Assembly: GCA_012034765.1 (NCBI GenBank)
Contig: JAAUOU010000019.1
Span: 1-47,945, forward strand
Source of the DNA: Pleurocapsaceae cyanobacterium CSU_1_1
GTDB taxonomy: Bacteria > Cyanobacteriota > Cyanobacteriia > Cyanobacteriales > Xenococcaceae
DNA: 47,945 nt
Reading direction: 5' to 3'
Shown: one piece after another, positions 1 through 47,945 of the stretch
Layout: every line of letters begins with the position of its first letter
How positions within the stretch are numbered: the stretch's first letter is position 1
Made by a program: the position numbers and the translations under genes
The notes under the pieces: model-generated
What the model saw: the letters and a program-made list of their open reading frames with translations, nothing else
The model's database searches: none
What the model was told of the DNA's origin: nothing

Positions 1-142
1 CGAAATAGCCTTAATAAATTCAGAAAACGAAATCAAGTTACTACATAAACACTCTATATAAAATCGATAGGAAGAAGACAACAATAATGCTTAAATTTAT
101 TAATCTCATCAATTAACTTCAACTGGTCTTTTAGGTGTCTTA

Positions 143-1654
143 ATGGCAAGCTCTTTAGCTTCTAAACCTGCATCAGCTAATAGCGCTCTTACAGTCACAA
201 TAGAAGCACCAACAATTCAAACTGCACAATCAAAAACAAATACTTATGTAGTTGATTTTAATGATCAATCTGAAACAACAGGATTTATTAAAACCAATGG
301 TACTGGTGCTGCTGCTACTACCTATACTTATGGTGGCAATTTAACAATTCTAAAAGCCAATCAATGGGGCGGTGCAAGCAAAACTAAATATATTACCCAA
401 TCTCAAAGTAATAGCAGTTTCAACGTAAAAGTTAACCAAGACCAAAGATACTTCGGTTTTTGGTGGTCAGCAGGAGATAGTGCCAACAAGATAATTTTCA
501 AAAATGATGGTCAGGAAGTAGCCGTCTTTCAAACAAAAGATTTAGTCGGTTTTATCAACACTCGACCCCCTGCTGAAAAAACTTTATACTACGGTAATCC
601 TAATTGTCCCACTGTCGGTGTTGCTCCTTGCGGTACTAACACTGGACATAAAGCCGAACCATTTGCTTACGTCAACGTTCACTTTAATAACGAAGTATAT
701 GACGAAGTTGTAATTCAAACTCTAACATCTTCAAAATTTGAATCGGACAATCACACTTTTTCAGCACAAAATCAGACTGTTACGGGGGTAAATGTACCAC
801 AATCAGCTACTGCTGTGGCAGACTCATTTTCTATTAGTGAAGATGGAGATAGTAATAATATTACTCGCAATATAATCACCAATGATTTAGGTGTAAATCC
901 TAGTCTATTGGGTGTAAATCTTAGCGCAAGCCAGCTAACAAGCAAAGCTGTAACTAATGTAGGTAAGCAAGTGACTCTAGCCTCTGGTGCTTTGGTAACT
1001 CTTAATAGCAACGGGACTTTTACTTACAACCCTAATAGTAAGTTTGAGTCTCTCGATCTCAATCAGGCTGCTACTGATACTTTTTCTTACACGATTAAAG
1101 ATAATCAAAACAACATTAGTACTGCCACGGTAACCATGACTATCAATGGAGTTACTGATGATAGCGATGGTGATGGAATTATAAATAGTGTAGAAGGAAC
1201 AGTTCTTGATACCGATGGTGACGGTACTCTTAACTATCTCGATCCTGACAGTGATGGCGATGGCATTCCTGATTCTGTTGAAGGCAGCAGCGATTCGGAT
1301 CTTGATACTGATACACTTCCTAACTATCTAGATACTGACAGTGATGGCGATACTATCAACGATTCTGTAGAAGGTGGCAATGATTCCACTCTTGATGCCG
1401 ATACAGACCGCAACTTCTTAGATCTTGACAGTGATGGCGATGGCATTCCTGATCAGAATGAAAAGATCGCTGACTCCAATGATTCAGGTGAGACACCTGA
1501 TGTAAATGCCAACAGTCTAGTTTCTCCTAGAACACTTGACGACTTAGATGGCGATGGCTTGAAAAATTATCTAGATCTTGATAGTGACGGTGATGGGTTA
1601 TCAGATAGTAACGATCCTACTCCTGGTCCCTATGTTGTAAATTTCTCTGACTAA
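143..1654 (+). CDS. Secreted surface protein with Ig/cadherin-like domain and thrombospondin type-3 repeats
   Basis: A probable exported protein of 503 codons from this ATG. Residues about 35-205 form a beta-rich domain with motifs such as GFWWSAGD and FESDNHTF, like those in cyanobacterial exosortase-type surface proteins (from memory). Residues about 220-335 look like a tandem cadherin/Ig-like repeat (ATAVADSFSI, SNGTFTYNP, FSYTIKD). Residues about 338-500 are Asp-rich thrombospondin type-3-like repeats (several DSDGDGIPD units), which in that family bind calcium. There is no PEP-CTERM or LPXTG signal at the C-terminus. The ATG at 143 falls in the hydrophobic core of a signal peptide whose first residues are encoded from an ATG at 87 (preceded by AGGAAG) in another frame, so the true N-terminus is probably broken by a one-base indel. 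A HIP1-based hairpin follows the stop. Surface location is inferred; the exact function is unknown. Confidence 0.75.
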   Translation: MASSLASKPASANSALTVTIEAPTIQTAQSKTNTYVVDFNDQSETTGFIKTNGTGAAATTYTYGGNLTILKANQWGGASKTKYITQSQSNSSFNVKVNQDQRYFGFWWSAGDSANKIIFKNDGQEVAVFQTKDLVGFINTRPPAEKTLYYGNPNCPTVGVAPCGTNTGHKAEPFAYVNVHFNNEVYDEVVIQTLTSSKFESDNHTFSAQNQTVTGVNVPQSATAVADSFSISEDGDSNNITRNIITNDLGVNPSLLGVNLSASQLTSKAVTNVGKQVTLASGALVTLNSNGTFTYNPNSKFESLDLNQAATDTFSYTIKDNQNNISTATVTMTINGVTDDSDGDGIINSVEGTVLDTDGDGTLNYLDPDSDGDGIPDSVEGSSDSDLDTDTLPNYLDTDSDGDTINDSVEGGNDSTLDADTDRNFLDLDSDGDGIPDQNEKIADSNDSGETPDVNANSLVSPRTLDDLDGDGLKNYLDLDSDGDGLSDSNDPTPGPYVVNFSD

Positions 1655-1688
1655 AACATTAATTAATCGATTTAACTGTTAAAAACTG

Positions 1689-1726
1689 AAAAGCGATCGC
1701 ATGAATTTGAGCGATCGCTTTTTTTA
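1689..1726 (+). terminator. HIP1-based hairpin terminator
   Basis: Twelve-base perfect arms (AAAAGCGATCGC and GCGATCGCTTTT) enclose a 10-nt loop and are followed by more T residues, 34 nt after the stop of the surface-protein gene. It looks like an intrinsic terminator made from two HIP1 octamers. Function is inferred from shape only. Confidence 0.6.
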
Positions 1727-1857
1727 TTCTTTTGGCTTGAGTCAGGCGATCGCTTTTGTTTAAGGCTTCATGTTAAGACGATCGTTTATCCTTTAGAGCT
1801 TTTTTCTGGGAATTTATATATTGCGATCGCATTTATAACTTTCCTGAAAGGCGATTA

Positions 1858-1900
1858 CCCTAAAGGACTAGCTTCGCGTCGCGCTCCGCGTACCCTTCGG
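1858..1900. repeat. Degenerate copy of dispersed CCCTAAAGGA hairpin repeat
   Basis: Begins CCCTAAAGGACTAGC and has a GC-rich centre (GCGTCGCGCTCCGCG). It resembles the better copies at 4793-4867 and 4949-5028, but its right arm is changed to CCCTTCGG. Probably a diverged member of the same family. Confidence 0.45.
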
Positions 1901-1920
1901 ATCGCCACAACTTAAATGTT

Positions 1921-1938
1921 GATAGCATATAAGCTATC
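1921..1938. promoter_or_regulatory. Inverted repeat upstream of PIN toxin gene
   Basis: GATAGC-N6-GCTATC lies immediately before the ATG of the PIN gene, over the promoter or ribosome-binding region. Toxin-antitoxin operons are usually autorepressed by an RHH antitoxin binding such palindromes, so this is a candidate operator. There is no clear Shine-Dalgarno sequence here. Inference only. Confidence 0.4.
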
Positions 1939-1940
1939 AT

Positions 1941-2372
1941 ATGTTTATGGCTATCAAAATAGTAGTTGACACCAATGTTTTCGTAGGTGTGTTAGTCGGA
2001 CAGAGAGAATCAGCTAGTAGAGAACTTGTAAGACAGTGCTTAAGAGGAAAATATCAGCCTCTAATGGGCAATGCCTTATTTGCAGAATATCAAGATGTTG
2101 TTAACCGCGATCACATTACTGATCTTTGTCCTTTAACTACTAATGAAAAAATGAATTTATTAGCAGCCTTTATGAATGTATGCCAGTGGGTTAGGGTTTA
2201 CTATCTTTGGCGACCTAATTTACCTGATGAAGCCGATAATCATTTGATTGAATTAGCTGTTGCTGGCAATGCTCAGATAATTGCTACCAGAAATATAAAA
2301 GATTTCCAGCGATCTCAGCTACAGTTTTCTCAGTTCGAGATTCTCAAACCAGAAGAAGTTTTGAATTATTAA
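1941..2372 (+). CDS. PIN-domain toxin (VapC-like ribonuclease)
   Basis: A 143-residue single-domain PIN protein of the putative-toxin PIN family. VVDTNVFVG carries the first catalytic Asp (D10). LPDEADNHLIELA and IATRNIKDF carry the acidic and T-x-x-x-D positions expected at the Mg-binding site. PIN toxins cleave RNA. The gene is followed 20 nt later by an RHH gene with a strong AAGGAGG site, so the pair forms a type II toxin-antitoxin unit in toxin-first order. A second in-frame ATG at 1947 (MAIKIVVD) is an equally possible start. The target RNA cannot be predicted. Confidence 0.85.
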   Translation: MFMAIKIVVDTNVFVGVLVGQRESASRELVRQCLRGKYQPLMGNALFAEYQDVVNRDHITDLCPLTTNEKMNLLAAFMNVCQWVRVYYLWRPNLPDEADNHLIELAVAGNAQIIATRNIKDFQRSQLQFSQFEILKPEEVLNY

Positions 2373-2392
2373 TCATCAAGGAGGCTTTTACT

Positions 2393-2629
2393 ATGTCTGT
2401 TTTAACAATTCGTTTACCAAATGAAAAACATGAAAGGCTCAAAGTCTTAGCTAAGGCTAGAGGTATGAGTGTAAACAAGTTAATCGAAGAATTAAGCACT
2501 ATTGCTCTAGCGGAATTTGATACCGAGACTCGATTTCGCGCTTTGGCAGTTCAAGGCGATCCAAAAGTAGGAATTGCTATTTTGGACAAACTAGATTCAT
2601 ATTTTTCTAATACAGAGGATTTACAATAA
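2393..2629 (+). CDS. Ribbon-helix-helix antitoxin
   Basis: A 78-residue protein. The N-terminal 45 residues (LTIRLPNEKHERLKVLAKAR, then GMSVNKLIEE) are a typical Arc/CopG/HicB-type ribbon-helix-helix DNA-binding fold. The acidic tail probably wraps the toxin. AAGGAGG lies 8 nt before the ATG, a much stronger ribosome site than that of the upstream toxin gene, which would favour antitoxin excess. It probably neutralises the PIN toxin and represses the operon through the inverted repeat at 1921. Confidence 0.8.
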   Translation: MSVLTIRLPNEKHERLKVLAKARGMSVNKLIEELSTIALAEFDTETRFRALAVQGDPKVGIAILDKLDSYFSNTEDLQ

Positions 2630-2688
2630 GATTTTGTCTCAATCTAGTCTTAAGTTCTCTTGTAATTTTAGCTAGTTAAGTTAAACTC

Positions 2689-2722
2689 ATTGATCTTGTG
2701 TTTTTGAAAAGGGCGATCGCTT
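2689..2722. repeat. Direct repeat copy 1 (partner at 3868)
   Basis: TTGATCTTGTGTTTTTGAAA followed by a HIP1 octamer is nearly identical to 3868-3902. Such intergenic duplications are scattered through this toxin-antitoxin region and suggest segmental copying. Confidence 0.6.
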
Positions 2723-2802
2723 TGTTTATGAGAAACTAACCCAAGTTTTTGCACGAAAAAGAGATAAAATAACTTGCTCAAAGGAACACAAGGGAAGTTA
2801 TA

Positions 2803-3012
2803 TTGAAAACAACTCGTTATTTTGAACGTGGGGGATGCGTCGTTTTACGGCGCAAATCCAACCACGTTGTTGAGGAACAAGTCTTATTAAAAAGACCTTA
2901 TATCAATCAAGAGTGGTGTCAAAAAGCAATTCAAGAGCCTGTCAAAAAGGAAGTACAACCCGATGGACGAATTCGTCACTGGATATACATTATAATCCAA
3001 GTTGGTAGTTAA
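2803..3012 (+). pseudogene. Small conserved cyanobacterial protein, interrupted by a palindromic insert and truncated
   Basis: The TTG-started frame encodes 69 residues. From memory it resembles a small hypothetical family that begins MKTTRYFEEQVLRKRPYI and continues through a GRIRHWIYI segment. Here 16 residues (RGGCVVLRRKSNHVVE) are inserted between FE and EQ; they are encoded by a 48-nt palindromic element at 2827-2874. The C-terminus after WIYI is replaced by a short unrelated tail. It may be a decaying gene, though translation across the insert remains possible because the length is a multiple of three. Function unknown. Confidence 0.5.
2825..2868. repeat. Palindromic element inserted in a coding frame
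   Basis: The terminal arms AACGTGG and CCACGTT are perfect. Inner segments GGAT/ATCC and GCGTCG/CGGCGC pair around a TTTTA loop, giving a long stem-loop. The inserted unit (2827-2874) is 48 nt, a multiple of three, and adds 16 residues to the small ORF. No second copy is seen in this window. Confidence 0.6.
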
Positions 3013-3086
3013 TTTTAAAGTTTAGCAACGTCAATTCCTCGTCATTTTAATTTATTGGCGATCGCATTTAGTAAGTGCGATCGTTT

Positions 3087-3133
3087 ATACCACAAGGGTA
3101 TATCCAAAGGTGTATCCTTTAGGGCTTTTTTTT
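3087..3133. repeat. Dispersed repeat, ATACC-AAGGTGTATCCTTTAGG type
   Basis: Contains ATACCACAAGGGTAT and AAGGTGTATCCTTTAGG followed by a T tract. Near copies occur at 31651-31700 and, reduced, at 4500-4539. The arms can form small hairpins. Purpose unknown; possibly terminator-like. Confidence 0.55.
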
Positions 3134-3219
3134 ACTTGTAGCTTAGACTAGCTTTAAAGCTAGAGCAGAAAAATGAGATAATCATTAACTATACATACAA
3201 TTTGTATTAACAATTAGAT

Positions 3220-3486
3220 ATGTTTGAGTGGGACGAGGCGAAAGCAAAGAGTAACGAAACCAAACATTCGGTGAGTTTTCCCTTTGCTAGCAGAGCGTTT
3301 GAAGATGAAAACCGATTGACGGTGATTGATGATCGCTCTGACTACGATGAGGTGCGCTATGTCACGTTAGCACGTATCGAGAAACGTGTTTATGTGCTGG
3401 TTTATACCCTCAGAAATTCCCTGATTCGTCTTATTTCCGCGCGAAAAGCTAACAGTAAAGAGGTGAAACGTTATGACAACCGTTAA
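3220..3486 (+). CDS. brnT: BrnT family type II toxin
   Basis: An 88-residue BrnT (DUF497) protein: the FEWDEAKAKSNETKH start, central DDRSDYDEVRYVTLA and C-terminal RLISARKANSKEVKRY are the conserved blocks of this RelE-fold ribonuclease. It overlaps the next gene, brnA, by 14 nt, so the two are translationally coupled as in the classical BrnTA pair. The first 74 nt of the gene plus 19 nt upstream are duplicated at 4619-4711. Confidence is high from motif order and partner. Confidence 0.9.
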   Translation: MFEWDEAKAKSNETKHSVSFPFASRAFEDENRLTVIDDRSDYDEVRYVTLARIEKRVYVLVYTLRNSLIRLISARKANSKEVKRYDNR

Positions 3487-3787
3487 TTACACTCCCGATC
3501 CCAGCAAAAAAACGCAGCTTACAGAAGAGCAAGAAGCCAAATTAGCAAATCTTTCAGATGAAGATATTGACTACTCGGATATTCCAGCACTCGAAGATGA
3601 TTTCTGGAACAATGCCAAATTTATCACTCCTGATCTGACGCAACCCGTGACATTAAGAGTAAAGCAATCCGTGCTTCAGTATTTCCAAGCCAATAACAAA
3701 AAAGGTTATCAATCACGTATGAATGCCGTCTTAGAAAGCTATGTTCTGGCACAAAAAAACCTAGAACAAAATAAGCAGAATTCTTAA
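3473..3787 (+). CDS. brnA: BrnA family antitoxin
   Basis: A 104-residue antitoxin. The N-terminal half (LSDEDIDYSDIPALEDDFW) is the toxin-binding part typical of BrnA. The C-terminal half (VTLRVKQSVLQYFQANNKKG followed by YQSRMNAVL) is the ribbon-helix-helix-like DNA-binding part. Its start lies within the end of brnT, which supports coupled translation. It would neutralise BrnT and repress the operon. A hairpin follows the stop. Confidence 0.9.
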   Translation: MTTVNYTPDPSKKTQLTEEQEAKLANLSDEDIDYSDIPALEDDFWNNAKFITPDLTQPVTLRVKQSVLQYFQANNKKGYQSRMNAVLESYVLAQKNLEQNKQNS

Positions 3788-3811
3788 GTGACTTGTAAAA
3801 AATTTTGATAG

Positions 3812-3845
3812 AGATCGCCCTGCCTAGAGCGATCGCTTTTTATTT
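3812..3845 (+). terminator. Hairpin terminator after brnA
   Basis: GATCGC and GCGATC arms about 10 nt apart, followed by GCTTTTTATTT, about 25 nt after the brnA stop. Probably an intrinsic terminator. Confidence 0.5.
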
Positions 3846-3867
3846 GACTTGATGTTAAAGCGATCTC

Positions 3868-3902
3868 GTTGATCTTGTGTTTTTGAAAAGAGCGATCGCT
3901 TT
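3868..3902. repeat. Direct repeat copy 2 (partner at 2689)
   Basis: Same TTGATCTTGTGTTTTTGAAA plus HIP1 unit as at 2689-2722, with one or two differences. Confidence 0.6.
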
Positions 3903-4010
3903 TCTGTTTGATTTGGTGTTAAGGCAATTAGGCTATGTCAAACCTTCGCGATCGCCTCAATAATTTTCCTGACAGGCGATCTCAGTTCAGCATTGAGTAC
4001 ATTGACATTT

Positions 4011-4238
4011 TTACAAGCTATCAATAAACTTTTCTGGACTTACTCGTGCTTGCTTGAGAATATCGCTTAAAGTTCCTATTTTTAACTCTCGATGCACTGG
4101 TACAACGCAACCAATTTGACCATCGGATGTTGTTTTTTTCATAATGACGTGACTACCAGTCTGACGAGTTTGTACAAAACCCAAGCTCTCCAATGCTTTA
4201 ATTGCTTTCTTACTAGAAATTCTAGGCAATTTAGGCAT
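4011..4238 (-). CDS. hicA: HicA family mRNA interferase toxin
   Basis: A 75-residue HicA protein with a double-stranded-RNA-binding-like fold. The block LPRISSKKAIKALESLGF, the GSHVIMKK motif with the catalytic His and the C-terminal HRELKIGTLSDILKQA are all intact. HicA toxins cut mRNA in a translation-independent way. The gene follows hicB with an 8-nt overlap on the reverse strand, so antitoxin is made first, opposite to the classical hicA-hicB order but common in cyanobacteria. Confidence 0.9.
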   Translation of the reverse strand: MPKLPRISSKKAIKALESLGFVQTRQTGSHVIMKKTTSDGQIGCVVPVHRELKIGTLSDILKQARVSPEKFIDSL

Positions 4239-4440
4239 AACTAATGTCCATAGTGGTGATGTACCGAGGAGAAGTCTCTGGTAAAGGAAATTCTTCTAAA
4301 TACAATCTTGTAGCTTCCTTTAAACCAAAAACAGCTTGTTCAATAGTTTCTCCTTGGTCTACCGTACCAATTTCAGGACATTCGGCAATGTATGTATCGT
4401 CTTCTTTGTAAACAATTACTGTGAAACTACGGCTTTTCAT
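4231..4440 (-). CDS. hicB: HicB family antitoxin (single short domain)
   Basis: A 69-residue protein with the degraded RNase H-like HicB fold: FTVIVYKEDDTYIAECPEIG and the QGETIEQAVFGLKEATRLYL helix. Longer HicB proteins carry a C-terminal HTH or RHH domain, and none is present here. Repression would therefore need another protein or a HicA/HicB complex effect (inference). The sequence just upstream of its start, CTCGATCTAGTTTTAGG on the plus strand, has a diverged copy at about 2635-2683. Confidence 0.85.
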   Translation of the reverse strand: MKSRSFTVIVYKEDDTYIAECPEIGTVDQGETIEQAVFGLKEATRLYLEEFPLPETSPRYITTMDISYA

Positions 4441-4550
4441 CTCGATCTAGTTTTAGGTTTCTTTGTAATTTTAGCTGGTCAAGGTTGTTAAAAAAGATCG
4501 CTTATACCACAAGGGTACAATGTCCTTTACGGCTTTTTTAATGGAGTTAT

Positions 4551-4582
4551 GCGATCGCCCAAATTCATGCGATCGCTTTTTT
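4551..4582 (+). terminator. HIP1 hairpin with T tract
   Basis: GCGATCGC arms around about 11 nt, followed by six T residues on the plus strand. No plus-strand gene precedes it directly, so it could equally be a repeat by-product or protect hicBA from opposing transcription. Confidence 0.35.
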
Positions 4583-4618
4583 CTGAGTAGGTATCAAATA
4601 AATATCAAGTAATATTTT

Positions 4619-4711
4619 TTTGTATTAACAATTAAATATGTTTGAGTGGGGCGAGGCGAAAGCAAAGAGTAACGAAACCAAACATTCAGTGAGTTTTCCC
4701 TTTGCTAGCAG
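4619..4711 (+). pseudogene. Duplicated 5' fragment of brnT
   Basis: These 93 nt match 3201-3293 (19 nt of leader plus the first 74 nt of brnT) at all but three positions. Homology then stops abruptly and an unrelated sequence follows. It is a recent partial duplication; no full BrnT protein can be made. Confidence 0.85.
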
Positions 4712-4792
4712 GTTGATTTAACTCGTCTAGAAGCAGAAGCCTTACCAATTAACTCTATTGCCTTAGCAAAATAGTAATTAGAAATAATTAGG

Positions 4793-4867
4793 GCGATCGT
4801 TTATGCTAAAGCCCTAAAGGATTAGCTAGCGCGTCCGTCCTTCGCGTCCTTCTTTAGGGCTTTTTTA
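4793..4867. repeat. Dispersed hairpin repeat, CCCTAAAGGA family
   Basis: GCGATCGTTTATGCTAAAGC is followed by a hairpin with GCCCTAAAG and CTTTAGGGC arms, a GC-rich centre rich in CGCGTCC, then a T tract. A second copy lies at 4949-5028 and a worn one at 1858-1900. The T tract makes it terminator-like on the plus strand. Confidence 0.7.
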
Positions 4868-4948
4868 TTGCTTATATTTGAGTAATGCGATCGCGAATAT
4901 CGAAACAATAGACTTACGTTTTCATCCAGATGAAACTTATCTTAACTT

Positions 4949-5028
4949 GCGATCGTTTATGCTAAAGCACTAGCCCTAAAGGATTAGCTAGCGCGTCCGT
5001 CCTCCGCGTCGTCCTTTAGGGCTTTTTA
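4949..5028. repeat. Dispersed hairpin repeat, CCCTAAAGGA family, second copy
   Basis: Same layout as 4793-4867 (GCGATCGTTTATGCTAAAGC, hairpin, T tract) with a few base changes and a five-base insertion (ACTAG) before the left arm. Confidence 0.7.
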
Positions 5029-5096
5029 TTTGACTCGATGCTCAAACGATTACTTTAACCGCGATCGCAAAATAGGTAATATCGTTTAGGTTTTTA

Positions 5097-5137
5097 AAAG
5101 CGATCTGAAGGGTAGACCGAGCCTAATCGCTTTTTTC
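5097..5137. terminator. Bidirectional hairpin terminator
   Basis: AAAAGCGAT and ATCGCTTTT arms with T tracts on both strands, about 105 nt beyond the stop of the reverse-strand DUF29 gene. Suited to ending that transcript. Confidence 0.5.
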
Positions 5138-5243
5138 TCATAATTTCATTATTAATTTTGAAAAGGATTGATAATTGTTAAAACTTTATTAATTACCAAG
5201 CCATTGTACATGTCTTCATTTATGCGTAACCCATAATGTATAC

Positions 5244-5675
5244 TCAACCAAAATAATCATTTTTCATAATTTGCTCTATCTCAACAAAACCATCTTCAGG
5301 AATCTCAAAGTCAAATACCATAGTAGCGATCGCATCTTGATAAATATCAAAATATTCAGATTTCAGATAATTCTTCAGGCTGGGATTTTTCTTGAGGATT
5401 CGATTAATACGATTGCGAAAGTTAACAACTTCTTGCTGCCATCCTTTGCGAGATCTTTCTACTTCCGAATCCCAGTATTTTAGCTTGAGGATATGCTCAA
5501 TCAATCGCTGCATATAACTGTCCAGCGATCGCTTTTCTGACTTTCCCATATCGTCGATTTCATCTAACAGATTATCCCAGTCCATATTTTCAAAATCTTT
5601 ATTTTGAATAGCTTCTTTTGTCTTTTCAATCCAAAGGTTAAAGTCGCGATCGTGTAACTGTTTTAAATTAATCAT
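5244..5675 (-). CDS. DUF29 family protein
   Basis: A 143-residue protein of the DUF29 family, which is widely multiplied in cyanobacterial genomes. It has the typical N-terminal HDRDFNLWIEKT-like start, WDNLLDEIDDMGKSEKRSLD and the LIEHILKLKYWD helix. Biochemical role is unknown. Its ATG lies only 5 nt from the first readable codon of a truncated flavoprotein gene on the opposite strand, so the junction at about 5680 is probably a rearrangement point. It has no close partner gene. Confidence 0.8.
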   Translation of the reverse strand: MINLKQLHDRDFNLWIEKTKEAIQNKDFENMDWDNLLDEIDDMGKSEKRSLDSYMQRLIEHILKLKYWDSEVERSRKGWQQEVVNFRNRINRILKKNPSLKNYLKSEYFDIYQDAIATMVFDFEIPEDGFVEIEQIMKNDYFG

Positions 5676-5680
5676 GATGT

Positions 5681-6151
5681 TTGATTTTTTTTATTAGTTC
5701 TAGCAGCGATAAAGGACAAGACATTGAGCATAACGCAAAAGTAGCAGGAAATTTATGGTGGCGTGAAAGCGTGCAGCAAATACATTTTCGTGGTTATGCT
5801 GCTATTGCGCCTCCGTTCAAGTCCGATCTATTGTGGCAAACGCGATCGCGCAGCGCTCAAGCAATAGCAGTCTGTTCCCAGCAAAGTCAGCCTTTAATGT
5901 CAGAGTTGGATTTTAAGACCAAAGTGGCAGCTTTGGAAAGTTCGGAGCGAATATTATCACGTCCCTTAAGTTGGAATGCCTATCAAATTACGCCGATTGA
6001 ATATGAATTTTGGCAAGGAGATGAGAGTAGACTACATCAAAGACTTCGCTATAGTTTACAAATACCCAATGTCGACTTTGCACAAGCATCAAATCTTGCA
6101 GAATTAGTCATAAAATTGGGAATCTGGACTCAGCAACGTTTACAACCTTGA
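5681..6151 (+). pseudogene. 5'-truncated pyridoxamine 5'-phosphate oxidase-like flavoprotein
   Basis: The open frame matches the central and C-terminal parts of PNPOx-family FMN proteins: SSDKGQDIEHNAKVAGNLWW (FMN-binding beta-barrel), the LWQTRSRSAQAIAVCSQQSQ block and the C-terminal EYEFWQGDESRLHQRLRYS signature. A full protein has roughly 55-70 more N-terminal residues, including the first FMN-phosphate contacts; here only a TTG is available and an in-frame stop lies 4 nt upstream of it. The 5' end was probably removed when the DUF29/toxin region moved in next to it. Likely inactive. Confidence 0.7.
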
Positions 6152-6284
6152 GTCAACTGTGACAAGTTAAGAAAAAATTGAAATAGTTGGTTTGATCCGT
6201 TCTGGGATGGGCTGTGTTAGAACGGGTTAATTAATCGTTGAATTTTACAGTAAACAATTTTTTGCTAACTTTGGTTTAAATTTA

Positions 6285-7004
6285 ATGAGCGCAAACAGCA
6301 AGCTAGGAGAAAAACTGCTTTCTCTCCATCGGCAAAAATTTACTGGAGTTTTGACCATCACAGCTCAAAACGATCAACAGCAGTGGGAGATGTTTTTTCA
6401 CCAAGGGCAGTATTTATGGACAGAAGGAGGTTATCACGCCAATCGTTCTTGGCGCAGAAACTTTACTCGCTATTGTCCTGGAGTAAATACAGAAATAGTT
6501 GAACTGAGATACCAGCCACAAATGCGATCGCGATCTTACTGTTTGCTTAATGTCTTGCTTCAGCGAAAAATAATTCAGCGCCAACAGATTCAAGCTTTAA
6601 TTGATAATCTTAGCCAAGAAATTTTGTTTGATTTACTACAAGCAGAATACAAAAGCGTTCTGAATTATAGTGTTGAAACCACTTCGGCTCATTATTTGCT
6701 CAAAGCTGGCTTTAGCCTGTCTTTAATCTCGCTCAATTTGGAACAAATTCTGTTTGAATCCCAGACAGCATGGTCTAAGTGGGGTAGTAAAGGATTAGCT
6801 TCTTGTTCCCCCCATCATGCTCCTTTGCTCCATCGCGGTCAAGATTTACAACAGCAGTTACCAGACTTGATTGTTGCTAATATGTCTCGCTTATTAAATG
6901 GAAAACAGACCCTCAGAGATTTAGCAGTCAAAATGGATAAAAATGTTTTAGATCTTACCTGTGGCATCATCCCCTATTTTTCAAAGGTTATCTACGGTTG
7001 TTAG
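6285..7004 (+). CDS. PATAN/DUF4388-domain protein, PatA-like but without receiver domain
   Basis: A 239-residue protein resembling the N-terminal PATAN region of cyanobacterial PatA-type response regulators: KLLSLHRQKFTGVLTITAQN, FHQGQYLWTEGGYHANRSWR and a C-terminal LRDLAVKMDKNVLDLTCGI segment. PATAN domains mediate protein contacts in phototaxis and heterocyst signalling. The C-terminal receiver domain normally found in PatA is absent. The last codons look frameshifted at a five-T run near 6977: in the next frame the chain would continue FKGYLRLLEIADLADAQAMK to a stop at 7040. This is either a free PATAN protein or a damaged gene. Confidence 0.65.
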   Translation: MSANSKLGEKLLSLHRQKFTGVLTITAQNDQQQWEMFFHQGQYLWTEGGYHANRSWRRNFTRYCPGVNTEIVELRYQPQMRSRSYCLLNVLLQRKIIQRQQIQALIDNLSQEILFDLLQAEYKSVLNYSVETTSAHYLLKAGFSLSLISLNLEQILFESQTAWSKWGSKGLASCSPHHAPLLHRGQDLQQQLPDLIVANMSRLLNGKQTLRDLAVKMDKNVLDLTCGIIPYFSKVIYGC

Positions 7005-7162
7005 AAATTGCCGATCTAGCTGATGCTCAAGCCATGAAGTAAGGTAAGGCTTTTAAACAAAGAACTTTAATAAAAACCTAAGATATTTAAACTAATAAAT
7101 CTGAGATAATAGCAAAGAGAAAATATATTAGCCTAAGCTGCACCTTGCCAACTCACACCGAT

Positions 7163-8023
7163 ATGATTTTTGCGTTTCAGTTTCAATCTCCTGGTCCAAT
7201 TATTTTTGAGCTTGGACCAATTGTGCTTCGTTGGTACGGTTTGTTGATTGCTACAGCGGTATTAGTGGGGCTAACTTTAGCTCAATATTTAGCCAAGGCT
7301 CGTCGGGTAGATCCAGACCTGTTAGGAGATTTAGCAATTTGGTTAGTTATTGGCGCTATTCCTTGCGCTCGTCTCTACTATGTTATTTTTCAATGGCAGG
7401 AGTATGTTCAGCGCCCTTGGTGGCATATGTTAGCGGTGTGGGAAGGTGGGATTGCGATCCACGGTGCGATTATTGGGGGGACGATCGCTACCATTATTTT
7501 TGCTCGTCTGAAGCGCATTTCTGTGTGGCAGCTATTAGATTTAATAGCACCCTCGCTAATTTTGGGTCAAGCTATTGGTCGTTGGGGTAATTTTTTTAAT
7601 TCTGAGGCATTTGGAAAGCCGACAAATTTGCCTTGGAAATTGTATATTGCTCCTCAATACCGTCCTTTAGAGCTAATCGATCAAGAATTTTTTCATCCGA
7701 CTTTTCTGTATGAATCCTTGTGGAATCTAGGCATATTTGCCTTACTACTCTGGTTGTTTTTTTGGGGCTTAAGCAGAACTAATCAACTCAAAACTGGTAC
7801 GCTTGCAGGGGTCTATCTAATTGGCTACAGTCTGGGTCGGGTTTGGATTGAATGGTTGCGTACTGATAGCCTGATGATTGGGCCTTTAAAGATGGCTCAA
7901 CTAGTCAGCTTATGCGCGATCGCTCTTGGTCTACTAATACTTGCATGGCTGTACTGGTTGAGAAGACCATTACCCGATGTTGTCTTTCCCAATTGCGCAA
8001 AATCATCTAACTACAGACAATAA
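7163..8023 (+). CDS. lgt: Prolipoprotein diacylglyceryl transferase
   Basis: Lgt transfers diacylglycerol from phosphatidylglycerol to the lipobox Cys of prolipoproteins in the inner membrane. The sequence shows the N-terminal RWYGLL segment, IHGAIIGG (the HGG-type motif), the signature [13 protein letters not shown] and a late [11 protein letters not shown], with about seven hydrophobic segments. I chose the ATG at 7163 ([11 protein letters not shown]) because a TTG at 7145 only adds six unrelated residues. It is followed by cobM after 34 nt. Confidence 0.93.
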
Positions 8024-8057
8024 TTCAATACTTCAGAAGTCAAATATTTATTACTTA

Positions 8058-8861
8058 ATGAACTTAACTCAAACTGCCCTCAAGCCAGCGGTCTACATTA
8101 TTGGTGCTGGGCCAGGAGATCCAGAATTACTGACCATCAAGGCATATAAAATACTGACTCAGGCCGATGTAATTCTTTATGCTGATTCATTAGTACCCAA
8201 GCAGATTTTAGAGGATGTTCGCAGTGATGCCGAACTTGTGGCAACGGGGAATAAGACCCTAGAGCAAATCATTCCCCTGGTAATTGAGCGAGTTGGGCAG
8301 GGTAAATCGGTGGTGCGTTTACATTCGGGGGATCTAACTTTATATAGTGCGATCGCCGAACAGATGCAAGCTTTTACTGAAGCGGATATTCCCTTTGAAT
8401 TGATTCCTGGAATCAGTGCTTTTCAAGCTGCGGCTGCCAAACTCAGCACAGAGTTGACTATTCCAGAGCTAGTACAGACGATTATCCTGACCAGAGTTAG
8501 CGGTAAAGCATCTGCTGTCCCCGAAACTGAGGAATTATCTAGTTTGGCTGCTCACAAAGCTAGCTTATGTCTCTATTTAGCTGCTCGCCATAGTTCAAAA
8601 GCACAGGCTCAGTTATTAGAACATTACCCCGCGGATACTCCTGTGGCAGTTTGTTATCGAGTGGGTTGGCAAGACGAGCAAATCTGGGTCGTCCCTTTGT
8701 CAAAAATGGCTGCGGTGACCAGAGAAAACGATTTAATCAGAACAACCTTATATTTAATTAGTCCTGCGCTGCAAAAGGCAGTAACAACTCGTTCCCGTCT
8801 CTATCATCCCCAACATCAGCATCTGTTTCGACCAGGTCAAAAACCTGAACAGGTAAAGTAA
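8058..8861 (+). CDS. cobM: Precorrin-4 C11-methyltransferase
   Basis: A SAM-dependent tetrapyrrole methylase of the cobalamin pathway. The glycine-rich loop YIIGAGPGDPELLTIKA, the LHSGDLTLYSAIAEQM segment and PGISAFQAAAAKL are the SAM and substrate sites. SAELTIPE-like LSTELTIPELVQT is typical of the precorrin-4 enzyme (CobM/CbiF). The ATG at 8058 (MNLTQTALKPAVYIIGAG) is preferred to an upstream TTG at 7977 that would overlap lgt. It lies between lgt and a CocE-type hydrolase on the same strand, a loose cluster rather than a cobalamin operon. Confidence 0.92.
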   Translation: MNLTQTALKPAVYIIGAGPGDPELLTIKAYKILTQADVILYADSLVPKQILEDVRSDAELVATGNKTLEQIIPLVIERVGQGKSVVRLHSGDLTLYSAIAEQMQAFTEADIPFELIPGISAFQAAAAKLSTELTIPELVQTIILTRVSGKASAVPETEELSSLAAHKASLCLYLAARHSSKAQAQLLEHYPADTPVAVCYRVGWQDEQIWVVPLSKMAAVTRENDLIRTTLYLISPALQKAVTTRSRLYHPQHQHLFRPGQKPEQVK

Positions 8862-8875
8862 CACAGACAAACTAA

Positions 8876-10567
8876 ATGGTCAAAATCATTAAACAAACGA
8901 CCTCAATGCAGACTCGCGATCGCGTGAGGCTGGATGCAGACATCTATCGCCCTGAAACAGAGGAAAAGCTGCCGATTCTGCTGATGCGCCAGCCCTATGG
9001 TCGAAAAATCGCTTCAACGGTGGTTTATGCTCATCCTCGTTGGTATGCAGCCCAAGGATATATTGTCGTAATTCAAGACGTGAGGGGAAGGGGAACATCA
9101 GCAGGAAACTTCGATCTGTTTACCCACGAAGTCGCTGATGGCTTGGATACGATTAACTGGGTGTCAAGCTTACCCCATAGTACGGGCAAAGTTGGCATGT
9201 ATGGTTTTTCCTATCAGGGCATGACTCAGCTATATACCGCAGCCCATCAGCCAGCCTGTTTAAAAGCGATCGCCCCAGCTATGGTAGCCTACGATCTTTA
9301 CAGCGATTGGGCTTATGAAAACGGCGCATTTTGTCTCTGGGCTAATCTTGCCTGGGCAATTCAGCTAGCGGGGGAAACGGCGCGCCTTAAAGGAGATGAA
9401 GCAGCCTATTTAAAACTGAAAGCAGCCTCCAGTAACCTGCCCTTAAATGGCTCTATTGCTGCCAATCCTGAATTAATGCAGGAATTAGCCCCTGATTCTT
9501 TTTATCATCAGTGGTTGCATCATCCTGATACTGGTGCTGAATATTGGCAAAAGCGATCGCCCAAATATCTTTTAGACAAGGTAGATCTGCCCATGTTACA
9601 CGTTGGCGGATGGTTCGATCCTTATCTTCGGGGAACAATGAGTCTTTATCAGGCAATGGTTGCTCAATGTAACCAACCTCAACATCTGTTAGTTGGGGCA
9701 TGGGGGCATCTTCCCTGGGGTAGCAAACTGGCAGAGGTGGACTATGGTGTAGAAGCACAAAACCCGATTGACGAAATTCAAATTCGCTGGTTTGATCATT
9801 GGTTGAAAGGTATTGACACAGGATTACTGGCAGAATCAACCATATCTCTGTTTGAAATGGGTAGCAATAGCTGGAGAGAGTTTGACAGTTTACCTCGAAA
9901 GCAAATAATCTTTTATTTAGCCAGTGATGGTTTAGCTAGTATCAGAGAAGATAGCGGGATGTTGTGGCAATATGAAGAACTTGTCGATCCTTCGCCTCAA
10001 GAATTAATCGAAACCGATCTCAGCGAGATAGTGAGCGAGTTCGATCACAACATAGATATTTTAGTTCACGATCCTTGGCGACCAGTACCCGCATTAGGCG
10101 GACATGCTATCTATCCTAGTGGATCTTTTGAGCGATCGCTTTTCGACTCTCGTTCGGATATTCTTACTTACACCTCCGCCTCTTTAGAATCAGATTTACA
10201 TCTGACAGGTGCAGTAACTTTAGAAATTTACTGCGCTACGGAAAATCCTAGTTTTGATCTTTGTACCGTTCTGTCTACAGTAAATCCAGATGGTGCAGTG
10301 TTTAACTTCACCCAGGGCTATATTCGAGTAGTTGCTTTAGATTCCAATCCCAATTTGATTAAAATCCCGCTACAGCCAACTTGTATATGTATTAAAGCTG
10401 GGGACAGCTTACGCCTCAGTCTTAGTGGAGCTTGTTTCCCTGCTTATCCTGTCAATTCAGGCGACGGCAAATTACCCCACGAATCTCACCAGATAGATAA
10501 TTCAATCATTACCATTGAGGTGCATTCAGGGGGCGACTATACCTCAAAATTAGTGATCAATAATTAA
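8876..10567 (+). CDS. CocE/NonD family hydrolase
   Basis: A 563-residue alpha/beta-hydrolase of the X-Pro dipeptidyl-peptidase (S15)/cocaine-esterase family. The YGFSYQG nucleophile elbow places the catalytic Ser at residue 112. The oxyanion Tyr lies in LLMRQPYGR. The later HVGGWFDPYLRG and GAWGHLPWG supply the Asp and His. The C-terminal third is the beta-jellyroll (PepX_C) domain. It starts 14 nt after cobM. Natural substrate is unknown; esterase, acyl-peptide or amide hydrolysis are possible. There is no signal peptide, so it is probably cytoplasmic. Confidence 0.9.
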   Translation: MVKIIKQTTSMQTRDRVRLDADIYRPETEEKLPILLMRQPYGRKIASTVVYAHPRWYAAQGYIVVIQDVRGRGTSAGNFDLFTHEVADGLDTINWVSSLPHSTGKVGMYGFSYQGMTQLYTAAHQPACLKAIAPAMVAYDLYSDWAYENGAFCLWANLAWAIQLAGETARLKGDEAAYLKLKAASSNLPLNGSIAANPELMQELAPDSFYHQWLHHPDTGAEYWQKRSPKYLLDKVDLPMLHVGGWFDPYLRGTMSLYQAMVAQCNQPQHLLVGAWGHLPWGSKLAEVDYGVEAQNPIDEIQIRWFDHWLKGIDTGLLAESTISLFEMGSNSWREFDSLPRKQIIFYLASDGLASIREDSGMLWQYEELVDPSPQELIETDLSEIVSEFDHNIDILVHDPWRPVPALGGHAIYPSGSFERSLFDSRSDILTYTSASLESDLHLTGAVTLEIYCATENPSFDLCTVLSTVNPDGAVFNFTQGYIRVVALDSNPNLIKIPLQPTCICIKAGDSLRLSLSGACFPAYPVNSGDGKLPHESHQIDNSIITIEVHSGGDYTSKLVINN

Positions 10568-10603
10568 TCTACGATATTTATAAGCGAAACATCATAACTA
10601 AAA

Positions 10604-10638
10604 TGGGGAAGTGAACAAAATACTGCTCTTACTCCCCA
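10604..10638. terminator. Hairpin between convergent genes
   Basis: TGGGGAAGT and ACTCCCCA pair with one bulged A around 18 nt. It sits between the CocE gene and the convergent small lipoprotein gene. No strong T tract. Confidence 0.35.
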
Positions 10639-10669
10639 AATAGATATTTATGCTTGGCTAATTTAATTT

Positions 10670-10846
10670 TTACTGATTAGAATCTGCTGGTGGTGCTGCA
10701 TTAGGATCTGCTGGTGCTGCTCCATCATCCATCTGTGTTGGTGCTTCTCCACCAGCATCAGTTTCACCACCTTCAGGAGTCGCACAAGAAGTGAGTAGAC
10801 CCAAACTCAAGACAAAAGCAGCAAATAAAGTTCCTTTAACTTTCAT
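10670..10846 (-). CDS. Small Pro/Ala-rich lipoprotein
   Basis: A 58-residue protein starting MKVKGTLFAAFVLSLGLLTS with a lipobox LTSC, so Lgt would acylate the Cys. The mature part is acidic and rich in Pro, Ala and Asp (GGEAPTQMDDGAAPADPNAA) and probably unstructured. I chose the ATG at 10846 because GGAG lies about 7 nt before it; an upstream TTG at 10858 overlaps that ribosome site. Role unknown; likely anchored in the outer leaflet of the plasma membrane or the outer membrane. Confidence 0.75.
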   Translation of the reverse strand: MKVKGTLFAAFVLSLGLLTSCATPEGGETDAGGEAPTQMDDGAAPADPNAAPPADSNQ

Positions 10847-11135
10847 ATTTTTCTCCAAAAAAAAACTTCAACCGAGATAATTTACTGAAACAAATTATAC
10901 ATTTGCTCATAGTACAAAGCTTAATGTAACCAAATAGATGAAAATTTTCTGATAAGACAAGTTTGAATTTGCCAAACTTAATGACAACTTCATCTAGTGG
11001 TTATGAATTTGTAACACAATTTAGTTTATTTATCAAAATCTTGCTATTAATACCGTTTAATTTAAACATTTCTTTCTTTAAATCTGCTTGACTCTCTGAC
11101 ATGATTACGGGAGAAAAGCTTTAAGAGGCAAATAT

Positions 11136-11528
11136 ATGGAATTAATTCAACAGTTAACCCAAGGTCTAGGCGTTGATGAAAGCCAAGCTAAAGGTGGTGC
11201 TGGACTCATTTTCAAAATGGCACAAGAACAGCTAGGAGCAGGTGATTTTGCTCAAGTAGCTAATGCTCTTCCTGGTATTAGCAATCTAATCGGCGAAGCT
11301 CCTGCGGGGGGAAAAGGTATTGCTGGGGCGATTGGCGGCTTGGCTGGCATGATGGGTGGAGACAGTGGCGGAGGACAATTAGCTAATATGGCTGCTTTGG
11401 CTACTGGTTTTAGTCAACTCGGTTTAAATCCTGGCATGGCGACTAAATTTATTCCCATCATCTTGTCTTTTACTCAAAATAAAGGTGGAGACGGGATTAA
11501 AGATATTTTGGCAGGAGTTTTGCAATAG
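11136..11528 (+). CDS. DUF2780-like protein
   Basis: A 130-residue Gly/Ala-rich protein starting MELIQQLTQGLGVDESQAKG, with GISNLIGEAP and a hydrophobic Gly-rich centre (IAGAIGGLAGMMGG). The arrangement matches the DUF2780 (VcgC/VcgE-like) family, whose function is not known. There is no signal peptide. It has its own upstream region of 289 nt and a hairpin terminator 28 nt after the stop, so it is probably monocistronic. Confidence 0.7.
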   Translation: MELIQQLTQGLGVDESQAKGGAGLIFKMAQEQLGAGDFAQVANALPGISNLIGEAPAGGKGIAGAIGGLAGMMGGDSGGGQLANMAALATGFSQLGLNPGMATKFIPIILSFTQNKGGDGIKDILAGVLQ

Positions 11529-11555
11529 AAATTAAGTTATCCTACATTAAGATTT

Positions 11556-11585
11556 GAAGACGTTTTCTAGAGCGTCTTTTTTATT
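11556..11585 (+). terminator. Intrinsic terminator
   Basis: AAGACG and CGTCTT arms around about 9 nt, followed by TTTTTT, shortly after the DUF2780-like gene. Confidence 0.65.
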
Positions 11586-11686
11586 GAGATCTAAATCTAA
11601 TTGCCAACCCGTAATGCAATAGACCACTTTTATCCCTTTTTATCCTTAAAATATAATTAAGTGTTAAGAAATATGAAATTTATTGT

Positions 11687-13195
11687 ATGGCGATCGCTCA
11701 AAAAGCTCAACGAAAATCTCGTGTCATAGTCGTTGGGGCTGGGATCGGTGGTTTAACGGCAGGAGCATTATTAGCTAAACGTGGTTATCAGGTAACAATT
11801 TTCGATCAGGCAATTGTGCCTGGCGGATGCGCTTCAACGTTTAAACGGCGTGGTTTTACCTTTGATGTGGGAGCAACCCAAGTAGCAGGCTTGGAGCCTG
11901 GAGGTATTCATCACCGCATCTTTAAAGAACTGGAAATTGACCCCCCAGAGGCTAGCTATTGCGATCCTGCCTGTGCAGTATTTCTACCAGGGGAAACTGA
12001 GCCAATTAACGTTTGGCGTGATGCAAATCGATGGCAACAAGAAAGACAAAAACAGTTTCCTGGCAGTGAACCTTTTTGGCAGTTATTAAATCGGCTATTT
12101 GAAGCAAGCTGGCGTTTTCAGGGGCGAGATCCTGTACTTCCTCCTCGCAGTACCTGGGATTTGTGGCAGTTAGTTTCGGCAGTTAGACCAGATACTTTAA
12201 TTACCGTGCCTTTTGCCCTGATGAGGGTAGCTGATGCCTTAAAGCTATATGGCTTGTCTGACAATCAACGCTTAAAAACCTTTTTAGATTTACAGTTAAA
12301 ACTATATTCCCAGGTGGGAACAGAAGAAACAGCCTTACTTTATGCCGCCACAGCGTTAGCAGTTTCCCAAACACCCCAAGGACTATTTCATCTGCAAGGT
12401 AGTATGCAGACATTAAGCGATCGCTTAGTAGCTGGTTTAGAGAAATACGGTGGTAAACTCTTGATGCGTCATAGTGTTAAAGAAATCCAGACTGAATCAG
12501 GAAAAGTTACAGGAGTGACGGTACAAAACCAAACAGGTGAAATCTGGACAGAATCAGCAGATGAAGTAGTGGCGAACGTTACAGCACAAGACTTAGTCAG
12601 GCTGACTAACGATCAAGCCCTGAATAATTACCAGCGTCGAGTAGAAAAGCTGCCCCAACCATCAGGGGCATTTGTAATTTACCTTGGGGTCAAACGAGAG
12701 GCAATCCCCCCAGACTGTCCACCCCATCTTCAGTTTCTTTATAACCAAGATGAAGTAATTGGCGAAAACAACTCCTTGTTTGTCTCAGTAAGTAAGCCTG
12801 GAGATGGGCGCGCGCCCAATGGACAAGCAACTTTGATTGCCTCTTCTTTTACCAATGCAGATCTATGGTGGAAAGACGGAAACTATGAAGAGATTAAACA
12901 ACAATATACCACTGAGGCGATCGCTCGTTTAAATTCTTATTTCGACCTTTCTTTTGAAAACATCATTTACACCGAAGCAGCAACCCCCAGAACCTTTGCT
13001 AAATATACCGCTAGGGACCAAGGCATCGTCGGTGGATTAGGACAACGAATTAAGACTTTTGGTCCTTTCGGCTTTGCTAACCGCACTCCAGTTAAGCATC
13101 TTTGGCTAGTAGGAGACTCCACTCACCCAGGAGAAGGTACGGCAGGGGTTAGTTATTCCGCTTTGACAGTAACTAGGCAAATTGAAGTAGGTTAA
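11687..13195 (+). CDS. crtD: Carotenoid C-3',4' desaturase (CrtD-type)
   Basis: A 502-residue FAD-dependent desaturase of the phytoene desaturase/CRTISO superfamily. The dinucleotide-binding start VIVVGAGIGGLTAGALLAKR and the C-terminal LWLVGDSTHPGEGTAGVSYS close the FAD site. The STFKRRGFTFDVGATQVAGL segment fits cyanobacterial CrtD (myxoxanthophyll pathway) better than CRTISO, whose equivalent has a SAGYF-type motif (from memory). A role in the 3',4' double bond of myxol-type carotenoids is inferred. The ATG at 11687 lies in a HIP1 octamer. The alternative is a CrtH-like isomerase. Confidence 0.8.
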   Translation: MAIAQKAQRKSRVIVVGAGIGGLTAGALLAKRGYQVTIFDQAIVPGGCASTFKRRGFTFDVGATQVAGLEPGGIHHRIFKELEIDPPEASYCDPACAVFLPGETEPINVWRDANRWQQERQKQFPGSEPFWQLLNRLFEASWRFQGRDPVLPPRSTWDLWQLVSAVRPDTLITVPFALMRVADALKLYGLSDNQRLKTFLDLQLKLYSQVGTEETALLYAATALAVSQTPQGLFHLQGSMQTLSDRLVAGLEKYGGKLLMRHSVKEIQTESGKVTGVTVQNQTGEIWTESADEVVANVTAQDLVRLTNDQALNNYQRRVEKLPQPSGAFVIYLGVKREAIPPDCPPHLQFLYNQDEVIGENNSLFVSVSKPGDGRAPNGQATLIASSFTNADLWWKDGNYEEIKQQYTTEAIARLNSYFDLSFENIIYTEAATPRTFAKYTARDQGIVGGLGQRIKTFGPFGFANRTPVKHLWLVGDSTHPGEGTAGVSYSALTVTRQIEVG

Positions 13196-13238
13196 ATAAT
13201 TATGTTTAAAACAGCTTTGATCTAGATTAAGACCAAAG

Positions 13239-13454
13239 TTATTCTTCTGTATCTACTTCTTCATCTTGGTCTAGAATATCCTCCAGTTCATCTGTTCTTT
13301 TCTGGTCGTGAAATTGATCTGATTGATGAGGCATAAATCGACCAGTACTTTTAATCCATCTAAAAAGAGATTTATTCTCTCTGGGGGCAATAATCGCTGC
13401 GGGTTCACCTATCGGTTCTTGTTGCAGTGCGGGGTTATGATATTTTTTAGCCAT
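13239..13454 (-). CDS. DUF3134 protein
   Basis: A 71-residue cyanobacterial conserved protein beginning MAKKYHNPALQQEPIGEPAA, with a central SLFRWIKSTGRFMPHQSDQ and an acidic tail. It belongs to DUF3134 by these blocks (from memory). A longer frame upstream adds 16 unlike residues and is probably not used. It converges on crtD. Function unknown. Confidence 0.75.
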   Translation of the reverse strand: MAKKYHNPALQQEPIGEPAAIIAPRENKSLFRWIKSTGRFMPHQSDQFHDQKRTDELEDILDQDEEVDTEE

Positions 13455-13488
13455 TTTTATTGTTGCTTTAACGGTACTTAAACAAAAA

Positions 13489-13790
13489 TCATGCCCAAAC
13501 AAAGCCTAAACTGGCTTTATAAGCTGAAAATACGTCACGATTTTGGTTGAGCCATTTTACAAAACGATAAGATATAGCTGTACGAAATGCCTCCAAAGCT
13601 TCAGGAAAAGTATTCAAAGGTTTGTTCGGTTACTTTTCTCCTTCAACATTTGTCATTAAATAATCAATATCTTCTGCATCTTCAAAGACTGGCGCGCTCA
13701 TGACGATAGCTATTTTTCTTTGACCAATCAGTTTAGATATCCCTCTTTTGTCAGACTCCGAGTTCAAGTAATAACAAATAAGAGAGATTA
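13489..13790 (-). pseudogene. Decayed DDE transposase remnant, C-terminal part
   Basis: Reverse-strand reading gives KLIGQRKIAIVMSAPVFEDA, then EDIDYLMTN, an in-frame stop at about 13631, then PNKPLNTFPEALEAFRTAIS and a C-terminus WLNQNRDVFSAYKASLGFVWA. These blocks match the end of IS701/IS4-type transposases as I remember them, with the catalytic Glu region deleted between YLMTN and PNKPL. No start codon or terminal repeats are visible. Confidence 0.6.
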
Positions 13791-14300
13791 TCCAGAAAGA
13801 AGTAACGGTTGAAATTGATTCATAGTATGAATTAAACGATGAAGTCCTAGTAATAAAGAAGAATTAGGAAAAAGTTCTAGCCAGGGAAAAATTAACCACA
13901 GCAGAAGGCTCGGTTGAATAATTAAACGGAAATTATTTAAGACATTTTCCATCCTGATTGATGATTCCATTGTGGATGAGAAGCGAAATTAATATTTATT
14001 TGAGTGCTTTTATCAGTTATCTCAGATGAATTTAAGGACAAGAAAGTTTGGGTATTTAAACTAATCATTAAATAGGCACTCATGATAATTTCCCACCATT
14101 TATTAATCTCTGAAAAATTAGTAAATCGGTAATCCGTCCATCCTAGTTCTTGTTTACATTGTCTAAAGCTATATTCAACCCAGGTTCTTAATCCATAAAG
14201 ATTACCTAATAAGCCCAGCAATATTGATCGATGACGGAAACTGTTGGTCGTGCATCTCTTTTTAAGTGTTTCTGGATCTGTAATTCTACATCCATTGCCC
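13788..14300 (-). pseudogene. Second decayed IS701-like transposase remnant
   Basis: Reverse-strand frames contain ITDPETLKK, then GNLYGLRTWVEYSFRQCKQE, ELGWTDYRFTNFSEINKWWE and IIMSAYLMISLNTQ, the conserved C-terminal third of IS701-type DDE transposases (YREx-type Glu region). The frame shifts after GWKMS, and the end continues as VLNNFRLIIQP and LLLWLIFPWLELF to a stop at 13788. It abuts the other remnant, suggesting one element landed in the other before both decayed. Confidence 0.65.
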
Positions 14301-14540
14301 TCTCTACCTCACAACCAACAACAACCTATTTCATTGTGGCTTGATTTTCGGAAAGTGACAAAAAAGGGATAATCATCAAGATAATTTTTTGAGCAGATCG
14401 AAAGAGATCGCTTTTTTTTAATTTAACTGTATACTTTTAAACATTAATATTATGTAAGTATAACTAGATACAAATTTATAAAATTTATAAATAAATTTCC
14501 TTAAATATTTGTTGATGATTAAATCAGCTATTGATAATTA

Positions 14541-17381
14541 ATGAGTCAAGACTTGGAGCGACAAAAAACTCAGTATCAAAATCTTAAACAGATTTTCAAA
14601 GATACTGTTCAAACAACCAGGCAAATTCTCAGGTGCGATCGCGTTTTCATTTATGATGCCACTGATTTACCTCGAGCGAAAGTTTTAGCGGAATCCGTTG
14701 ATGAAAACTGTACTTCTATTTTAGGCAAAGCGATCCACGATCCTTTTTTAACAGGGGATTATCTGGAGATGTACTGTTATGGCATGTCTTTAACCATAGA
14801 CGATATTTACACCCTAAATGCGAGTAAAAATCAGTTACAAGAGCTAGAAAAGCTAGGGGTTAAAAGTGTTGCAGTTGCCCCAATTCATGTTGACAATAAA
14901 TTATTAGCTTTTTTGGTTGCACATCAATGTTTTCAAACTCAGCCTTGGGTTGAGCAAACAGTTGACTTATTATCAGCAAAAGCAAGTGCAGCAGGAGAAG
15001 CTATGGCAGAAATTGCCCATAATAACGAATCAAACGATTTAAACCTATTAAACTCCATAGCAGATAATCATACTCAGCATCATCCCCCAGCAAATAGAGC
15101 CAGCTACGATAAAAACCGAGTTTGCCAGCAGCAAGAAAAAAATAACCATAACAATAACCATAAATTGTTTGCTGAGATTAAAAGCAAACTAACTCAACCA
15201 GCACCAAAAGATATGCTGAAAACTATAGTCGCAGATATACGTCAGCTACTTAATTGCGATCGCATTCTCATTTATAGTCTCAATGTTACTAATTATGGGG
15301 TGGTAGTAGCTGAATCCGTTGCTGATGGCTGGACTAAAGTGCTAGCTCGCTCCCCAGCAAACTCTCCTTGTACTGCTCAATATTTAGAAGAGGATCGCAA
15401 TGGTAAAGTCCGTGTTTGGAACAATACTCAGGAGGAAGACGCTCCTAGCTGGTATCGAGAACAGTTGGAAGCTTTGGATGTTAAAGCTGGCTTAGTCGCA
15501 CCGATTGCTCAGGAAAGTCAGCTATTTGGGCTATTGATCGCTCATCAATGTTCAGATGTTCGCAGTTGGCAACAGCCAGAAATTAATTGGATTACTCAAA
15601 TTGCAAATTATATAGGTAATATGCCCGAATATACTCAAATTTTCCCTGGTAATCAGCCAACAAAATTAACTGATTTAACTGATGTTCAAGTAGCCGATGT
15701 TCAAAAGCAATTTAAACAAGAAGGACTGTGGATTAAGCATTTTACCGATGTGCTACAGCAAATTCGCCAATCTTTCAAAATTAAAGATATTCTAAAATCG
15801 AGTGTGCGGGAAGTACATCGAATTTTAAATTGCGATCGCGTAGTCATTTACTCTCTGCATCAAAAAGTTTACGGCAAAATCGTAGCGGAATCGGTTTCTC
15901 CTGGTTGGAAAAAAACAGTAGGAATAGTAATCCAAGATCCTTGTTTTGAAGCCAAATATCTCAAAAAATATCGTGACGGTAGAGTTACGGCTTGGAACAA
16001 CATTTACGAAGCAGGGATGAGCAGTTGTTATATTCAGCAACTAGAGCAGCTTGAGGTTAAAGCTAATCTAATCGTGCCGATCATGATCGAAGGTAAGCTA
16101 TTTGGTTTATTGGTTGTTCATCAATGTTCTAACCCTCGTCGATGGGAGCAATCAGAAATTCTGTGGTTGACTCAAATTGCTGTCCAAATTGGTTTTGCTC
16201 TCGATAATGCCCAATTATTAGCTGATGCTCAACGTTTACGTCAGCAAGCAGAATCAGAAAAAATGTGGACTGGGTATTTTACCGATGCAGTGCAGCAAAT
16301 TCGCCAATCCCTAAAACAGGAAGATATTCTCCAAGCTAGTGTGCGAGAAGTACGAAGGATTTTAAATTGCGATCGCGTTGTGGTCTATGCTTTGGATCGA
16401 GATAATTATGGCAAGATTGTCGCCGAATCCGTAGTTCATGGCTGGACGAGAGCGTTCGGGAGAATCATTAAAGATCCCTGTTTTGAAGCCAGATATCTCG
16501 ATCAGTATCGCGACGGGAGAGTACGCGCTTGGGAAAATATCTACGAAGCAGGGATGAGCCAGTGTTACGTAGAGCAATTGGCAAAATTGGAAGTTAGGGC
16601 AAATCTAGTCACACCAATTATCCATCAAGGCAATCTATTGGGTTTATTGGTCGCTCATCAATGTTCTGATACTCGCCAATGGCAGCAGGCTGAAATCCGC
16701 TGGATGACTCAGATTGCTACCCAAGTAGGTTTAGCTCTCGACAATGCTCAACTATTAGCAAAGGTAGAACAATATACGAAAAACACTCAGGAAATTCTAG
16801 AGCGTGCAGTCAACAACAGTGCAAATATTCAACGTACAGTGCAAACTGTTACCGAGGAATTTGCAACTCTCAATAATTCTTGTCAAAATTTTGCAGAAAA
16901 TATCGAGCAGATCAAAGATTTGAGCAAGCAATTAGCCCAAAAGTCAATGAAGATGACTAGATCTGTAAATCTTGGCCAGATGGAAGTCAGTAATCAAGAT
17001 TCTGTAGTTGAACTGTCCGATCAGATTTTTGCTTTGATGCAAGAGCTATTTGAGGCTACAGCCAAAATCGATCCTTTATTTACTAGTATAAAAACAGAAA
17101 TCACTGACAAAACAGCTACTTTTGCCTCAGAAACAGAACAACTGATGAGGGGAGTTGAGGATTTTCAAACTGCTAGTCAGAAGTTAGAGCAAGTTGTAGC
17201 TTTAAATCGCGAATTGAGTAACCTCATTAGCAATATTTCTAATTCTTTGGACACTCAAATACAAGGTTCAACCTTTACTCAAAATTCAGTTGCTGACATA
17301 ACGAATATTACCCAGCGAATTGCTCAACAATCTTTAGCCATCATTACATCCTTGAGCGAATTGAGGGATGGGATCAATTAA
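14541..17381 (+). CDS. Four-GAF signalling protein, PixJ-like without MCP tip
   Basis: A 946-residue soluble protein with four GAF domains at about residues 13-150, 209-360, 401-558 and 581-736, then a long helical region (737-946). GAF3 and GAF4 are close duplicates and carry DPCF motifs (C468, C647) plus a later Cys in SSCYIQQL (C496) and SQCYVEQL (C675). These are the two Cys positions used by DXCF cyanobacteriochromes, but the usual Cys-His is Cys-Tyr. GAF1 and GAF2 lack this pair. The C-terminal helices (NSANIQRTVQTVTEEFATLN) resemble the part of PixJ-type receptors before the methyl-accepting hairpin; the conserved tip is missing. No transmembrane segments. Likely a light or ligand sensor, or a scaffold; the output is unknown. 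Confidence 0.75.
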   Translation: MSQDLERQKTQYQNLKQIFKDTVQTTRQILRCDRVFIYDATDLPRAKVLAESVDENCTSILGKAIHDPFLTGDYLEMYCYGMSLTIDDIYTLNASKNQLQELEKLGVKSVAVAPIHVDNKLLAFLVAHQCFQTQPWVEQTVDLLSAKASAAGEAMAEIAHNNESNDLNLLNSIADNHTQHHPPANRASYDKNRVCQQQEKNNHNNNHKLFAEIKSKLTQPAPKDMLKTIVADIRQLLNCDRILIYSLNVTNYGVVVAESVADGWTKVLARSPANSPCTAQYLEEDRNGKVRVWNNTQEEDAPSWYREQLEALDVKAGLVAPIAQESQLFGLLIAHQCSDVRSWQQPEINWITQIANYIGNMPEYTQIFPGNQPTKLTDLTDVQVADVQKQFKQEGLWIKHFTDVLQQIRQSFKIKDILKSSVREVHRILNCDRVVIYSLHQKVYGKIVAESVSPGWKKTVGIVIQDPCFEAKYLKKYRDGRVTAWNNIYEAGMSSCYIQQLEQLEVKANLIVPIMIEGKLFGLLVVHQCSNPRRWEQSEILWLTQIAVQIGFALDNAQLLADAQRLRQQAESEKMWTGYFTDAVQQIRQSLKQEDILQASVREVRRILNCDRVVVYALDRDNYGKIVAESVVHGWTRAFGRIIKDPCFEARYLDQYRDGRVRAWENIYEAGMSQCYVEQLAKLEVRANLVTPIIHQGNLLGLLVAHQCSDTRQWQQAEIRWMTQIATQVGLALDNAQLLAKVEQYTKNTQEILERAVNNSANIQRTVQTVTEEFATLNNSCQNFAENIEQIKDLSKQLAQKSMKMTRSVNLGQMEVSNQDSVVELSDQIFALMQELFEATAKIDPLFTSIKTEITDKTATFASETEQLMRGVEDFQTASQKLEQVVALNRELSNLISNISNSLDTQIQGSTFTQNSVADITNITQRIAQQSLAIITSLSELRDGIN

Positions 17382-17523
17382 ATATTAAAACCAACTAAGC
17401 GTTATGGTTGCAGATATATCTTAACTGTTGCTAAATTTCCCTTGTTCTCAACCGCCGATCGCGTCACAATATAAAGAAGTATATATACTCATTATTAAAT
17501 ATTTTTCTTGAAAACTTGTAAGA

Positions 17524-18768
17524 ATGTTCAGACCAGAAACTACTAAGGCAGATTTTACTCATCTTAATTGCGACCTAGTTATTGTCGGTGGTGGGATTGT
17601 CGGGACAACTCTGGCAGCAGCACTCAAAGATTCTGGGTTAAAAATTATTTTGATTGAGGCTAGATCACAAGAAGTTACCGCCCAAAAAACTCAGGCTTAT
17701 GCTTTTTCCCCTTTGTCAAGCCGTATTTACGCAGGTATTGGTATTTGGCAGGATATATTGCCTCATATCGGCAAATATCAGCATATCAGTCTGAGTGATG
17801 CCGATTATGCTCAAAAAGTAAAGTTTGAAACCAAAGATTTACCTGGAGAGCATTTGGGCTATGTGGCGCAACACAATATAGTTATTACGGCGCTGCATAA
17901 ATATTTGGCTGATTGTCCTAACGTTACTTGGCTTTGCCCAGCAGAGGTGATTAACGTCACAACAGATCAACATGTTTCTACTGTCAAAGTTAAGGTTAAT
18001 CAGGAACAACGCCTGATTAAAACCAAGTTAGTGATAGGTGCAGATGGAGCGCGATCGCATATTCGTAGTTTGGCAGGGATCAAAACTCGCGGTTGGAAAT
18101 ACTGGCAATCTTGTGTCGCTTTTACAATCGAGCATACTGCCCCTCAAAATAATACCGCCTTTGAACGTTTCTGGCCCAGTGGACCGATGGGAGTTTTGCC
18201 CTTACCAGGAAACCGTTGCCAGATTGTTTGGACAAATCCCCATGCCGATGCCCAGGCTTTAGCAAAATTAGATGAATCAGCTTTTTTGGCTAAATTACAA
18301 ACTTATATAGGTGGAGTATTAGGCGAGTTAAAGCTAGTTAGTCAAAGACAAGTGTTTCCCGTGCAGTTAATGCAGTGCGATCGCTATATTAAGTCCCGCT
18401 TGGCTCTGATTGGGGATGCTGCTCACTGTTGTCATCCTGTTGGTGGGCAGGGTTTAAATATGGGTATCCGCGATGCTGCTAGTTTGGCGCAGATCTTACA
18501 AGCTGCTCATCAGCAAGAACAGGACATCGGTACAGTTAAAGTTCTTAAACGCTATGAAAGCTGGCGTAAGCTGGAGAATTTAGCAATTTTAGGTTTTACA
18601 GATTTATTAGATCGATTGTTTTCTAATAGTTGGTTGCCAGTGGTGGTGGTGCGTCGTTTAGGACTCTGGATGATGAGCTATCTTAAGCCTCTCAGAATTT
18701 TTGCCTTAAGACTGATGACAGGTTTATTAGGTAGAAAGCCAAAGTTGGCAATGAGCAATGAGCAATGA
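17524..18768 (+). CDS. FAD-dependent hydroxylase, UbiH/Coq6 type
   Basis: A 414-residue flavoprotein monooxygenase. The N-terminal CDLVIVGGGIVGTTLAAALK is the dinucleotide fold, LVIGADGARSHIR is the DG motif, and LALIGDAAHCCHPVGGQGLN closes the FAD site, exactly as in the UbiH/UbiF/VisC/Coq6 family. In cyanobacteria a role in quinone or related ring hydroxylation is suspected but unproven. The hydrophobic C-terminus (LPVVVVRRLGLWMMSYLKP) may sit on the membrane. The last codons (MSNEQ-stop) come from a heptanucleotide repeat array that begins inside the gene. Confidence 0.85.
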   Translation: MFRPETTKADFTHLNCDLVIVGGGIVGTTLAAALKDSGLKIILIEARSQEVTAQKTQAYAFSPLSSRIYAGIGIWQDILPHIGKYQHISLSDADYAQKVKFETKDLPGEHLGYVAQHNIVITALHKYLADCPNVTWLCPAEVINVTTDQHVSTVKVKVNQEQRLIKTKLVIGADGARSHIRSLAGIKTRGWKYWQSCVAFTIEHTAPQNNTAFERFWPSGPMGVLPLPGNRCQIVWTNPHADAQALAKLDESAFLAKLQTYIGGVLGELKLVSQRQVFPVQLMQCDRYIKSRLALIGDAAHCCHPVGGQGLNMGIRDAASLAQILQAAHQQEQDIGTVKVLKRYESWRKLENLAILGFTDLLDRLFSNSWLPVVVVRRLGLWMMSYLKPLRIFALRLMTGLLGRKPKLAMSNEQ

Positions 18769-18788
18769 GCAATGAGCAATGAGCAATG
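18748..18788. repeat. Heptanucleotide tandem array (GCAATGA)n
   Basis: Five perfect GCAATGA units and a partial sixth. The array overlaps the last codons and stop of the UbiH-type gene. Similar heptamers occur at 24351-24392 and, as two units, near 31564. Short tandem heptamers (STRR) are known in cyanobacteria. Confidence 0.9.
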
Positions 18789-18942
18789 TTATTATCAGGT
18801 ATTGTAATCAGCCTCAGTTTTCGACTACAAGCTCTGCACCATGGATTAAAGATATAATATCTTTCGGTTTGCTTTCAAGCTGATCGCTTGTGGCTTCCTT
18901 CACATCAATCGGTAATTAACTTTAAGCAGAAGATCGCACATT

Positions 18943-20253
18943 ATGATTCACGATATATTTATGCCCGCTCTCAGTTCCACTATGGAAACAGGTAAGATTG
19001 TTGAGTGGTCTAAATCTCCTGGGGATAAAGTAGAGAAAGGGGAAACTGTCCTAGTGGTGGAGTCGGATAAAGCTGACATGGACGTAGAAACCTTTTATGA
19101 TGGCTATCTGGCGGTGATCATGGTGGAAGCAGGGGAAGAAGCTCCTGTAGGTAGTGCGATCGCTTTAATAGCGGAAACTGAAGCCGAAATTGCCGAAGCG
19201 AAGAAACAAGCAGCCTCTCATGCAGGTGGTGGCAGTAAGCCTCAAGCAGCAGCTCCTGTGGCTGTAACAGCACCGATAGAAGTTAATACCGCTACGGTAG
19301 CTAGTAATGGCAGCAGTAATAGTAATTCAGGTAGAACAGTTGCCTCGCCAAGAGCTAAAAAACTAGCCAAACAGTTAGGGGTAGACTTAAAATCTCTTCA
19401 GGGAAGTGGCCCTTATGGACGCATTACGGCGGGTGATGTGGAACAAGCTGCTGGTAAGCCTGTTTCGACTCCTGCTGCCACCCCCATCGGCGTTGCCCCT
19501 CAAGCTACTGCTAATGCTGCCCCTGCGGTAGTAGCTGCTCGTGTAACTCCTGCTGCGGCTCCTCCTGTAAATATAACTCCTGGTGAAACTGTACCCCTCA
19601 ATACCCTACAAAAAGCAGTGGTACAAAACATGATGACCAGTTTGCAAGTGCCGACTTTTCATGTCACCTACACAATTAACACTGATGCTTTGGATCAGCT
19701 ATATAAGCAAATTAAATCCAAGGGCGTTACCATGACAGCTTTACTAGCAAAAGCGATCGCTGCCACTCTCAAAAATCACCCTGTAGTTAACGCCAGCTAT
19801 GCCCAAGATGCGATTAAGTATAATGCCGAAATTAACGTGGCTGTAGCAGTAGCCATGCCTGATGGTGGGTTAATTACCCCTGTATTGCGCAATGCCGATC
19901 AGATGGATATCTATTCTCTATCCCGCACTTGGCAAGACTTAGTTGCTCGCTCTCGCTCTAAGCAACTACAGCCTGAAGAATATAGCACTGGTACATTTAC
20001 TCTTTCTAACTTGGGTATGTTTGGGGTGGATAACTTTGATGCTATCTTGCCTCAAGGACAAGGTTCAATTCTAGCCGTTGGTGGTTCAAAACCTCAGTTG
20101 GTAGCCGATGATTCAGGCATGATGGGAGTTAAACGCCAAATGAAGGTAAACATTACGTCAGACCACCGCATTATTTATGGCGCACAAGCAGCAGCTTTCT
20201 TGAAAGATCTAGCTACTTTGATTGAGACTAATCCTCAATCTTTGACCCTCTAA
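18943..20253 (+). CDS. pdhC: Pyruvate dehydrogenase E2, dihydrolipoamide acetyltransferase
   Basis: A 436-residue E2 subunit. The N-terminal lipoyl domain has the lipoylated Lys in VVESDKADMDVETF. A Pro/Ala-rich linker follows, then the E1/E3-binding domain (SPRAKKLAKQLGVDLKSLQG), a second Ala/Pro linker and the acyltransferase core. The core ends with the catalytic NITSDHRIIYGAQAA motif (His and Asp). It transfers acetyl groups to CoA. The alternative is an E2 of 2-oxoglutarate dehydrogenase, which most cyanobacteria lack, so the pyruvate complex is favoured. It is an isolated gene, convergent with the GGDEF/EAL gene. Confidence 0.92.
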   Translation: MIHDIFMPALSSTMETGKIVEWSKSPGDKVEKGETVLVVESDKADMDVETFYDGYLAVIMVEAGEEAPVGSAIALIAETEAEIAEAKKQAASHAGGGSKPQAAAPVAVTAPIEVNTATVASNGSSNSNSGRTVASPRAKKLAKQLGVDLKSLQGSGPYGRITAGDVEQAAGKPVSTPAATPIGVAPQATANAAPAVVAARVTPAAAPPVNITPGETVPLNTLQKAVVQNMMTSLQVPTFHVTYTINTDALDQLYKQIKSKGVTMTALLAKAIAATLKNHPVVNASYAQDAIKYNAEINVAVAVAMPDGGLITPVLRNADQMDIYSLSRTWQDLVARSRSKQLQPEEYSTGTFTLSNLGMFGVDNFDAILPQGQGSILAVGGSKPQLVADDSGMMGVKRQMKVNITSDHRIIYGAQAAAFLKDLATLIETNPQSLTL

Positions 20254-20269
20254 CCAATAATTTTGACAA

Positions 20270-22462
20270 TTAAGCTTGATTGCCTAAAGATTTGAGCAGT
20301 AGATCGGTTGCTTGCTCTACTACCAGAGGAGCGCTGAAAAAGTAACCCTGCATATAGTTACAGTGCAAAGATTTGAGCAGGTTCTTTAATTGTTCTGATT
20401 CTACTCCCTCGGCGACGATTTGAAGATTCAAGCCTGCTCCCAAAGTAGTAATTGCGTTGATAATAGCGAAGTTACTAGAGTCAAAACTGAGATCTTGAAC
20501 AAAAGAGCGGTCTATTTTAATTGTGCTAAAAGGAAAGTCTTTCAGATAGCTTAATGATGAATACCCCGTGCCAAAATCATCCATAGAAAGAGAGATGCCC
20601 ATTTGATGCAGACTTGATAATATTTGTTTGGCGAGGTTAGTATTTCGCATCGTAGCTGTTTCAGTTATTTCTAGCTCTAAGCAATCAGGACTTAGTTCGG
20701 TTGAGCGCAAGATTTGCTTGATTGTTTGTACAAGGTCATTGTTATAAAATTGACGAGCCGATAAATTGACCGAAACGATGAGGTTAGATAAGCCCATGTT
20801 TTGCCATATTTTTGTTTGGGCGCAAGCAGTTTTTAACACCCAGTCGCCGATCTCGACAATCAGACCGTTTTCTTCGGCGATGGGAATGAATAAATTAGGG
20901 GAAACTATGCCCAGATCTGGGTGCTGCCAACGTAGCAAAGCCTCTATTTTGACAATTTTGTTAGTATAAACTTCAACTATTGGTTGATAGTAAATAGCAA
21001 ACTCTTGATTTTTTAGAGCATAATGTAAGCTATTTTCGAGACTTAGCAATTCATGGGCTTGGGAATTCAGTCTAAAGGTGTAATGTTGATAATTGTTGCG
21101 ACCTTTTTCTTTCACCCAATAGAGAGCTATATCAGCATTTTTGAGTAGAGTCTCTGCATCTTTGCCATCATCAGGAAAGACAGCGATGCCTAAACTGCTA
21201 GTAATATGTAGATAGTGTTTGTCTAATTTAAATCCAGGCTTGAGAGCTGATAAGATTCTCTTAGCGATCGCTGTTGCATCATTGCGACAGTTGATTTCAG
21301 GCAGCAGCAGAGTAAATTCATCTCCACCCCAACGAGCAATGATGTCTTTTTCTCTAACGCAATCCTTCAATCGCTCCACCACGCTTTTTAACAATAAATC
21401 TCCAATTGCATGACCTAAAGTATCATTAATTGTTTTAAACCGATCTAAATCGATAAACACGACTGCCAGCATCTTATTATGCTGATCAGCTTGATTTAAG
21501 GCTTTAGCTAATTCGCGATCAAATAAAGTTCGATTAGGTAAATCAGTTAAAGAATCGTGAAAAGCTTGGTGTTGAATGATAATTTGGGCTTTTTTGCGTT
21601 CGGTCACATCTCGAAAGCTCAAGACTTGTCCGATTGTTTGCTTTTGAAGTTGCTGTATCTGAGAATAGCACTCCAACACTTTGCCGTTTTTTAGCTCTAG
21701 AGAATTAAATTGAGAGGAATTGTCTTGAGCATATCTTGCTTTGAGACTGTTGGCGTAGGGTTCAGTCAGTTCGGCTAAAATCAAGGTGAGAATTTGATCG
21801 CGATCTAGCTCAGTCTCGCTAGGCAATCCCCAAATATCAATGAATTTCTGATTATAGTTGATTACATGTCCACTATCATTTAAGACCAAAATGCCATCTG
21901 CCGTGGCTTCTAAGGTAGCTTGCAGCAGAGAAATTGCACCAGCTAATTTTTGATTAACTTCTAATAAAATTTTATTTTGTTCAGCTAACTGTAGTTCTTG
22001 TTGATAGCGGCGCAAAGCTTCTTCAACCGTGAGAATCAAATCTGTTTCGTCCCAAGGTTTAGTCACATAACGATATAGAGCAGCAGCATTGACCAAATTT
22101 CCTACTGCATCAGCGTTAGCTTGCCCTGTCAGTAAAATTTTAAGTGTGTCGGGATAGAGAGTATGAAGCTTAATTAGTAACTCATCCCCCATCATCTCAG
22201 GCATAATTTGATCGCAGATGATTAGCGGAATCTGGATTCCTTCTGGTACTAATTCGGCACAAAGAGCGATCGCCTCTGCTGCGCTATCTACCAGTTCAAT
22301 TTCATATCTCTGACCCAAAGAACGTTTAAGCTGTTCTCCCAGACTACTCAATATTACAGGTTCGTCATCAACGCAGATAATTGCTGCCCTACTATCATCA
22401 ACATTGGTATTTAACGAAGCTTTTAATTGCCAAGTAGAATTTTTAATTTGATTATTGCCCAT
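20270..22462 (-). CDS. REC-PAS-GGDEF-EAL response regulator (cyclic-di-GMP enzyme)
   Basis: A 730-residue protein. An N-terminal receiver domain (phospho-acceptor D84 in ICDQIMPEM, Thr in LLTGQA, Lys in VTKPW) is followed by a helical linker, a PAS domain (about 175-290), then GGDEF (about 300-465) and EAL (about 475-725). The GGDEF motif is intact (RWGGDEF) with an RxxD inhibitory site (REKD) just before it. The EAL motif (KIEALLRW), NLSARQF, DDFGTGYSSL and VAEGVES suggest an active phosphodiesterase too. It may therefore make or degrade c-di-GMP under phosphorelay control. It is divergent from a GAF histidine kinase with a 227-nt shared upstream region. Its receiver resembles that of the nearby single-domain regulator. 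Confidence 0.92.
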   Translation of the reverse strand: MGNNQIKNSTWQLKASLNTNVDDSRAAIICVDDEPVILSSLGEQLKRSLGQRYEIELVDSAAEAIALCAELVPEGIQIPLIICDQIMPEMMGDELLIKLHTLYPDTLKILLTGQANADAVGNLVNAAALYRYVTKPWDETDLILTVEEALRRYQQELQLAEQNKILLEVNQKLAGAISLLQATLEATADGILVLNDSGHVINYNQKFIDIWGLPSETELDRDQILTLILAELTEPYANSLKARYAQDNSSQFNSLELKNGKVLECYSQIQQLQKQTIGQVLSFRDVTERKKAQIIIQHQAFHDSLTDLPNRTLFDRELAKALNQADQHNKMLAVVFIDLDRFKTINDTLGHAIGDLLLKSVVERLKDCVREKDIIARWGGDEFTLLLPEINCRNDATAIAKRILSALKPGFKLDKHYLHITSSLGIAVFPDDGKDAETLLKNADIALYWVKEKGRNNYQHYTFRLNSQAHELLSLENSLHYALKNQEFAIYYQPIVEVYTNKIVKIEALLRWQHPDLGIVSPNLFIPIAEENGLIVEIGDWVLKTACAQTKIWQNMGLSNLIVSVNLSARQFYNNDLVQTIKQILRSTELSPDCLELEITETATMRNTNLAKQILSSLHQMGISLSMDDFGTGYSSLSYLKDFPFSTIKIDRSFVQDLSFDSSNFAIINAITTLGAGLNLQIVAEGVESEQLKNLLKSLHCNYMQGYFFSAPLVVEQATDLLLKSLGNQA

Positions 22463-22689
22463 GTAAATTGTATGCCCGACAATAGATTGTTACTATTTGC
22501 GATCGCGATCGCTAATTTCTACTGTATTTATAAGTTCCCGAAATGACGACCAAAATAATCATTACTTTAATCAGTTTGAGCATGAGCCAAAAGATTGTTT
22601 AAGTAATTTTATCTATCTCTGACGCTTCGTATTGCCGTTGACAATTAGCTAGGACAAACTAGATATATTATTTGGCTAGCTGTTTACTT

Positions 22690-24366
22690 ATGAATAATTA
22701 TCAACCACCAACCCAACAACCACCAACACCAGAGAAAGTGGCTATAGAACAAATTAAAGTAGCAGCCACCATTATTGATAAAATTCGCTGTTCTCAAGAT
22801 ATTCAAACTATTTTCACGATCACAACTCAAGAAGTGCGTCGAGTCTTAGAATGCGATCGCTTATTGGTCTATCAGTTCAATGATGACTGGAGTGGTCAGG
22901 TTTTGGCAGAATCTGTCGGTGCTGGCTGGAACTCGTTACTAGTTGAACGCAATAACTATGAAGTTTTGGGTAATGGTCATGTTCAGCAAGATCGCTGTCT
23001 GTTAAGAGATTGGTCACAAGGTGAGTCGGCAGATATTCTTCAGCAAGATAGTTTTCTCCAGTCAACTCAAGGGGGGAAATATGCTCACGGACAAAAGTTC
23101 ACCGCAGTAGATGATATTTACACCAAAGGTTTTCCCGATTGTTATCTTCAAGCCTTAGAAGAATATCAAGCTAAAGCATATTTGTTAGTCCCAGTTTTTC
23201 AGGATCAGAAACTTTGGGGTTTATTAGGTGCATATCAAAATGAATCTACTCGCACTTGGTCAGATTCTGAGGTCGAATTAATGAGGCAGATTGCTACCCA
23301 CTTAGCCGTAGCTCTGCAACAAGCAGAATATATTAATCAACTAAAGCTGCAAACCAGAAATTTAGAAATTACTCTCAAAGAACTGAAACTTGCTCAACAG
23401 CAGTTAATTCAACAGGAAAAATTGGCTGCATTAGGGCAATTAGTAGCAGGAGTCGCTCATGAAATCAATACACCACTGGGTGCAATTCAAGCTTCAGCAG
23501 GCAATAACACTAAGGCTTTGATTGCAGCGATCGCTGAATTACCTAAGCTGTCGGAATTTTTGAATCCAGCCGAAAAAGTTCTGTTTTTTAAGCTGATTGA
23601 AGAGGCAATGGCAAGCAAGCCTATCTTTTCTTCGAGCGAAAAACGCCCACTTAAACGCCAAATTACCGATCAACTCAAGGAATATCAGGTCGATAATGCG
23701 CGCAATATTGCCGATCTTTTGATTGATATTGGGGTCATCAAGGATATTGACAGCTATTTGCTTCTTTTGCAGCATAAAAAAGTTAGCTGGATTCTAGAGC
23801 TAGCTTATAATTTAACTCGCCTGTTAAGCAATAATAAAACCATTTTAACCTCAGTAGAAAAAGCGTCCAAAGTTGTCTTTGCCTTGAAAAACTATGCTCG
23901 TTTTGATGCCAGTGAAGAAAAGCAGCTAGCTCAGGTGCAAGATGGATTAGAAACCGTTTTGGAGATTTACCACAACCAATTAAAACAAAATATAGAAGTC
24001 ATTCGTCATTATCAAGATGTGCCTGAAATTCGCTGCTATCCTGATGAGCTAATTCAAGTCTGGACTAATCTAATTCATAATGGGATTCAAGCCATGAAAC
24101 AGGGGGGAACGCTAACCCTGACAACTGCTTTAGAAAATGAAGGCATTAAAGTAGAAGTAGTTGATTCAGGATCGGGAATCCCTTTGCAAGTCAAGGACAA
24201 AATATTTGAGGCTTTTTTCACTACCAAACCAACAGGGGAGGGAAGTGGTTTAGGTCTACATATTAGTAAAAAAATTGTAGATAAGCATAATGGCACTATT
24301 ACCGTAGCCAGCCAGCCAGGAAATACTAGGTTTGCTGTCTGGTTACCTTTGAACAATGAACAGTGA
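22690..24366 (+). CDS. GAF-domain hybrid-type sensor histidine kinase
   Basis: A 558-residue soluble kinase. The GAF domain (about 25-215) is of the phytochrome/cyanobacteriochrome type, with AVDDIYTKGFPDCYLQALEE and YLLVPVFQDQKLWGLLGAYQ; Cys151 is at the usual bilin position but is followed by Tyr rather than His. A coiled coil leads to the H-box GVAHEINTPLGAIQA (H257). About 150 residues of helical insert separate it from the catalytic domain with LIHNGIQAM, VVDSGSGIP, FFTTKPTG and GSGLGLHISKK. I start at the ATG at 22690; an upstream TTG adds six residues. It ends in a heptamer repeat that supplies the stop, and the response-regulator gene starts 28 nt later, so they probably form a pair. 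Confidence 0.9.
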   Translation: MNNYQPPTQQPPTPEKVAIEQIKVAATIIDKIRCSQDIQTIFTITTQEVRRVLECDRLLVYQFNDDWSGQVLAESVGAGWNSLLVERNNYEVLGNGHVQQDRCLLRDWSQGESADILQQDSFLQSTQGGKYAHGQKFTAVDDIYTKGFPDCYLQALEEYQAKAYLLVPVFQDQKLWGLLGAYQNESTRTWSDSEVELMRQIATHLAVALQQAEYINQLKLQTRNLEITLKELKLAQQQLIQQEKLAALGQLVAGVAHEINTPLGAIQASAGNNTKALIAAIAELPKLSEFLNPAEKVLFFKLIEEAMASKPIFSSSEKRPLKRQITDQLKEYQVDNARNIADLLIDIGVIKDIDSYLLLLQHKKVSWILELAYNLTRLLSNNKTILTSVEKASKVVFALKNYARFDASEEKQLAQVQDGLETVLEIYHNQLKQNIEVIRHYQDVPEIRCYPDELIQVWTNLIHNGIQAMKQGGTLTLTTALENEGIKVEVVDSGSGIPLQVKDKIFEAFFTTKPTGEGSGLGLHISKKIVDKHNGTITVASQPGNTRFAVWLPLNNEQ

Positions 24367-24392
24367 ACATTGAACAGTGAGCAATGAACAAA
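24351..24392. repeat. Heptanucleotide tandem array (GAACART)n
   Basis: Six units: GAACAAT, GAACAGT, GAACATT, GAACAGT, GAGCAAT and GAACAAA. The array spans the end and stop of the kinase gene and the gap to the next ATG. Related to the array at 18748. Confidence 0.85.
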
Positions 24393-24394
24393 TT

Positions 24395-24787
24395 ATGAGT
24401 GAATCTGCAATTTTGTGTGTTGATGATGAGGTTGTTATTCTCGACAGTCTTAAAGAACAGCTAAAACGTAAATTTGGCGATCGCTTTATTTATGAAGTAG
24501 CCGAAAGTGCCGATGAAGCCTGGGAAGTGATTGAAGAGCTACAGCAAGACGAAATTCAAGTTATCGCGATCGTCTCAGATTGGCTGATGCCAGGTATTAA
24601 AGGAGATGAATTTTTAATTCAAATTCATCAGCGTTTTCCTCAATTGATTACGGTTATGTTAACTGGGCAAGCAGATGAAGAAGCGATTGAGCGAGCTAAA
24701 AAACAAGCAAATCTCCATGCTTGTCTACACAAACCTTGGACAGAACAAGAATTAACTCAAATTATTACATCGGCTCTAGAGCAATAA
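24395..24787 (+). CDS. Single-domain response regulator
   Basis: A 130-residue receiver domain: ILCVDDEVVIL (acidic pocket), phospho-acceptor D62 in SDWLMPG, Thr/Gln in MLTGQA and Lys in LHKPWTE. It has no output domain, so it would act through a partner protein or relay. The ATG at 24395 is chosen because the upstream GTG at 24377 lies inside the heptamer repeat. It is likely the partner of the preceding histidine kinase, and its receiver is close in pattern to that of the divergent GGDEF-EAL protein. Confidence 0.9.
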   Translation: MSESAILCVDDEVVILDSLKEQLKRKFGDRFIYEVAESADEAWEVIEELQQDEIQVIAIVSDWLMPGIKGDEFLIQIHQRFPQLITVMLTGQADEEAIERAKKQANLHACLHKPWTEQELTQIITSALEQ

Positions 24788-24794
24788 ATTTAGA

Positions 24795-25067
24795 TTAATC
24801 AACTTCAGGAAGACTAGCAACTTCCTGTTGACCTTGTAAAGCTTTAGCTCGATCTATTAAAATTGCCGTCTGGGTTAAGGGATCTGAGGTTAAAGTATCC
24901 TCCTTTCTAAATAAAGCGATCAAACCCTTTTCATAATTGGAGGCGATCGCTAAAAATGCTCCTGCCAAAAGGTAAATTGGCAGTGGTAAAATAAACTGCT
25001 TAAGCCAGATACTAAACTCTGCTATCACAAACAAAATTGCCACACCAAATAACCAGGCTTTAAACAT
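24795..25067 (-). CDS. Small two-helix membrane protein
   Basis: A 90-residue protein with two hydrophobic segments (residues about 3-22, AWLFGVAILFVIAEFSIWL, and about 27-44, LPLPIYLLAGAFLAIAS), then a charged cytoplasmic tail with SDPLTQTAILIDRAKALQGQ. I do not recognise a named family; it looks like a conserved cyanobacterial protein. It starts 98 nt from the divergent ABC permease gene and converges on the response regulator. Confidence 0.65.
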   Translation of the reverse strand: MFKAWLFGVAILFVIAEFSIWLKQFILPLPIYLLAGAFLAIASNYEKGLIALFRKEDTLTSDPLTQTAILIDRAKALQGQQEVASLPEVD

Positions 25068-25164
25068 TACTTTTCTTCTGTAGGAATATAATTATCAAAT
25101 TTTTGACGATTAACCGCTAATTGTCAATTATATTGAGGATGTCAATACAACTGGTGGCTGATTT

Positions 25165-26286
25165 ATGAACTGGTGGCAAAAACTCAAGAATAATACTTTG
25201 GCGCAGATTGGTGCATCGATTCTAATTACTTTTTATCTTGCGGTTATTTTTGCAGATTTCATTGCTCCCTATTCTCCTTATGCTTCTCAAGATGATGGAT
25301 CTTTGTTACCACCAACGACAATTTATTGGCGCGACGACGCGGGTAAGTTAACTGCGCCATTTGTTTATCCCACAACTCAGGGAACGACGAATCTTGATAC
25401 AGGCGATCGCCTGTTAATTGTTAATCGCGCTCAAGCTACCCCGATTAACCTTTTGGTTAAAGGTACGCCCTATAATTTATTTCAAATATCTTTACCTCTA
25501 CCTCCTAGCTTTGAGTCGGTCACTATTTTTCCTGGCATCCCCTTAGCTAGACATCTATTTGGGACAGCGGGAAAAGCCCAAATTAACATCCTTGGTACAG
25601 ACGAACAAGGCAGAGATTTATTTAGTCGCCTGTTGTTTGGGGGCAGAATTAGCCTATTTATCGGGCTTGCAGGCATAGCCGTTTCTTATCCTCTAGGGAT
25701 GTTAGCAGGGGGAATCTCTGGCTACTTTGGCGGGACAGTAGATGCTATTATTATGCGCCTGGTGGAAGTTTTGATGACCATCCCAGGAATTTATTTACTC
25801 ATTGCCTTGGCTTCAGTAATTCCTGATGGTTTAAGCAGCGCCCAAACTTTCCTGATTATTGTGCTGATCATCTCCTTGATTAGTTGGGCAGGATTAGCAC
25901 GAGTAATCAGGGGGCAAGTTTTATCGATCAAAGAACAAGAATTTGTCCAAGCTGCCAATGCCATGGGGGCAAATTCGCTTTATATTATCGTGCGCCATAT
26001 CTTGCCTCAAACAGCTACCTATATCATTATTTCTGCTACTTTGGCTGTCCCAGGCTTTATCATTGCCGAATCAGTTTTGAGCTTAATTGGTTTAGGTATT
26101 CAGGCTAAAGATCCCAGTTGGGGTAATTTATTATCCTCTGCCACTAATGCCTCAATCCTGGTATTACAACCTTGGTTAATTATTCCCCCAGCATTGTTAA
26201 TCATTTTGACCGTCTTAGCCTTTAATCTTTTAGGAGATGGTTTAAGAGATGCTTTAGATCCCCGCAGCCAGTATCAGAATAAGTAA
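25165..26286 (+). CDS. Peptide/nickel-type ABC transporter permease (OppC/DppC family)
   Basis: A 373-residue inner-membrane permease. The N-terminal segment (TLAQIGASILITFYLAVIFA) and the FADFIAPYSPY motif are typical of the OppC N-terminal domain. Then come LGTDEQGRDLFSRLLFGGRI and six transmembrane helices, with the EAA loop around FVQAANAMGANSLYIIVRHI. A long periplasmic stretch between residues about 35 and 140 is larger than in standard OppC. No partner permease, ATPase or binding-protein gene lies next to it, as is usual for cyanobacteria whose ABC genes are dispersed. Substrate is probably oligopeptide, not certain. Confidence 0.88.
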   Translation: MNWWQKLKNNTLAQIGASILITFYLAVIFADFIAPYSPYASQDDGSLLPPTTIYWRDDAGKLTAPFVYPTTQGTTNLDTGDRLLIVNRAQATPINLLVKGTPYNLFQISLPLPPSFESVTIFPGIPLARHLFGTAGKAQINILGTDEQGRDLFSRLLFGGRISLFIGLAGIAVSYPLGMLAGGISGYFGGTVDAIIMRLVEVLMTIPGIYLLIALASVIPDGLSSAQTFLIIVLIISLISWAGLARVIRGQVLSIKEQEFVQAANAMGANSLYIIVRHILPQTATYIIISATLAVPGFIIAESVLSLIGLGIQAKDPSWGNLLSSATNASILVLQPWLIIPPALLIILTVLAFNLLGDGLRDALDPRSQYQNK

Positions 26287-26334
26287 CTAGTGTTACTCAC
26301 GCTTGTTAGTTTTGTTGCCAATAAAGTTGCCAAT

Positions 26335-26367
26335 AAAAAAGATTCACCGTCAATCATGAATCTTTTT
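26335..26367. terminator. Bidirectional terminator
   Basis: AAAAAGATTCA and TGAATCTTTTT arms with a 10-nt loop between the convergent permease and rpe genes. It can act on both strands. Confidence 0.7.
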
Positions 26368-26399
26368 GCGCTTTTATATACCTAATATACCGATTAACC

Positions 26400-27098
26400 T
26401 TACTGTGCGGTAGCTAATTCAGGTTGAGGACGTTTGCTATTGCGAATACCTTCAATTGCTTCAGCGTAATCTGGGGCTTTGAATACCGCAGAACCAGCGA
26501 CAATCGCATTAGCGCCTGCTTCCAATACCTGCCAAGTATTATTGGGCTTTAGTCCACCATCAACTTCGATCCAGGGGTCTAGCCCTCTTTCGTCACACAT
26601 CTTACGGAGGCTAGCTACTTTGCCCACCATTTCTTCAATAAAGCTTTGACCACCAAAACCAGGGTTAACGCTCATAATTAAAATGAGATCACACAAAGGT
26701 AATACATGTTCAATGAAAGATAATGGTGTCCCTGGATTTAAAACTACACCAGCCTGCTTCCCTAACTCGCGAATTTGACCTAAAGTGCGGTGTAAATGGG
26801 GAGAGGCATTATGCTCTGCGTGAACAGAGATAATATCTGCACCTGCCTTAGCAAAATCTTCTACGTACTTTTCTGGTTCGACGATCATCAAGTGAACATC
26901 AAGGGGCTTAGTTGTGTGAGGACGGACTGCTTTAACAATCATTGGACCAATCGTGATGTTAGGCACAAATCGACCGTCCATAACATCAATATGAATCCAA
27001 TCTGCGCCTGCTTTATCGATGGCTTCAATTTCTTCACCAAGACGACTAAAGTCGGCGGATAAAATCGAGGGAGAAATGACAGTTTTCTTATTAGTCAT
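26400..27098 (-). CDS. rpe: Ribulose-phosphate 3-epimerase
   Basis: A 232-residue TIM-barrel enzyme that interconverts ribulose-5-phosphate and xylulose-5-phosphate in the Calvin cycle and pentose phosphate pathway. Signatures: [32 protein letters not shown] (metal-binding His and Asp), [22 protein letters not shown] and the [11 protein letters not shown] phosphate-binding loop. Length is normal. Single gene with a 3' terminator shared with the permease gene. Confidence 0.96.
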
Positions 27099-27251
27099 AA
27101 ATTTTATTTCTCTAATTTTATTTTTTTAGTTTTGTATCGATCGTAACAAAAATTTATCTAGTTAATTAATAAGATATCATGTTTTTTCCGTGTAAAGAGG
27201 GTAAGAAAAACTAATCTATTTTATTTGACATTAATTATCAAGCAGATTTGA

Positions 27252-27494
27252 GATACCCTCAACAATTTAGGAGTTGAACTTAATTACTATAATCGCAACA
27301 ACGTTTCAGAAGCAGATATATCAAAGGTGCATCAAGAACTGAAACTAACACCTAACGAGCAGATATTTTTGACAATAGCAAAATTTACTCTTAACAAACG
27401 TCACAGAGACATGGTAGGTGTATTAGCTCGCCTAGAAAAACCAAAAATTCACTTAGTTTTTGAACCCTTACTCAACAAAACTCAACAGCGATGA
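27252..27494 (+). pseudogene. Glycosyltransferase (GT4-type) fragment
   Basis: An open frame without a start, preceded by an in-frame TGA, reads NNVSEADISKVHQELKLTPN, EQIFLTIAKFTLNKRHRDMV and [15 protein letters not shown]. This matches the first strands of the GT-B C-terminal domain of family 4 glycosyltransferases (the LTIARFxxxKRHRD type motif). Both the N-terminal domain and the rest of the C-terminal domain are missing. It ends where the crtE upstream region starts. A relic. Confidence 0.55.
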
Positions 27495-27574
27495 TCGCAG
27501 CCTCAAGAAATTTGGTTAAAATACCCAAGCAAGAGATAATAAACCATGAATTAATAACTATATTTGACTGCTAT

Positions 27575-28504
27575 ATGGTACAAGCCGACAAGAAACTAAC
27601 TGAGCCAGAAACGCCTACCATATTTGACTTGAACAACTATTTAAAACAGCAGCAGATTATAGTTGAACAAGCGTTAGATCAATCAATTGCGATCGCCAGA
27701 CCCGAAAAAATCTACGCAGCGATGCGCTATTCTTTACTGGCGGGAGGTAAAAGGCTACGTCCTATTTTGTGCTTGGCAACCTGCGACCTGATGGGGGGAA
27801 CTCAAGCAATGGCGATGCCTACAGCCTGTGCTTTAGAAATGATTCATACCATGTCTTTGATTCATGATGATTTACCCGCGATGGACAATGACGATTTCCG
27901 TCGAGGCAAACCGACTAACCATAAAGTGTATGGGGACGATATTGCGATTTTGGCGGGGGATGGTTTATTAGCCTATGCGTTTGAATATGTGGCGACTCAA
28001 ACCAAAAATGTCGCTCCCGAAAATATTATTCGAGTAGTGGCTGCCTTGGGTCATACTGTGGGAGCAGCAGGTTTAGTTGGGGGACAGGTATTAGATTTAG
28101 AATCAGAAGGAAAATTGGATATTACGGCAGAAACCCTCAGCTTTATCCATACTCATAAAACTGGGGCATTATTAGAAGCTTCTGTGGTGTGTGGGGCAAT
28201 CTTAGCAAATGCCGAATCAGAAGACATTGCACGGCTATCTCGCTATGCGCAAAATATCGGTCTAGCTTTTCAGATAATTGATGATATTTTAGATATTACC
28301 GCGACTGACGAGCAGTTAGGCAAGACAGCAGGTAAAGATTTACAGGCGCAAAAAGCTACTTATCCTAGTTTGTGGGGATTAGAAAAATCTCGACTCAAAG
28401 CACAGGAGTTAGTTGATAGTGCGATCGCCCAGCTATCTAGCTATGGTATTCAAGCCGAGCCGTTAAGAGCGATCGCTAACTACATCGTAACTCGCGATCG
28501 CTAA
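27575..28504 (+). CDS. crtE: Geranylgeranyl diphosphate synthase
   Basis: A 309-residue trans-prenyltransferase. First aspartate-rich motif [17 protein letters not shown] and second motif IIDDILDIT are intact, and [15 protein letters not shown] is the substrate-binding block. It makes GGPP for carotenoids, chlorophyll phytol and quinones. The frame is open upstream to an ATG at 27491, but the conserved protein begins at [12 protein letters not shown] (27575), so that start is chosen. The DUF212 gene follows 43 nt later, a neighbourhood commonly conserved in cyanobacteria. Confidence 0.95.
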
Positions 28505-28547
28505 TTACATCTAATTACACAATATTTTAGGGCAAGGGAAACCAACC

Positions 28548-29015
28548 ATGCAGGAAGTTGCTGATATCTTACACAACCAGATATTGATAGTTGCACTCAT
28601 TGCCTGCATTACGGCACAGGGATTAAAGTTAGTAATTGACTTAATTAGAAGCCGTAAGCTCAATGTGACTTACTTACTTGCTCCAGGAGGAATGCCCAGC
28701 GCTCACTCCGCCTTAGTCGGTGCTTTGGCAACTAGTGTTGGTCTGACTATGGGATGGTCTAGTGCAGAATTTGCGATCGCCTGTCTATTTGCCATCATTG
28801 TGATGTACGACGCAGCAGGAGTTCGTCAGGCAGCAGGAAAGCAAGCAAAAATACTCAATCAGCTAATTGATGAGCTATTCCAAGAGAAACACAATTTTAA
28901 TGAAGAAAGGTTAAAAGAGTTACTAGGACATACTCCCTTTCAAGTATTAGTTGGATTGAGCTTGGGCATTAGTATTGCGATGGTTTTTTCTAAATACGTC
29001 TGGCAAGTTACTTGA
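28548..29015 (+). CDS. Divergent PAP2 family (DUF212) membrane protein
   Basis: A 155-residue integral membrane protein. LAPGGMPSAHSALVGALAT carries the GGMPSAHSA signature of the divergent PAP2 family, and IVMYDAAGVRQAAGKQAKIL and LLGHTPFQVLVGL complete it. PAP2 enzymes remove phosphates from lipid diphosphates, so isoprenoid diphosphate handling next to crtE is a reasonable guess but not shown. Four to five hydrophobic segments. Confidence 0.88.
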   Translation: MQEVADILHNQILIVALIACITAQGLKLVIDLIRSRKLNVTYLLAPGGMPSAHSALVGALATSVGLTMGWSSAEFAIACLFAIIVMYDAAGVRQAAGKQAKILNQLIDELFQEKHNFNEERLKELLGHTPFQVLVGLSLGISIAMVFSKYVWQVT

Positions 29016-29094
29016 TTTTAAGCATCTGGGAGTCTTTACGATTTAGGTAAAGTTGGTTCATGATATATCAACGACAAATGCATGCCAATTATTC

Positions 29095-29907
29095 ATGAAC
29101 AGTATCAGCAGTCAATTTTCTTCAGTAATTAATCAGTGTCCTGCTCAGAATGTAATTGTGGCACACTATCACTTGTTTAAAAATGCGGGAACTTCAGTGG
29201 ATGTTATTTTAAAGCAAAATTTTGGCTCCGCCTGGAGTAAAATTGAGTTCCCCAAAATTAGTCAGCAATCAAATTCTCATTTGGTTCAAAACTGGCTAGA
29301 GCAGCAAAATATCTCGGCTTTCTCTTCCCATACGGCACTTTTTCCCCTACCTAGCCTAGATAATACATTAGTATTGCCAATTGTTTTTCTGCGTCATCCG
29401 CTCATTCGTCTTTGGTCAGTATATAATTTCGAACGTAAGCATCGCCAGGTTCTGAATGCGAGCATCAAACTAGCCCAAGAAAAGGATTTTGCAGGCTATC
29501 TTAACTATCAGCTAGACCAACCGCCAAATAGATCCTGTCGTAATTTTCAAACCTACAGATTTTCCTGGTTAAATTCTCAACCCAACAAAACTGAATTAGA
29601 ACGAGCCTTCGATGGTTTAAATTTGTTACCTATAGTTGGTATTGTTGCCGAGTTTGATTTATCAATGGAGCTTTATCGTCAGGCGATCGCTAAATATTAT
29701 CCCTTGTTTGAGTTCCAATCTGTTCATAAAAATATAACTTCTGAACGCAACCTTTCTCAAGACGAAAAATTAGACCTGATCCGTACTAATTTAGACCACG
29801 ATACTTATCAGAGATTGCTAGATGCTAATCAAGATGATTTACAGCTTTATGCAGCAGCCAAAAACAAGTTAAGCTTGCTGTCTAGTAAACTAAATAATCC
29901 AGGCTAA
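29095..29907 (+). CDS. Sulfotransferase family protein
   Basis: A 270-residue PAPS-dependent sulfotransferase-like protein. HYHLFKNAGTSVDVILKQNF is the 5'-phosphosulfate-binding loop (the FKNAGTS motif of the sulfotransferase-2/heparan 2-O-type group) and FLRHPLIRLWSVYNFERK is the 3'-phosphate-binding Arg/Ser block. I use the ATG at 29095 (MNSISSQFSSV); the frame extends to a TTG at 29053. Probably modifies a polysaccharide or lipid; the acceptor is unknown. It stands alone downstream of the crtE pair. Confidence 0.8.
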   Translation: MNSISSQFSSVINQCPAQNVIVAHYHLFKNAGTSVDVILKQNFGSAWSKIEFPKISQQSNSHLVQNWLEQQNISAFSSHTALFPLPSLDNTLVLPIVFLRHPLIRLWSVYNFERKHRQVLNASIKLAQEKDFAGYLNYQLDQPPNRSCRNFQTYRFSWLNSQPNKTELERAFDGLNLLPIVGIVAEFDLSMELYRQAIAKYYPLFEFQSVHKNITSERNLSQDEKLDLIRTNLDHDTYQRLLDANQDDLQLYAAAKNKLSLLSSKLNNPG

Positions 29908-29934
29908 CAAAACTCACATTGTTATTTTTAAAGC

Positions 29935-30417
29935 TTAGTTTGATACTTCTGCCATTTCAATAGTTTTATTGTCGATATCTTTAACCAAAAAATTTAACGG
30001 TCGATCTCGACGAATTTTATACTTTAAGCGTCGAGACTGCACCCGCAACAACAAAGCTTCTAAACAGTCGCGGTCAAAACAAACATGGCGTTGACGCTCT
30101 TTATACCCACCACTAGCACCTGCAATAATATGGAGTTGGGTATTTTTTCTCAATTGATACCAAAGCCCGTCTGCACCACTGAAACTCGTATTACCAGGAG
30201 CTGCCGACATATAAAGGGGGTCGAGGCCTCCTGCTCCCATCGTCTGTTCATAATTATAATAATAGTGCAAGGGTACATCCGCTGCGGGCAAATCTAACAA
30301 TCCCTCATAAAACCGCTGGGCATTCTGCAAGTCTGATACCATAACCGTATATACTTTTGGTGCGCTGCTGAGAAACATCCACATTGCCCCTGCATAAGCC
30401 ACCAAGAGCATCACCAT
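29935..30417 (-). CDS. Glyoxalase-like VOC-fold protein
   Basis: A 160-residue protein. VYTVMVSDLQNAQRFYEGLL is the typical first strand and helix of a VOC (glyoxalase/dioxygenase) module, and the end (LNFLVKDIDNKTIEMAEVSN) is the closing strand with a Glu in metal-ligand position. HVCFDRDCLEALLLRVQSRR lies in between. A hydrophobic N-terminus (MVMLLVAYAGAMWMFLSSAP) may be a membrane anchor or part of the fold. Substrate unknown. Seen in cyanobacteria as a conserved hypothetical protein (from memory). Confidence 0.7.
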   Translation of the reverse strand: MVMLLVAYAGAMWMFLSSAPKVYTVMVSDLQNAQRFYEGLLDLPAADVPLHYYYNYEQTMGAGGLDPLYMSAAPGNTSFSGADGLWYQLRKNTQLHIIAGASGGYKERQRHVCFDRDCLEALLLRVQSRRLKYKIRRDRPLNFLVKDIDNKTIEMAEVSN

Positions 30418-30601
30418 TATCCCTGAGTGGAAAAGAGACTATCTAAAGCGATCGCGGGCAGAAATGCACCTAAATATTTTGTCGTCAACATCTCAAAGTA
30501 AGTAGTCTGAGTTATCATGTTGGAATTTTCAGTTTATAGCAATTTAGTTATATATAACTTAGTTTTATAACATCAAATAATTAGCAATTGTCTATTTTTG
30601 C

Positions 30602-31306
30602 TCATTGAGTTAAACCATGCTGTAGAGCAAAACGCACTAGTTCAGTACGGCTATTAGTACCTGTCTTGCCAAACAAACGACTGACATATTTTTCGACGTT
30701 TCTGACGCTAGTGCTTAACTCACGAGCAATTTCTTTATTCATTAAACCCTGTGCTACTAGATCCAAAACGCTTTGCTCGCGTGGGGTTAAGTCTATTTTA
30801 ATTGGAGGAGGAGTTACGTTAATTCCACCTCCACTCCCTAACTTATCGTCTAACTTGGCTTTGATTTCGACTAGTTCTTTGGTGATTTTTTCTAATTCAG
30901 CACTACTATCGCCATTACCGCTACTGATGGGGGTTTTAGACAGCAGATTTTTGACAATCGCTTCTAATTCTTCTGGATCGAACGGTTTGGATAGATAAGC
31001 ATCACACCCAGACTCATATCCTTGAATGCGATCGCTGGTCATGCCTCTAGCAGTCAGAAAAACTACAGGAATAGAACGATAGCGTGGATCTTCTCTTAGT
31101 TTGGCGAGGAATTGATAGCCATTAACCTCTGGCATCATAATATCGGAAATAATCAAATCTGGAGTCTGAGATTCAATATTTTGCCACGCTTCATCAGCAG
31201 TGCTAGCTGAGGTCACATTCCAGCCTTCAGTATCCTCAAGATAAGCCTGGACTGATTCTCTGATTCCTGGCTCATCGTCTACTAATAATAATTGTTTTTC
31301 TGACAT
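30602..31306 (-). CDS. rre1: NarL-type response regulator Rre1 (Ycf29)
   Basis: A 234-residue regulator. The receiver domain has LLLVDDEPGIRESVQAYLED, phospho-acceptor D55 in IISDIMMPEVNGYQF and Lys in LSKPFDPEEL. A linker leads to a LuxR-type HTH: LTPREQSVLDLVAQGLMNKE, IARELSTSVRNVEKYVSRLF and GTNSRTELVRFALQHGL. The linker and HTH match the conserved cyanobacterial/plastid Ycf29 group, which includes Rre1, a stress-response partner of Hik34 and Hik2 in model cyanobacteria. That assignment is from memory of the family. No kinase gene is adjacent. Confidence 0.82.
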   Translation of the reverse strand: MSEKQLLLVDDEPGIRESVQAYLEDTEGWNVTSASTADEAWQNIESQTPDLIISDIMMPEVNGYQFLAKLREDPRYRSIPVVFLTARGMTSDRIQGYESGCDAYLSKPFDPEELEAIVKNLLSKTPISSGNGDSSAELEKITKELVEIKAKLDDKLGSGGGINVTPPPIKIDLTPREQSVLDLVAQGLMNKEIARELSTSVRNVEKYVSRLFGKTGTNSRTELVRFALQHGLTQ

Positions 31307-31728
31307 CGGGTTGATTGATTATGCTGTTTAAAAATAATTGACTTCTAATGCTAGGGTAATCACGCTCAGGATCGCATCACTATAAAATTTGTACGGTTTC
31401 GCTGTAAATATCTGTGAATATAGCGATCGCAATTTGTTAGTCCAGAGCCGATAATCTATAAATAGCCAGTAGCCAGATCGACTATTAACTATCTCCATAA
31501 TAAGACTTCTGAGCAAAAGTAGAAATTCAACACAAAAATTCCCCATCATAATTGATAGGGAATGAATAATGAGCAATGAAAGCTATAGCCTGGGCAAGAA
31601 CACAGCTCTATTTTTAGATTTAAATGCTCGTCATGCTCACCGAATCAGTAATACCATAAAGGTATATCCGAAGGTGTATCCTTTAGGAATCCTTTAGGAC
31701 AACGTCAGTAATCAGCAATTATTTTGCT
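31307..31728. other. Intergenic stretch with repeats
   Basis: About 420 nt without a convincing gene; one 82-codon frame lacks family features and codon bias. It contains two degenerate heptamers near 31564, and the ATACC-type repeat at 31651-31700. No clear promoter is visible. Confidence 0.5.
31651..31700. repeat. Dispersed repeat, ATACC-AAGGTGTATCCTTTAGG type
   Basis: ATACCATAAAGGTATATCCG followed by AAGGTGTATCCTTTAGG; a near copy of 3087-3133, 28 kb away, with an extra AATCCTTTAGG. It lies just after the pstS stop and may act as its 3' end. Confidence 0.55.
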
Positions 31729-32826
31729 TTATTTGCTTTGAATTGTATTTAATTTAGCCTGAACTTTTTCGACAACAGGCGCGGGTAAAGGAATATAGCC
31801 TAGTTCTTCAGCAAAAGCCTGTCCATCAGTCAGCGACCAATTAACTACATCTTTCAAAGCTTTAAGTTTATTGGGGTCGTCATAATTTTGATATGCTAGC
31901 AACCAAGTATAGGTCACAATAGGATAAGAATTTTGTCCTTCGGGATCGGCAATAAATGCTCTCAAATTTTCAGGTAAAGTTGCTGCACTCAAAGCCTCAG
32001 CCGCCGTTTCCCCAGAAGGAGCAACATATTGACCTGCTTTATTCTCTAAAGTTGCTGTGGCAATATCCTGCTGTTTGGCATAGCCGTACTCAATATAGCC
32101 TAGAGAACCTTCGGTTTGCAGAATCTGTGCCGTCACGCCTTCATTACCTTTAGCGCCCATCCCCGCTGGCCATTCTACAGTTTTACCTTCCCCAACTTTC
32201 TCTGACCATTCGGGATTAATTGCGCTTAAATGTTTAGTAAATACTCCAGTAGTACCACTGCCATCAGAACGATAAACTACAGTGATATCAGTATCAGGTA
32301 GTTGAGCATCAGGGTTGATTTTAGCGATCGCTGGATCGTTCCATTTTTTAATTTTACCCAGTAAAATATCCACATATACTTGACGGGAAAGTTTAAGCTC
32401 CGTCACATCTGGCAAGTTATAAGCTAAGACAATACTTCCAGCGGTCATGGGTAAAAGCGCCACTCCTCTTGTGACTGCAGCAATTTCTTCATCATCCATA
32501 GCCGTATCGCTAGCGCCAAAATCCACCGTTCCTTGAGTAAACTGCTCCACTCCCGCACCACTACCGACGGATTGATAAGAAACTTGAACATTAGGATTTT
32601 GTTTATTATATTCAGAAAACCATCTTTGATACAGAGGTGCTGGAAAACTTGCACCTGCACCAGTTAAAGATACCGACTGACCACCACCAGCATCATCAGT
32701 CTGCGCTGGAGTTTGGCTAGGAGCCTGGGTTTGAGTCCCAGTGCCACCACAGGCTGTAAGACTTAATGCTAGAGCAAGAAAAGGAGCAAAAAAAGCTTTG
32801 CGGTTAAAAGAAACTGTAGAAATCAT
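31729..32826 (-). CDS. pstS: Phosphate ABC transporter substrate-binding lipoprotein PstS
   Basis: A 365-residue periplasmic phosphate-binding protein. Signal sequence FFAPFLALALSLTACGG has a lipobox (LTAC). LTGAGASFPAPLYQRWF, the VGSGAGVEQF loop, the VDFGASDTAM block and VVYRSDGSGTTGVFTKHLS are the phosphate-contact loops of PstS. I chose the ATG at 32826 (MISTVSFNRKAFF) because the 27 residues upstream lack a signal. A three-repeat Pho box lies 142 nt upstream. No pstC, pstA or pstB follows in the window. Confidence 0.93.
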   Translation of the reverse strand: MISTVSFNRKAFFAPFLALALSLTACGGTGTQTQAPSQTPAQTDDAGGGQSVSLTGAGASFPAPLYQRWFSEYNKQNPNVQVSYQSVGSGAGVEQFTQGTVDFGASDTAMDDEEIAAVTRGVALLPMTAGSIVLAYNLPDVTELKLSRQVYVDILLGKIKKWNDPAIAKINPDAQLPDTDITVVYRSDGSGTTGVFTKHLSAINPEWSEKVGEGKTVEWPAGMGAKGNEGVTAQILQTEGSLGYIEYGYAKQQDIATATLENKAGQYVAPSGETAAEALSAATLPENLRAFIADPEGQNSYPIVTYTWLLAYQNYDDPNKLKALKDVVNWSLTDGQAFAEELGYIPLPAPVVEKVQAKLNTIQSK

Positions 32827-32967
32827 ATATAGAAATCTGCTGGTAATTGCTTGATTAGGTGAATTAATATTTATTGAACAACCAACTATTAAAGAAAAAT
32901 TTAGCAAACAAGGCTTTTTGTTTTAATAGCTACATTAATCTAGCTTGTTTTGTTTACTTATGAATCA

Positions 32968-33000
32968 AGAGAAGGTTAACAATAAGTTAACGATAAGTTA
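32968..33000 (-). promoter_or_regulatory. Pho box (SphR binding site) upstream of pstS
   Basis: Reading the reverse strand, three direct 11-nt repeats follow each other: TAACTTATCGT, TAACTTATTGT and TAACCTTCTCT. Tandem TTAAC-type repeats with an 11-nt period are the known SphR/PhoB site in cyanobacteria. It lies 142 nt before the pstS ATG, so phosphate starvation should induce pstS. Confidence 0.75.
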
Positions 33001-33017
33001 TTTGCATGAGCCGATAT

Positions 33018-33046
33018 GAAAAAAGACAAGGTTGATTAACCTTGCC
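33018..33046 (-). terminator. Intrinsic terminator after porin gene
   Basis: On the reverse strand GGCAAGGTT-AATC-AACCTTGTC is followed by TTTTTTC. It ends the porin transcript just before the pstS Pho box. Confidence 0.75.
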
Positions 33047-33087
33047 TCAAATGAAAGTAAATTAAATCTAAATTCTAGAATTTAAAT

Positions 33088-34734
33088 TTAGAATTCAAAG
33101 GTAGTACGAACTACACCAACATAAACAGTCTCATTATCTGTATTGTGATCGGGATTAAATACAGCATATGCACCAGGGGTGATCGAGATGTTGTCGCTAA
33201 GAGGGAACTTGTAAAGCGCTTCAACTAGATAAGATGTGTCTTCATCATCTGCTACGTCATCAGAACTAAATTTAGGCAGCATACCACCACCGATGGATAG
33301 TACAGAACCTTCTTTAACTAGGTCAAGCAGAGAAGCATTAGCTCCCCAAGTCCAAATATCCCCAGAATCTTCTTCTCCAGCCCCTAGACTACCGACACTA
33401 GCATAGCCACCAGTCGCGCTTAGGGCAATTTTTTCACCAACATTGAAAGTAGCACCTAGACCAACTTTGTCAGCATTACTAGCAACACCTGCACCAAAGG
33501 GCTGAGATGCTGCTCCGCTAACAGTGCCACCGCTATAATCAACTCCATCTTCACTACCATCCTGATAGTTGCGAATGTAGGTTGCAGTTAGTTGCAAAGG
33601 CTCAATGGGAGTGAACTCCAACTGCGCACCAGCACTATATGAACCGTTGAATAGACCGTCGCCTTCTGCTGGAGAACTGGCATTATCAGTTAGATATGCA
33701 GCGTTAATTCCGACTTTATCTTCAATGATGTCTAAGTTAACACCAGCACCAGCGCCTTCAGTACCACGGAAGAGCAGTGGATTGTAACGGTTGAAGCGAG
33801 ATAAAGCACCAGTCCCACTCTCTTCAAGCTGAGGGTTATTAACATTGAAAACATCATCTAGGTCTAAACCAATGGCTCCAACCCAAACGTCTGCTTTTTC
33901 GCCAACAGGGAAGCGATAGTGTAAGTCAGAAATTTCAACTGAGTTATTATCAGTATTATTGTCAAAACCTAGACGAGTCGAGTTGGTACCAGTGACATCA
34001 TCATTTAAGGAGGTAGCATTTCCAGCTTGTAGTCTGGTTCTCAAACGGTCTTCACCAGTAAAGCTAGTATCAAAATTTAAGCGAGTACGGTAGCTTAAAG
34101 TAGTTTCAGCATTGATATCATCGTCATCATCGTTATCATCGTTATCGTCACCATCATCAACACCACCACCAAAAACATCTGAAATTCCAAAAATGGCTTC
34201 GCCTTTAAGTTTAGTAGTAGTGGAGAACTGACTGTCTTCTAATACCGCAGTACGGCTTTCAATTTCGTCAACTCTACCGCCAAGAGTAGCTAGTTCTGCT
34301 TCAAATTCTTGTTGCAGACGGTTTATGGTATCTAGCTGTTCTTGATCGACACTGCTTGAATTGCTAGCAATCAAACGTTCAATTTGATTCAAGCAGGAAT
34401 TTAAACCAGCAGCAAATTCATAACGAGTCAAGGCTTGGTCGCCACGGTAAGTTTGGTTAGGAAAACCAGCAATACAGCCGTAACGATCTACTAAACTACG
34501 TAATGCTTCATATGCCCAGTCAGTAGGAGAAACGTCTCTTAACTGATTGACGTTTGTTACCTGAGACTGATTGTTTTGATTTAATTGTTGATAGTTATTA
34601 ATTTGTTCTAAAGTTTGATTGACTGCTTCTTTGTCCGCAGGAACACTTTGTGCTGAAGCACTGTTAGCGGAAAATAAACAGGCTGCAAATAAAACGGGAG
34701 CAACTTTAGCTGCTTGCCAAAATAGTCTAATCAT
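33088..34734 (-). CDS. SLH-OprB type outer-membrane porin
   Basis: A 548-residue cyanobacterial porin. The signal peptide ends SASAQ (cleavage about residue 29). An SLH domain follows (VSPTDWAYEALRSLVDRYGC and GDQALTRYEFAAGLNSCL), then a coiled coil (VDQEQLDTINRLQQEFEAEL) and an OprB-like beta-barrel ending in VVRTTFEF with the terminal Phe expected for BAM insertion. This matches the iron-uptake/solute porin family (Som-like). One early loop is very acidic (GDDNDDNDDDDD). The ATG at 34734 has GAGG about 9 nt upstream; an earlier GTG adds four residues. A terminator follows the stop. Confidence 0.93.
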   Translation of the reverse strand: MIRLFWQAAKVAPVLFAACLFSANSASAQSVPADKEAVNQTLEQINNYQQLNQNNQSQVTNVNQLRDVSPTDWAYEALRSLVDRYGCIAGFPNQTYRGDQALTRYEFAAGLNSCLNQIERLIASNSSSVDQEQLDTINRLQQEFEAELATLGGRVDEIESRTAVLEDSQFSTTTKLKGEAIFGISDVFGGGVDDGDDNDDNDDDDDINAETTLSYRTRLNFDTSFTGEDRLRTRLQAGNATSLNDDVTGTNSTRLGFDNNTDNNSVEISDLHYRFPVGEKADVWVGAIGLDLDDVFNVNNPQLEESGTGALSRFNRYNPLLFRGTEGAGAGVNLDIIEDKVGINAAYLTDNASSPAEGDGLFNGSYSAGAQLEFTPIEPLQLTATYIRNYQDGSEDGVDYSGGTVSGAASQPFGAGVASNADKVGLGATFNVGEKIALSATGGYASVGSLGAGEEDSGDIWTWGANASLLDLVKEGSVLSIGGGMLPKFSSDDVADDEDTSYLVEALYKFPLSDNISITPGAYAVFNPDHNTDNETVYVGVVRTTFEF

Positions 34735-35166
34735 ATGTATCCTCACACACCTAAAATATAAATAAGCTACGTTTTTTGTAGTATTTTCGACAGTTTGATT
34801 TTGTTACAACAAGAATCCTAACTGGCTTATGTGATTAGTATAAGCAACCCCCCAGATGAATTAACTGTATATCGTGACATTTTGTTGACCGCACACCCAT
34901 CATCGATAATTTTACTTAGTCTATTTTATTGTAACGGTGAGATAAACAAGACCTTGATACCTGGAGTAATCTTGGTAGTTCAGGGGAGGTTCTAGTTATA
35001 ACCACAGACTTCTACATAATATTATAAGAATAATTTAATCAAGCGGTTAAACTAATTTAAAGCTGGGGTTAAGACAAGATAATTAATCAGCTTAAGGTAG
35101 ATCTGAGCTTTCAAAAAATTGTATAGATGTCTATATAAGGAAGGCCAAGATTTTAATTTGACTTTC
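34735..35166. other. Porin upstream region
   Basis: About 430 nt without a gene, between the phoU repeat and the porin start on the reverse strand. AT-rich with a long leader; imperfect TTAA motifs near 35045-35072 are spaced 10 and 12 nt and do not make a convincing Pho box. Probably holds the porin promoter and leader. Confidence 0.4.
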
Positions 35167-35192
35167 TAGGGGCGAACGACCGTTCGCCCCTA
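35167..35192. repeat. Perfect palindromic repeat at phoU 3' end
   Basis: AGGGGCGAACG-AC-CGTTCGCCCCT is a perfect 11-bp arm inverted repeat ending one base before the phoU stop codon. I recall this as a short dispersed palindrome found in many cyanobacterial genomes. It may protect or end the phoU mRNA, but there is no T tract. Confidence 0.75.
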
Positions 35193-35888
35193 CTAGTTTC
35201 TCTTGCCCGTAACAATGTAGGTAACACGCTGACTAATATTGGTAGCGTGATCTGCCATTCTTTCTAAATGACGAATTATTAAGCCTAAAAGTAAAACTGG
35301 TTCGACTACCCCTGGCACATTTTTTCGCATTGCGATCGCATTGTAAAGGCGATCGTGAGCATCATCAACAATATCATCATATTCTTTAACTCTAACCCCT
35401 GAACTCGCATCTAAGTCTGCTAAAGCTACCAAGCTAGTGGCGAGCATTAGTTGAGCATGTTCTGACATTTGGGCAATTTCGGGCAAAATAGACTGAGGTG
35501 GATATTTGATCAGCTTTACAGCCATTTCGCTTAGGTCTTGGGCGTAGTCGCCGATCCTTTCGAGATCTCGTACCAACTGCATAGAAGCACTAAGCATTCT
35601 TAAATCTTGCGCTACAGGTGCTTGCAGGGTCATTAAGGTGGCGCAGTCAGACTCTATTTGGCGGTAGTAAATATCAATTTGCTTTTCTAAAATCAGCAAT
35701 TTAGGAATTGCATCAAGATCAGCCTCGAATAAGGATTGGTGGCTCAGGCGAAATGACTGTTCGACCAAAGTACCCATTCGCAGTACTTCTTGCTGAACCT
35801 TCCGCAGAGAACGCTCTAATTGATTTGCTTCTGTAGACTTGGTATGGGGAGTAAAAGTCACTGGACTTATTACATGTGTATGCATCAT
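35193..35888 (-). CDS. phoU: Phosphate-signalling regulator PhoU
   Basis: A 231-residue all-helical PhoU protein with two three-helix repeats. LRMLSASMQLVRDLERIGDY, and the second LLLGLIIRHLERMADHATNI, are the conserved metal-binding E-R-x-x-D motifs. PhoU links the Pst transporter to the SphS kinase and keeps it off when phosphate is plentiful. It lies 146 nt after sphS on the same strand, which fits one regulon, and about 2.4 kb from pstS. Confidence 0.93.
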   Translation of the reverse strand: MMHTHVISPVTFTPHTKSTEANQLERSLRKVQQEVLRMGTLVEQSFRLSHQSLFEADLDAIPKLLILEKQIDIYYRQIESDCATLMTLQAPVAQDLRMLSASMQLVRDLERIGDYAQDLSEMAVKLIKYPPQSILPEIAQMSEHAQLMLATSLVALADLDASSGVRVKEYDDIVDDAHDRLYNAIAMRKNVPGVVEPVLLLGLIIRHLERMADHATNISQRVTYIVTGKRN

Positions 35889-36034
35889 CTATGCATATTA
35901 TAAAAAAATATAATAAACAATTTAAAATGCATTTATTTTATACATCTTACTCTATTAATTATTAATAGACAAATCAATAGACCAAAAAGTTTAAACTTTT
36001 TTGGCTAAAATGTATTGAAATTAACTAAACGAGA

Positions 36035-37279
36035 TTAAGAATTTTCTGTTTTATCCGTAGGTAGCAAAATTTCCACCCATGCTCCACCTCCAAGAGGATG
36101 ATTCTTAGCAGAAATTGTACCGCCATGAGCGTGAACAATTTCCTCGACAATAGCCAATCCCAATCCGCTCCCATCAGGAGAATTGCTGGGTTCTCTGGTA
36201 CGAGATTTATCTCCTCGATAAAGTCTTTCAAAGATGAAAGGAATGTCTGAATTATTAAACCCTGTACCCGAATCAATTATATCAATCTTAATTTGGTTTT
36301 TAAGATTAGATTGTGTTGACGACTTAGATACTTGAATTAAGATTTGTTTGCCGATTGAATTATGCTTGATGGCATTATCTAATAGATTGAGAAAAACTTG
36401 AATTAAACGAGAGCGATCGGCGCAAATGCTTATTTGGCGATCGCCATTATAAGCTAGAGTTACTTCTTTGCGTTTGGCGATCGGTTCTAGGGTTTGCCAC
36501 ACTGACTGCACTAAATCGTATAGTCCGACCGTTTCGTATTTTAAAACTTGATTTGGTGTCGCCTGAAGCTGAGTTAAATCTAACCACTCTTGGACTAATT
36601 CAATCAGCCGATTGGTTTCTTTCCGCATTTGCTCAACCCAGCGACGTTCAGGATCTTGTAAGCGTCGAAGCAAATTCTCCGCGACTAGAGAGATTGATGT
36701 CAGGGGAGTGCGTAGTTCATGGGTGAGATCGGCAAAAGTGCGATCACGAGACTGGGATAATTCCAGCAAAGGTTGACGGTTTTCGATAAATACTCCTACC
36801 TGCTGTTTTGGCAAGGGAAATCCAGATCCTTTAAGAGCGATCGATTCTACTATTTTTTGTAGCGGTTGGTCGCTATTTGTTTGTAACTCTGGTTGTTGAG
36901 GCGAGACGTAACGAGTGAAATAAAAGATCCATTCTTTGGTCTGAGAACGTTGAGAATTGCGAGTTGATTCAATTAGCTGATCGAGATCGTAGGAACGAAC
37001 TAACTCCAGCAGTAAGCGCACTCGCAGCGATCGCCGAGAATCGATGTGGAGCAGATCTTTTGCCGTTTGGTTACAGCCTAAAAGCTGATTTTCGGCATCT
37101 ACCTGCAAGTAGCCGATCGGAGCTTGCTCAATTAACTCTTGCCAAGCTTGTTTATCCTGTTCGAGCTGTTGACGCTGGCGATTAAGTTCGCTCAATTCTA
37201 AGCGAATCAAAGACTGCAAGGGCAAAGATACATCTTCATTATTTTTATTCCCCGCATAGGAGCGGAGGGTTTTCTTCAA
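36035..37279 (-). CDS. sphS: Phosphate-sensor histidine kinase SphS (PhoR type), N-terminus damaged
   Basis: A kinase with a PAS domain (about 48-120, EQAPIGYLQVDAENQLLGCN), H-box FADLTHELRTPLTSISL (H187), N-box LLDNAIKHN, G1 IIDSGTGF and G2 GSGLGLAIVEEIV. Position next to phoU and domain order support SphS, which phosphorylates SphR in low phosphate. The TTG at 37279 is only the first usable codon of this frame. Upstream the frame continues as LGLLLGLGIYAGQQYRFNQQ, a transmembrane segment, but hits a stop before an eight-A run (37338-37345). One extra base there would join it to a GTG start at 37359 (MTIFSFFLGLLL). Loss of the membrane anchor, or a sequencing slip, is likely. No sphR is present. 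Confidence 0.85.
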   Translation of the reverse strand: MKKTLRSYAGNKNNEDVSLPLQSLIRLELSELNRQRQQLEQDKQAWQELIEQAPIGYLQVDAENQLLGCNQTAKDLLHIDSRRSLRVRLLLELVRSYDLDQLIESTRNSQRSQTKEWIFYFTRYVSPQQPELQTNSDQPLQKIVESIALKGSGFPLPKQQVGVFIENRQPLLELSQSRDRTFADLTHELRTPLTSISLVAENLLRRLQDPERRWVEQMRKETNRLIELVQEWLDLTQLQATPNQVLKYETVGLYDLVQSVWQTLEPIAKRKEVTLAYNGDRQISICADRSRLIQVFLNLLDNAIKHNSIGKQILIQVSKSSTQSNLKNQIKIDIIDSGTGFNNSDIPFIFERLYRGDKSRTREPSNSPDGSGLGLAIVEEIVHAHGGTISAKNHPLGGGAWVEILLPTDKTENS

Positions 37280-37465
37280 CTGTTGGTTAAATCTATATTG
37301 CTGACCTGCATAGATTCCTAGACCAAGCAGTAGCCCTAAAAAAAACTAAAAATTGTCACAAAAAAAATAGTTGTCCAATTGATACCGAGTTAACTCTAAT
37401 CAATTTTATAAAGAATTGGGTTTGGTAGAGTCGAGGGAGGTTATTAAGCCTCGCCCCTCTCTGTT

Positions 37466-37500
37466 AGATCTGGGCGTGCGATTTTCACCGCACCCAGCTC
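37466..37500 (-). ncRNA. Outer intron domain V
   Basis: Reverse strand: GAGCTGGGTGCGGT, a GAAA loop, then ATCGCACGCCCAGATCT. The AGC triad, the GAAA tetraloop and a two-base bulge on the 3' side are those of catalytic domain V. Domain VI follows, with a candidate branch-point A seven nt from the 3' end. Confidence 0.8.
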
Positions 37501-37509
37501 CCGATATTC

Positions 37510-38348
37510 TTAGCTTTTACTTTTGCTCATGTGTATGAATTGGTGGCACGACTGATGTATTGCTACTAAATTCGTTTCTTTCCAATTCTGATGATTTCCG
37601 TCTACGTGGTGTAGATGTACTCTCTGTTCTCCTATGAATTTTAATCCGCAGGATTTACATGAATGGTTCTGCCGTTTAAGGGCTTTAGAGGTTAAACCGT
37701 CATAGAGTACACTATTACGCTTACTCCAGTAGGCTATATCTCCGTCATAAGGTGATTTCTCTCCTTTGACATTGATATGTTTGTTTTCTGAATAGGAAAC
37801 GGTAGGGAATGCTATATCGAGCAATTTCTTGCTAGTGTAACGATTCTGATTCGTTTCTTTGTTGAATACCTTATATGCGCGAGATTCGATAAAATACAAG
37901 GAGTTCCTTGTCTCGTCCATCTTGCAGTACTTGTGGTATTGTCTCCAGCCTCTAACGACGGGGGCTAGTTTGCTAGCTTTAACTGTCGCACCATAGTTTG
38001 AGTTGTTGACGATGGTTTTTACTTTCTTACGGAATGCCTTGTAGTTATCCGCTGAAGGGATACTACGGAACTTGCCGTTTTTCTGGACTTTAAAGTGCCA
38101 GCCGAGGAAGTCAAATCCATCTGTCGCTGCGGTTAGCTTGGTTTTCTTTTCACTGACGTTCATTCCTCTTGCTGCTAGAAGGACGGAGATTCTATCAAGT
38201 ATTGCCTTTGCGTCGTCCTCTGGTCGGATTATGATTAACATATCGTCCGCGTAGCGGATTGATGGTTCTTTTATCCTGCCTTTGTTATCTTTGTATTTGT
38301 GAATACTTTCGATTCCATTAAGGGCGATGTTAGCTAGCAGTGGACTAA
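37510..38348 (-). CDS. Outer intron-encoded protein, C-terminal exon (RT end, maturase, HNH)
   Basis: This is the second part of the outer intron RT, starting in the split codon that gives Val236. SPLLANIALNGIE and SIRYADDMLII (catalytic YADD) belong to the fingers-palm RT. GFDFLGWHFKVQ and LAPVVRGWRQYHKYC mark the thumb/maturase X domain. CKSCG, VHLHHVDGNHQNW and HQSCHQFIH form an HNH nuclease. The open frame continues upstream into inner-intron domain VI (to 38502), but that part is not protein-like. Joined to 40732-41437 it makes a 514-residue protein, so it needs inner-intron splicing to be expressed. Confidence 0.88.
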
Positions 38349-38412
38349 ATGGAGTAGGCACAAAGCGCACCTTCCAATCTTGCGATTGATGTGTTTCTTC
38401 ATACCTCTCCCC

Positions 38413-38445
38413 AAACCCAACGTGACAATTTCTCGTCATTGGGCT
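38413..38445 (-). ncRNA. Inner intron domain V
   Basis: Reverse strand: AGCCCAATGACGA, GAAA loop, TTGTCACGTTGGGTTT. The AGC triad, GAAA tetraloop and CG bulge are as expected. Domain VI after it pairs GAGAGG with CCTACTC, leaving the A bulged as branch point. Confidence 0.85.
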
Positions 38446-38456
38446 TTCCATCATTG

Positions 38457-40118
38457 TTACCTCCGACCAAATGAAGGGGTTTGTGCATGACAGGGACGAC
38501 ATAATAGCTGAAGATTGTCTTCAGTATCTTTGCCCTTGTTTTTGCGCGGTACGATATGGTGTAGGTCTAGTTTACCTAGAGAACCACAACACTCGCATTT
38601 CGCACCCCTAATAGCTTTAATTTTCTCTTTGAGTTCGCGCCACGTAACATTCTCAGCATTACCCATCCAAATTTGGTTAGATAAGGATTTTTCTGGCGGA
38701 TTAGCTGTTGTTGTTCCAAATCCTTCTAAATAAGAATTGTCTGGTGAACGAGAACGGTATTTCTTTAAGGGCAAATCACTCATTTTATAGAGGAAGAGGT
38801 AATTATCCCCGTTGACTACACCAAAGTTCCATCTCTTACCGTTTTCACGGAGCTTGAACCTGTCTAGTACCTTTCGGACGGATACCTTATGCCGTTTCTT
38901 AAGCCAAAGAAATAGTCGTTCATTGACCCAGAAGTCTAGATCTTTGGCTATTTCTTTGACATTAGTATGGCGATAATAGCTAATCCAACCTCTTAGTACT
39001 GCGTTTAGAGCCGAGATTTTTAACAACGGTGAGTCTTGAAACCATTTTCGTCTGGTCATTTCCTTGACCTTAAGCTTTAACTTCTTGATGTTATCCTGTG
39101 CGGGTGTGACCAACATCTTTGGTCGGTCATTAGATTTTACGTATCTTTGAACGTGAAAACCCAGGAAGTCAAAGCCTTGATTTACGTGAGTGATGTGAGT
39201 TTTTTCGGGAGAGAGTTCGAGTTTTAATTCTGACCAGAGGAAGGTCTGGAACTCTTCTTTTAGCCTGACGGCTTCTGCTTTACCACCGTTGGTAAGTAGT
39301 AGCCAGTCATCAGCGTACCGAATCAACGCACAATTTCCCATGTGGTTTGTTCGACGACGTTCTTTCTGTTTGCGATGTAGGTTGCCATATTTGTTCCACC
39401 AGTAGAGGTCTAGCTGGTGAAGGTAGATGTTCGCTAAAATTGGCGAACAAATTGCGCCTTGGGGAGTACCCAATTCGGTGCGCTTAAATAAATGACCTTC
39501 CATGATTCCCGCTTTGAGAAATCGTTCTATCAGATTTAGGAAACGTTTATCAGCTATTCGTTGAGCCAGCAATTTCATCAGTATTTGATGGTGTATGCTG
39601 TCGAATGCTCCTTTGATATCTCCTTCAATAACCCAGTAGTATTTGTTGCGTCGATTGATGTAGCTATCTAATCGGGCGATGCAATCTTGAGTTCTGCGTC
39701 CTGGTCGGAAACCATTAGAACAGTTCAAGAAATCGCTCTCGTAGATAGGTTCTAACACCATCTTTACAAGCATTTGTACTACCCTGTCTTTAATTGTGGG
39801 AATACCCAATGGGCGTTTCTTTCCGTTAGACTTGGGAATGTATATGCGACGGACGGGCAATGGTCGAAACTGTTTCTGACGCAGTTCCGATTCTATCTCT
39901 TTCACAAATTTAGACTTTGCTGCCTCTGATTCAAGAGCTTTCTTGCTGATTCCATCAATTCCTGGTGTCTTAGAACCTTTGTTCGAGAGAATTGTTTCCA
40001 AGGCATCTGCAATCCAATCTCGACGACAAATGAGCCGATAGAGATGGTCAAATTGATGCTCATCTTGAAACTTCGCTTTTATGGCGAGACTACGTTGGGT
40101 TTTGATGGTATCGGACAT
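38457..40118 (-). CDS. ltrA: Inner intron-encoded reverse transcriptase/maturase with HNH
   Basis: A 553-residue group II intron protein. RT motifs: GSKTPGIDGISKKAL, IPKSNGKKRPLGIPTIKDRV, EGDIKGAFDSIHH, GTPQGAICSPILANIYLHQL and LIRYADDWLLL (catalytic YADD). Maturase X domain around LNAVLRGWISYYRHTN, followed by a C-terminal HNH nuclease: CECCG, LDLHHIVPRKNKGKDTEDN and LLCRPCHAQ. All key residues appear intact, so it should promote splicing and retrohoming of the inner intron. It is in domain IV, 107 nt before the 3' splice site. It differs clearly from the outer RT, so the two introns belong to different lineages. Confidence 0.95.
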   Translation of the reverse strand: MSDTIKTQRSLAIKAKFQDEHQFDHLYRLICRRDWIADALETILSNKGSKTPGIDGISKKALESEAAKSKFVKEIESELRQKQFRPLPVRRIYIPKSNGKKRPLGIPTIKDRVVQMLVKMVLEPIYESDFLNCSNGFRPGRRTQDCIARLDSYINRRNKYYWVIEGDIKGAFDSIHHQILMKLLAQRIADKRFLNLIERFLKAGIMEGHLFKRTELGTPQGAICSPILANIYLHQLDLYWWNKYGNLHRKQKERRRTNHMGNCALIRYADDWLLLTNGGKAEAVRLKEEFQTFLWSELKLELSPEKTHITHVNQGFDFLGFHVQRYVKSNDRPKMLVTPAQDNIKKLKLKVKEMTRRKWFQDSPLLKISALNAVLRGWISYYRHTNVKEIAKDLDFWVNERLFLWLKKRHKVSVRKVLDRFKLRENGKRWNFGVVNGDNYLFLYKMSDLPLKKYRSRSPDNSYLEGFGTTTANPPEKSLSNQIWMGNAENVTWRELKEKIKAIRGAKCECCGSLGKLDLHHIVPRKNKGKDTEDNLQLLCRPCHAQTPSFGRR

Positions 40119-40731
40119 ACTTCTTAGTCCTCTCTACTTCCTAGGGCGTATCTCTAACAATGACTGCCGACCTTCGCCATGTACCAGCTTATTTTCTGGT
40201 TCGGACTACTACGACGGCTCTGCCACGCAATAACTACTTCAGTTGCAGTTAACCCAGTCTGAATTCAGACCAGTTATTGCGCTTCCTACGTTCACACAGT
40301 GGTACGTGATTTCATTTAACCGTAGGCTTCCTCTTTACTCCTGTAGGATACAGACCTAGTATCCTCGACATCAGTTGATAATTTATACCCTTGTAATTAG
40401 AGCAATTCAGTCCGAGTAGACAGACCTTTTCGTTAACCGCGTCAAAAGTTAATTTACCTGATGTCTCACGCCATCTCTGTTGTTTAACAGCGTGTCCAAG
40501 GTGTAGGAGCGTCGGACAAGGATTCCTGGCGTAGCCGTAGTTAAATTCCAGGCTCGAAGCCTCATACTGTAACAGAGTGCCAGTACTTTGCTCCTTGTTC
40601 CCCAGGCTTCAAACAGGTTCTCACTCATTGTCCCCTGCCTGCTGGGTTAGCCTTAGTACATTAGGGAATGTACTATCTCTTGGTAGTTTTCGCTCTCCTT
40701 GAGCATTACCACTGTGCGCTTCGCAGCGCAC

Positions 40732-41437
40732 CCAACCCACCTTGAGGTGTTCCTTGGTCGGGGAAACCTATATTAGTTCCTGCTTTGAGACATCTGAAGA
40801 TGCCAAGCTTTAGCCTTGAAGGGGCAATTATGTTGTCCATGATTGCTGAGTGGTTAATCTTGTCGAAGCATTTTTCGATGTCGAGTTCGATAACTCGTTT
40901 ATCTTTTCCGTTACTCATGCTTCTGAGGTTGTTGAATAGAGTTTTCTGGGCATCGTGTGCTGCCCGTCCTATTCTAAACCCGTAGCTTCTTGCATGGAAA
41001 GTTGCTTCGTGTGCTGGTTCGAGTGCATATTTTGCTAGGCATTGCCAAGCTCTATCTGCTATTGTTGGCACTTTGAGTATTCTGATAGTTCCATCTTTTT
41101 TAGGGATAGGAATTTCTCTTAAGCCTTGGTGCTTCCAATTGGCATGGTTTTTAGCTAATTTCTCTTCAAGCTCGAAGCGTTCTTCAAACGTGAGGGATTT
41201 TTGACCGTCTATTCCTGCCGTTTTCTTACCAGTGTTTAACTGTGTTACTTGTTGGATTGCTAGAAATCTAGCAGCCTGGGATTTGAGAATCAGTTTTTGA
41301 AGTGACTGAGCTTTGCGCTTGTCGCCAACTTGAACTGCTTTGAACACTCGTCTTTGTAGCCTGAAAAGGTCTTGATGGAATTTCTTCCAATCTTGATTTT
41401 CCCAAAGTTCACTAGCGTTTAAGCTGTGTCTAACCAT
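40732..41437 (-). CDS. Outer intron-encoded protein, N-terminal exon (RT fingers)
   Basis: The first 235 codons plus one base of the outer intron RT: KTAGIDGQKSLTFEERFELE (RT0/1 region), IPIPKKDGTIRILKVPTIAD, ARSYGFRIGRAAHDAQ, RVIELDIEKCFDKINHSAI and GFPDQGTPQGG, where the inner intron interrupts. Unspliced, the frame adds only eight residues (GALRSAQW) and stops at 40706, giving a truncated RT without YADD. GGAG lies about 9 nt before the ATG. The sequence type resembles chloroplast-like lineage intron proteins (from memory). Confidence 0.9.
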
Positions 41438-41985
41438 AGTCTGCTCCGAGTTGTGTTTTCTGAATACCTCAAGGCAATTACGCCTTGTCCTACCCGAATT
41501 TAAGGAATTAATCCTCTCGTCTGGTCTACCGTGGTTTCGACTTGCCCACAGACCTTAGACTCGTTTTTATTCGTTCCATCCTTCGATTGTTTTGTCTCTT
41601 TAGACGTAGCCAATTCAACCGCCAGAACCCCTTACTCTTGCCGTTGTTGGCTTTAATACACGGCGGGATACTAATCTCTGGCAAAGTCAGTCATTAGACT
41701 TGCGACTGCTTGGGCGTAGGTTGCTTTTTTTAGGCTCTGTTTCGTCGTGGAGACTCCCTGTTAACGCCAGTGTCATTTGCAATTAATGTCTGTTTGCGTC
41801 CTGTTCCCAGCTTCGCTCTACAGATTTCCGAGTCTGTTCGACGTGGGCAGATAAGGAGTTACCTTTGAGTTTAAGGAGTAGGACTTTCACCTACATCAGA
41901 GGGATAGTTAAGCTAGTCTTGGGAGACTTGGCTCTAGTGTTTATTTACGGACTAGATACCGTGATTCACACTAAACGAATCGCAC
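41438..41985 (-). other. Outer intron 5' RNA domains
   Basis: About 550 nt between the intron 5' end and its protein start, without ORFs. It should hold domains I-III. The equivalent part of the inner intron is 40119-40731. Confidence 0.65.
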
Positions 41986-41988
41986 AAA

Positions 41989-42005
41989 ACCTCGCCCTTT
42001 AGGGC
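41989..42005 (-). terminator. Stem-loop directly upstream of the outer intron
   Basis: Reverse strand TCGCCC-TAAA-GGGCGA followed by GGTTTT and then the intron GTGCG. It looks like a terminator of the truncated GNAT gene and serves as the insertion site of the outer intron. Confidence 0.55.
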
Positions 42006-42017
42006 GATTCTTGATGA

Positions 42018-42227
42018 TCAATATATACTAAAACCAAACTCTTTACCCTCATTCCAACGTTGAGGTCTTGTTTTGATCCATGCTTCAGTTTCGTCAATTG
42101 TATAGTTAGGATGACACCAAGGTAGCCAAGGATAAACACGGTCTATTGAAACCTGAATAGCTTCAAATAGTAGAGGAATATCTTCAGTAGTATATTTTTG
42201 TAGAACAATTTCGTCAGATTCCAGCAT
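42018..42227 (-). pseudogene. Truncated GNAT acetyltransferase (RimJ/RimL-like)
   Basis: A 69-residue N-terminal part of a GNAT protein: VLQKYTTEDIPLLFEAIQVS, VYPWLPWCHPNYTIDETEAW and GKEFGFSIY, all typical of ribosomal-protein-N-acetyltransferase-like enzymes. The rest, including the acetyl-CoA loop, is missing. In another frame DHQESP follows, pointing to a one-base shift before the stop. The sequence then runs into a hairpin and the outer intron. Most likely inactive. Confidence 0.65.
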
Positions 42228-42267
42228 AAATGCAAAGATATGAGTATTTTGTCTGTAATTTGCAGTT

Positions 42268-42314
42268 AATAAAAAAAGAGGCTAGTAAAAAGTTAATATC
42301 TTTCTTTGCCTCTT
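42268..42314 (-). terminator. Terminator after ctaB
   Basis: Reverse strand AGAGGC and GCCTCT arms around a 27-nt loop, then TTTTTTTATT, about 37 nt after the ctaB stop. Confidence 0.5.
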
Positions 42315-42350
42315 CTGTTTCCTCTACCCTCAAAATTATTCAGTGATTAC

Positions 42351-43295
42351 TTAACCACCACAGGTAAATATCATTCCCATCATCCTTTGTGTGATAGGCA
42401 AAGTATCAACAATCATACCTACGGACAAGAGCATCATGTAGAAAATGGAATACTTGAACATTCCTTTTGCTAATTGATTGCTAGTAGGATCTTGTTTTAA
42501 CTCCCAAGCTTTGTAGAGAAATTTAGATCCTAGGTAAAATGCGATCGCGCCATAAATAATTCCTAAGTTACCAAATGGGTAGATCAACAATAAACTACAG
42601 GGAACTACTAGTAAGCTATACACCCAGATTTGCTTAACGGTGGCTTCTTCTCCTTCAACTACAGGTAACATGGGAATATCAACTTCGGCGTAGTCTTCTT
42701 TGATCATTAATGCTAATGCCCAAAAATGGGGAGGGGTCCAAAGAAAAATTATGGCAAACAATAGCCAGGGAGTTAAACTCAAATCTCCTGTTACCGCAGC
42801 CCAACCTACTAAAGGGGGGATTGAACCTGCTGCACCGCCAATCACAATGTTTTGGATCGTGTGTCGCTTGAGCCAGTGGGTGTAGATCAACATATAAAAG
42901 ATAATGCCCGACATGGCTAACAGTGCAGCCAAGAGATTAGCGAAGATTGTTAGCAGAGAAAAAGATAATACTCCTAAAACAACGGCAAAAATTAGAGCAT
43001 GACGAGGTTGTACTTTACCTGAAGGAATCGGACGTTTGCGAGTCCGCGTCATGGTGTAGTCAATATCTTGATCGTAGATACAGTTCATCACCTGTGCCGA
43101 GGCTGCTGCCAATGTCCCACCTAATAGAGTTACTAGTAGCAAGAAAGGATCTACTCGACCATTGGAGGCGATCCACATTGATGCTGCGGTGGTGATCAAC
43201 AGTAAGGGTATAATTCGCGGTTTTGTTAGTTGATAATAGCTTTTAATTACTTCAGTTGTGTTTTGATTCTGGCGAGCAATACTTGTCCCTGTCAT
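42351..43295 (-). CDS. ctaB: Heme O synthase (protoheme IX farnesyltransferase)
   Basis: A 314-residue UbiA-family membrane enzyme that adds a farnesyl group to heme B. Signatures: YYQLTKPRIIPLLLITTAAS, NCIYDQDIDYTMTRTRKRPI (first Asp-rich motif), YTHWLKRHTIQNIVIGGAAG, and PPHFWALALMIKEDYAEVDI (second Asp motif). Nine hydrophobic segments. It follows ctaA on the same strand with an 86-nt gap and faces the oxidase subunit genes, the usual cyanobacterial arrangement. Confidence 0.96.
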   Translation of the reverse strand: MTGTSIARQNQNTTEVIKSYYQLTKPRIIPLLLITTAASMWIASNGRVDPFLLLVTLLGGTLAAASAQVMNCIYDQDIDYTMTRTRKRPIPSGKVQPRHALIFAVVLGVLSFSLLTIFANLLAALLAMSGIIFYMLIYTHWLKRHTIQNIVIGGAAGSIPPLVGWAAVTGDLSLTPWLLFAIIFLWTPPHFWALALMIKEDYAEVDIPMLPVVEGEEATVKQIWVYSLLVVPCSLLLIYPFGNLGIIYGAIAFYLGSKFLYKAWELKQDPTSNQLAKGMFKYSIFYMMLLSVGMIVDTLPITQRMMGMIFTCGG

Positions 43296-43381
43296 TACGA
43301 TTCTTCCTGTAATTGAGCTAGATGTACGAATGTATATGTATGGCGATGTAGGTGTATTTGCAAAATGATCGCTATGGATAA

Positions 43382-44299
43382 CTAAATAATTGATTCTGGG
43401 GCGTTATCTCGCGTGGCTAGTACAGTAAAAGCAATTAATACTCCCAGTAAACTTGCTCCTACTGCTTGATGGGTCACGGTTAAAGGTTCAACCTGAAGAT
43501 GCAGTCTAAAGGTAGCGATACCCAGCAAGATCTGGAGACTAATCAATCCTGCTGCTGCGTTAGCTAGGGTACGGAGATTACCGTTTAAGCCAGGGGTTTT
43601 CCAAGCCAACCAAACTACGGCAATGGTAGCTAGAGTGGGGGGTACTACGCCTAAGATGTGAGCATTCATCACATTACATAGTTGCGATCCCCCAAAACAC
43701 TGATGTAATGCCCAGCGTGACCCAACTAATCCACCTAAAATACTCTGTAGATAGACTAAAACAACAGCACCCAAGCCTAACCAACGTAGTTTTCCTGCTG
43801 CACCTGTACCCTGATAGGGGGTCAAAGCCGTACCAATTATGATTAAGGTACTAAAAAATAACAGTGCTGTACCTAAATGAGCCGTAACGATATCAAAACG
43901 TAGTAACTGAGTTACCGTTAACCCTCCTAAAATTCCTTGAAAGACAATTAGGAACAAAGCAAAGGTTGTAGCCCAGGGTAGCCATTTAGGTAACTTTTGA
44001 CGAAACCACCAAGAGAAGCCAGACAAAGCGATCGCACTTATGCCAATCAAAGCTGCATCTAAGCGATGAAACCATTCGAGAAACACCTGAAGGTTCATTT
44101 GTCTTGTAGGCACAAGCTGACCATAACACAATGGCCAGTCAGGACAGGCTAAACCAGCATTCATAACTCTCGTGGCGCTACCTACCGCCATCAGCAATAA
44201 AGTTGCGATCGCAATTTTCCAGACTAAACGGCGTATCCACACCTGGGGCTGAGATATTTGTGGTAAAACATTGGACGGTTGAAATAATGATTCGGTCAT
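43382..44299 (-). CDS. ctaA: Heme A synthase
   Basis: A 305-residue CtaA/Cox15 membrane protein that oxidises heme O to heme A. GSATRVMNAGLACPDWPLCY and LVPTRQMNLQVFLEWFHRLD carry the EWxHR-type heme-binding His; later TAHLGTALLFF and THQAVGASLLG supply the other His ligands. A Cys pair near HQCFGGSQLC is present. Eight transmembrane segments are expected. Co-directional with ctaB and divergent from ctaC across 540 nt. Confidence 0.94.
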   Translation of the reverse strand: MTESLFQPSNVLPQISQPQVWIRRLVWKIAIATLLLMAVGSATRVMNAGLACPDWPLCYGQLVPTRQMNLQVFLEWFHRLDAALIGISAIALSGFSWWFRQKLPKWLPWATTFALFLIVFQGILGGLTVTQLLRFDIVTAHLGTALLFFSTLIIIGTALTPYQGTGAAGKLRWLGLGAVVLVYLQSILGGLVGSRWALHQCFGGSQLCNVMNAHILGVVPPTLATIAVVWLAWKTPGLNGNLRTLANAAAGLISLQILLGIATFRLHLQVEPLTVTHQAVGASLLGVLIAFTVLATRDNAPESII

Positions 44300-44839
44300 A
44301 GCAAACTTAATCAGGATAAAACTTGGTTGAATATATCAAAGTGCAATATTTTCTGCTAATGAGTGCGATCACTTTAATAGCAAATTTAGATTTTTATCGC
44401 TCACCTTTTAATTTTTTGCTATTTACACTCTATCTATCTTTTTATTGGTAGCTTTATCTTTATTAGATATTCTTCAGATTGCTCCATGCAATTAGCTAAT
44501 CAAATCTAATTTCATAAAGAAAAAGTTAAATTTGTCAGAATAATTTAATAATTACGCTAATAGATGTAGATATGGTTTACTAGATCCCGAATAAAATCTA
44601 AATAAACTCCCAGATCTTCGGTGGCTTTACTTTGATACCTGTTTATTTATTAGTAATTTGATCTAACCTATTAGATATAGGTAGACCGAAAATTAATTTT
44701 GTAACTGAAAATTTTAAGGGTAAATCACCACTACTCTGCCTAGATTATTTTGGTAAAGAATTGTGAAATTCAAACATCTTGAACTAACCAATATACTAGA
44801 AACAGAAAACCTTGCAACTAATAACTTTAACTATATACC
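44300..44839. other. Divergent promoter region ctaA/ctaC
   Basis: 540 nt of AT-rich sequence without a gene, RNA or clear repeat. It must contain the promoters for ctaA-ctaB and ctaC-ctaD-ctaE. I cannot assign a specific operator. Confidence 0.5.
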
Positions 44840-45811
44840 GTGAACATTCCCAGTAGCATACTTACCCTGATCGCCGGAGTGGCGATGACTTTAATCAGTC
44901 TCTGGTACGGTCAAAACCACGGACTCTTACCAACAGCAGCATCAAGCGATGCGGGAGATGTCGATCAGCTCTTTAACTTCATGATGACCATTGCCACTGG
45001 TTTATTTCTTTTAGTTGAAGGTGTTTTGGTCTACTCTGTGATTAAATTCCGCCGCGTTAAAGGAGACTTTACCGATGGGCCACCAATAGAAGGTAACGTG
45101 CCTTTGGAAATTGTCTGGACTGCTATTCCGACAGTGATTGTCTTTATCCTTTCTATTTATAGCTTTGAGATTTATAACCGTATGGGAGGACTAGACCCGA
45201 TGACAGCAGGAGATCCTGGTCCTCAAATGGCTCATGCCCATCATCATTCACAGTTAGTCGCTCTAGATCCCAATCGCCAAAATATTGCTTTAGGTTTAGG
45301 TGCCTCTCCAGACTCGAAACAAGGGATTAATCCTTTAGAAATCAAGGTAAACGGAATTCAGTATGCCTGGGTGTTTACCTATCCTGAGACTGGCGTAATT
45401 TCAGGGGAAATACACGTCCCCGTAAATCGTCCTGTGGCGTTAAACATGACAGCGGGAGATGTAATTCATGCTTTTTGGCTACCAGAATTTCGGATTAAGC
45501 AAGATGTCATACCAGGTAGAGTAACTAACTTAGTCTTTACTCCTAATCAAATTGGGCAATATCCCGTAGTTTGTGCCGAATTATGTGGAGCATATCATGG
45601 GGGAATGAAAACTCAGCTTTATGTCCAAAGCGAAGAAGACTATCAAAAGTGGATTCAGGAAAATACCTTTGCCATGAATGATGAAGATAATCAATCCGTA
45701 GCCATGAATCCAATACCTAGCTCCGACGCTGAATTTTTGGCACCCTATGCTAAGGATATGGGAGTTAGCAGCGACACTTTGGCTCAGTTAAAGCCTACTG
45801 AAAATAAATAA
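44840..45811 (+). CDS. ctaC: Cytochrome c oxidase subunit II
   Basis: A 323-residue subunit II starting with GTG (MNIPSSILTLIAG). Two N-terminal transmembrane segments (about 5-22 and 43-66, FMMTIATGLFLLVEGVLVYS, then EIVWTAIPTVIVFILSIY). The cupredoxin domain has the CuA ligands: His in VIHAFWLPEF and the CAELCGAYHGGM motif (two Cys, Glu, His, Met). A His-rich insert (MAHAHHHSQ) lies in the early periplasmic part. It receives electrons from cytochrome c6 or plastocyanin. It leads the ctaCDE operon. Confidence 0.96.
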   Translation: MNIPSSILTLIAGVAMTLISLWYGQNHGLLPTAASSDAGDVDQLFNFMMTIATGLFLLVEGVLVYSVIKFRRVKGDFTDGPPIEGNVPLEIVWTAIPTVIVFILSIYSFEIYNRMGGLDPMTAGDPGPQMAHAHHHSQLVALDPNRQNIALGLGASPDSKQGINPLEIKVNGIQYAWVFTYPETGVISGEIHVPVNRPVALNMTAGDVIHAFWLPEFRIKQDVIPGRVTNLVFTPNQIGQYPVVCAELCGAYHGGMKTQLYVQSEEDYQKWIQENTFAMNDEDNQSVAMNPIPSSDAEFLAPYAKDMGVSSDTLAQLKPTENK

Positions 45812-45871
45812 AAAGCCCAAAGCTTAGAACTATTCAAATAGACCAATTAGATTTTATAAATCACACCAAGA

Positions 45872-47551
45872 ATGAGTACAACTTTAGAAAGAAATGCTCC
45901 CATAGCACCTCCAGAGTATGAGCAACATCCCAAAAGAAAGTGGCAAGACTACTTTGGCTTTAGCACCGATCACAAGGTGATTGGAATTCAATATTTAGTT
46001 ACTGCTTTCTTTTTCTACTTTATTGGTGGTGCATTAGCTGAGGTGATGCGGACTGAACTTTCCACCCCAGATCCTGATTTTGTTCAACCCGAATTTTATA
46101 ATCAGCTTTTGACAATGCATGGAACAATAATGTTGTTTCTGTGGATTATTCCCGCTGGGGCAGCATTCGCCAATTATCTAATTCCCCTGATGATTGGGGC
46201 AGAAGATATGGCTTTTCCTCGTCTTAACGCCGTAGCATTCTGGATGATTCCTCCAGGGGGGATCTTGCTGATGAGTAGCTTTTTCAACGGCGCGCCTCAA
46301 GCTGGGTGGACTTCCTATCCTCCTTTGAGCTTAATCAGCGGTAAATCGGGAGAGGAGATTTGGATTCTCAGTATTTTGATCTTAGGAACATCTTCAATGT
46401 TTGGGGCAATTAACTTTGTTACCACTATCCTACTGATGCGGATGCCCGATATGGACATTCACAGTATGCCTTTGTTTTGCTGGTCAATGTTAGCAACTTC
46501 AGGCTTAATTTTACTTGGCACTCCTGTCTTGGGGGCAGCATTAATCTTGCTTTCCTTTGACTTGTTGGCAGGAACGGCATTTTTCAATCCTGCGGGGGGG
46601 GGAGATCCAATTGTTTACCAGCATATGTTCTGGTTCTACTCTCATCCTGCGGTCTATATTATGATTTTGCCCTTTTTTGGCGCAATTTCGGAAATTTTAC
46701 CCGTTCATGCTCGTAAACCAGTCTTTGGTTACCGAGCGATCGCTTATTCTAGTTTAGCAATTAGTTTCTTAGGCTTAATTGTGTGGGCGCACCACATGTT
46801 TTCTAGTGGAACGCCTGGCTGGTTGCGGATGTTCTTTATGGCAACCACAATGATTATTGCCGTACCTACAGGGATTAAGGTATTTAGCTGGTGTGCAACT
46901 ATTTGGGGTGGAAAACTTAGTCTCAACAGCGCCTTTATCTTTGCCGTTGGCTTTCTTTCTTCTTTCCTGATTGGTGGTTTGAGCGGAGTAATGTTAGCCG
47001 CTGTACCGTTTGATATCCATGTTCACGATACCTACTTTATTGTGGCCCATTTCCACTACGTTCTCTTTGGTGGATCGGTATTTGGCTTATTTGCAGCCGT
47101 CTATCACTGGTTTCCTAAAATGACTGGGCGGATGGTTAATGAAACTCTCGGTAGAATTCATTTTGCTATGACCTTTATTGGTTTTAACATTACCTTTTTA
47201 CCGATGCACCAATTAGGTTTACAGGGTATGAACCGCCGTATTGCTCTTTATGATCCTCAGTTTCAGACATTAAATATGGTCTGTACTATTGGGTCTTATA
47301 TTTTGGCATTATCTACCTTCCCGTTTATCATCAACATCATTTGGAGTTTATATAAGGGTGAAAAAGCTGGTCGTAATCCTTGGCGCGCTTTGACTCTAGA
47401 ATGGCAGACTGCTTCGCCTCCAATCATTGAAAACTTTGAAGAAGAACCTGTTCTTTGGGCAGGTCCTTATGATTATGGTATTGATACCGAAACTATCGAT
47501 GGTAATGAAGATGTCGAAGATATGCTAGCAGCGGTTAGCGCAGAAGGATAA
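45872..47551 (+). CDS. ctaD: Cytochrome c oxidase subunit I, A2-type
   Basis: A 559-residue catalytic subunit with 12 transmembrane helices. Heme a ligand in LTMHGTIMLFLW; the YSHPAVYIMILP motif holds the CuB His and the cross-linked Tyr; HHMFSSGTP gives the CuB His pair; VHDTYFIVAHFHYVLFG supplies heme a and a3 ligands. The YSHP sequence without the helix-VI Glu is the mark of A2-type heme-copper oxidases. 60 nt downstream of ctaC and 32 nt before ctaE. Confidence 0.97.
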   Translation: MSTTLERNAPIAPPEYEQHPKRKWQDYFGFSTDHKVIGIQYLVTAFFFYFIGGALAEVMRTELSTPDPDFVQPEFYNQLLTMHGTIMLFLWIIPAGAAFANYLIPLMIGAEDMAFPRLNAVAFWMIPPGGILLMSSFFNGAPQAGWTSYPPLSLISGKSGEEIWILSILILGTSSMFGAINFVTTILLMRMPDMDIHSMPLFCWSMLATSGLILLGTPVLGAALILLSFDLLAGTAFFNPAGGGDPIVYQHMFWFYSHPAVYIMILPFFGAISEILPVHARKPVFGYRAIAYSSLAISFLGLIVWAHHMFSSGTPGWLRMFFMATTMIIAVPTGIKVFSWCATIWGGKLSLNSAFIFAVGFLSSFLIGGLSGVMLAAVPFDIHVHDTYFIVAHFHYVLFGGSVFGLFAAVYHWFPKMTGRMVNETLGRIHFAMTFIGFNITFLPMHQLGLQGMNRRIALYDPQFQTLNMVCTIGSYILALSTFPFIINIIWSLYKGEKAGRNPWRALTLEWQTASPPIIENFEEEPVLWAGPYDYGIDTETIDGNEDVEDMLAAVSAEG

Positions 47552-47583
47552 CAAGACAATTAACTATTAACAAAGATTGATAT

Positions 47584-47945
47584 ATGCAAGGTTCAACCGT
47601 AGATCATAAATCTCAAATAGCGAATGCAGAAGGCATCGCTTCAGAGCAAGAAGCATTAGAACATGGCGGACATCACGGACATCCAGATCATCGCATGTTT
47701 GGTCTGTATATCTTCCTAGTTTCCGATAGTATGACCTTTATTGGCTTTTTTGCTGCGCTACTAATTTATCGCGCGATTATGCCTGTTTGGCCTCCAGAAG
47801 GAATGCCCGAATTTGAACTGTTGATTCCGCTAATTAATACTTCAATTCTGGTGGCTAGTAGCTTTGTCATGCACGAGGGGCAAAAAGCTTTAAAACAAGA
47901 TAATATTCAAGGTCTGCAAAAGTGGTTTGGGATTACAGCGGCGAT
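47584..47945 (+). CDS. ctaE: Cytochrome c oxidase subunit III (5' part)
   Basis: The gene runs off the window end; 120 codons are visible. It has a His-rich N-terminus (HGGHHGHPDHRMFGLYIFLV), and the first membrane segments FLVSDSMTFIGFFAALLIYR and LINTSILVASSFVMHEG typical of subunit III. Third gene of the oxidase operon. The remaining residues are outside the window. Confidence 0.93.
   Translation, partial: MQGSTVDHKSQIANAEGIASEQEALEHGGHHGHPDHRMFGLYIFLVSDSMTFIGFFAALLIYRAIMPVWPPEGMPEFELLIPLINTSILVASSFVMHEGQKALKQDNIQGLQKWFGITAA

Follow-up and report, generated by a model that had tools for sequence, protein, structure and literature searches.

A group II intron lineage probably specialised on the reverse transcriptase gene of other group II introns in cyanobacteria

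The window analysed here, a stretch of 47,945 nt that represents the complete contig C23 of Pleurocapsaceae cyanobacterium CSU_1_1 (a genome of 4.6 Mb in 196 contigs), carries one group II intron inside another. The inner intron is very probably (probability of about 0.8) a complete mobile group II intron belonging to a lineage specialised on the reverse transcriptase (RT) gene of other group II introns. In the RTs of several other intron types, its relatives are found at the same codon; the insertion point, between the first and second bases of the codon preceding Ser-Pro in RT motif 4, is shared by 24 of the 26 readable loci.

In the mechanism proposed, the lariat-protein complex of the inner intron would find its target through a conserved EBS2 (CACCUUG) that pairs with the Gln-Gly-Gly codons, and through a variable EBS1 that pairs with the six bases following the EBS2-paired codons. 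The intron would reverse-splice into the top strand, its HNH domain would cut the opposite strand, and its RT would copy the intron in. The host would make its own RT-maturase only once the inner intron had been spliced out, and would in this way depend on its parasite; a host moving as spliced RNA would give rise to a new copy without the parasite, that is, to a fresh target. We infer retrohoming of the inner intron from its intact parts, from near-identical copies in different hosts, and from the rule governing its site; for the class as a whole, retrohoming that proceeds through the pairing of EBS with IBS, reverse splicing, and target-primed copying is an established mechanism (for example, PMC2882425).

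The nested locus in the window

All features of the locus lie on the minus strand. The outer (host) intron, GTGCG...CTCTAC, extends from 41985 to 37425 and measures 2,178 nt without the inner (parasite) intron, GTGCG...CTCCAT, which extends over 2,383 nt from 40731 to 38349 and has both ends in common with related introns. The first part of the outer RT gene (41437-40732; 706 nt, or 235 codons plus one base) contains RVT_N and positions 1-122 of RVT_1 and ends in GTPQGGL-G, while the second (38348-37510; 839 nt including the stop) reads SPLLANIAL...YADD and contains positions 126-205 of RVT_1 together with GIIM. The cut falls after GTPQGG-L and one base, at codon 236 of 514, and the gap is filled by the inner intron. 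A sequence-only reading of this DNA had given these intron coordinates and exon lengths, all of which proved exact to the base, and had claimed that deletion of the inner intron restores the RT; joining the flanks confirmed this, yielding a single 1,545-nt frame of 514 residues that reads GTPQGGLVSPLLANIAL.

The protein encoded by the inner intron (40118-38457; 553 aa) comprises RT (RVT_1), maturase (GIIM), and HNH endonuclease domains, and it matches NCBIfam TIGR04416 with 383 bits (cut-off 300); the order of the elements would place it in domain IV. Domains V/VI were identified with the Rfam model RF00029, whose gathering score is 40, at 38448-38349 in the inner intron (60.9 bits) and at 37502-37425 in the outer intron (54.4 bits), and the matches end precisely on the proposed 3' ends of both. 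The bulge of domain VI holds an A in each intron, seven bases from the 3' end (38355 and 37431), in agreement with the domain V hairpins and branch-point candidates previously proposed. Failure of covariance models to find domains I-VI had been named beforehand as a refuting outcome; domains V/VI were recovered in both introns, while for domains I-IV the Rfam D1-D4 models, run with a threshold as loose as E<=1, gave zero matches within 37300-42200. A consensus structure computed from the 5' parts of 13 inner introns looks like domain I in outline. The Cys/His-rich C-terminal end of the outer protein appears HNH-like when read by eye, and no Pfam model matched it.

The inner intron therefore has the GUGYG start, AY end, domain V, and domain VI with a bulged A by which group II introns are recognised, and the outer intron has the corresponding ends, domains V/VI, and a two-part RT-maturase that joins in frame. 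At the sequence level, an intron lies inside an intron, and the outer frame becomes whole again once the inner intron is removed, which supports the assignment of the locus as a twintron with two RT proteins. Left unexcised, the outer RT frame hits a stop after 243 codons, so production of the outer RT would depend on inner splicing. In this respect the dependence of the outer intron on the inner one, as formerly suggested, follows from the frame; that the inner intron actually splices out is presumed.

The 5' exon of the outer intron (42025-41986) bears the hairpin CGCCC-TAAA-GGGCG, and two intron-less copies of these 40 nt are present elsewhere in the genome (C153:15828-15867 and C136:15738-15777), followed downstream by AAACCCATC or CGACCCATC. 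A second copy of the outer intron on contig C54 has a 3' exon that agrees with AAACCCATC over 19 nt and has its first 8 nt, CAAACCCA, in common with the outer 3' exon of the window. The boundaries of the outer intron are supported by these intron-less copies and by the C54 match. Contig C96 of the same genome holds an intact relative of the outer intron, with 521 codons and an empty motif-4 site. The recurring hairpin of the 5' exon looks like an insertion-sequence end. Positions 1-127 of C54 are identical to the outer 3' end plus the 8 exon bases, beyond which the flank differs. An acetyltransferase-like N-terminal fragment (42020-42230), read by eye, runs into the hairpin exon of the outer intron. 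At 36035-37360 there is a sensor-kinase-like ORF, PhoR/SphS-like by eye, with an uncertain start and a T run near 37345 that may hide a frameshift.

The inner-intron lineage and its target

Members of the lineage were collected at 28 loci (the window, L013-L026, L040, L063-L073, and L078, with the duplicates adjacent to L068 counted once), and 26 of these are readable, L023 and L025 being fragments with an unreadable junction. The target context is GTPQGG-x|x-SPLLAN or a close variant in a flanking RT, visible on both sides at 16 of the 24 motif-4 loci and on one side at 8. The two exceptions, L017 and L024, have no recognisable RT around them and sit at the target-like stretches CCGCAAGGTGACGTTAG and ATGCCGCAGGGCAGGGTAA. 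The 24 loci do not amount to 24 independent insertions, L063 and L064 being 98.9% identical over 5.3 kb including flanks, and L069 may correspond to the opposite end of either L070 or L071. The split RTs of relatives had been named as a test of the restored frame, and the frame was found to continue across the junction into SP in 15 of the 16 two-sided RT hosts, with a one-base shift in L065. At least 238 open codons before and at least 259 after the junction, a cut chosen after the values were seen, are present in seven of these hosts (the window, L015, L040, L063, L064, L066, and L078). The remaining 9/16 fall below it, L068 (232/212) and L019 (221/213) by the smallest margin, and mutual dependence has therefore often already been lost. 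The hosts' own domains V/VI were located downstream in 14 of 17 loci examined, and also in L078. As for the parasites, all nine inner proteins in alignment A1 are open over 551-570 aa, and defective copies are L024 (longest frame 443 aa), L021 (without a start), and L068 (a 1.28-kb insertion). The segment of about 1.28 kb that interrupts the inner-family protein gene of L068 lies at 5338-6618, and the matches flanking it overlap by 5 bases.

The searches behind this collection do not yield frequencies. A scan of the genomes of 84,980 species with six peptide patterns from the window's inner protein, which picks up close relatives only, returned 14 loci, in cyanobacteria and in one Flavobacterium-labelled record (L020). 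The latter member lies on a 236-kb contig (NZ_JAPQNS010000013.1) whose base composition and ORFs were examined; it may reflect a cross-phylum transfer or a mislabelled or contaminant contig. Within the family, 10 of 27 genomes matched (up to 11 candidates scored per genome; matches of 35-59 nt in G388, G396, G398, and G401 uncounted), with five full copies in G395 and more in G401, G403, and G388; the loci in G404, G403:C325, G390, and G394 are the same as L013, L014 (Pleurocapsales cyanobacterium LEGE 10410), L015, and L023, as judged from shared 400-nt probes. A DNA search across the phylum matched 7 of 386 genomes, with 2 candidates scored per genome and five genomes with matches of 32-153 nt uncounted, and clear members were seen only in the window's own genome and in G185. 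The protein search of the order, with up to 5 candidates scored per genome, matched 4 of 243 genomes, the window's own included, and was the source of G457, discussed below. Among plasmids, at least 5,000 records match the inner protein, two at 60-80% and the others lower; the two best are both from Leptolyngbya boryana, with the intron at the same position, and one of them is L040, a circular record. None of 83 phage records reached 60% identity, and a viral contig collection contained three loci at 28% identity only and 0 matches to the pattern scan.

The bases preceding the junction suggest how the target could be recognised. The IBS2 candidate CAAGGTG (-13 to -7; 40744-40738) lies over the Gln-Gly-Gly codons of motif 4 and is complementary at 7/7 positions to the EBS2 candidate CACCTTG of the inner intron (40503-40497). 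When 17 inner 5' parts were aligned, CACCTTG was the best pairing column against -13 to -7 (mean 6.0/7 over 15 pairs). It occurs in 17/17 inner 5' parts of sufficient length, five of which are G395 near-copies, and in only one of 19 flanking upstream parts, four of them shorter than 850 nt and those of L017 and L024 not from RT hosts. The conserved CACCUUG is probably the EBS2, complementary to the Gln-Gly-Gly codons, and this pairing would explain how one intron could recognise many RTs; part of the IBS2 complementarity, however, is a consequence of the protein motif, which constrains the bases at these positions. As an alternative EBS2, hairpin A of the inner domain I was considered and rejected, its pairing being unsupported.

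For EBS1, the candidate is CTACTC, in a hairpin loop at 40419-40414, which pairs at 5/6 positions with the IBS1 candidate GGTTGG (-6 to -1; 40737-40732). The assignment of this variable hexamer as the partner of -6 to -1 is a modest one: the register is shared by 8 of the 14 best combinations in a scan of up to 1,680 (best z of about 3.5), and it was picked on, and then scored with, the same data. Mean pairing of the hexamer was 4.5/6 at the occupied site against 2.3/6 at the intron's own RT site, with 2.25/6 estimated for chance pairing with equal bases. Pairing was better at the occupied site in 13 of 15 comparisons, equal in one, and worse in one, counting L017, L024, and three G395 rows that share one hexamer. 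The lineage's own RT site reads QGA/G-[IV]-C, not QGG-x-x, with the EBS2 match mostly kept and the EBS1 match lost; a fair reading of this variant is that it could spare the lineage from itself, and L026 is a case where such self-sparing fails. The empty site on C96 pairs with the inner intron at 7/7 positions for EBS2 and 5/6 for EBS1.

Kinship of inner introns and hosts, and other explanations

The hosts are diverse, with N halves 21-83% and C halves 25-77% identical among those that are not identical. The five inner copies in G395 show 0-2 differences over 2,382 nt, yet identity between the N halves of their hosts falls to 63%; L063 and L064, which are among the five, are copies of one larger segment. 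In an unrooted tree of RT N parts (34 rows, inner and host rows only), the inner lineage forms one side of a branch (100/99) and the hosts the other; the tree is silent on host polyphyly among group II RTs, as no other RTs were included. The inner RT of the window groups with L013 and the G395 copies, and its host RT with L071 and L016; likewise, the inner RTs of L019 and L020 form a sister pair (100/100), which their hosts do not. The kinships of inner introns and hosts disagree, in a tree where four host rows have long branches and an unsure placement. The lineage has also entered itself: in L026, from Chlorogloea purpurea, one member is followed, directly after its 3' end, by the 3' half of the RT belonging to another member, with the junction at the motif-4 codon. 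This RT half overlaps the start of contig L022 exactly over 141 nt and lies there inside a third RT, so that there are probably three levels of nesting, the innermost copy being truncated.

An identical codon everywhere would also result from one ancient insertion in an ancestral host RT, inherited since without repeated homing, and the separation of the inner lineage from the hosts on the tree is compatible with such co-divergence. This is nevertheless improbable, given the disagreement between inner and host kinships (for example, in the window and in L019/L020), nearly identical inner copies in hosts just 63-76% identical, the empty site of an intact relative that the genome of the window carries on C96, and the location of the L026 copy in the lineage's own RT. 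Vertical inheritance of a single twintron was rejected on the kinship conflict and on the near-identical inner copies in divergent hosts. Spread in part by homologous recombination between twintrons and hosts, in place of retrohoming, is unlikely too, yet it is the least unlikely of the alternatives. The host of L066 has an N half 100% identical to that of L063 and a C half only 61% identical, and that of L019 combines the N half of one host type with the C half of another, which means that twintrons also recombine with one another, provided that the two cases are not assembly errors; the larger duplicated segment of L063/L064 is of the same tendency. However, recombination alone cannot put an intron into a host type that has none, and a first insertion is needed in each host type because near-identical copies sit in different hosts. 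The chimeric junctions lie at 1392/3778 in L019 and at 2730/5111 in L066.

Mobile debris might also have become nested by chance in a harmless place, a possibility in keeping with the 9 of 16 two-sided hosts that are not fully open and with the position of the outer intron itself at a repeated sequence. Such a dead pile-up is very improbable in view of the identical codon and phase in 24 of 26 loci, positions that are non-random, and of the intact state of the window's two proteins and both sets of domains V/VI. Hardly credible at all is a chimera of two introns created by assembly, which the 196 contigs of the genome and the recurrence of the outer 3' end at the start of contig C54 might have suggested; it was rejected because independent assemblies agree, the same arrangement being found on a 4.5-Mb contig of G401, on a 6.3-Mb contig of G457, and on the circular plasmid record L040.

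Known nested introns and other RT motifs

Nested group II introns in Methanosarcina acetivorans were reportedly the subject of work by Dai and Zimmerly in 2003. The sequence-only reading had named Methanosarcina and Thermosynechococcus among its twintron precedents, correctly so according to the review PMC4424553 and to PMC2882425, respectively. In the former, group II introns are nested up to five deep in what is described as a perpetual homing site, and repeated, site-specific homing into other group II introns is likewise read here, from sequence alone, at 24 of 26 loci. That system is archaeal; the hosts here come from several cyanobacterial genera and include several types of RT, and the target consists of the codons of RT motif 4. 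The F3-into-F1 twintrons of Thermosynechococcus elongatus resemble the present ones in their identical inner and diverged outer copies and in a conserved site within an intron ORF; their inner introns are described in the consulted text of PMC2882425 as ORF-less and placed between two start codons, the second of which is usable. In contrast, the inner intron studied here has its own RT, splits the host RT mid-gene, and is not of the T. elongatus type. In the plastid of Porphyridium purpureum, one protein-intact inner intron, mat1f, lies in two different outer introns, as here, but the excerpted text of PMC4476101 reports the outer proteins as truncated remnants and the same intron also in atpB. 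The twintron of Trichodesmium erythraeum is also cyanobacterial with proteins in both introns, and its sequential splicing was demonstrated; according to the passages of PMC4649490 at hand, its inner intron is inserted, within a host gene, into domain I of the host ribozyme, and not into an RT gene.

A literature search, weak in that subscription papers were mostly outside its reach, found no paper on introns at RT motif 4. Introns homing into introns are already known from Methanosarcina; new, as far as checked, is a catalytic-motif target with such breadth of hosts. Inteins and other homing elements settle in active-site codons, a parallel to the motif-4 introns. In this lineage, nature provides parasites of mobile introns whose targets would follow a rule that can be tested, the matching of EBS2 to catalytic codons, and the enzyme of the host intron would depend on the splicing of its parasite. 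Judging from the available text of PMC4028801, the survey pipeline described there drops loci containing two introns, and surveys of this kind therefore miss the nested class with a split RT.

The codons of RT catalytic motifs might constitute a general homing niche, adopted independently by unrelated group II lineages (at motif 4, at YADD in G457, and at FRPG on the L. boryana plasmid); these would be intron hyperparasites that cross host types as the active site fixes the target, with their own RT variant spared. This wider reading is tentative, somewhat short of an even chance. Three times in G457, another RT is split at RVT_1 positions 155-157 and has a full RT between its pieces. The intron responsible (1,868 nt) has a ribozyme of the Rfam type group-II-D1D4-2, unlike the motif-4 inner intron, and is inserted after RYADD and one base. 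Its excision, by eye, would restore RYADDFVIL in two hosts that belong to a single repeated segment. In the third host, which is of a different type and shares 76% identity in its N half with the outer RT of the window, the restored sequence would be RYADDMVII. The intron occupies 2904-4771 of L079 (G457:C1), and identical copies are present in L080 and L081 (reverse strand). The closest relative found, at 54%, is located by eye in G485 at WRVDE of an insertion-sequence transposase, the Asp of which we take to be catalytic, and GATGA precedes the junction there as it does in G457; the YADD lineage is therefore less tied to RTs. The 5' end of this relative lies near 2664 of L089 (G485:C3:232000-239500). 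On the L. boryana plasmid, the host intron of the motif-4 parasite in L040 is itself inside another RT, after SYGFRPG, which gives three levels; the positions concerned in L040 are 3074 and 7964, the exact 3' end being uncertain by one base. Across five genomes with 76 RVT_1 matches, wherever a full RT is flanked by a split pair, the split is at motif 4 or at YADD.
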